From positions 1 through 38,800 of the forward strand of contig JAUYJY010000033.1 of assembly GCA_030699205.1 (NCBI GenBank): DNA of 38,800 nucleotides. Direction: 5' to 3'. Shown piece by piece: positions 1 through 38,800 of this stretch (positions are counted from its first letter, which is position 1; every line of letters starts with the position of its first letter). Source of the stretch: Candidatus Pacearchaeota archaeon (GTDB lineage Archaea; Nanobdellota; Nanobdellia; Pacearchaeales; GW2011-AR1). The notes under the pieces are model-generated. The model ran no database searches. It had not been told where the DNA came from and saw nothing but the letters and a program-made list of their open reading frames with translations. The position numbers and the translations under genes are program-made.

Positions 1-57
1 CAGAATTCTCTATCTGTACAATTCTGAAAACAATTGTGCTAATCAACAGAATTGTCC

Positions 58-134
58 ATATTTTGAACAGTTTTTTGTTCTTCCGCTAATAGTCTAAGAC
101 AAATACCTTTCAATTATAAATGTCTTAGACTATA
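58..134 (-). repeat. MITE-like 93-bp repeat, copy 1 (one end diverged or lost)
   Basis: Contains TAGTCTAAGACA...TGTCTTAGACTA stem and TTAGCGGAAGAACAAAAAACTGTTCAAAATAT on the minus strand; the TTTTGTCTTCTGCTATA end is missing. Confidence 0.9.
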
Positions 135-241
135 GTAAAAATTAATTCTAAATTGTCCATATAATCTCTTAAATTTTCTCTTTTTAATTTCTTAAACTCT
201 TTATATTCTTCAACAGTCTTTCTAAATGCAGCTTTACTTAT

Positions 242-766
242 TTAATTAGTGAGTATTGCAAATTCAATATCTTCTTGAACACCACGGTTTTTCCATTCGT
301 CTGTTAATTCCTGCCTTATTGCAATCCCCCTTAATCTTTTTTCAATCCATTCTTTAGAATATCCTTTTTTCTCATAAAGTTGTTTCATTCTTTCTTGGGC
401 AAGTTCGGGATTTTCAATTTCCTGCAATCTTTCATATCCTACCTTGGCTAACCATCTTTTGAAAGGCTCTGCTTTTTTTGAAGGAATTGACTGAATAATC
501 CTAAATATACCCTCTGTGTCGGCACAATCTGTTTCATATTCCTTACCATCTTCTGATTTAAGTTTCAGTTGTCGACAAAATGTCGATAACTCAATATCTG
601 AAGATTCTTTTTCCCTAACCTTTAGCCTATACCAATAATCATTAGGGTTTACACTATCTGTCAAAACTCCCACTACATCTACAACCGAAAAAAACCATTT
701 ATCTCCAATTAATTTTCTTCTTATTCTTTTTCCATTAAAAATTGCGATATATGTTTCCTCTTTCAT
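242..766 (-). pseudogene. BRO-N/DinD-like (phage antirepressor family) protein, C-terminus disrupted
   Basis: BRO/DinD-like stretch PFKRWLAKVGYERLQEIENPELAQERMKQLYEKKGYSKEWIEKRLRGIAIRQELTDEW; TAA at 242-244, then in-frame family-like sequence ISKAAFRKTVEEYKEFKKLKRENLRDYMDNLELIFTIV* that ends inside repeat copy 1. Confidence 0.75.
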
Positions 767-781
767 GTTTCTTTAAGTTTT

Positions 782-988
782 CTAAACTTTAAATTTATTT
801 GCTTTCTTTCCATCTAAATAAATTATAATAATCTTTCTTCTTTTATCTTCAGCGAGACAAGAGTACAATTCCTCTCCTTTTTTCAAATCACAACCATCCA
901 CAATTAGTTTATTAATTGAAATATAAGCTGTAGCTCTTTTGAATATTATCTTGCTTTTCCAGCCAATTCCAAGAAATCTTTTTATCAT
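782..988 (-). CDS. hypothetical protein
   Basis: 68-aa ORF adjacent to the next ORF on the same strand. Confidence 0.4.
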   Translation of the reverse strand: MIKRFLGIGWKSKIIFKRATAYISINKLIVDGCDLKKGEELYSCLAEDKRRKIIIIYLDGKKANKFKV

Positions 989-1233
989 GTGCGTTTATTC
1001 TTTAATTTATTTTCAGAGAAGCATACAAGTTTTCCCCATGTTTGAATATCGCATGGATATCCTAAGTTTTCTTCTTCATTGATTTCATCAATAAATCTTT
1101 TCCAGTCATGCAAATTAAATATTTCAGAATTTTTAATAATTAGATTAACAATAAACTCATGCATATAAGTTCTTCTGCCTAAGCTATATCTGAAAGCTGC
1201 AATTATTAACAATCTAATATCTTTATTGTCCAT
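985..1233 (-). CDS. hypothetical protein
   Basis: 82-aa ORF, 4-nt overlap with 782..988. Confidence 0.4.
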   Translation of the reverse strand: MDNKDIRLLIIAAFRYSLGRRTYMHEFIVNLIIKNSEIFNLHDWKRFIDEINEEENLGYPCDIQTWGKLVCFSENKLKNKRT

Positions 1234-1309
1234 ACATGTTTTAGGTGCCTCATATATTTAAACCTTGCGGTGCCTAAAGATTTATATATAAAATCATCCA
1301 TATAATATA

Positions 1310-1480
1310 ATGAAGATACAAAAGAGATTTTTAAGAAACCATAATGGAAAAGATTATTATAAGTATGTTGTGAATATTCCTCCGATGGTGTTAAAGGAAG
1401 CTGGATTAAAATACGGAGAAGAAGTTGAAGTCAAAGTAAAGAATGGAAAGATTGTTTTGGGAAAGAAGAAGGGGAAATGA
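1310..1480 (+). CDS. small AbrB/SpoVT-like DNA-binding protein
   Basis: Below ORF-track cutoff; MKIQKRFLRNHNGKDYYKYVVNIPPMVLKEAGLKYGEEVEVKVKNGKIVLGKKKGK*, with AbrB-like 'IPPMVLKEAGLKYGEEVEVKVKNGKIVL'. Confidence 0.65.
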   Translation: MKIQKRFLRNHNGKDYYKYVVNIPPMVLKEAGLKYGEEVEVKVKNGKIVLGKKKGK

Positions 1481-1503
1481 AATTTTATTAAATGTTTGAC
1501 TTT

Positions 1504-2640
1504 TTATCTATAATTTCTATTTGCCATAGCTTTCTTGATTCTTTCCATTGCGATTTGAGTCGCCGCTTCCCTAGGAGTTATCTTTTTCTTAAATGCCGTC
1601 TGCAAAACATGGTCTGTGTTTTTTACAAGTTTTTCTTCTATTAATTTATTCATGTCTTCTACTGTGCCTCCGATGTATTCTACATAGCTTGAAATAACTC
1701 CTCCAGCGTTTGCAACAAAGTCAGGGATAATAAGAATTTTTTTTGACAGCTCTTCTTCTATTTCTATGGGCATCGGAATATTTGCCGCCTCTACAATTAT
1801 TTTTGCTTTTACCTTGTCTTTGTTTGTGTTGTTTATGACGTCTGGAAGTGCTGCAGGAATTAGAACATCTACTGGAAGTTCAAATATCTTTTTTGACTCA
1901 AGATGTTCACCATCTCCATGAATTACAGAACCTCTTTCTTCCTTTATTTTCATAGTTTTTTTGAAATCCAGACCATCTGAATTATACAACACTCCTTGGC
2001 TATCTGAAACAGCAACTATTTTTGCCCCATATTCTTCTAATTTCTTGAATGTGAAAGTTCCCACATTCCCAAATCCTTCTATTGCTATTGTTGCTCCCTT
2101 AATTGGGATTTTTGCATGCTCTAAGGCAACCTTAGTTGAATATGCCACTCCGAATCCTGTGCTTCCAAGTTCGTGAGGAAGTCCACAAGCTTTTTTCCCC
2201 CCAACTTCCTGACAAAACCCAAGAGGTTTTCCGGTTGCAGAATTAAAGTTTCCGTTTGATATCACAAACGTTTCCATATCCTTTTCATTTGTGTTTATAT
2301 CCGGGGCGGCGACATATTCTGAAGGTGCAATGTTTTTTAACGCTCTTCCAAAAGATTTTATAAAATCAATTTTTTTATTTTCTTGGGTTTTTTTATCATA
2401 GATAATTCCTGATTTTCCTCCTCCAAAAGGTAAATCTGCGAGTGCATTTTTCAGAGTCATTGCTCTTGCTAAACGAAAAACTTCTTTAATATCCACGGAG
2501 GGAGTCATGCGGATTCCGCCCTTTGCAGGACCCAATGCAGTGTTGTCTAAAACGGTAAATCCACGCATTCCTGTCTTGGGATCATAGACCTCTATAATTT
2601 TTTCAGGACCTATGTCATCTGCGAAATTATCTAATTCCAT
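1504..2640 (-). CDS. gdhA: Glu/Leu/Phe/Val dehydrogenase (glutamate dehydrogenase)
   Basis: GPAKGGIRMTP, LPFGGGKSGI, IEGFGNVG and NAGGVISSYVEY motifs. Confidence 0.93.
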   Translation of the reverse strand: MELDNFADDIGPEKIIEVYDPKTGMRGFTVLDNTALGPAKGGIRMTPSVDIKEVFRLARAMTLKNALADLPFGGGKSGIIYDKKTQENKKIDFIKSFGRALKNIAPSEYVAAPDINTNEKDMETFVISNGNFNSATGKPLGFCQEVGGKKACGLPHELGSTGFGVAYSTKVALEHAKIPIKGATIAIEGFGNVGTFTFKKLEEYGAKIVAVSDSQGVLYNSDGLDFKKTMKIKEERGSVIHGDGEHLESKKIFELPVDVLIPAALPDVINNTNKDKVKAKIIVEAANIPMPIEIEEELSKKILIIPDFVANAGGVISSYVEYIGGTVEDMNKLIEEKLVKNTDHVLQTAFKKKITPREAATQIAMERIKKAMANRNYR

Positions 2641-2930
2641 TTTTTATATTAAGAAGATTTTATTCTGATTAATAAACTTAATGGAAACAGGGTTAATTTC
2701 ATTTCTATAAATGGAATGAAGAAAATAACAATTTATATTCCTTTTTATCTAAATTTAAATACAAATCTAATAAATAATGTGTCTAATAAAATGCGACACT
2801 ATAAATCCACGCACTAACTTTTTTAGTTTTACAGATTACCAGATTGATAATTTAACAACCCCTTATCTTTATTCACAAGCAATTTCTAAAATACTTTTCA
2901 CCATTAATTATTATTGTTAAATCAAAAATT

Positions 2931-3941
2931 TTAGTATTCTTTCTTTGGGGGGTCTTTCAAGAAAACTTGAAGGACTTTTATTGCCTCTTTTATATCTCTT
3001 CGGGATGCAATTCCCACCGGAGTGTGTAAATTACCCACGGCAACTCCAAAAACTGCGGAAGGGATTCCGCCCTTTGCCGCAAATACTGACGTGGCGTCTG
3101 TCGTCCCTGATTCGCTGACCTCTAATTGTATTTTTACTTTGGCTTTTTTTGCTGCTTTTTTTATCTCATCAACGAGAAGACGATGTGCAAGCATTTCAGC
3201 ATCTTTTATTGTTAAGACAGGGCCATTTCTTAACATAATACTTTCATCAAACTCATTATGTGGAGTTACATCAATTGCTATTGCATAGTCAGGATTTAAA
3301 TTAAATACAGATGCCTTTGCACCGTATAACCCCACTTCTTCCTGAACTGTAAAAACAAAGATTACTTCTGATTCTGTTTTTATATTCTTCATTAATTCCA
3401 GGAGAATGAAACACCCAATTCTATCGTCTAAGGCCTTTCCTGCAATAATATCCCCTTCATTTAAATGGCAATAATCCGAGCTTTCGCTAAAAGAGGCGTA
3501 GCTTCCAACATCAACGCCCAAATTTAAAATTTCTTTTTTTGTCAAACCAGTATAAACAAATAAATCATCCATTTTCAAATTTTTTTCTAAATCCGCAGAG
3601 TCCAAAATATTTGGGGTTGTAACTATTCCCCCTATCTTTTTCCCCCTCTTTCCTTCTATATAGATTTTCTGACCTAATAAAATATATGGGTCTATCCCAC
3701 CTATTGGACTTACAGAAAGCCAGCCCTTTTTGCTAATTGAACTAATCATCAATCCAATTTCATCCATATGGGCCATGAACATAACAGCAGGTTTTTTTCC
3801 AGGTTTTATCGCAATGATATTTCCCATGTGGTCAACTTTAATGTTCTTTAGATATTTTTTTGATTCCTTAATAATAAACTTTCTAACCCCATTTTCGTCT
3901 CCGCTAATACCCTTTAAATTTATTAGATTTTGCAAAACCAC
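2931..3941 (-). CDS. M42 family metallopeptidase (TET-like aminopeptidase)
   Basis: MFMAHMDEIGLM, KALDDRIGCFILLEL, VQEEVGLYGA, SESGTTDATS motifs. Confidence 0.93.
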   Translation of the reverse strand: MVLQNLINLKGISGDENGVRKFIIKESKKYLKNIKVDHMGNIIAIKPGKKPAVMFMAHMDEIGLMISSISKKGWLSVSPIGGIDPYILLGQKIYIEGKRGKKIGGIVTTPNILDSADLEKNLKMDDLFVYTGLTKKEILNLGVDVGSYASFSESSDYCHLNEGDIIAGKALDDRIGCFILLELMKNIKTESEVIFVFTVQEEVGLYGAKASVFNLNPDYAIAIDVTPHNEFDESIMLRNGPVLTIKDAEMLAHRLLVDEIKKAAKKAKVKIQLEVSESGTTDATSVFAAKGGIPSAVFGVAVGNLHTPVGIASRRDIKEAIKVLQVFLKDPPKKEY

Positions 3942-4035
3942 TTTTTAACCTCTATATTATCTGTACCTTTTGATATTTAAAGGTTGTTGGTTTTAATGTT
4001 CTAACTTGCTCGTTTAAATAGGAAATTAGTCAGCA

Positions 4036-5154
4036 TTACTTTGAAAATCTATGATTTATATAATCTATTAAAGCACTTCCCGTAAGCCTTGAAGTTGAGG
4101 GGCCATTTCTAACATAAAATTCTTCTTCTTTTCCATCCCTTAAAAAAACTCTTCTGTTTGATGGGAGGCAATCTATTTTTAAGATATGCTTATCATCTAA
4201 TGGAAATAATTCATATCTTATAAACTGAAAATATTGTCTTCCAATATGCTGTTTTACTAAATTTGCAAAATGCAAGTTTAACTTGTCATTATTTTCAAAG
4301 GCATCTTTTTCTAAACCTATGACTTCTCCAGCATCTGAAACTCCAATTAATAATGTCCCCCCTTCCGAGTTCAAATATGCGGCAAGAGTTTTTAATACGG
4401 AGAGTTCTATTTTTTTGTCTATTTCTCCAGTGTGTATATTTGTTCTTAATGTTGTTTTAAATTCCAATTTATCGCCTTCTCCTTTTTGGATTAATCTTGC
4501 TAATTTTTCTGAAGACGTTTCTATATATTTTTTAGATTTGAAGATTCTTGGATTTTTGTTCATAAAATTTAGAATTAAAGAACTAAGAATATTGTTTCTT
4601 GGAGATTTCATATAAAAATATCCTCCAATAGAAACCATTAGAGAACCAAGAGCATAGATGATTAAGTCGGTTATTGTATTCCCTGTTCCTATTTGTTGCA
4701 AACTAAAACCAAAATATGTGTCCATTGAAAATTCAAATATTTCCCAAACTCCTCCTATTGCAAATGATAATGAGAAAGATAAGAGAATAATCATAAATGG
4801 GCTTATATCTATTAATTCTTCCTGATATAAAACATAGACTACCGTAAATCCTATAAATCCAAGAATTACAGATGCTCCAAATGTAAGTAAATTATCCCAC
4901 CAATTTCCATTAAAGAATTGTCTAACTTCACTAAGATAGAAAATTGCGTAAATGATTATTAACATTATAACTTGAGTTTCTGCCCTTGTTTCTATTTTAA
5001 AGAATTTTCTCATAATCCTTGGAATATATGTAGCTAAAAAAGTTAAAATTAGGAAAATCATTATCAATGGCCTGTTTTTAGAATAAGCGCCTATCAACGC
5101 AAGAACTATGAGAATCCTTATAAAATTTGTAACTATTGTATTTACTTTCCCCAT
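4036..5154 (-). CDS. multi-TM protein fused to AlbA_2/Schlafen-like putative nucleic-acid/ATP-binding domain
   Basis: N-terminal TM helices including GGVWEIFEFSMDTYFG...TDLIIYALGS (YjdF/DUF2238-like); C-terminal EFKTTLRT...LKTLAAYLNSEGGTLLIGVSDAGEVIGLEKD. Confidence 0.75.
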   Translation of the reverse strand: MGKVNTIVTNFIRILIVLALIGAYSKNRPLIMIFLILTFLATYIPRIMRKFFKIETRAETQVIMLIIIYAIFYLSEVRQFFNGNWWDNLLTFGASVILGFIGFTVVYVLYQEELIDISPFMIILLSFSLSFAIGGVWEIFEFSMDTYFGFSLQQIGTGNTITDLIIYALGSLMVSIGGYFYMKSPRNNILSSLILNFMNKNPRIFKSKKYIETSSEKLARLIQKGEGDKLEFKTTLRTNIHTGEIDKKIELSVLKTLAAYLNSEGGTLLIGVSDAGEVIGLEKDAFENNDKLNLHFANLVKQHIGRQYFQFIRYELFPLDDKHILKIDCLPSNRRVFLRDGKEEEFYVRNGPSTSRLTGSALIDYINHRFSK

Positions 5155-5218
5155 TTTTTGTTTATTATTTAAAGAATAGAGATATATAAAAAATTGAGTG
5201 TTTTAGAATGCTATAAAA

Positions 5219-5932
5219 TTAAATGATTCCTAAACTAATTATTCCCCTTGCCCATAAAATCAATAAGATTCCAAGTAAAATCATTACAATTCCAATAAAT
5301 AGCCTCATCCATTTTTTCTGCGTATCTTTCCATCTTTGAATTGTTTTTGCTTTCATTCCAAAAAAGACTAATAATAAAATTATTATTAATGGAAGAACAA
5401 AGATAAAATTATATAAAAGTAAAAGTAAAAAAACCTTGAAAGAAAATCCTATTTTTGCGAGTAATGTTGTAATTGCTAAGTATGGTCCTCCAGTGCATGG
5501 AAGCTCTACCGCCGCCACAAACATTCCAAGAACAATGCTTCCCGGAATAGAAACTTTTTTTATCATCTTCTTGATTTGCTCTGCTCTTTTTGGAGGAATT
5601 TGCAAAGTCAAACCGCGACCATACCAAAAGAAGTCTTTTATTTCAAGAACGCCCATAGCAATAACTAAAATTCCAACAATCCAGCTTAGCGCATAGCTGA
5701 TATTTAGTTTTTGTATAAATAATAAAAGACCAAACCCGGCAGCAAGGTAAGTTACAAACACCGCAGTTATATAAATCGCTCCAACTTTAAGCATTTTTGA
5801 CCTGTCTTTTGACAAGCCGACAAGAGTTGCAAGGAGTAAAATTAAAACGCCAATTGCGCATGGATTTATTGAATCTACTAAAGCAGTTATTAAAACTACA
5901 GGTAGGGTTGGAAGGGCTATTTCCACAGCCAT
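5219..5932 (-). CDS. CcdA/DsbD-like cytochrome c biogenesis transmembrane protein
   Basis: DSINPCAIGVLILLLATL and ELPCTGGPYLAI paired Cys-Pro/Cys TM motifs. Confidence 0.85.
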   Translation of the reverse strand: MAVEIALPTLPVVLITALVDSINPCAIGVLILLLATLVGLSKDRSKMLKVGAIYITAVFVTYLAAGFGLLLFIQKLNISYALSWIVGILVIAMGVLEIKDFFWYGRGLTLQIPPKRAEQIKKMIKKVSIPGSIVLGMFVAAVELPCTGGPYLAITTLLAKIGFSFKVFLLLLLYNFIFVLPLIIILLLVFFGMKAKTIQRWKDTQKKWMRLFIGIVMILLGILLILWARGIISLGII

Positions 5933-5933
5933 T

Positions 5934-6344
5934 TTATTTATCGTATTCCTCCGGCAAAGGGCAGGAAGTTTTTTCTGCTAATTCTTTAAGTTTTGGTTCT
6001 GAAATGAGTCTTGAGCCATCGCTAAAAGTCCATGTGTCATAGCTCAAGATTTCTTTTTCTATACAAAGTTCTGCCTGTTCGTTTTCTCCCCGAGGATCAC
6101 ACTCAACATAGTTTATGTATCTAAAAGATTCTCCAAATTTCTTCTTTGTATTCGCACAATGAGGACACCAGAAAGCACCATACATAACTGCTCCTTTTTC
6201 AGTGAGGCATTTTGCAAACTCTTCTAATTCTGAAGAGGATTTTTTTGAAGGCAGTAAAAAGATAACCAAAAAAATAACCACGACTAATGCAACTATCCCA
6301 ATTACTAATGACCTATTATTCTGTTTGTTTTTGTGTTTTTTCAT
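5934..6344 (-). CDS. membrane-anchored thioredoxin-like protein
   Basis: N-terminal TM helix and YGAFWCPHCANTKKKFGE CxxC motif; overlaps VKOR gene by 4 nt. Confidence 0.87.
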   Translation of the reverse strand: MKKHKNKQNNRSLVIGIVALVVVIFLVIFLLPSKKSSSELEEFAKCLTEKGAVMYGAFWCPHCANTKKKFGESFRYINYVECDPRGENEQAELCIEKEILSYDTWTFSDGSRLISEPKLKELAEKTSCPLPEEYDK

Positions 6345-6868
6345 TTTTTACCTTTTACACGAATTAAAACAAGGATTAGCGAAAGAATTAAAACAGCATC
6401 AAGAGAAATACAGAATATGCAGTAAGTTTTCAGTATAAAATGTTGAATCAGGAATAAGTAAAATCCATAAATCACTCCAAAAATTAGCAATCCCTTCATC
6501 CATCTCCGATTTTTTTCAGGGGAAACCCAAAGAAATTTCTTGTTTTTATATTTTGTATTTAATAAAAAGATAAATAACAAAGTTAAGAACCCAAGAAATG
6601 CATTTGAGGTTACTGCATCAAAGAAGATATTTATTCCAGATATGTCTATCAATGGCAAAGGAATGGAAAAATCTATTGTTAACAAATATGATAAACCATC
6701 AATGTTTGCGTATGGGCTTTTATTCACAATCCCGCAATCAAATGATTGTCCAAACGTGCAAAACTTACTTGCCGATGGTGAGAGATGTTCATACCATAAA
6801 AAAAGAGATATCAACATCCCCAAAATTAAAATAATATTAAGTGCTTTTGATAATCTGTTCTTTTCCAT
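6341..6868 (-). CDS. vitamin K epoxide reductase (VKOR) family protein
   Basis: TM protein with FCTFGQSFDCGIVNKSPYA and YCIFCISLDAV (CxxC) motifs. Confidence 0.9.
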   Translation of the reverse strand: MEKNRLSKALNIILILGMLISLFLWYEHLSPSASKFCTFGQSFDCGIVNKSPYANIDGLSYLLTIDFSIPLPLIDISGINIFFDAVTSNAFLGFLTLLFIFLLNTKYKNKKFLWVSPEKNRRWMKGLLIFGVIYGFYLFLIQHFILKTYCIFCISLDAVLILSLILVLIRVKGKK

Positions 6869-7038
6869 CTCTCCTCTCGATTATATAAAATTTCTTAAAT
6901 TTATAAATGTAATCACTGCCATTCTCTTGCGTCTTATCCAGAATTATCAATTAGAGAATTCCCCTTGAGTATATCAAATTATAAAAATCACTCATAATTA
7001 TATATCGTTTTGAAAACAATTATTTTTATAATCTCTTA

Positions 7039-7464
7039 ATGCGTAAAGATTCTATGAAAAAGGGCAATTTATTTTTATGGCTTTTTGTTTTTATGTTTTT
7101 TATCGGATTTATTGAAATTGCATCAGCCCATGATTCTTCCTACGGCAGTGAATATGGTGGAATTGAGTATGGAAGCTATTCCGCATTCTATAATGATTAT
7201 TATTCAAATAGAATTCCCCCAAACAGAATGTCAGATTATTTTAATTATGGCGGATATTGGCAGAACCCAAACTATTGGAAGGAATACCGAAATAAAAAAT
7301 GGGGCAGTGTTGAGGTAAACAACTACTATATTGAAAATAATTATTATTTCAATAACTATCCCGAAAGAAAATATTCAAATGTGGGCAAAACATATTCCAC
7401 GCCCGTTATGAGGAACAACATGATAATTGATTGCGGAAAGAACTGGAATTATCGCTTGTGTTAA
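7039..7464 (+). CDS. predicted secreted Tyr/Asn-rich protein
   Basis: Signal-peptide-like MKKGNLFLWLFVFMFFIGFIEIASA followed by Tyr/Asn/Gly-rich sequence; only two Cys, both at the C-terminus (CGKNWNYRLC). Confidence 0.65.
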   Translation: MRKDSMKKGNLFLWLFVFMFFIGFIEIASAHDSSYGSEYGGIEYGSYSAFYNDYYSNRIPPNRMSDYFNYGGYWQNPNYWKEYRNKKWGSVEVNNYYIENNYYFNNYPERKYSNVGKTYSTPVMRNNMIIDCGKNWNYRLC

Positions 7465-7519
7465 TCTTAATTAATATGTTTCTCATAAATTTATATCTCT
7501 TAGCCATATATTATGCAAA

Positions 7520-7612
7520 TATAGCAGAAGACAAAATATTTTGAACAGTTTTTTGTTCTTCCGCTAATAGTCTAAGACAAATACTGTTCAATTATAAATG
7601 TCTTAGACTATA
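7520..7612 (-). repeat. MITE-like 93-bp repeat, copy 2
   Basis: Full-length; TATAGCAGAAGACAAAATATTTTGAACAG...GTCTTAGACTATA. Confidence 0.93.
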
Positions 7613-7646
7613 CTAAGGTTTATTTATTCAAAAAATAGGCATTAGT

Positions 7647-8591
7647 ATGAGAATTAGATATGATTTTTCAAGTAGAAGAACAAGAAGGATAGACCCGCAT
7701 AACAAACATAAACGTGATTTTTTTACTCTTGGAAAAGAGGTTATATTGGTTTCAGATATAATTCTTGAAGTCTTAGATGCAAGATTTATTGGAAGAACTA
7801 GAAATAAGAAAATAGAAGAAATCATTTTATTAAAGGGGAAGAAGATTATCCATGTAATTAATAAAAGTGATTTGGTAAATGTGAAAGAACTTCGTGGCTC
7901 TGAAGAAATTAAGGATTTTGAAAATTGTGTTTTTGTTTCATCAACAAAAAAGACTGGAGGGAAGAGATTGAGAGATAGAATAAAGATTATTGCAAAAAGG
8001 TTGATTAAAGAAAGACTTAAAGACGGAACTGATGAAAAAGAAATTAATGAGAAGAGAGATACGGAGAAACTGACTAAATATAGGCACGGGGAGGGCTTTA
8101 AAAACTTCTTGAAAACAGGTAAGGAAATTCATGTAGGAGTCATAGGCTACCCAAATACCGGAAAAAGTTCTTTGATAAATTTATTAGCAGGAAGCGGTTC
8201 TGCAAAAGTATCGGCGAGGTCGGGATTTACAAAGGGGATTCATAAAATAAAATTGTCAGATGATATTATTTTGCTCGATACTCCCGGAATAATTACTGAA
8301 GAAGACGCTTCATCAGTTCAGGCGAAGAGGCTTGCACATCATTCTATTATTGGTTCAAGGACTTACGACACTGTGAAATCCCCTGATTTTATTATTGCAG
8401 AAATAATGAAACAATATCCCAATTTATTAGAAAAATATTATGAAATCCCTGCAGAAGGTGACTCTGAATTGCTTTTAGAAGAATTAGGAAAAAGATGGAG
8501 TTTTTTGAAGAAAAAGGGCTTAATTGATTTGGATAGAACAGCAAGAAAGGTTCTGAAAGAATGGCAAGAGGGGAAAATAAAGGTCATTTAA
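7647..8591 (+). CDS. circularly permuted GTPase (YlqF/RbgA/Nog2-like)
   Basis: Permuted motif order: G4 NKSD, then G1 GYPNTGKSS, then G3 DTPG. Confidence 0.92.
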   Translation: MRIRYDFSSRRTRRIDPHNKHKRDFFTLGKEVILVSDIILEVLDARFIGRTRNKKIEEIILLKGKKIIHVINKSDLVNVKELRGSEEIKDFENCVFVSSTKKTGGKRLRDRIKIIAKRLIKERLKDGTDEKEINEKRDTEKLTKYRHGEGFKNFLKTGKEIHVGVIGYPNTGKSSLINLLAGSGSAKVSARSGFTKGIHKIKLSDDIILLDTPGIITEEDASSVQAKRLAHHSIIGSRTYDTVKSPDFIIAEIMKQYPNLLEKYYEIPAEGDSELLLEELGKRWSFLKKKGLIDLDRTARKVLKEWQEGKIKVI

Positions 8592-8664
8592 CACTACAAG
8601 AAAACACCACCTAACAGATATATTAAATAAAAAAATTAAATTGAGTTAATAAGAAATAATTTGA

Positions 8665-8967
8665 TTAAAATTTCTTATGATTTTGGAAGCAATCTCTGCA
8701 ATATACCGGTTTTCCTTCTGTTGGTTTAAAAGGAACTTCACATTCCTGTTTGCAATCTGCACAAGTTGCTTTATGCATTTCCCTTGGACCACTATCAAAG
8801 TTGTTTCTTCTGAAACCTCCACCGCCTCCGCCAGACCTAAATCCACCAGAACGATTTCCGCCAGACCTAAATCCACCAGAACGATTTCCGCCAGAACGAT
8901 CTCCACCAGACCTAAATCCACCAGAACGATTTCCAGAGCTTCCTCGCTTATCTCTGTTTTCTGCCAT
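8665..8967 (-). CDS. RGG/Gly-Arg-rich protein with C-terminal CxxC zinc ribbon
   Basis: Tandem GGFRSGGNRS repeats plus ATCADCKQECEVPFKPTEGKPVYCRDCF. Confidence 0.85.
   Translation of the reverse strand: MAENRDKRGSSGNRSGGFRSGGDRSGGNRSGGFRSGGNRSGGFRSGGGGGGFRRNNFDSGPREMHKATCADCKQECEVPFKPTEGKPVYCRDCFQNHKKF
8836..8935. repeat. in-gene tandem repeat encoding GGFRSGGNRS units
   Basis: Repeated 'ccagacctaaatccaccagaacgatttccg' units. Confidence 0.85.
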
Positions 8968-9077
8968 CTTTCACCTCCATTCTACTACTTTCTAAATATC
9001 TTCTATTTTGTATCATTCTTAAACCTTATTTGCATATTTTCGAGATTATTTAACCTTATAAATCCTTGTAAAATTAG

Positions 9078-9536
9078 TTATTCCACTATTAAGTTGCCTT
9101 TCATTCCATTTGCACGGTGTTCTCCAACACTGCAGTAGTACTCAAATGTTCCCTTTTTGTCTGCAATAAATTCGGCAAAAACCTGCCCATCCGTATCTCC
9201 CACTCTTGAAGTTGCCACATTAAATTCATCTATCACAAAATCATGAAGACCCTGAACGCTTGAAAATTCAATTCTTATCCTTTCTCCCTGTTTAACTTTT
9301 ATTTCTGGATTGTTAAGGCCATTCATCATAAATTTAAAGTGCTCTCCAGTTAAAACAAATGTCTTCACCTCTTCTGAAGTTCCTATACCTCCGTCCTGCT
9401 CTACAGAAATGCTTTCTTCCTGTAAACTTCCAGCGTTCACTGTTCCTGCAGAATCTACTGATGAACTAAAAGTAAAATAAACCCCTGCAATCCCCACAAT
9501 GATTAAGACAACAATAAGCATCAAAATTTTTCCCAT
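9078..9536 (-). CDS. cupredoxin-domain protein, membrane-anchored
   Basis: Start adjusted to internal MGKILMLIVV; IKVKQGERIRIEFSS...HDFVIDEF...GTFEYYCSVGEHRANGMKGNLIVE with His/Cys/His/Met ligands. Confidence 0.87.
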   Translation of the reverse strand: MGKILMLIVVLIIVGIAGVYFTFSSSVDSAGTVNAGSLQEESISVEQDGGIGTSEEVKTFVLTGEHFKFMMNGLNNPEIKVKQGERIRIEFSSVQGLHDFVIDEFNVATSRVGDTDGQVFAEFIADKKGTFEYYCSVGEHRANGMKGNLIVE

Positions 9537-9558
9537 ATTTGATAAAGAAAAATATCTT

Positions 9559-9972
9559 TTATAAATCTGTTGATTTTCTAATTTTAGATTTCTGCATTTT
9601 AAAGTCAATGCAATATCTATCGGGCCCATTTAAGAAAACTGAAAACGTTGCAAGGGCGAGTGCTAGGTCCCTCATTCCAAGCGGATTAAATCCAATTGAA
9701 AATGCAATACCAAAAAGATGCAATGCCAATACTAAAGATGAAAATCTGGTATATAAACCAATAATCAATAAAACTCCAAAAAACAGCTCAAAAAAGGCAT
9801 TCAATAAGACAAGAGTTTTTGCAGTAAATCCAAGAGAAAGTGCAATGTCAGGAACAAAACTAATCCAAGATTCAGGAGCAATAAACTGCTGAATACTAAA
9901 ATACAAAAATAAAAAAGACAGGGAAATTCTTAATAAGGGTTTTGAATAGGTTTTGAGGTTTTTCATTTCCAT
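9559..9972 (-). CDS. DoxX family membrane protein
   Basis: DoxX-like LLRISLSFLFLYFSIQQFIAPESW...NAFFELFFGVLLIIGLYTRFSS. Confidence 0.8.
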   Translation of the reverse strand: MEMKNLKTYSKPLLRISLSFLFLYFSIQQFIAPESWISFVPDIALSLGFTAKTLVLLNAFFELFFGVLLIIGLYTRFSSLVLALHLFGIAFSIGFNPLGMRDLALALATFSVFLNGPDRYCIDFKMQKSKIRKSTDL

Positions 9973-10246
9973 CTAATCTTAAATATTTAAGGATTTATAA
10001 TTCTTGCTAAAAGATATTTATTTATGGTGTGAAAAAATTAGTTCATCCAGAAGATTCTATGAAAGGGGAAGTTTTAATAAATATACAAATTGCGTTAAAT
10101 TGAATAAAAATGATTAAAGAGAAATAAGGCTAAATATAATCCCTATAATATCTATATAAACAAATACATACTCAAGAAGATTTAAAATGTTAATCTACTC
10201 CACTTACCTTAATATTTATAAAGAATTGAAGAGGATATTTATTAAT

Positions 10247-10738
10247 ATGGCAAGAAAGTTAGCTATAATAATGCTAATTCTAATGATTTGGCTTATGCCT
10301 TTTATTTCTTCCCAACTATCAGGGGATAAAGTATTATGGAGTGAGGCTGAAGTTTGTAAGTTTATTAAAGGATGTAATGAAAACTATGGATGTTATCCTC
10401 AAGGCTATATAAAAGATAATCAATATTGTGGAGTTTACTATATCGGAAATAGCTTTGAAAGAGTTGGTTTCGTAAATCAATTAGAATCCGAAGAAACGTG
10501 TTCTTATGACTATCAATGTAAAAGTAATTTCTGTTTTAATGGTGAATGCGTTGGAAGTTTTCAAGCTATGATGGGGGACGTATTGTCAAGGATTTCTAAT
10601 CTTGAAGAAAAAATAGGATTTGTTAAAGAATCTAAAGCTGAGATTGAAGAAATTTCATTAGTGGAAGACACTGAAACAGATAAGGCTCATAGTTGGTTTT
10701 TAAGAATTTTTAAGAATTTATTGAAGAGGAGTAATTAA
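10247..10738 (+). CDS. secreted Cys-rich hypothetical protein
   Basis: Start adjusted to MARKLAIIMLILMIW; C-x5-C-x4-C-x4-C cluster (CSYDYQCKSNFCFNGEC). Confidence 0.6.
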   Translation: MARKLAIIMLILMIWLMPFISSQLSGDKVLWSEAEVCKFIKGCNENYGCYPQGYIKDNQYCGVYYIGNSFERVGFVNQLESEETCSYDYQCKSNFCFNGECVGSFQAMMGDVLSRISNLEEKIGFVKESKAEIEEISLVEDTETDKAHSWFLRIFKNLLKRSN

Positions 10739-10739
10739 A

Positions 10740-11471
10740 ATGGCCACAAAAACAAAACAGAAAATCGTCGAGGATTATGGTTGGTTTAGAAGACATCGAA
10801 TTCTACCTTGGGTTATAATTATAGTATTTTTTGTAATTACTGGATTAATTTCCCAGGATGATACAACAACTTCACAACAAAAAGACTCTGTTTCTGAAGA
10901 AATAAATTCTAATCAAAAGCAAATTCAACAAAAATGTCTTCCTAATTGGGAGTGCGGTAGTTGGAGCCAATGTATAAATGGGGGAAAACAAACTAGGGCT
11001 TGTAAAGATATTAATAACTGCGATAAATTAAATGGGAAACCCAAAGAAACCCAAACTTGCATTTATGAATATAAAATTGGAGATAAAGTTATTGTTAACA
11101 ATGTCGCTTACACTCTTCATGATGTAAAAACAAAATCCGAAATAGGCAAATACTTATTTGATGAATTTTATGGAGAAACTGCAGATGGGATTTTCTATAT
11201 ATTTGAATTAACCCTAGAAAATGTTGGAAAAGAATCTAAGACTTTTTGGGGAACAAATGTAAAAATTTACGATTCTCTTGGGAGAAGTTTTGATCACGAC
11301 TCTACTGCAGAAATATATTTAGATGATTCGTTTCAGTATGACCAATTACAACCCGGGCTGCCTAAAAGGGGAAAAATTGTGTTTGATGTACCTATAGGGC
11401 TTACAGGTAGATTAGAAGTATCTAGTTTAGAGCTTTTTTCAAATGAAAAAGAGTATATCTCTTGGAGTTAA
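10740..11471 (+). CDS. membrane protein with thrombospondin-type-1-like motif and DUF4352-like domain
   Basis: TM segment, PNWECGSWSQCINGGKQTRAC, then IGDKVIVNNVAYTLHDV...FYIFELTLENVGKESKTF. Confidence 0.7.
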   Translation: MATKTKQKIVEDYGWFRRHRILPWVIIIVFFVITGLISQDDTTTSQQKDSVSEEINSNQKQIQQKCLPNWECGSWSQCINGGKQTRACKDINNCDKLNGKPKETQTCIYEYKIGDKVIVNNVAYTLHDVKTKSEIGKYLFDEFYGETADGIFYIFELTLENVGKESKTFWGTNVKIYDSLGRSFDHDSTAEIYLDDSFQYDQLQPGLPKRGKIVFDVPIGLTGRLEVSSLELFSNEKEYISWS

Positions 11472-11519
11472 AAATGATTAAACCAAAACATTTAAATATA
11501 CTTTGTGCATACATTTACT

Positions 11520-11741
11520 ATGCAAGAACAAACATCTATAAGATTAAGCTTGAGTTTATTGAATACACTTAAGGAGTTCAAAGAAGAGGGAGATAGTTAT
11601 GAAGATGTAATTTGGGATTTCGTAGAACCTCATTTAGAGCTTTCTAAAGAAGCTAAGAAAGATATTGAAGAATCTCTAAAAGAATACAAAAATGGAAACT
11701 TCATGACACTTAAGGAAATAAAGAAAGAACTGGGATTTTAA
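11520..11741 (+). CDS. antitoxin-like protein of RelBE/ParDE-type pair
   Basis: Small ORF immediately upstream of the RelE-like toxin; SIRLSLSLLNTLKEFKEEGDSYEDVIWDF. Confidence 0.75.
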   Translation: MQEQTSIRLSLSLLNTLKEFKEEGDSYEDVIWDFVEPHLELSKEAKKDIEESLKEYKNGNFMTLKEIKKELGF

Positions 11742-11742
11742 T

Positions 11743-11994
11743 ATGGAAATTCTATTCTCAAATAATTCAAAAAAACAACTAAAGAAACTAAATCCAAGAA
11801 TACAACAAAAAATAATTTTTACTCTTGAGAAATTCAAGAAAGGAGTTCCTGTTGATATTATTAAATTAAAAAATAAAGATGAGGAATTTAGAATCAGAAC
11901 AGGAAATTATCGAATCCAGTTGAAAAAAGTAGAAAATAATTTTCTGGTAGCGAAAGTTGGCAAAAGAGAAAACTTTTATTTAGTTTTTCTTTAG
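11743..11994 (+). CDS. relE: RelE/ParE family toxin
   Basis: FSNNSKKQLKKLNPRIQQKI...LKNKDEEFRIRTGNYRIQLKKVENNFLVAKVGKRENFY. Confidence 0.88.
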   Translation: MEILFSNNSKKQLKKLNPRIQQKIIFTLEKFKKGVPVDIIKLKNKDEEFRIRTGNYRIQLKKVENNFLVAKVGKRENFYLVFL

Positions 11995-12087
11995 GAATAA
12001 GGCAACGTAAGTATAAAGCATCGTCGTGAGAGGTTGCATGGAATAATTAATTATAGACGATAGAGTTAAAGTAGTTTTCTGTTTTGT

Positions 12088-12282
12088 TTAAGGAAAACTA
12101 CAAAGCTCCTCATAAATTTCATAAGAATCATTAATATTTCCATTTGATTTCTTTAGGGCTTCTTGCCATAATTCACTTCTAACTTCTTTAACTTCTTTCA
12201 TTGTTTGTAATCTTTGCTTCTTGCCTACTGAAAGCATATATGCTTCTTCAAATTTTAAGCTATCCATTTTTATTTGCAGCAT
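12088..12282 (-). CDS. hypothetical protein
   Basis: 64-aa ORF upstream-coupled to the protease/DUF5678-like pair. Confidence 0.4.
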   Translation of the reverse strand: MLQIKMDSLKFEEAYMLSVGKKQRLQTMKEVKEVRSELWQEALKKSNGNINDSYEIYEELCSFP

Positions 12283-12301
12283 TTGATGTTAAAATAGTTT
12301 T

Positions 12302-12763
12302 CTACTCGCCTGTTTTTTCCAAGTAGGCAACATTCTTGTTTAAACTAACAAACAAATCAAAATTATTAAGCTCCAAAAAGTCCATTCCGATTAATGTTGG
12401 AATCCTAGTAGCATTGTTTAGTTTATCTTGTCCTTCATTTCTAATTCTTGGAACATCTGCTACAAGGAAAGGCATATCAAAATTATTTGGTTTACCATCT
12501 GAGTCTCTTATTGAAAAAGCAAATTTGTTTATTAATAGCATTGGTGTTCTTCCTTTTCCTAACCCAGTTAATGGTGTTGTACTTTGGAGATTAGTAAATG
12601 GTATGTTTAGTTTTATAGCATCGCCTGCAGAAATAATTGTTTTGGGAGATCCAGTGTCTATCACCGCTTCAATTCTACCAAAGGATCTTGGTTGCCTTGA
12701 AAAGATAGGAAGAATTATTCTCATAGAACCACTAATATTCCTTATATCAAGGTTGAATCTCAT
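12302..12763 (-). CDS. retropepsin-like aspartic protease (clan AA)
   Basis: AVIDTGSPKTIIS (D-T/S-G) and IPTLIGMDFLE motifs. Confidence 0.85.
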   Translation of the reverse strand: MRFNLDIRNISGSMRIILPIFSRQPRSFGRIEAVIDTGSPKTIISAGDAIKLNIPFTNLQSTTPLTGLGKGRTPMLLINKFAFSIRDSDGKPNNFDMPFLVADVPRIRNEGQDKLNNATRIPTLIGMDFLELNNFDLFVSLNKNVAYLEKTGE

Positions 12764-12764
12764 T

Positions 12765-13010
12765 TTAATAAAGAATAATTTCGCCCTTATCTGGGATATA
12801 TTCTATAAGAATTCGGCTAGCATCAATACCCTTTTCTTTGATTTCATTTAAGACATCTTCGAAATTATCTCCCACAGCAATGACCTGCTGATCTTTAATA
12901 GCTACGAATTTTCTTGCATATTTCTGGCTAAGTTCTAAGCTCTTCTCTGAAATAAAATTAGAGTCTGCTTCTAATTCATTAAATTCCTGGATTAATTCTT
13001 GTTCTGCCAT
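12765..13010 (-). CDS. DUF5678-like domain protein
   Basis: KFVAIKDQQVIAVGDNFEDVLNEIKEKGIDASRILIEYIPDKG. Confidence 0.7.
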   Translation of the reverse strand: MAEQELIQEFNELEADSNFISEKSLELSQKYARKFVAIKDQQVIAVGDNFEDVLNEIKEKGIDASRILIEYIPDKGEIILY

Positions 13011-13091
13011 ATTTTACATAGGTTATAATGGCTTATAAAATTATCGGGATCCCGAAAAGGTTAAAATAGTATCCCTTTATAATATATTAGA

Positions 13092-13250
13092 ATGGCAAAT
13101 ACCAAAGGTATGAAAATGAAAGAAAATAAAGAAAGAATGCTAGAAGCAGAAGGAGAAATGGATTACGATTATGTAAATGATATTCTCTTGTTTAAAGTAA
13201 AAGATAGAGAGAACTATTTTGCCTTTGCTGTTTATTCGGAGATACTATAA
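13092..13250 (+). CDS. short DUF2283-like protein, probably C-terminally truncated
   Basis: Below ORF cutoff; MANTKGMKMKENKERMLEAEGEMDYDYVNDILLFKVKDRENYFAFAVYSEIL*. Confidence 0.45.
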   Translation: MANTKGMKMKENKERMLEAEGEMDYDYVNDILLFKVKDRENYFAFAVYSEIL

Positions 13251-13493
13251 AAATCCATTAAAGTTATTAATTCCAAGAATACTCTTTGTTTTCTCATTTG
13301 TGGAAATATCAAATAAAACTTTTGCAGAATCTAAAGAATCTCTTGCATTCTTAATATAAAAATCAACATATACTGAATCTTTGGTTTTTACAAGGATGCC
13401 GGAATTTATGCTTCTAATTGCATTCTTCTTTGCTTCTTCTATTTTTTTATTTTCTAGCATTTGATAAGATTTTATAATAGTTTTCCCCTCCAA
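13245..13493 (-). pseudogene. HEPN domain protein fragment of MNT-HEPN pair
   Basis: VDFYIKNARDSLDSAKVLFDISTNEKTKSILGINNFNGFL* resembles the HEPN N-terminal half and stops before the expected YYSMFY-like region. Confidence 0.6.
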
Positions 13494-14043
13494 AAACTAT
13501 TAGGTGTTTATTTAAAGATTCATTCAATATATTTATTTGCTCTCTTTTTGAAAACATTTCATAAGCACTTTCTTTACTTATGACTTGTAAATCAATTTTA
13601 AATGAAAAATTAGAGGCAATATTTTTAATGACTTTTTCAGTAAGTTCAACTTTGCTTTGAGCATCTAAGATCATTATAATATCTAAATCATTAAATTTCT
13701 TTTTCTCTATAAAAGAACCAAATATTAAAAATACAAAAAAATCTTCATTTAGTTCATTTAAACAATCTTTTATAAACAATGAAACCGACTTATCGTCTGT
13801 CAAGCGGTTTTTTGCTCTTAGTGATTCAACAAAGGACATTAATGCGAAATTGCTTTTATAATTTACGGATAGAAGCTTCTTATCATCTATAAGAATAATT
13901 GAATCTTTTATTAATTTCTGAATGGAGCGATGAATTAAGGCATAAGGTTTTTTTAAAAATTCGGCAATTTCATTTATACTAAATCTTTTGTCTATCTTTG
14001 AGACGAATATCTTCATTATTTCTGTTTGTGTTTTGGTTAACAT
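13447..14043 (-). CDS. winged-HTH plus minimal nucleotidyltransferase (MNT) protein
   Basis: N-terminal wHTH (SINEIAEFLKKPYALIHRSIQKL) and nucleotidyltransferase core IFGSFIEKKKFNDLDIIMIL. Confidence 0.8.
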   Translation of the reverse strand: MLTKTQTEIMKIFVSKIDKRFSINEIAEFLKKPYALIHRSIQKLIKDSIILIDDKKLLSVNYKSNFALMSFVESLRAKNRLTDDKSVSLFIKDCLNELNEDFFVFLIFGSFIEKKKFNDLDIIMILDAQSKVELTEKVIKNIASNFSFKIDLQVISKESAYEMFSKREQINILNESLNKHLIVFGGENYYKILSNARK

Positions 14044-14275
14044 TTTATTCCTTTAGGTTATATCTTTTTAGCCTTTATATTATATCTTTTTAGATATACT
14101 ATTATATCTTTTTAGTGATATTTAAGTTTTTCGGGTGTTTCATCTTCACAACTCTCCCCTAATCATCTCCCTTAACTTCTCACTTACAGACTTCCCTTCA
14201 CTCTCGCATATCTTCTTCATAATCTCCTTCTTTAAACTCATTCTCCTCCACCCCCCAAAACCTCCAAACAAAAAG

Positions 14276-14284
14276 TATATAAAA
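14276..14284 (+). promoter_or_regulatory. archaeal TATA box candidate
   Basis: AAAAAG-TATATAAAA centred about 26 nt upstream of the inverted repeat beginning at 14306. Confidence 0.5.
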
Positions 14285-14305
14285 GGCAATAGCCCCTTAT
14301 ATTCT

Positions 14306-14396
14306 GTAAGCGAACCGGTTCCGTAAAGGGTTTGATCATTCAAACTGACCAGCGTTTTATGCGTGTGATTGGTTGGGAAGACCGCTAATCGCTTAC
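14306..14396 (+). ncRNA. candidate structured small RNA
   Basis: Closing stem GTAAGCGA (14306-14313)/TCGCTTAC (14389-14396), internal hairpin GTTTGA-tcat-TCAAAC (14330-14345), palindrome GAACCGGTTC, TATA box upstream; no tRNA T-arm. Confidence 0.4.
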
Positions 14397-14398
14397 AC

Positions 14399-14905
14399 TT
14401 ATTTTCCATTTAGTTTCTCCCAAGATAGTTTAATAATTTTATAAGTTATCGGAATAATATTAAGCTGTTTTCCTTTAAGCAGCCTTTTTGGCTTTAATGC
14501 TCTTCTTCTATATATTCTAGCATAATTATCTGCTAAAGAACCGACATTTCTGCCAAGTCTTTTCCTAAATTCAGTTATATTGATTATCTCGAAACGATAG
14601 TCTCCTAACAAATCAGAAAGTGCTTTTTTGACTATTTTAAAATTCTCATCATTACAAACAATCAAAGTATCGATATTATTTTTAACTTCTCTTACAAGCG
14701 AATAAATACAAATAGCATACAATTTAGCAGAATCTTCATAGATATTACCTTTAAACAAATTTTTTTTAATAAATTTCAAAAGATTTCCTTTCAAAACACA
14801 GCCATAATGAATTTTTGTTTTTGTTCCTACTAAGGCCATTCCTATTGTTCTATTTCCATAGATTCTACCGCTCATATCAACATGGAAGTTATCTTTATTG
14901 TTCAT
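14399..14905 (-). CDS. hypothetical protein
   Basis: Start adjusted to MNNKDNFHVDMSGRIYGNR; last gene of operon. Confidence 0.55.
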   Translation of the reverse strand: MNNKDNFHVDMSGRIYGNRTIGMALVGTKTKIHYGCVLKGNLLKFIKKNLFKGNIYEDSAKLYAICIYSLVREVKNNIDTLIVCNDENFKIVKKALSDLLGDYRFEIINITEFRKRLGRNVGSLADNYARIYRRRALKPKRLLKGKQLNIIPITYKIIKLSWEKLNGK

Positions 14906-14906
14906 C

Positions 14907-15188
14907 TTACTCCTCTCCTCCCACCTTTCCCTGAATTTTCCCACTTTGAAGAATCATATCCCAAAGCTTTTCATCTATTGCTTTATCTCTTTTGCCTTCT
15001 TTTAAAGATTTCATAATTTTCTTGTAAAATCCAGGATAATTCCACTTTATTCTATCAAGTTTTTCTTTGATATGCTGATTTTTGCATTTATTTGAGCAAA
15101 ATAACAAAACTTTTTCATCTATAAATTGTGGGGCTAACCAAATTCCAGAAATAAATTCTTTTCTGCAAGTTTTACATTTTTCGCTCAT
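14907..15188 (-). CDS. small putative zinc-binding protein
   Basis: MSEKCKTCRKEF...LFCSNKCKNQH: CxxC...CxxxC. Confidence 0.65.
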   Translation of the reverse strand: MSEKCKTCRKEFISGIWLAPQFIDEKVLLFCSNKCKNQHIKEKLDRIKWNYPGFYKKIMKSLKEGKRDKAIDEKLWDMILQSGKIQGKVGGEE

Positions 15189-16071
15189 TTTTATCTCCCT
15201 TATATTCGAAAATATACGCTGAAGAGATTTTATTATCTGGTAAAACATCTCTTAATCTTTCGCTTACTTCATCTTTAGTTTTACCTGACGCAACTATTTG
15301 CGAGTTTACAATTGCAAACCATCCATCCTTTATTGATATGTCTGAAAGTATGGCTCTAGTCTGCTTCACATATGATTTGCCTATTTCATTATAGTAAATA
15401 TTATTTAACTGTGGGGTTCTTCTTAGCAATTCATTAATCTCTCTCCGATATTCTTCTTTATTTTGCTTGTTTTTTAAATAAAATCTAAGCATTTCCTCAT
15501 CTGACTGCTTTTTCTCTTCAATCGGTTTATCCAGAGAAGAGATAATTCCAAATTTTAATACAGACTTTTCAAAATCTAATTTCAATCCTCTTTTGTATCC
15601 TCCCCCAAAAGACATATTGTACAGCCGAAAAGAACCAGTATATGTTATTTTTCCCTTAAAAGAAATTATAATTGCTTCAATCATAATTGGCTCAAATGGC
15701 ACTAACTCGAGAATTTCATTGTATAATCCATAAACCTCATATGCTTTTGGTTCTTTTTCTGAGCTAAAGAAAATTGTTTTAGAATTGTGGGAAAAAACTA
15801 AAAACTTGCTTCTAACAAAGACTTTACAGGATTTTGCAACTTCAATTTCTTCTTTGTTTAACATTGCCGGATTTTCACTGCAAAAAGATACTATTATTTT
15901 AGGCTCAGAATATATTTTTTCCACTATTTTCTGAATATCTTCCTCTTCCCAAGTTTCTTTTTCAGGTCTTGGGAAATTATTGATTAATTTAAACCTTGAA
16001 TTTGCAAAATAAATTAGTTCATTGTTAATCTTATAGAACAGTTTAGCATCTGAATCTTCTAGAGTTGCCAT
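15172..16071 (-). CDS. hypothetical protein with DUF5678-like C-terminus
   Basis: C-terminal GWFAIVNSQIVASGKTKDEVSERLRDVLPDNKISSAYIFEYKG resembles the 12765..13010 product. Confidence 0.6.
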   Translation of the reverse strand: MATLEDSDAKLFYKINNELIYFANSRFKLINNFPRPEKETWEEEDIQKIVEKIYSEPKIIVSFCSENPAMLNKEEIEVAKSCKVFVRSKFLVFSHNSKTIFFSSEKEPKAYEVYGLYNEILELVPFEPIMIEAIIISFKGKITYTGSFRLYNMSFGGGYKRGLKLDFEKSVLKFGIISSLDKPIEEKKQSDEEMLRFYLKNKQNKEEYRREINELLRRTPQLNNIYYNEIGKSYVKQTRAILSDISIKDGWFAIVNSQIVASGKTKDEVSERLRDVLPDNKISSAYIFEYKGDKNERKM

Positions 16072-16286
16072 TATTTTATTTCTCCGAGTAGACTATTTGT
16101 CAAACTTCTAAATTCTTCTTTGGTTAGTTTTCTCCCTAATTCTTGTTCTTTTTCTATTACTAACTGGCACATTATACAAGGTTGAAAGGCTGTGAAGTTG
16201 ATTGTGCAGACTTTGCATCTGAAGAGGTCTGCTTTTACATTTTCTTCTAAGATTATTATTCTTTCTATATCTGTGCCTTTTTTCAT
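16071..16286 (-). CDS. small putative zinc-binding protein
   Basis: LFRCKVCTINFTAFQPCIMCQ two CxxC motifs. Confidence 0.6.
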   Translation of the reverse strand: MKKGTDIERIIILEENVKADLFRCKVCTINFTAFQPCIMCQLVIEKEQELGRKLTKEEFRSLTNSLLGEIK

Positions 16287-16855
16287 TTTTCATCTCCTTC
16301 ATCTTTCCTAAAATCTTTAAACATTTTCTCAACTTCCTTTGGAGGCATATCTTTTAATTTGTTGTTTAAATTTGTGAATTGAAAATCTATATAGTCCTCA
16401 TGAGCTAAAAAACCAAGTGTAAACATATGTCTTGCAACATCCCGTTTACTCATTTCTTTTAGATGCACTTTAGATTTTTGCCAAACTCCTTTTTCAAATG
16501 CCTCTTCTGCTATTTTTATTAGTTCTTCGTTTCTTTTTTCTTCATCTTCCTCAAAATAGTCTTCCTCATAATCTTTATCCCATTCAAAATCCATCATTCT
16601 GCTTGGCTCTTGGGAATTTAGTAGAAGATTCGACGGCGGTTCTTTTCCGTAAACTTCCTTATACATTTCAGCAGGAGTCTTTCCAGTATCGCTCTGTTTT
16701 CTAATATAATTATACCAATTATAAAATTCTTCCTGCTGTTTTTTGTCTTCTTCCTCAGTTTTTGGCTCTGGCTTGTTTTTAAAAAACTCTTTCCAAGCCA
16801 AATTCATTTCTCCTATACTTCGCGCCGATTCTTTTTTTAATTCTTCTTCACTCAT
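16283..16855 (-). CDS. acidic hypothetical protein
   Basis: 190-aa ORF overlapping neighbours by 4 nt on both sides. Confidence 0.6.
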   Translation of the reverse strand: MSEEELKKESARSIGEMNLAWKEFFKNKPEPKTEEEDKKQQEEFYNWYNYIRKQSDTGKTPAEMYKEVYGKEPPSNLLLNSQEPSRMMDFEWDKDYEEDYFEEDEEKRNEELIKIAEEAFEKGVWQKSKVHLKEMSKRDVARHMFTLGFLAHEDYIDFQFTNLNNKLKDMPPKEVEKMFKDFRKDEGDEK

Positions 16856-16971
16856 TCTTCCACCTCTAAATCCAACTCCTTCCTAATCATCCCCTTAACT
16901 TCCCAGCCTACTCGCCCTAAAATTGGATTTATAACTTTCTTCCTTGTTTCTTTCTCAGATAAATTTACCAT
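16852..16971 (-). CDS. 39-aa leader ORF resembling the extreme N-terminus of HsdR-type proteins
   Basis: MVNLSEKETRKKVINPILGRVGWEVKGMIRKELDLEVEE*; TGA overlaps the ATG of 16283..16855 (ATGA). Confidence 0.45.
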   Translation of the reverse strand: MVNLSEKETRKKVINPILGRVGWEVKGMIRKELDLEVEE

Positions 16972-17119
16972 AAATAATTAAGAAATATTAAATATAAAAG
17001 ATTATCCCCTGACCTTAACTCCTCACCGAGATGTGAAATATTAATGTGCAAATCCCCGCGAGAGGGTGTGGGAAATTAGTGCCATGCCCCTCATGGGGTT
17101 GGCGTTTTTATGTGTGAAC

Positions 17120-17190
17120 GCCCCAACCGGGGATCGAACCCGGGTCTCCGCCGCGACAGGGCGATGTACTAACCATTATACTATTGAGGC
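17120..17190 (-). tRNA. tRNA-Asp (GTC)
   Basis: Minus strand GCCTCAA TA GTATAATGGTTAGTACATCGCCCTGTCGCGGCG...CCGGGTTCGATCCCCGG TTGGGGC; acceptor pairs with one GU; anticodon loop CTGTCGC. Confidence 0.95.
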
Positions 17191-17410
17191 CTGAGAATTA
17201 TGGGAAAAAATTGTTTTTAAAGATTGCTATGTCTTCGTTTTTATTGTTAGTAAATCGCTAAAAACATATCCCTTGTTATTTATTATCTCTCATATAAATT
17301 ATCCCCTATTAAAATTGCCATTAAAATAAATATATTCAATTTCATAAATTCGGGGATGGGAAGATTTAAATATAAAATTTAACTTATGTATCTGTGTTTT
17401 TGTTATAAAT

Positions 17411-17710
17411 ATGGTGAAAAAAAGAGGTGTTAATAAGAGAAGTACGCATGTTCGTGTTGCTCCGAGCAGTGGAGCCGCGTTAAGTTCTTTGGCTTTCGGG
17501 CACGCCTTGGGAATTCTTGTTTTGATTGCAGTTATATTCTATACACTATTTGTTTGGTTTGGGGGCTATAGCGGAATAGGAGTTGCAGATAATTTTCCCA
17601 TTAGTTTTTCGTTTAACGATTGGACTTTTATCTTTGGTTTGATTCAGGCATATGTCCTGGGTTACATTGCCGGATGGGTTTTTGTGAGAGTTTATAACAG
17701 GGCGAGATAG
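17411..17710 (+). CDS. small two-TM membrane protein
   Basis: 99-aa ORF with two hydrophobic segments. Confidence 0.65.
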   Translation: MVKKRGVNKRSTHVRVAPSSGAALSSLAFGHALGILVLIAVIFYTLFVWFGGYSGIGVADNFPISFSFNDWTFIFGLIQAYVLGYIAGWVFVRVYNRAR

Positions 17711-17760
17711 AATATAAAATAAAAACTCGAAAATTTAAAAATATTCTATGATAGTAAATT

Positions 17761-17928
17761 AATTGGAGTTTAATATGGTCCAATTAATCGGGCTTAAACA
17801 ACCCCAAGGGCTCGAGGTGGAGAAATTTTTCCCTCCTAAAAGAGAGCTGGAAAAATTGCGGAATGCTCGAGAGTTTTTCTGAAAGAAAAAATTTGGGAAA
17901 ATCCTGCAAGGATTTTCTGTTTAAGCCC
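17761..17928. repeat. multi-branched inverted-repeat element
   Basis: GGGCTTAAAC (17790-17799)/GTTTAAGCCC (17919-17928) enclosing AATTTTTCC/GGAAAAATT, TTTTTCT/AGAAAAA and GAAAATCCT-GCA-AGGATTTTC. Confidence 0.75.
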
Positions 17929-17931
17929 TGT

Positions 17932-18063
17932 TCAGCGACCTGAAAAAATTTTTGATTTTCTGAAAGCCTGCAAGGCGTGGTGCGGAGTGAAACGAAGCAA
18001 GTTTCTAATTCTCCGTATTAATATTTCTAAAATCTCTCTTAGTTCAGGTGGGTTTTTAGCCAT
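17932..18063 (-). CDS. possible 43-aa small ORF
   Basis: MAKNPPELREILEILIRRIRNLLRFTPHHALQAFRKSKIFSGR*; small, unsupported by homology. Confidence 0.3.
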   Translation of the reverse strand: MAKNPPELREILEILIRRIRNLLRFTPHHALQAFRKSKIFSGR

Positions 18064-18139
18064 CCCATTAACTTTGAGGTGCGTGCCCTTCTTTGCTTCT
18101 TTCTTTCTAAGAAAGAAGATGGAATAATCTTTTATGGGG

Positions 18140-19858
18140 TTATTTAATATCAGAATCTAGTTTTTCCAAATGTTCTGAAACCCTTTTATCAATTATCATT
18201 ATATGTTTTATTGATTCAACATGCTTATGTTTAACAAGGATATTTTTATTTTTTATTTTTTTAGCAGTATTTTTATCTACTTTAATTAACCATCCATAAA
18301 TTCTAGGTTTCTTTTCTTCTAAATAGATTTCTTTTACTTTTCCAATCTTATGTCCATCTGCCCCATAAACCTTAATTCCTTTTATAGATTTTAATCTCGT
18401 TAGATCTTTAGGCTTTCTTTTTATTAAAAATTTAATTGTCAAGAAGATTATTGAAACTAAAATTAAAGCTCCAAAACCAATAAAAAAGTAAATTTTATTT
18501 TTAGAAACTTGTTTTATAATTGAAGAGAAAAATTTTCCAATATTTTTAATATATTCATTAAATTGAGATTGTTTTTCTGGCTTTTCAATTTCTCCACCTG
18601 TTTGATTTTCTTGAGAAGTTTTATTTTCTCCTTTCTCCCATTTTTCTTCATCTTTATCACATATAGAATTATTATTGGCATCCAAACAACATTCTAAACC
18701 ATATCTCATATAAGGAGGATTGCAGATTACCTCTTGGATGGCGTCTCCAGTTATGCTTCCTCCACCACCTCCAGAACTCCCTCCCGTTCCTGTATCTGAA
18801 GAGGGAGCAGTTACTGTAAAACTATCAAAAGCAGATGCTGTTCCTCCCGTCCAAGTGGTTAATGCTTTATAACGATATGTTCCTGCACTTGAAGGAGAAG
18901 TTAAAGTTGCAGTTATATTTGAAGTTCCAGAAGCACCGACATAAACTGTCTGTTGTCCAGAGCTGTAATTGGTATCTTCAGCAACGTTTGTAATCCAATA
19001 ATCTGTTATAAAATCCTGCCCTATATCTATATTTTGGTTTTCAATTTCTATCGTAGTGTCAAAACTTGTGGATGTTTGTACAGAAGCAGGAGCATATACT
19101 GTTAAGTCTGCAGGACCCCCATAACCTGGAATACTTACTTGAATCTGATTAGATTGATAAGTCACAGAATTAACAGTGGCACTTGCTTTTACAAATGTTT
19201 TTAATGTATTTGAAGCAGCTTTGCTTACAATAACAGAACCAGATGTGCTATAATTTTGTGTTCTGTTTAAGTTTATATTTGTATTAATATCTAAATCATT
19301 ATCTATTAATGAGATAGAAGTTAAATCTGTTCCTCCAGAATTTACTACATCTACTGTTAAAGTGTAATTTACAGCAGTAGAATTTTCTGAATTATAATAG
19401 GCATTTTTTACAAGAGTTAATTGTTGTCCTGTTGGAGAAGAAGGTATTATTAAAACCATTTCTGAAGAATTCGCAGATATTTCGTTTCCAGAATAAGGGT
19501 CTGTTGCATTAACGGTTGCTGTCGCAAGAGTTAAATTATAGGTTGTTGAATTTCTTGTATATTCTTTTAAATAATTCCTTAAAACAGATGAATTAGCAGA
19601 AACAGTTGTTAAATCATATGGGCTTGAGGTTGAGTCAGAATCTGTTAATAAAGAACTTGTTGCATCACTTCCTCCTTTATTTACAACCCTTAATGTAATA
19701 TTGTAATTTATTGTTGTATTTGTCATATTATACAAAGAAACAATTTTGTCTAAAACAAAATCAGCAGGAGAGCCAACAACAAAAGTATCTGTGCAGGGTT
19801 TATTAAATCCTAAATAAGTAGTATTTGCATTTAGAGTATAACTTCCAACATTTAATCC
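18140..19858 (-). pseudogene. C-terminal part of split surface protein: Ig-like/DUF11-type repeats, TM helix, cytoplasmic PRC-barrel
   Basis: Reading frame is open from the codon after the TAA at 19859-19861; TM IYFFIGFGALILVSIIFLTIKFLI and PRC-barrel LKSIKGIKVYGADGHKIGKVKEIYLEEKKPRIYGWLIKV. Confidence 0.75.
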
Positions 19859-21505
19859 TTAAAATGTTGTTTCAAAACTCCCGTCATCCGCACTCGTTAA
19901 ATTTGCAGAGCCATCTAAATTATTAGAAGCATCATAAACAGTTAAATTAACGCTTTGAGAATTTAAAGCACTTGTTCCATCTGTAACATTTCCTTGAACT
20001 AAAACTAAAGCGCCTTGCTGATAACCTCCTCCTGCTTCGCAATTTACAGTTAAATTAATTAAATTGAAAAAGAAATATTCATTTGTTGAATTTGCTGTTC
20101 CATCGTTAGCTATTACGGTCCAGTTATATTGCCCCAAAGCAGATAATCCTGTCCAATTATAAGTAACAGATGTCCCATTCGTTTGATTGTAAGTTGTGTT
20201 AATTATAGAAAATGTTCCGTTTGGATATCCCCCATAAAACCAGACAGTCATGTTGTTCAAATCTAAATCATTAACTGTCGCATTTAGTAAGATAGAAGAA
20301 ATATCATTTTGATATGAGTTGTTTGATGGGGAATTTAGGGTTGTTGTTGGTGCACTATTAAGAATTGTATAATCAACTGTTACATTATATAATTCAGGAG
20401 TGTAACTTGCGTTATCGGTTGTAAAATCAAATTTATATTGAAAATACTGGTTGTCTGTAACTGATAAATTTTGAGGACTTGTTAGATTATTTCCAAGATT
20501 TGTAAAGCTTTCTCCTGAACAAGAAGCATCATCGCAAGATTGAGCAGAAAGATTTAATCTTAATGCTCCTCTTTTGTAGATGTCTTGGATCTCTGTTGCT
20601 GATAAAGAACGGTTGAAGATTGCTACTTCGTCTATTAGACCGTCATGCACCATATCTGCCGCAGTAACTCGACGACCAATAAATGAATCTCCGATTCCAG
20701 GATCACTAGCTTTTATGCCTGAACAGTCTTCAGTACCATCTTTATACACTATCCAGTTGTTTCCACTTCTTACAACAGTAATCAGATGCCATGCGTCATC
20801 ACGCAAATCAGACCCTACACATACTTCACCATCAACAAATAGTCTCAACTGATTGTTCGCTAAACCGAATGTTGTAACTCCATACAAAATAAAGATATCT
20901 TCATTCTGCCCGAAAAGTGCGGTGTGGGCTATCGCAGATGATCGAGTCTGCTGCCACATTGACAGTGTCAAATCACCATTTGCAGGTAATATGGTAGTAC
21001 CTACATCAACATAATCATCCGTTCCGTCAAAATCAAAAGCTCCATTAAGCTTTCCATAACCCGTAACTTCATCTCCATCAAAACCAATCCCTGTTCCATT
21101 ATTCCCATTGCCTGAAAAATCATAAACATGTGTATCATTTTCTCCATAAAAAGAGTCATTATTCATATGCATCAGCAAAACATTTCCAGTCATATTAATT
21201 CCTCTTAAAAAATCACCTGTTTCTACTTCTTGATTGTTTGGAAGTTCTTGATTATATGGAACTTCTGTAAACCAAGAAATATTATTCCACTGCGAACTTC
21301 GTCCCGAATTAAAAATCTGGCTTGTGTAAGTTCCATTTAATCTTGATTCATTTAATTGAACAAAGCCAGAAGAATTGTAAAAAGTCCAATTATAAGTTCC
21401 AGAATCAAAATTTGATTGAGAGTTGTCTATGAAAGTTGAGGCTGTGACTATTGCTACTAAGAATAAGAAAATTAATACAAATATTGCTAAAAATTCTTTA
21501 TTCAT
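19859..21505 (-). CDS. N-terminal part of split surface protein with signal peptide and LamG-like domain
   Basis: LamG-like LNGAFDFDGTDDYVDVG...LTLSMWQQT...WHLITVVRSGNNWIVYKDG...GLIDEVAIFNRSLSATEIQDIYKRG. Confidence 0.85.
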   Translation of the reverse strand: MNKEFLAIFVLIFLFLVAIVTASTFIDNSQSNFDSGTYNWTFYNSSGFVQLNESRLNGTYTSQIFNSGRSSQWNNISWFTEVPYNQELPNNQEVETGDFLRGINMTGNVLLMHMNNDSFYGENDTHVYDFSGNGNNGTGIGFDGDEVTGYGKLNGAFDFDGTDDYVDVGTTILPANGDLTLSMWQQTRSSAIAHTALFGQNEDIFILYGVTTFGLANNQLRLFVDGEVCVGSDLRDDAWHLITVVRSGNNWIVYKDGTEDCSGIKASDPGIGDSFIGRRVTAADMVHDGLIDEVAIFNRSLSATEIQDIYKRGALRLNLSAQSCDDASCSGESFTNLGNNLTSPQNLSVTDNQYFQYKFDFTTDNASYTPELYNVTVDYTILNSAPTTTLNSPSNNSYQNDISSILLNATVNDLDLNNMTVWFYGGYPNGTFSIINTTYNQTNGTSVTYNWTGLSALGQYNWTVIANDGTANSTNEYFFFNLINLTVNCEAGGGYQQGALVLVQGNVTDGTSALNSQSVNLTVYDASNNLDGSANLTSADDGSFETTF

Positions 21506-21681
21506 ATTCCCAGCTCCCTTTTTAATTTCAAAACTTCTTCTGCGTCTTTAATTTTCTTTAATGCATTATTATAAAAAGAAGAAACTGCTGGCTGAGAAAT
21601 CTTTAGTTTTTTAGCTATTTCTAATTGAGTTAAACCTTTCTTTTTTAATTTTAGAACTTCTATTTCTTTTTCTGTTAACAT
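21502..21681 (-). CDS. 59-aa HTH protein (Tfx/LuxR-type HTH)
   Basis: MLTEKEIEVLKLKKKGLTQLEIAKKLKISQPAVSSFYNNALKKIKDAEEVLKLKRELGI*; TGA overlaps ATG of the surface protein. Confidence 0.8.
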   Translation of the reverse strand: MLTEKEIEVLKLKKKGLTQLEIAKKLKISQPAVSSFYNNALKKIKDAEEVLKLKRELGI

Positions 21682-21771
21682 AGTATAAGTATTATTAGCT
21701 ATATATACTATTATATTTATTTAAAGGTTTTGCTTTTGGGCGGAGGAAAAAAGATTATTTCTAAGTAAATC

Positions 21772-21984
21772 TCAAAACTGAAAGTTTTGACTAATTGTCC
21801 AAAGGACAGGCGCGCCCCTCGTAATTGGGGCGAGAGTTTAAGCCTTAACTAATTAAGATAAAAATAACAAGACTTGGGCTCGAGTTGGGTTGTCGGGGGA
21901 TGGCTAAGAGAGATTTTAGCTATTTTTTACTTGTAGATTTTAGGAGAATTAGAAATTTCGTTGAACACCTATTATAGGCATGTG
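21772..21984. repeat. multi-hairpin intergenic element
   Basis: TCAAAACT-gaa-AGTTTTGA, TGTCC-aaa-GGACA, CGCCCC-tcgtaatt-GGGGCG and GCTAA...TTAGC in succession. Confidence 0.6.
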
Positions 21985-22059
21985 AGGACGACCCGTTATT
22001 TAATATATTTTGCTTGAGATACTGAAAAGTAATTTAAAGTTTTTTAATACCCTTTTTTA

Positions 22060-22152
22060 TATAGTCTAAGACATTTATAATTGAAATGTATTTGTCTTAA
22101 ACTATTAGCGGAAGAACAAAAAACTGTTCAAAATATTTTGTCTTCTGCTATA
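22060..22152 (+). repeat. MITE-like 93-bp repeat, copy 3
   Basis: TATAGTCTAAGACA...TGTCTTAAACTATTAGCGGAAG...TCTTCTGCTATA. Confidence 0.93.
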
Positions 22153-22168
22153 CCCTTGGATTTCTACT

Positions 22169-23449
22169 TTATTTCTTGCCGATAAATTTCTTGCCGTCCA
22201 TGTAAGGAATCAAAACATCAGGAATCTTTATTGTTCCGTCTTTTTGCTGACAATTTTCAAGAATTGCAACCATTGCACGCGAAGTTGCAATAGCCGTATT
22301 ATTCAAAGTATGCACAAATCTTCTTTCGCCCTTATCATTAAAATATTTTATATTTAATCTTCTTGCCTGTGCTTCTTCCATATTTGTTACCGAGCCAATT
22401 TCATTATACTCATTAGTTCTTGGGCGCCAGAATTCTAAATCTGCACCCTTCGCTTTTAAATCTCCTAAATCTGCCGAACAGGATTCATATTCTCTTATTG
22501 GAATCTTTAGTTTTTTAAATAACTCTTTTGATAAATCCATTAATTCTTTATAATACTTGTAAGAATCTTTTGGCTCGCAGATAACTACCATTTCTTGTTT
22601 ATTAAACTGGTGCGTTCTAAAAAGACCTTTCTCATCAATGCCGTGAGAACCAATTTCTTTTCTAAAACACATTGAATATGCAGTTAATTTTAATGGTAAA
22701 TCCTTGTGGTTTAATGTTTTCCCAATAAACATCCCAATCACTGGATGTTCTGATGTTGCAATTAAATATAAATCCTCTCCCTCAATCTTATAGGACATTG
22801 CATCTATTTCAGATTTAGAGTATACCCCTTCTAAAACTTTTTTTCTAATCATCAGTGGTGGCTCTATATACTCATATCCTTTTGAAACCATAAAATCTCT
22901 TGAATAATTTATTAAGGCCTGATTTAACAAAGCTAAATCATTTTTTAGAATATAAAAACCATTTCCAGTAATTTCTGCAGAAGTTTCAAAATCAGCAAGA
23001 CCTAATTCCTCAGCTAATTCTGTATGATTTTTTATGGAAAAATCAAATTTTTTAGGAATTCCGATAACCTCGCGAACAACATTATCCTTTGCAGATTTTC
23101 CGATAGGAACAGATTCATGCAAAATAGTTGGTATTTGTTTTAGTAAACTATCAATAGATTCTTTTAATCTTCTTTCTTTTTCTTCAACCCTAGCAATTTC
23201 CTGGGGAATTTGTTTGGCTTTTTTCAGAAGGTTTTTATCATTCGCCCTTTCTTTTTTAGCTTCTGAAATTTGTTTTGACAAAACATTCCTTTCAGCCCTT
23301 AGAGAATCAATTTCTGACTTTAATTTTCTCCACTTTTCATCTTTTTTTATGATTTCTTCTAAAACTTTTAACTTCTCATCTTGAAATTTCTTTTTTATGT
23401 TTTTTCGGATTAAATCCGGGTTTTGCCTAATTAAACTTATGTCTATCAT
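22169..23449 (-). CDS. serS: seryl-tRNA synthetase
   Basis: MIDISLIRQNPDLIRKN coiled-coil N-terminus; MCFRKEIGSHGIDEKGLFRTHQFNKQE; LNNTAIATSRAMVAILENCQ. Confidence 0.97.
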   Translation of the reverse strand: MIDISLIRQNPDLIRKNIKKKFQDEKLKVLEEIIKKDEKWRKLKSEIDSLRAERNVLSKQISEAKKERANDKNLLKKAKQIPQEIARVEEKERRLKESIDSLLKQIPTILHESVPIGKSAKDNVVREVIGIPKKFDFSIKNHTELAEELGLADFETSAEITGNGFYILKNDLALLNQALINYSRDFMVSKGYEYIEPPLMIRKKVLEGVYSKSEIDAMSYKIEGEDLYLIATSEHPVIGMFIGKTLNHKDLPLKLTAYSMCFRKEIGSHGIDEKGLFRTHQFNKQEMVVICEPKDSYKYYKELMDLSKELFKKLKIPIREYESCSADLGDLKAKGADLEFWRPRTNEYNEIGSVTNMEEAQARRLNIKYFNDKGERRFVHTLNNTAIATSRAMVAILENCQQKDGTIKIPDVLIPYMDGKKFIGKK

Positions 23450-23529
23450 ATCTTAAATTAGTGAGGTGATTATTTAAAATTAATGAGTGAGCTAAAAGAT
23501 TAGATTTTGTGATTAGTGGAAAAACTTAC

Positions 23530-23622
23530 TATAGTCTAAGACATTTATAATTGAAAGGTATTTGTCTTAGACTATTAGCGGAAGAACAAAAAACTGTTCA
23601 AAATATTTTGTCTTCTGCTATA
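23530..23622 (+). repeat. MITE-like 93-bp repeat, copy 4
   Basis: Full-length copy with TATAG/CTATA ends. Confidence 0.95.
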
Positions 23623-23683
23623 ACCTATTTTCACAGCACCAATACATTAAAGCACACAATCAATAATTATAAAATAACCCAAA

Positions 23684-23776
23684 TATAGTCTAAGACATTT
23701 ATAATTGAAAGGTATTTGTCTTAGACTATTAGCTGAAGAACAAAAAACTGTTCAAAATATTTTGTCTTCTGCTATA
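23684..23776 (+). repeat. MITE-like 93-bp repeat, copy 5
   Basis: Full-length copy; differs from copy 4 by AGCTGAAG versus AGCGGAAG. Confidence 0.95.
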
Positions 23777-23911
23777 TTACCAGATATTAATCTAACTTAG
23801 TATCTAAAAATATGGGTTCACTCCACAATGTAATATAATCAAATTGATAGTATTTTAATGTGCTTGGTGGGAATTGGTATATTTTATAAATCATAAATTC
23901 TTTAAAGTTTT

Positions 23912-24550
23912 ATGGTGATGGAGGAGATAATATTGTCTTTTGTAGGTGCATATAATTTACTCATTGCAAGCGTACCTACACAATATTCCGGATTGATTAA
24001 CATATTTGTTTTCGCATTATTGCTTTCTCTTTATTCTATTTTTACATGGAAATTTTATCGGTTCCTTTCTAAGAAAGACTTAATTGAATTAAACCTTTTT
24101 GAATACAACCGCCTTACACACCCATTTCTTAAGAAATTGTTGGCAATAGCCCTTTATTTAATTGAATACATAATTATTCTTCCATTTCTAATTTTCTTCT
24201 GGTTCGGAATTTTAGCGTTGCTAATTCTGATACTATCCGAAAGCCTTAGTATTCATCAGGTAATTGTTGTTTCTGCAGCAATGATTGCGGCAATAAGAAT
24301 GCTTTCTTATTACGAAGAAGATTTATCAAGAGACCTTGCAAAAATGTTTCCATTTACCATTCTTGCTATTTTTATTTTAAATCCTAATTTCTTCTCTTTG
24401 GAAAGAATTCTTACTAACCTTATAGCTCTCCCAGAATTAGTTGGAAGCATCTTTTACTTTTTAATTTTGATAATCGGTCTTGAAGTAATTTTAAGAATTA
24501 TTGATGTAATCAGAAACCTTGCGATTAGCAGACGGGGAGAAAAGAAATAA
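23912..24550 (+). CDS. multi-TM hypothetical membrane protein
   Basis: 212-aa ORF with several hydrophobic segments. Confidence 0.65.
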   Translation: MVMEEIILSFVGAYNLLIASVPTQYSGLINIFVFALLLSLYSIFTWKFYRFLSKKDLIELNLFEYNRLTHPFLKKLLAIALYLIEYIIILPFLIFFWFGILALLILILSESLSIHQVIVVSAAMIAAIRMLSYYEEDLSRDLAKMFPFTILAIFILNPNFFSLERILTNLIALPELVGSIFYFLILIIGLEVILRIIDVIRNLAISRRGEKK

Positions 24551-24568
24551 GAAAGCGAATAGATATTC

Positions 24569-26263
24569 CTATTCATTGCGTGGGTGGTGCCCGTGAGAAA
24601 TTCTTTCTCCAAATTCTTTCAATTGTTTCTTACCTTCTTTTCTTATTTCTTTTTTCTCAAAATTATCTTTTACTAAAAGATGTGCCATAAAATCCCCCCC
24701 AAGGAAGCTGGGCATAATAACATAATCTGCACCCTCTTCATATAACTTGATGCTCTCTTCCATTCTCTTAGAAGTTGGTATAAAAAGAACATTCTTATTT
24801 TTTATTTCTCTTAAAATTTTAATATTTGTTTCTAAATCTGATATTGTTGAAATTATAATTTCTGCTTTTCTTAATCTTAATTCATTTAGAAATTCAGAAT
24901 CATTCACATCACCATAAGCACAATTAATTCCCCTTTTAGAAAGTTTATTTATAATATCTGGATTGAAATCTATAACTAAATATTTCTTTCTTGCTTTATT
25001 AAACGCTTTTAATAAGTTAAACCCTAAATGGCCATACCCCATTAAAATCACATCATAATCTTTGTTTTTGGCAGCCGTGCCAAGTTCTTTCTTTTTTCCA
25101 TCAAATATATTCAGCAAATTCTTTATTTTATTATAAATTGGATTTGAATAATAAACCATATAGCTGCTCAAGGCGATAGTTATTAGTGCCACTAAAATTG
25201 AAAGAGAAAGTATTTCCTGTTTCAAAACACCCATAGTTGCTCCAAGCAAAATCAGAATTAATGAAAATTCGCTTATTTGTGCAAGTAAAATTCCTGTATG
25301 AAATCCCACTTTCTTTTTATATCCAAAGAACTTCATTAAAGTCATTACAATTATTGGATTCCCCACCAATACAAAAATAGAGAATGCAAATGCCTTTGTA
25401 ATTAATCCCAAAGATAAAGGACCTATAAGTTTAGAGCCAAAAAATACAAAAAACAACACCACAAAGAAATCTCTTATCCCTGTGATTTTACCCTTTATCT
25501 CAAGATTATATTTTGATGATGCAAGTGCCATCCCCGCCAATAATGCCCCAATTTCAATTGAAAATCCCAACCCCTCAAAAGCTATTGCTACTATTAGTGT
25601 CCACGCAACGCTAAATAAGAATAAAATTTCCTGATTTCTCGCAGCCAATCCAACAATTTTATGAAGAATGAAATATGAGATTAAAAAAACTCCTGCAATT
25701 GCAATCGCACCCTTAATAAGCTGAATGAAAATTAAAGATATGTCTCCACCCCCTAAAACTGGAACTAACATCAATGCAATTGCTGCAACAAAGTCCTGAA
25801 CAATTAAAACACCTATTCCTATTTTTCCATGTAGTGTATCTAATTCTTTTTTATCTGAGAGAAGTTTTACAGCAACAACTGTCGATGAAAACGCAAGACC
25901 TGCTGCAATGTATAATGCGGGAATTGATGAAAATCCAAATCCGATAGCAATTAAAAATCCTATGGACGCCGTAACTAATATCTGCCCCAATCCAACTCCG
26001 AGAGCAACACCCCCAACATCCTTTAAGACCCTAAAATCCAAATTTAAACCAACGATAAATAATAAGAAAGTGACTCCCATCCTCGCTAATGCCTGAACCA
26101 AATCTGTAGAACTTAACAAATTTAATGCAAATGGCCCGACTAAAATTCCTGTAATCAGATATGCAATTATAGGGGGCTGTTTTATTGCTCTTCCAAATAA
26201 ACTTAGAACTGCCGCCAATCCAATAATAACCCCAATTTCTATAATTATACTTTCCATCTGCAA
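24569..26263 (-). CDS. CPA2-type (Kef-like) cation:proton antiporter with TrkA-N domain
   Basis: GRAIKQPPIIAYLITGILVGP, LAFSSTVVAVKLLSDK and TrkA-N DVILMGYGHLGFNLLKAFNKARKKYLVIDFNP. Confidence 0.93.
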   Translation of the reverse strand: MQMESIIIEIGVIIGLAAVLSLFGRAIKQPPIIAYLITGILVGPFALNLLSSTDLVQALARMGVTFLLFIVGLNLDFRVLKDVGGVALGVGLGQILVTASIGFLIAIGFGFSSIPALYIAAGLAFSSTVVAVKLLSDKKELDTLHGKIGIGVLIVQDFVAAIALMLVPVLGGGDISLIFIQLIKGAIAIAGVFLISYFILHKIVGLAARNQEILFLFSVAWTLIVAIAFEGLGFSIEIGALLAGMALASSKYNLEIKGKITGIRDFFVVLFFVFFGSKLIGPLSLGLITKAFAFSIFVLVGNPIIVMTLMKFFGYKKKVGFHTGILLAQISEFSLILILLGATMGVLKQEILSLSILVALITIALSSYMVYYSNPIYNKIKNLLNIFDGKKKELGTAAKNKDYDVILMGYGHLGFNLLKAFNKARKKYLVIDFNPDIINKLSKRGINCAYGDVNDSEFLNELRLRKAEIIISTISDLETNIKILREIKNKNVLFIPTSKRMEESIKLYEEGADYVIMPSFLGGDFMAHLLVKDNFEKKEIRKEGKKQLKEFGERISHGHHPRNE

Positions 26264-26315
26264 ACCTCTTTTTCTCTCTTTAAAAGAATAAAAACAATTT
26301 TAAATATGTTCCCAT

Positions 26316-26564
26316 TTAGGAAAGTTTCTTCTTATAAACTGCAATGTAAAATACAATAGCCCCTAATATTCCTGTGAAAATAGTTATTATCAGATGGAAA
26401 GTATTCTTCATAATTCCCTCCAAGTAAATCATTCTTATCCAAAAAGTCAATCCCGACCCTATTGCTCCAATTATTGAGACGTAGAATATGAAGAAAAAGA
26501 ATATCCCGAGGATGGGACTTAGGGTTTCATGATTTGTTAAAGATATGCCAATCATAGATATCAT
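26316..26564 (-). CDS. small membrane protein
   Basis: 82-aa ORF, hydrophobic helices. Confidence 0.5.
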   Translation of the reverse strand: MISMIGISLTNHETLSPILGIFFFFIFYVSIIGAIGSGLTFWIRMIYLEGIMKNTFHLIITIFTGILGAIVFYIAVYKKKLS

Positions 26565-26615
26565 AAGAATAATTATTGAAATGAGAAAAGCATAAAGATG
26601 GAATTTGCATTTCTT

Positions 26616-26756
26616 TTTATGTCGAAGTTGCTGATACAGATGAATGCAACTTAGAGCACAAGAGAATTGCTTACTCTTGCAATTCTCTGTGCAGAGAAAT
26701 CCATAAAAGATTTCTCATGCATCCAAAAGTCCCAAAACAAAACGAGAGGGACTTTT
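26616..26756. repeat. 65-bp shared head followed by three consecutive hairpins
   Basis: 26616-26680 matches 37021-37085 at 60/65; then AGAGAATTGC/GCAATTCTCT, GAGAAATC/GATTTCTC, AAAAGTCCC/GGGACTTTT. Confidence 0.8.
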
Positions 26757-26796
26757 TGATATTCCTGTTTTTCTTTTTTGCTTGAAATGTCCATAA

Positions 26797-26889
26797 TATA
26801 GTCTAAGACATTTATAATTAAACAGTATTTGTCTTAGACTATTAGCGGAAGAACAAAAAACTGTTCAAAATATTTTGTCTTCTGCTATA
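26797..26889 (+). repeat. MITE-like 93-bp repeat, copy 6
   Basis: Full-length copy with TATAG/CTATA ends. Confidence 0.95.
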
Positions 26890-26939
26890 CTATATGGAAC
26901 AAACTATTATAAATGTAAGTTTTGTGTATTTTTATTATG

Positions 26940-26998
26940 CTCATCCCACTTGGCTGGGATGGGGGCGGTCGGCTCACTACGCGGCGGGCTGACCGCAC
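26940..26998. other. GC-rich double hairpin upstream of uS10
   Basis: CATCCCA-cttggc-TGGGATG followed by GCGGTC...GACCGC in an AT-rich background. Confidence 0.55.
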
Positions 26999-27051
26999 TC
27001 CATAAAATTTGAAAAGCAAATCTTTTTAAACCAAATTTTTCTAAACCCATC

Positions 27052-27360
27052 ATGGGAAAGGTAAGAATTAAATTAAGCAGTATTGATATAGGAGCTTTAA
27101 ATTCAGTGATTGAAATGATTAAAGGGATTTCTGATAAAACGGGAGTTAATATGCGTGGTCCCATTCCATTGCCTACAAGAAGGATGAAAGTAACAACAAG
27201 AAAGAGTCCTTGCGGAGATGGAACGGCTACATTTGACAGGTTTGAAATGAGAGTTCATAAAAGAATAATTGACCTTCCCGCACAGGATAGAGTTCTGCAT
27301 CCAATTATGACTTTAAAGATACCAAGAAGCGTGCAGATAAAAATTGAGATGAAAGACTAA
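27052..27360 (+). CDS. rps10: ribosomal protein uS10 (archaeal)
   Basis: MGKVRIKLSS...GPIPLPTRR...FEMRVHKRIIDL. Confidence 0.95.
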   Translation: MGKVRIKLSSIDIGALNSVIEMIKGISDKTGVNMRGPIPLPTRRMKVTTRKSPCGDGTATFDRFEMRVHKRIIDLPAQDRVLHPIMTLKIPRSVQIKIEMKD

Positions 27361-27396
27361 CTAAATCTTTATTAATAATTTATCTTATCTTTTTTA

Positions 27397-27813
27397 ATGA
27401 AAATATATTTTGCAGGTTCTATTTCCGGAGGGAGGGATGATGTTAAAATTTATTCAGAAATTATTAATTACCTAAAAAAATACGGAGAGGTTTTAACAGA
27501 ACACGTTGGTGATGCACATTTAAGTGCTGAAGATGGAGAGGGAATCGGGGATAAAAAAATCCACGATAGAGATATGAAATGGGTTCTTTCTTCTGATATT
27601 TTAGTTGCGGAAATCACAAAACCAAGTTTAGGAGTAGGTTATGAAATTGGCAGAGCTTTTGAAAATGGGAAAAAAATCCTGTGCCTTTACAGAAAAGAAG
27701 ATGGTAAAATGGTTTCTCCGATGATTATAGGGAATGATAAAATTAAGAGTTTTTGCTATTCTGATTTAGAAGAAGCTAAAGAAGTTATTGATGGGTTTTC
27801 TAGTACTCTTTAA
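27397..27813 (+). CDS. nucleoside 2-deoxyribosyltransferase / DNPH1-like protein
   Basis: MKIYFAGSISGGR...SDILVAEITKPSLGVGYEIGRAFENGKKILCLYR. Confidence 0.87.
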   Translation: MKIYFAGSISGGRDDVKIYSEIINYLKKYGEVLTEHVGDAHLSAEDGEGIGDKKIHDRDMKWVLSSDILVAEITKPSLGVGYEIGRAFENGKKILCLYRKEDGKMVSPMIIGNDKIKSFCYSDLEEAKEVIDGFSSTL

Positions 27814-28919
27814 ACCGCCATTTTTCTTTTGATTGCCGGATGTGATTCATAACCCTCTAAAACAAAATCATCTATTGTCAGCTGTTTATGTGGCTTTCTA
27901 GCTATCTTTAAAGTTGGCAAGTTTTCTTTTGGCTTCCTTGACCTTTGTTCTATTAGTGCAGTGACGTGGTCATATTGCTCTTCAACATCATCTTTTGGTG
28001 CATTAGAATTTACCCACATTAATAATTCTTCGTATCTTCCTTCATCACCCTCGCGGATTGATTTCATCCTTAATCTTAATTCATCTAAATGCTCCCGATA
28101 CCACTGCCCTCTCTTTATGAGCCCGGCGTAAATGTGTGCGTCCCCAAAACCATGCACAAAGCTTCTAGGAGTTAGACCAGTTTCATTTGCAATAATCTGT
28201 GTAAGTGCTGCATAACTTGCAATATTGAATGGAATTCCCAAGAACCAGTCAGCACTTCTTTGATACATTTGTAAATCTAATTCTCCTTCTTCGTTAACCC
28301 ATGGTTGAATTAATACATGACAGGGAGGTTGTGATGTTCTTGCTACATCTCCCGGTTGCCATGCAGTTACCATGTTTCTCTTGCTTGTTGGTCTTTTCTT
28401 CATCCTTTCTATCATATCGCCCATTTGGTCTACCAAAACCACTTCTCCCTTTTCCACATCAAAATACTGCCACCTCATCCATTGGGCACCATATATTGGT
28501 CCTGCGTCTCCAAACCTTTCCGCAAATCCTGAATCTTCTCTAATTCTTTGCCCATACTCTGCGACTGCATTATCCCAATCAGGAGAATATTTTATCCCCT
28601 TTATTCCTTCGGAAAAAATCCCTTCCTTTACCATTGCTGAAAGATTATTTTCGAAAGCGTTAGGTCTCCAAATTGTAACTCCATTATCTTCAAGGTATTT
28701 TATGTTTGTATCGCCTCTTAAGAACCAAATTAATTCATGAAATATTGACTTGGATGGAATTCTTTTTGTAGTTAATAATGGAAACCCGTCTCTCAAGTCG
28801 TAACGGTCTGTTCCTCCCATTAAAGAAATAATCGGAGAGCCCTTTCGGTTTCCCTTTATGCTTGAATAAGGAGAAGTTAGAATTTCTTTCGCATGATCTA
28901 AATATTGCTTATCTGCCAT
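27810..28919 (-). CDS. thyA: thymidylate synthase
   Basis: DLRDGFPLLTTKRIPSKSIFHELIWFLRGDTNIKYL, SQPPCHVLIQPWV, LQMYQRSADWFLGIPFNIASYA. Confidence 0.97.
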   Translation of the reverse strand: MADKQYLDHAKEILTSPYSSIKGNRKGSPIISLMGGTDRYDLRDGFPLLTTKRIPSKSIFHELIWFLRGDTNIKYLEDNGVTIWRPNAFENNLSAMVKEGIFSEGIKGIKYSPDWDNAVAEYGQRIREDSGFAERFGDAGPIYGAQWMRWQYFDVEKGEVVLVDQMGDMIERMKKRPTSKRNMVTAWQPGDVARTSQPPCHVLIQPWVNEEGELDLQMYQRSADWFLGIPFNIASYAALTQIIANETGLTPRSFVHGFGDAHIYAGLIKRGQWYREHLDELRLRMKSIREGDEGRYEELLMWVNSNAPKDDVEEQYDHVTALIEQRSRKPKENLPTLKIARKPHKQLTIDDFVLEGYESHPAIKRKMAV

Positions 28920-29160
28920 TTGATTATGAGATAGTTCTATTTTTTAAGGATGATTATACTTGATAGTAGTTGAGCTTTTCCATTTTAAATTTAGAAAATC
29001 TACAGAACCCATAGACTTCATTGCTATTTCTAATCCCTCTCATACTTCCATCTTCTCCATTTTATAGACTAATAACTATAAAATTGGAAAATAAATCTGG
29101 ACAATGGACGATTTATTTTTGTAAACAAAATAACAAATGTTTATCTACTGACTTGAATTG

Positions 29161-29622
29161 CTAATCTAATCTTCTTATTAATCCAAACCCTCCTCCCCTT
29201 TCCCCAATTTCCCTCATTAAAGCTCGGAATTCAAACCTCCTTCTTGATGAATCGGCAGGGTCTTCTGCTACTATAAAAGGATATTCAAATCTTATTATTC
29301 TGTATGCATGTGTCCCATAGGCCATCAATCCATGGTTTATAGATATTTCATCCACTAAATCCAAAGGCTCATTAAAGGGAGTTTCATTATGCCAATAAAA
29401 GTTATACTCAAAACCCTTCAATCTTAGAAAATCTTTTATTTTATGGTCATCAACTCTATGTCCTTTAGCCGAGGGGGTTAAATTATTTGCAATTTCCTCT
29501 TGGGAAATCTGTATCCCATGATTATTAAGAATTCCTTGCAAAATAGAACAGACACAAAAGGTAGGTTTTCTTTGTGGGATTAATCCGGGTGGTTCCATTT
29601 TAATTCTGAACTTCTTTTTCAC
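29161..29622 (-). CDS. putative C39-like/papain-fold cysteine peptidase
   Basis: FCVCSILQGILNNHGIQISQEEIANNL, GTHAYRIIRFEYPFIVAEDPAD (Cys...His...Asp arrangement). Confidence 0.5.
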   Translation of the reverse strand: MKKKFRIKMEPPGLIPQRKPTFCVCSILQGILNNHGIQISQEEIANNLTPSAKGHRVDDHKIKDFLRLKGFEYNFYWHNETPFNEPLDLVDEISINHGLMAYGTHAYRIIRFEYPFIVAEDPADSSRRRFEFRALMREIGERGGGFGLIRRLD

Positions 29623-30193
29623 CTTGGCTTGTCACCCTTCCGCCTTGGTGTTGTCCAGAGTATGCCCTGTTTATTTCTCCAATTACGGGTTCATATTCTA
29701 TATTAAACATTCTTGCACCCAATTCAAATATAAAATTTTGATCTCCCTGATTTTTTATTGCGAATGCAAGCTTTCCCTTATATCCCGGATCTGTTTTTGT
29801 CGCATGAAAACTTACCCCGCCCCTATGTAAAGAACTTCTCGGCCAAATTTTGGGTATTAAATATCCTTCTGGAAAAGAATTGTCATATTTTAATTTTTCA
29901 GCTGGTGCATGGATAACTTCTATTGTTGTAACTAAAACAAATTCTCCTGGTTTTAGAACAATGGTTTTATTTCCATCTTTTTCAAAATCTCCCAGTAATT
30001 CTGTTTTAGGAGAATATCTTTCCCTGCTTGTTCCATCCGCAGCAAGTAGACTATCTCCGAGCAATTTGTGTACTTGCCCCACCCTTAAATCTATTCCAGA
30101 ACCCTCTGGATTTTCTAATTCCCTTTTTGATAATCCCTCTATAAGATTATATTTCTTGTTTAGTTCTAATATTCTAACTGCGGAAATTTTCAT
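29600..30193 (-). CDS. dcd: dCTP deaminase/dUTPase family protein
   Basis: GSGIDLRVGQV, GYLIPKIWPRSSLHRGGVSFHATKTDPGYKGKLAFAIKN. Confidence 0.9.
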   Translation of the reverse strand: MKISAVRILELNKKYNLIEGLSKRELENPEGSGIDLRVGQVHKLLGDSLLAADGTSRERYSPKTELLGDFEKDGNKTIVLKPGEFVLVTTIEVIHAPAEKLKYDNSFPEGYLIPKIWPRSSLHRGGVSFHATKTDPGYKGKLAFAIKNQGDQNFIFELGARMFNIEYEPVIGEINRAYSGQHQGGRVTSQGEKEVQN

Positions 30194-30294
30194 TTTACAG
30201 ATTTCATTAAATTTCTTTTGTTTTTAAGTTTAATTATAATTTATACACCATATATCACAAGAATAATTAAAAACAACTAATCACCATTTTTAAT

Positions 30295-30816
30295 ATGCCT
30301 GAAGAAAATGGTCTTGTGTTAATCGCAGGAATCGCCAGAGATAATCTCGGAAGGATGGTTATCGGAAAAGATGGAGATATCCCATGGAGATCTGTTAGAG
30401 AAGATTTGAAAAGATTCAGAAAACTCACCATAAATCATGGAGTGATTATGGGGCGGAGAACCGCTGAAGAACTAATTGGCAAAGGAGTTTTCCCATTAGT
30501 TGGAAGAAAAAATATAGTCCTGACTTCGACAGCTGACTTTGGAAAGGTTTATGGAGAAAATGCAATAAGTGCGGGAAGTTTGGAATTTGCAATTGCTCTT
30601 GCCCAAGGAGTAAATAAGGATAGGACTGCCTATGTCATAGGTGGAGGGAGTGTTTATGATGCAACAATTGGTATGGCTACAAGATTAGAGCTTACAGAAT
30701 TTCCATGGATTGTTGAAGGAGACACTTATTTTCCTCAATTTGGGGATGAGTGGGGCGTTGTTGCAGAAGAGGAAAGACTTGGAGGATATGCTTTCAGAAC
30801 ATATGCAAGAGCTTAG
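30295..30816 (+). CDS. folA: dihydrofolate reductase
   Basis: GKDGDIPWRSVREDLKRFRKLT, VIMGRRTAEEL, AYVIGGGSVYD. Confidence 0.95.
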   Translation: MPEENGLVLIAGIARDNLGRMVIGKDGDIPWRSVREDLKRFRKLTINHGVIMGRRTAEELIGKGVFPLVGRKNIVLTSTADFGKVYGENAISAGSLEFAIALAQGVNKDRTAYVIGGGSVYDATIGMATRLELTEFPWIVEGDTYFPQFGDEWGVVAEEERLGGYAFRTYARA

Positions 30817-30861
30817 CTGAAACATTGGATTTATAAATAAAGTTCTTTTTGATTTTGATAT

Positions 30862-30943
30862 GCCGAAGTTGGGCAGTGGTAGCCCGCTTGCTTGGAGAGC
30901 AAGTTTCTTCACAGATGTGCAGGTTCGATTCCTGCCTTCGGCG
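30862..30943 (+). tRNA. tRNA-Ser (GGA)
   Basis: GCCGAAG...GGGCAGTGGTAGCCC...CTTGC-TTGGAGA-GCAAG...long variable arm...CAGGTTCGATTCCTG CTTCGGC G. Confidence 0.95.
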
Positions 30944-30951
30944 TTAAAGTC
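30935..30951. repeat. att-like direct repeat, copy 1 (spans tRNA-Ser 3' end)
   Basis: CCTTCGGCGTTAAAGTC, identical to 33475-33491. Confidence 0.8.
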
Positions 30952-31042
30952 CCCCTATTACATTTAGGATTTCAGTATTCTATCGAATATAAAATTAAAA
31001 AAATATCAACAGGTTTTTAAGCAAATTCTATTAGTTTTACTT

Positions 31043-31447
31043 ATGGCTGGAAATCTTATTGCACAAGAAGAAGGAATGGGTTGCGGAATAGCCTGTGTAG
31101 CTTCCGCCTTAGGAATAGATTATCAAGAAGCCAGAAAATTGTCTGAAAATCCTGATTGGTCTTGCACTAAAGGATATGGTTGTAAGGATCTTGTTAAAAT
31201 TCTAAATAAAAAAGGTAAAAGTTATATTTACAAGAAGTTCAAAGAAGAACATATCCATTTACTTGAAAAATCTGGAACTATTGCTTTCGTTAAAGAAGGT
31301 GATGATGACACATGGGGACATTATCTATTAAAGACTAACCAAGGTTGGATGGATTGTTGGGTAAATTGGCCATCAATTAATCTTGCAAAAGCAGGATATC
31401 ACAAAGAGATTATTGGCGAACCTAAATGGATTATTTTTGAAAAATAA
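31043..31447 (+). CDS. C39-like cysteine peptidase family protein
   Basis: EEGMGCGIACVASALGIDYQEARKL and DTWGHYLLKTNQGWMDCWVNW. Confidence 0.7.
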   Translation: MAGNLIAQEEGMGCGIACVASALGIDYQEARKLSENPDWSCTKGYGCKDLVKILNKKGKSYIYKKFKEEHIHLLEKSGTIAFVKEGDDDTWGHYLLKTNQGWMDCWVNWPSINLAKAGYHKEIIGEPKWIIFEK

Positions 31448-31587
31448 GACTAACTTTTTGTTATATGTCTAGTCTTGGAGTTTATCCCAAGTAGTTTATT
31501 CAGGCGTTTCGCCTTAATTAGAAGGATTTGAACACTCTAAGATAAATCTTCTTGAAGACAATTGGTAGAGGAAATTTAGTTAGAGGT

Positions 31588-32088
31588 TTATTCTATAAGC
31601 CCATACATCATGTCATATTTGAATTCTTCTATTGTTGATATGGTTTCGAATTCTTTTATGAATTTTATGAATTTTAGCCTTATTGATTTTATGATTTCAT
31701 CATATTCTTTGAAATCCTTTGCGCAAGTTCCGATAATAAAATCCCAATTTCCTGTTGTTTTTGACACCCAGGTTATTTGGGGATGTGAGATTAAATAATT
31801 TATGAATAATTTCTCTTCTGTTTCATTCATTGCAAAAAGAGATATGGGTGTATAACTATACATTGGATAACCAAGCAAGGGGAAGTTTATAACTGCATGA
31901 TAAAACCTTATTACACCTAGCTTCTCTAGTCTTTGTATCCTATATTTTACACTGTCTGCAGGCATTCTTACTTTTTTAGCAATTTGGGTAACAGGAAGTC
32001 TTGCTTCTTTTTGTAATATCTCTATGATTTTCTTATCATTCTTGTCTAGTTTAACTTTGTCCCCAAATTTTATTCTTGATTTGTCCAT
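31588..32088 (-). CDS. Lrp/AsnC family transcriptional regulator
   Basis: LDKNDKKIIEILQKEARLPVTQIAKKVRMPADSVKYRIQRLEKLGVI HTH plus RAM-like region. Confidence 0.92.
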   Translation of the reverse strand: MDKSRIKFGDKVKLDKNDKKIIEILQKEARLPVTQIAKKVRMPADSVKYRIQRLEKLGVIRFYHAVINFPLLGYPMYSYTPISLFAMNETEEKLFINYLISHPQITWVSKTTGNWDFIIGTCAKDFKEYDEIIKSIRLKFIKFIKEFETISTIEEFKYDMMYGLIE

Positions 32089-32159
32089 ATTGCTATTATG
32101 GTTAAATTATTTATAAATCTTTCCTATTTCAGTGAAAAATAAGAAGATAAGCTTTTATA

Positions 32160-32882
32160 TTGGTCAATTTCTATTTTGATATGCTAACCCCTGTTGAAAA
32201 TGGACTGCTTGAAGAAGATTTGTCTGGAATGGAATATAAAGGATTTGTCCAATATAAAGGGCGTGGTCGTGATGGATTTAGAAGACCAAGAATGGCTGGG
32301 TTTGCTACATTGGGCACAAGTACGCGTAATTTGATGCTTGCAATGCACTTTGCTGATGCTGTTTCTTACTTTGCTGCATCCCCTTCAGAGTGTCCCAAAT
32401 TACAAGAGATTGAAGATCGCGTGCATCGCGTGCCGTTAGAGGTTTTACTAGAGTCATCCTATAGGGAACAAAATATGCTAGAGGTTAATAGATTAATAAG
32501 AGATAACGAAAAGGGTATTGTTTTCCGCTTGAAAACAGGGTATTTACTTAATGAGAGAGGCTATAGGAAAGGATATGGTTCCTCTTTGGATGGGGAAGTT
32601 TATAGTAGTGAATGTGGAGATATAATGCAGGAGAGAAATAAGTCCTCAAACAGACTTCATGGTATTGCTCTGCCTTTTCATCTTTTAGGGCTTATTAGTA
32701 TTTTACCTTCTACATTTCTTTTTGCAGATAACTCTGATAATCTTTCAATAGGGATTCCTGTTTTAGCAGTCCCCTTCTTGAGTCTTCTTACTGGTGTTTG
32801 TATGAGTTTGCGAGCCTATGGCCTTGCTGAAACGAAAGATCTTAAACCAATTGGGACCATAAAAGATTATTATAGTGATTAA
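32160..32882 (+). CDS. hypothetical membrane protein
   Basis: 240-aa ORF, C-terminal hydrophobic segments. Confidence 0.6.
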   Translation: MVNFYFDMLTPVENGLLEEDLSGMEYKGFVQYKGRGRDGFRRPRMAGFATLGTSTRNLMLAMHFADAVSYFAASPSECPKLQEIEDRVHRVPLEVLLESSYREQNMLEVNRLIRDNEKGIVFRLKTGYLLNERGYRKGYGSSLDGEVYSSECGDIMQERNKSSNRLHGIALPFHLLGLISILPSTFLFADNSDNLSIGIPVLAVPFLSLLTGVCMSLRAYGLAETKDLKPIGTIKDYYSD

Positions 32883-32891
32883 ATCCTACAA

Positions 32892-33135
32892 CTAATTTTC
32901 CGCGATTTGTTCTCTCCATAAGGCAGAGTAAAGACCTTTCTTTTTTAACAATGAATTATGAGTGCCTTTTTCTATGAGTTTTCCTTTTTCTAAAACCATG
33001 ATTTTATCTGAATGTGCAATTGTTGAAAGCCTGTGGGCTACAATTATTGTTATTAATTCTGGTTTGAACTTTGTGATTTCTTTTATTGTTTTTGTGATTT
33101 CTTTTTCTAAAAGAATCCTGGCGTCTTTTCCCCCT
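32892..33135 (-). pseudogene. ABC transporter ATPase C-terminal fragment
   Basis: Minus-strand [75 protein letters not shown]-loop present, no Walker A/B upstream. Confidence 0.8.
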
Positions 33136-33414
33136 AGTTTCCCTTTGACTTATTCCAATTACTCTTTTAACTTTCATTTTAGGAGTTTTTCTTTTTTTCC
33201 TATGTTCTTTATAAAGCCCACGATACCATTCGGGATTTATTGATTGTTTTCTCCAGAATGTCTGACCATATCTATCTGTATGGGGAAGAGAAATCATCCC
33301 ACCAGATTTAAATTCTTCATATAATGTTTTTAATGCAGATTCAAAATATGTAAAAATCTGTGAGGGCAATGTCCTTAATGGTCTTGAAGAATCCCATCCC
33401 TTTTCACCATCCAT
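33004..33414 (-). CDS. hypothetical ORF whose C-terminus runs out of frame through the ABC remnant
   Basis: N-terminal [35 protein letters not shown]... looks protein-like; C-terminal [19 protein letters not shown] is a frame-shifted read of the ABC fragment. Confidence 0.4.
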
Positions 33415-33474
33415 AATTTGTTTTAGAATCTTCTATTTTTTAATATTTGTATATTCAATTTAGTTTTTTAAATA

Positions 33475-33491
33475 CCTTCGGCGTTAAAGTC
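33475..33491. repeat. att-like direct repeat, copy 2
   Basis: CCTTCGGCGTTAAAGTC without the remainder of a tRNA. Confidence 0.8.
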
Positions 33492-33541
33492 ACCGCAATA
33501 ATTTCCTAAAAGATTATAGATTCAAATCTTCTTCAAGCGTC

Positions 33542-33769
33542 TTATTTCTTTGCTTTCTCTTCAGCTCGTTTAATCATTTCTTTTTTCAAACCTAAAAAAA
33601 CTCCCCCTTTCTTTCCTCCGACATAGGTGCTTTCCCCGTCCTTAATAACTTCATTTAATGCATCAAGTTCTATATCAACATGAGTAATTCTTGCATTTGA
33701 CTTTCCTTTTACATGAATATACACATCGGCCTTTCCCAGTTTTATTTTTCCTTCCCCGGGTCCGCTCAT
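33542..33769 (-). CDS. hypothetical protein
   Basis: 75-aa ORF one nt from pgsA-like gene. Confidence 0.6.
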   Translation of the reverse strand: MSGPGEGKIKLGKADVYIHVKGKSNARITHVDIELDALNEVIKDGESTYVGGKKGGVFLGLKKEMIKRAEEKAKK

Positions 33770-34396
33770 TTAATATCTCCTCTGTCTTTTCTCTTTCATA
33801 ACCTCTAAGTCATGTATATAATGCAATCCTGAAATTGCACCCAAAAATCCAATCACTATCGACAAAGGCAAAGAAAAGTAAGTCCACAGAGGATAGAACA
33901 CACTAAGCATTACTGCAGGTAATGCAAACCCTTGTAAAAATGTAGTGATTTTAGCAACGTATCTTGCGGGAGGGAATACAGAACCAGAAAATGCACCAGC
34001 TATTGCAAAAGGTGCAGAAACTATTTCCCGAGTCATAATAAGAAGAATTTGCAAACCGTGCAATGGGTCAAGCCTTCCCCGAATTCCAAAAACAAGAATG
34101 AATGTTAAAGCAGTTCCAATCCATAAAATTCTGTCCGCAAACATATCTGCCTTCGCCCCAAAACTGCTTGTTAATTTAAGCTTTCTTGCAGTATAGCCAT
34201 CAAACCAATCAGTTAATGCAGCAATAACAAAAACAAAAACAATCAATTCAATATCAGAATCAACAACAATCATATAAACCAAAACAAAAGTCAAAACAAT
34301 ACGTGCAACATTCAAGAAGGTAGGGATATTAAGTATATCCTTTGTTGCCAGAGTATCTTCAATAATCTCCTTTCCCGCTTTTTTCACCCTTCCCAT
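33770..34396 (-). CDS. pgsA: CDP-alcohol phosphatidyltransferase
   Basis: DWFDGYTARKLKLTSSFGAKADMFADR signature. Confidence 0.92.
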   Translation of the reverse strand: MGRVKKAGKEIIEDTLATKDILNIPTFLNVARIVLTFVLVYMIVVDSDIELIVFVFVIAALTDWFDGYTARKLKLTSSFGAKADMFADRILWIGTALTFILVFGIRGRLDPLHGLQILLIMTREIVSAPFAIAGAFSGSVFPPARYVAKITTFLQGFALPAVMLSVFYPLWTYFSLPLSIVIGFLGAISGLHYIHDLEVMKEKRQRRY

Positions 34397-34448
34397 AAAT
34401 TAATGAACATACTAAACTTTAAAAGTCCTTCCATACAGATATAATGAC

Positions 34449-34524
34449 AGCGGGGTGGAGCAGTCTGGAGTGCTCACCGGGCCCATAACCCGGAGGTCGC
34501 GTGGTTCAAATCCCGCCCCCGCTA
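34449..34524 (+). tRNA. initiator tRNA-Met (CAT)
   Basis: AGCGGGG...CCGGG-CCCATAA-CCCGG...GGTTCAAATCC...CCCCGCT A; GGG/CCC anticodon-stem pairs. Confidence 0.93.
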
Positions 34525-34710
34525 TAACATTCAGAATTTCAAATAACTCCTACTTTATCTATTAGATTTAATAATACACATCTTAATATTACTCCCAATA
34601 AAACAATTCTCTCTTGTCAAATACACAGGCATTATCCGCAATTTCCCAAACTCTAAAACGCCAAAACGCCAGACCCAAAGCTTTAAAAAGGAAAAGACCA
34701 GAGTAACTTT

Positions 34711-35001
34711 ATGTGTGGATGTGATATGGATGCAAATGGAACTCCTGGTTCCGCAAGAGCGGAAGTACATAGCTCTGGCTCTGGAAATAGTGGTTTGCAT
34801 GAAATTAGTGAAAATCCAAGTATAAATGAAAGTGGACGCAAAGACAATTATTTCGCAAGAATGAGAGAACAAGAAAGAGAACAAGCTACAAAGGAGCCAT
34901 ATGGTGCTGTGAGGGGAATAGAATATGGTGGAGCAGGTAGCTTATTAAGCTTTTCTGGATATTTAGGAAAAGCAACAGGCTCCTACTCAATAGCTGCTTA
35001 A
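34711..35001 (+). CDS. hypothetical protein
   Basis: 96-aa ORF, Gly/Ser-rich. Confidence 0.5.
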   Translation: MCGCDMDANGTPGSARAEVHSSGSGNSGLHEISENPSINESGRKDNYFARMREQEREQATKEPYGAVRGIEYGGAGSLLSFSGYLGKATGSYSIAA

Positions 35002-35104
35002 TTCTTAACAAGTAATTAACAAATCAAATTTTTATATGTATTTAATAAATTAGGTGATTAAGATTTTAATCCAATAGTGATTGTAGTTGATAAAACCCGC
35101 CCAA

Positions 35105-35836
35105 TTAAGCATGTGCTCGTCTCTTTAAATCAGAAATCAAATCGAGAAGTGCTTTTTTTCTTTCTTCTGAAGTTTTTTTATCTTTAAGCAATTCTCTTAA
35201 TTTTATAGCATAAACCCAATATTTCTTTTCCATTGGATAATCTTCTTTATCCCTAAATTTTTCAAACTTATTCAATGTGCCATCTAAATAGGCCCCCATG
35301 TATTCATTTATTCCTTCATCATATGGCCAATATTTTTTAGCAATTTCCTGAAATTGAATTTTATTTTTGTCCAGTAAAATGTGAATCCATTCGTGCCTCA
35401 AACAAAATCTCATTTGCCATTCTTTTTCTTTTTCGTTTCTTGGAATTGTCAGAAGAGCCAAAAAATCAGTTTCTCCAAATTGGTTTTTCAATTCTTCATG
35501 AAATTTTAAAAGCTCGTTTCTTAATTCTTCATTATCAATTTTTTTAATCCATTTTTCTTCTTGTTTTAACTCACTTTTTTGTGAAACTTGCCCACCATAT
35601 CTTTTCAGGCAATTCTGAAAATCTTTTGAATTTACAAATTTATCAATATTCTTTATTTTTTGTTTTGCTGTTTTTCCGTATTTTTGATAAATTGGGTCTG
35701 GGCAGTTTCCAATATATTCTGTTAAAATTTCATGCCTTACAGAAATCCATAAATGCTTAAACCAATTTGGATTATATTTCAAGTCAAACTTTTCTGCCAA
35801 TTTTTTTATATGAGATTTTGCTTTTTGAACATCCAT
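35105..35836 (-). CDS. hypothetical protein with HExxH metalloprotease-like motif
   Basis: RFCLRHEWIHILLDKN followed by YDEGINEYMGAYLDG. Confidence 0.6.
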   Translation of the reverse strand: MDVQKAKSHIKKLAEKFDLKYNPNWFKHLWISVRHEILTEYIGNCPDPIYQKYGKTAKQKIKNIDKFVNSKDFQNCLKRYGGQVSQKSELKQEEKWIKKIDNEELRNELLKFHEELKNQFGETDFLALLTIPRNEKEKEWQMRFCLRHEWIHILLDKNKIQFQEIAKKYWPYDEGINEYMGAYLDGTLNKFEKFRDKEDYPMEKKYWVYAIKLRELLKDKKTSEERKKALLDLISDLKRRAHA

Positions 35837-35915
35837 AATATTTAGAAATATTGGGTTTTTATTAACTTATCGCACATGCCTAATGCTCCTCCTCTAAAAA
35901 TAGCAATCGCTACTC

Positions 35916-36000
35916 CTAAGATTTTCTTCGAAAATCTTAGTCTTCGACCTCACCCTCGCATAACTGGAATTATGTAAAAAATCACTCATCTCGTGATTTT
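35916..36000. repeat. two-hairpin intergenic element
   Basis: CTAAGATTTTC-ttc-GAAAATCTTAG (11 bp) and AAAATCAC-tcatctc-GTGATTTT (8 bp). Confidence 0.75.
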
Positions 36001-36312
36001 CCCAAATCGTTTAATATTCTCCGCTTCGCTCCGAACTTAAAAAAACTTTCCTTAATCGTGATGTTATCTGTAATCCTTGCCATTCTAACCCAAAATGCTT
36101 GTGATTAATAGAAATTGAATATCCTAAAATGATTTTATTTCTTTCTAAATTTTGAATTCTTTTTTAATCGCATTTGCAGATAAATTCAAATCGTGCGATA
36201 AATCCATATAAGCTATTTTTGCATCTTCATTCAATTTTTTCAAATCAATAACTAATTTAATTCCCATTGTAATTTTCAATAATCTTATATACAGGATTCA
36301 ATTTCATCATCC

Positions 36313-37005
36313 ATGGGATTAATTTTGGGCATTGACGATGCAGGCAGAGGACCTCTAATTGGTCCGATGATTCTTGCAGGAGTTTTAGTCACAAAAACAC
36401 AAGAAGAAAAAATAAAAAAGGCGGGGGCAAAAGATTCAAAACTACTCCCTCATACAGAGAGAATATCTCTCTCTGAATTAATCAAAGAAAACTCAATTTC
36501 CCATAAAATCTTAGAAACCTCTGCACATGAAATAGACAATTCTCTTTCTTCTGGAACAAATCTAAATACTCTCGAGGCGTTGAAATCAGCAGAAATCATC
36601 AACGCATTAAATACAAAAAAAGACAAAATAATTGTAATTGTGGACTGCCCTTCAACAAACCTTCTTGCATGGAAAAATACTTTAATAAGTTTTATAGAAC
36701 ACAAAGAAAATCTAAAAATAAAATGCGAACACAAAGCAGATTTTAATCATCCATCTGTTTCTGCAGCTTCAATTCTTGCAAAAGTAAAAAGAGAGGAAGC
36801 AGTATCTGTCTTAAAAAAACAATACGGAAACATCGGCTCTGGATACCCCTCAGACCCAATAACCATCAAATTCTTAAAAGAAAACGGGGAAAAATATAAA
36901 GATTCAGGAATATTCAGAAAATCATGGTCTACATGGAAGAAAATCTTTCCAGAAGATTCTTTGCAATTTCAGGGAAATAAATTTAAACAGCAAAAATTAT
37001 TTTAA
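36313..37005 (+). CDS. rnhB: ribonuclease HII
   Basis: LILGIDDAGRGPLIGPMILAGVLV, AGAKDSKLL, SVSAASILAKVKRE, GSGYPSDP. Confidence 0.96.
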   Translation: MGLILGIDDAGRGPLIGPMILAGVLVTKTQEEKIKKAGAKDSKLLPHTERISLSELIKENSISHKILETSAHEIDNSLSSGTNLNTLEALKSAEIINALNTKKDKIIVIVDCPSTNLLAWKNTLISFIEHKENLKIKCEHKADFNHPSVSAASILAKVKREEAVSVLKKQYGNIGSGYPSDPITIKFLKENGEKYKDSGIFRKSWSTWKKIFPEDSLQFQGNKFKQQKLF

Positions 37006-37020
37006 AATTTTCTTCAATTT

Positions 37021-37207
37021 TTTATGTCGAAGTTGCTGATGCAGATGAATGCAGCTTTGAGCACAAGAGAATTACTTACCCTTGCCCAAAATTTCAAGAC
37101 GAAACATCTGCATTTAACGAAGTTTGATTTTCCCTCGTGAAGCGAAGCGGAACAGGGCTGGAAAATCAAATTTGGAGAAATGGCGAGCCGAGCCATTTCT
37201 CGTTAAA
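37021..37207. repeat. 65-bp shared head followed by three-way-junction-like inverted repeats
   Basis: 37021-37085 matches 26616-26680; TTTAACGA/TCGTTAAA enclosing TTTGATTTTCC/GGAAAATCAAA and GAGAAATGGC/GCCATTTCTC. Confidence 0.8.
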
Positions 37208-37308
37208 TTCCTCAGCCCGTCCCATAATTCACCAACATTTAAATACTTCAACAGCGTCGATAAGTCAACTAAACATCGTCGGTAAAAACACCGACAAAAG
37301 AGGTAAAA

Positions 37309-38800
37309 ATGGCTTACAAAGATTCTTTCAAAAACCAAAACTGGCTTCTGCCTTTATCAATTAAACGAATGATTCCAGAGAATCACATCTGCTTTTTCGT
37401 TGAGGAATTTGCAGATAACTTGGATTTCTCTGAATTTGACCTGAAGTTTGAGGGAGCAGGAGCTCCAGCATACCATCCGAGAATCTTGGCAAAGATTCTT
37501 TTGCAAGGGATGTTGAGCAAAGAAAGAAGCTCAAGGAAAATTGCTTCAGCATGCAGAGAAAACTTTGTTTTTATGTATCTTGCAGAAAAATTAAATCCAG
37601 ACTTTAGGACAATCTGCCGTTTTCGTAGAGAAAACGCAAATTTCCTGAAGCAAGTTTTCAAAGAGACAATAAAACTTGCTTCCAAATATAATTTGATTGA
37701 CCTGTCTTTCATAGCAATTGATGGAACAACAATGAAAGCAAATGCAAACAGGAAAAGAACTTTGAAAAAAGAACAAATTTCAAAGTTGGACGAGATTGTG
37801 GATAAACTTGTTGAGGAAGATTTGAAACAAGATGAACTTGATGAAAAGTTAGATGAAGAAAATCTAACACATATGGATAAAAGAGATTTCAAGAAAATTG
37901 TTTCTGGATATCGAAGGGTAAAAGATAAAACAAAAATAAAAGAGAAACTTGAGAAAGTTAAAGAAGAAGTCTTTAAAGATGAGAAATTGAAGAAAGTTTC
38001 TTTGACAGATCCTGAAAGCAGGATGATGCAGAACAAGCAGAGAGTCAGAGAACTTTCTTACAACACGCAATTGTCTGTGGATAAAAACCAGATAATTGTT
38101 GCAACTGATGTCTGCCAGGATGGGCACGATGCACATCAGTTAATTCCACAGATTGAAAATGTAAAAGGGAATGTGGAATTAACTGGAGAAGAAAAGTTTT
38201 CTGCGGATTGTGGATACAGCGATGCTGAAAACATAAAGTATTGTGAAGATGCAAAGATTGATTTGTTTGTGCCCTCAAGGGCACAGGCACAAAAGTTTGA
38301 TGGAAAAGAAGAAAGTTTGAACCATGACAAGTATGAATATGACGAAGAAAGAGATGAACTTGTTGTTGGAGGGATGCGGTTTAAGAGAAGTGGAGATTAT
38401 GCAAGAAAAGATGGGAAAAGAATTGCGACTTTTTACAACAATGAATTGAAAAAGAAAAAAGACGTGCCTGAATTTTTCAGAGAGAGGTTAAGGATGAGAG
38501 ATAAGATGGAAACCTCCAAAGGGCGAGAGATTTATGCCTTTAGGAAAATAACTGTTGAGCCAGTTATCGGACAAATAAAAGAAAATCTTGGATTTAGGCA
38601 GTTTTGTCTTCGTGGGTTAGAAGGCGTGCGAATTGAAGTGAATATCGTTGCAAGTGTGCATAATTTGAAGAAGATTTGGAAGAGATTGAGGGAAAGGGAG
38701 AGAGTTTTGGAGAAAAATGGAAATTTATCTGGGAAAAATTTTGATTTTGTGATTTTTAAGGAGATTTATTTTGAGATTGAGTTTATTATGGGACAGCCTC
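37309..38800 (+). mobile_element. IS1182-like (IS5-superfamily DDE) transposase, truncated by window end
   Basis: MAYKDSFKNQNWLLPLSIKRMIPENHICFFVEEF...YHPRILAKILLQGMLSKERSSRKIASACRENFVFMYLAEKLNPDFRTICRFRREN...FIAIDGTTMKANANRKR...ITVEPVIGQIKENLGFRQFCLRGLEGVRIE; open frame to the last base, absent from the supplied ORF track. Confidence 0.9.

Follow-up and report, generated by a model that had tools for sequence, protein, structure and literature searches.

The window, by which we mean the whole 38,800-nt stretch of DNA analyzed here, contains five full copies of a 93-bp repeat, which are 97 to 100% identical to the consensus and lie exactly where a preliminary description had placed them. On the minus strand, the copy at 7520..7612 carries the loop haplotype CA and is flanked by the ORFs 7039-7464(+) and 7647-8591(+). 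The copy at 22060..22152(+), with haplotype AT and one altered stem base (TTAAACTA), is located 17 bases past the stop codon of ORF 22169-23449(-), which we take, from a reading of its sequence rather than from a family search, to be seryl-tRNA synthetase-like. The copy at 23530..23622(+), which has the consensus sequence and haplotype AG, lies upstream of this ORF and is followed after 61 bases by another AG copy at 23684..23776(+). The last full copy, at 26797..26889(+), again has haplotype CA. The segment 58-134(-), previously listed as a partial 93-mer, was misassigned: it corresponds to bases 1 to 77 of a long form of 186 bp, which the start of the contig cuts off after 134 bases (1..134, minus strand); these are 100% identical to positions 1-134 of the long consensus.

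The family had been described as having six copies, which holds within the window only. When the consensus was searched in the full and related genomes, the repeat was found throughout the source genome (927 kb in 68 contigs; assembly 85.7% complete), with 96 left ends or more; at least 59 short copies are complete, as are 16 copies of 186 bp, from which the long form was defined. The sequence read in this genome amounted to ∼318 kb, taken from the surroundings of copies and of contig ends. A right-end 15-mer had 137 genome matches compared to 12 for its reversed control, and a left-end 14-mer had 243 compared to 26; because these numbers far exceed the controls, chance origin is excluded. The repeat is thus short (93 or 186 bp), noncoding, dispersed and present in many near-identical copies, which differ pairwise by ∼1.2% per site on average outside the loop. 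Only 2 of 62 copies lay inside an ORF, compared to 59% of random TA sites, and one inserted copy splits a HATPase-domain ORF. DPANN genomes are small and often considered poor in mobile DNA, and a copy in every 10 kb or less is a heavy burden for a genome of less than 1 Mb. The repeat even shapes the assembly itself, with 44 contig ends falling inside or at a long copy.

Nearly all copies begin with TATAG (70 of 71) and finish with CTATA (67 of 71), as initially noted. The two halves of the 93-mer are inverted TIRs of ∼27 bp, the left TATAGTCTAAGACATTTATAATTGAAC matching the right TATAGCAGAAGACAAAATATTTTGAAC at 17 of 27 bases; the 14-bp imperfect outer inverted repeat reported earlier is thus present, but its length was understated. 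In relatives, the two ends match at 16 to 22 of 27 bases. An extra inner arm on each TIR is complementary to the outer bases of that TIR, which therefore forms its own hairpin, as seen in both sequence and fold. In the copy at 23530..23622, the fold delimits a left hairpin module, A (23530..23575, plus strand; left TIR, i.e., the first 26 to 27 bases, plus inner arm), and fold and TIR comparison delimit a right module, R1 (23576..23622, plus strand; inner arm plus right TIR, reverse complement TATAGCAGAAGACAAAATATTTTGAACAG). The predicted fold of this strand consists of two hairpins (−33.5 kcal/mol; z = −8.3 relative to dinucleotide shuffles), which bears out the double-hairpin structure proposed before. 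The 12-bp left hairpin also exists, but it is not perfect throughout the family, since its arm is imperfect in some copies, such as that at 22060. The stem arms covary, changing together when halves and arms are compared, and in some relatives the fold is either end-to-end or two hairpins. A kissing interaction between the two loops was also weighed and rejected: their complementarity was above that of swapped pairs (reached by 45 of 20,000 permutations), yet this is expected because the halves are inverted repeats.

Empty sites, which the preliminary description had suggested seeking, were indeed found. They contain a single TA where filled sites read TA..TA, a pattern that for a 2-bp duplication is, alone, indistinguishable from insertion beside a TA without duplication. 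The filled site C59:9301-9393 has empty counterparts at C62 418-496, C21 and C3, and nested copies within long elements at C30 and C59 could be compared with intact long copies. By eye, the copy at C11:14984 sits inside another repeat, and the copy at C4:4108 has the C51 repeat as its empty counterpart. Flanking preference past the TA was weak. Together with the IS630-type ends seen in relatives, the empty and filled sites support the TA target postulated earlier.

The repeat was absent from both congeners searched. Among 200 genomes from the order, 15 showed the same TIR and double-hairpin anatomy, all of them members of one family, and inner arms were present in nearly all multicopy lineages sampled. 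IS630 genes were far commoner in carriers of these MITEs (6 of 15 versus 4 of 166; Fisher p = 2e-5). When GTDB contigs and IMG/VR, possibly without the window's own genome, were scanned for the exact left-end pattern, there was no match.

The search for an autonomous element with matching TIRs yielded IS630 elements in two relatives, G024 and G153, and a relic in a third, G026. In G024 (Ca. Pacearchaeota archaeon CG10_big_fil_rev_8_21_14_0_10_32_14), the element (G024:C18:6152-7222) is 1071 bp long, is flanked by TA and matches NF033545 (207 bits; cut-off, 100) and PF13358, its transposase spanning two frames across an A9 run. Its ends (left, TATAGCCTAAGACATTAATTATTCCCC; right, TATAGCTAAGGACGTAAGTATTTCCCC) can be set beside those of the G112 MITE (left, TATAGTCAACGACATTAATATTTCCCT; right, TATAGTGAAAGACATAAGTCTTTCCCT), and several IS630 copies in G153 have the same right end. 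Like the 93-mer, the G024 element has TA flanks and the outer TIR TATAGYCTAAGACATTnAT; unlike the 93-mer, it is of the autonomous type, with an IS630 transposase, its inner TIR box is TTCCCC rather than TTGAAC, so that identity is limited to the outer ∼16 bases, and its intact ends have no inner arms (score 5, equal to shuffled). Since G024 was located with a pattern derived from the 93-mer, only its right end and transposase count as independent evidence. The end of the G026 relic, TATAGTCTTGGACTTAAATAACTGAAC, matches the left TIR of the 93-mer at 21 of 27 bases and that of G026's own MITE (TATAGTCAAGGACTTTAATAATTGAACAG) at 24 of 29. The TIR type is therefore shared by G024, G153 and the G026 relic, the identity being partial in the case of the 93-mer.

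No transposase with these ends had been noticed in the window, which is correct and also true for the assembled genome. The sole IS630 gene there, on C46, is frameshifted and has unrelated ends (GAATCCGAACATTTTAA), and it was rejected as the mobilizer. The ends of the IS630 gene in G083 did not match either, and a link between a second MITE type (modules C, D and R2) and the IS630 elements of G020 and G023 was not significant.

Judging from these sequence comparisons, the repeat is very probably a nonautonomous DNA transposon (MITE) that an IS630-family (Tc1/mariner-type DDE) transposase moves in trans. The original suggestion of a MITE-like repeat of Tc1/mariner or IS630-like origin is supported by the empty sites, the absence from congeners and the existence of IS630 elements with such TIRs, its IS630 part because the relatives' IS630 elements and the G026 relic share the TIR type. 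The mobile unit in this reading is 89 bp (short form) or 182 bp (long form), runs TAG..CTA and enters a TA that becomes duplicated, as the empty sites show. Its halves are the two inverted ∼27-bp TIRs, each folded into a hairpin by its inner arm. A cognate IS630 transposase was presumably active recently in the source lineage, as the ∼1.2% difference between copies suggests, and would now be absent from the source genome, lost or unassembled.

The inner arms may serve transposition, tolerance of the element in transcripts or correction of one arm by the other. During replication, template switching copies one arm of a hairpin onto the other. The inner arms and their covariation could be a by-product of such quasipalindrome correction rather than of selection, in an element that would still be an IS630 MITE. 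The intact IS630 ends of G024, being devoid of inner arms, agree with this by indicating that arms are not required for an IS630 end, but the presence of arms in nearly all multicopy lineages sampled suggests that hairpin forms multiply better. We regard a by-product origin of the arms as a real possibility, if a somewhat doubtful one.

Much less probable is a REPIN-like nature, in which a domesticated Y1 transposase (RAYT) would move paired inverted palindromes in single-stranded form. REPINs are present in >100 copies, consist of two palindromes in inverted orientation with compensatory changes in their arms, and can fold in two ways (PMC3116915). The 93-mer likewise consists of two palindromic halves, one an inverted copy of the other, with covarying arms, and the elements of some relatives fold end-to-end or as two hairpins (“clover”), which would be the two REPIN folds. 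Moreover, the source genome has three Y1_Tnp genes, and Y1_Tnp was somewhat commoner in carriers (11 of 15 versus 54 of 149; p = 0.01). However, these three genes are bordered by GC-rich IS200-type hairpins, no 93-mer-like palindrome lies beside them (three loci; C37 on one side only), and four carriers (G021, G026, G038 and G039) have no Y1_Tnp match. Unlike REPINs, the 93-mer shows TA on both flanks versus one TA in empty sites, with weak preference beyond the TA; its ends match those of IS630, and no RAYT at the Y1 loci of the source genome carries these palindromes.

Retention for a host function, as a structured RNA gene or a terminator or processing element spread by other means, appears even more remote. 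The predicted folds are very stable, the copies are intergenic and the stems covary, but an Rfam search gave no match above noise (only a subthreshold snR43 hit, located elsewhere), and there was no bias to convergent genes or to one orientation (15/15/11/10). The repeat is also missing from congeners, duplicates the TA at which it inserts, sits nested within other repeats and disrupts one gene or more. Finally, a PATE derived from the ends of an IS200/IS605 Y1/TnpB element with subterminal hairpins is scarcely credible: there is a hairpin at each end and the source genome has IS200-like genes, but the hairpins at its IS200-like elements differ (CCGATGCAGAGCATCGGGG), the outer arm of the MITE extends to the extreme end of the element, and the TIRs are inverted and match a DDE family.

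IS630-driven MITEs are already known in bacteria, and our literature search turned up no account of such elements from Pacearchaeota or any other DPANN archaea. The TIRs of the Correia (NEMIS) repeats of Neisseria also start with TATAG. These repeats have TIRs, TA termini and >120 copies, mostly intergenic (PMC10969869; PMC2229807), in short and long forms of 107 and 155 bp (PMC2229807). The likeness thus concerns termini, copy number, size forms and location; the Correia fold pairs both ends, whereas each half of the 93-mer folds on itself. RUP, the repeat unit of pneumococcus, is ∼107 bp long, has ∼108 intergenic copies with TA termini and TIRs resembling an IS630 element, and has been proposed to be mobilized in trans by IS630-Spn1 (PMC2229807). 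The 93-mer is likewise a TA-ended intergenic repeat with IS630-like TIRs and proposed trans-mobilization, but it differs in its archaeal lineage, a hairpin per TIR, two size forms, modular hairpins and a cognate IS630 found in relatives rather than in the same assembly. It shares its two-armed fold with CIR, the Caulobacter/Brucella intergenic repeat, whose RNA fold of two arms plus linker is rare among bacterial repeats (PMC2229807); unlike the 93-mer, CIR has no clear TIR and TSD.

What is new here are interchangeable hairpin modules, arms that covary and a hypervariable dinucleotide. Removing 93 bp between two ATAT repeats of the long form gives the short form, which most simply arose from it by internal deletion. 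Left and right hairpin ends occur alone as well as in new left-right pairings, and the modules were probably reshuffled when elements inserted into one another's terminal TAs and parts were later lost. Hairpins on TIRs, module reuse and the variable dinucleotide pose testable questions as to why MITEs turn palindromic and how IS630 transposases recognize ends. The dinucleotide showed no convincing link with flanks, strand or short versus long form (best p = 0.035 among eleven flank positions). Conceivably, transposition or left-hairpin processing rewrites it, so that new copies are tagged differently and the rest of the element stays constant, an idea we consider unlikely. The two positions (27-28 of the element; 23556-23557, plus strand, by copy comparison) sit at the inner border of the left TIR and were off consensus in 42 and 51 of 96 copies, compared to a median of 1 elsewhere.

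The window makes up the entire contig C8 of a 927-kb genome that is assembled in 68 contigs and is 85.7% complete. The repeat was present at all six places in the window named by the preliminary description; five of these hold full 93-bp copies (the 93-mer, or short form), and at the sixth, 58-134, begins a 186-bp long form, which extends to base 1 of the window, a contig end. In ∼318 kb of the genome, comprising the surroundings of copies and contig ends, we counted 59 short and 16 long full copies, two further long copies being interrupted by a short one. Left ends numbered 96 and right ends 109, and pattern counts over the whole genome were consistent with the copy numbers from the examined DNA. 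The resulting density of at least one copy per 10 kb is a lower bound because contig ends were only partly covered. Since 44 contig ends, including position 1 of the window, fall within or at a long copy, the element has broken the assembly, and long-form counts are thus minima as well. Sequence comparison revealed that the short form differs from the long one in lacking 93 bp located between two ATAT repeats. Short copies diverge by ∼1.2% per site, two loop bases excluded.

Readable copies began with TATAG in 70 of 71 cases and ended with CTATA in 67 of 71, with only weak flank preferences outside the TA. Empty sites could be identified for copies lodged within other repeats. The copy at C59:9301-9393 (..TTCTTTAA[TA..TA]CCTCC..) has empty counterparts on contigs C62, C21, and C3, and 93-mers are nested within two long elements (on C30 and C59) at a site that is intact in other long copies. 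Side-by-side reading yielded two further empty-site cases, at C11:14984 in an element with the C-type hairpin and at C4:4108 in another repeat. In every case the empty state had a single TA and the filled state TA..TA. No copies were found in either congener of our collection. These results support the MITE-like interpretation of the preliminary description. When flanks were rejoined, only 2 of 62 insertions lay within an open reading frame (ORF) of at least 120 amino acids, versus 356 of 600 random TA sites; one of the two divides an ORF, the second half of which hits HATPase_c where expected along the profile but scores under the curated cut-off.

The 93-mer folds into two hairpins (-33.5 kcal/mol, z = -8.3). 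Its left half can be aligned with the reverse complement of its right half, the two being terminal inverted repeats (TIRs; 17/27), and each TIR has an inner arm that pairs with its own outer bases. When arms were swapped among elements of many genomes, own arms matched better, with 10.6 versus 8.2 for other elements' arms on the left and 7.8 versus 5.7 on the right; the observed value was reached in 0 of 20,000 permutations, which the kinship of the elements keeps from being a clean probability. This shows that hairpin arms change together. Some relatives' elements could fold either end to end or into two hairpins.

Besides the left (A) and right modules of the 93-mer, the genome has left hairpin types C, D, and E and a right hairpin, R2. 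R2 lies next to D on C24, next to A at C51:6126, and next to E at C59:10391-10458, and a D-E-R2 array occupies C61:3261-3412. A left hairpin at C55:9585 and a right one at C30:6239 stand alone with TA ends, and at C20:16626 a 93-mer falls exactly between both hairpins of a similar element that is old and diverged. New combinations would be built when elements insert into TAs at the ends or centre of others.

Scanning 200 genomes of the order for the end pattern TATAGTCAANGACATTNAT, with one mismatch allowed, gave hits in 15 genomes from nine genera, all within the window's family; a reversed control gave four hits in total. The elements opened in relatives were mostly compact and double-hairpin, such as a 73-bp element of G112. 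In "Candidatus Pacearchaeota archaeon CG10_big_fil_rev_8_21_14_0_10_32_14" (G024), of the same family as the window genome, the pattern instead marks a 1,071-bp IS630 element (C18:6152-7222) that is flanked by TA and has matching TIRs at its two ends. Its transposase scored 207 bits against the IS630 family model (cut-off, 100) and matched PF13358 and, weakly, Sleeping Beauty in PDB. Located by a 93-mer-derived pattern, G024 was selected for its left end but not for its right end or transposase. Several IS630 copies in a second relative, G153, have the same right end. The end of an IS630 relic in a third, G026, TATAGTCTTGGACTTAAATAACTGAAC, matches the left TIR of the 93-mer at 16 of 22 positions beyond TATAG, a level reached by one of 1,608 other TATAG sites, and GGACTTnAATAAnTGAACA is common to this relic and G026's own MITE. 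IS630 genes are scarce in the family, with profile hits in 9 of 181 and G153 added by BLAST, and are concentrated in MITE-carrying genomes (p = 2e-5). The IS630-like TA target suggested in the preliminary description is therefore supported by elements with corresponding TIRs in relatives. The exact partner of the 93-mer was not found in the assembly of the window genome; the missing 14% and the gaps of this repeat-broken assembly leave room for it. The only IS630 gene there (C46:4613-5526) was rejected as mobiliser because its TA-flanked ends, GAATCCGAACATTTTAA, are unrelated to the MITE ends; it is also frameshifted. The G024 transposase lies in two frames split at GGAAAAAAAAATTTGG, which may reflect programmed frameshifting or else a copy that is broken. 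MITEs moved by IS630, such as RUP (PMC2229807), and two-arm repeats, such as CIR (PMC2229807) and REPINs (PMC3116915), are both already known; a literature search without most subscription journals found no report of elements like these in Pacearchaeota or DPANN.

The element is nearly invariant except at positions 27 and 28, which lie at the TIR's inner boundary (23556-23557 in one window copy). These were off consensus in 42 and 51 of the 96 left ends, versus a median of 1 copy, and never more than 6, for the other 44 columns. Nine of 16 dinucleotides were seen (AG, 38; CA, 20; AT, 15; CT, 13; CG, 6; four singles), including all four A/C × G/T combinations, and the mix was alike whether the form was short or long (p = 0.82). 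On the ordinary reading, these may be old lineage differences at the element's one free spot, mixed by recombination. On a novel reading, dinucleotide change may be linked to transposition. The copies examined of the 73-bp G112 element showed no such variability.

A second dispersed repeat, GTCGAAGTTGC..GGGACTTTTTGAT, a chain of short hairpins, lies at 26614-26762 and 36997-37105 of the window and at about seven more places in the examined DNA (C1, C11, C39, C48, C53, C59, and C35); it looks like another multi-hairpin MITE. At C37:209-709 (minus strand), the left loop of a 93-mer carries a ∼410-bp insert, the ends of which are inverted (ACTTGANTTCGCCA) and which shows an apparent TGAA duplication; this is a different MITE family nested in the 93-mer. 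A double-hairpin element on contig C13 of G112 holds two more small hairpin inserts, GTCAAGAA..TTCTTGAC, with AT repeated, and GTCAAAAGTCC..GGACTTTTTGAT, pointing to further hairpin families that would use AT/TA sites.
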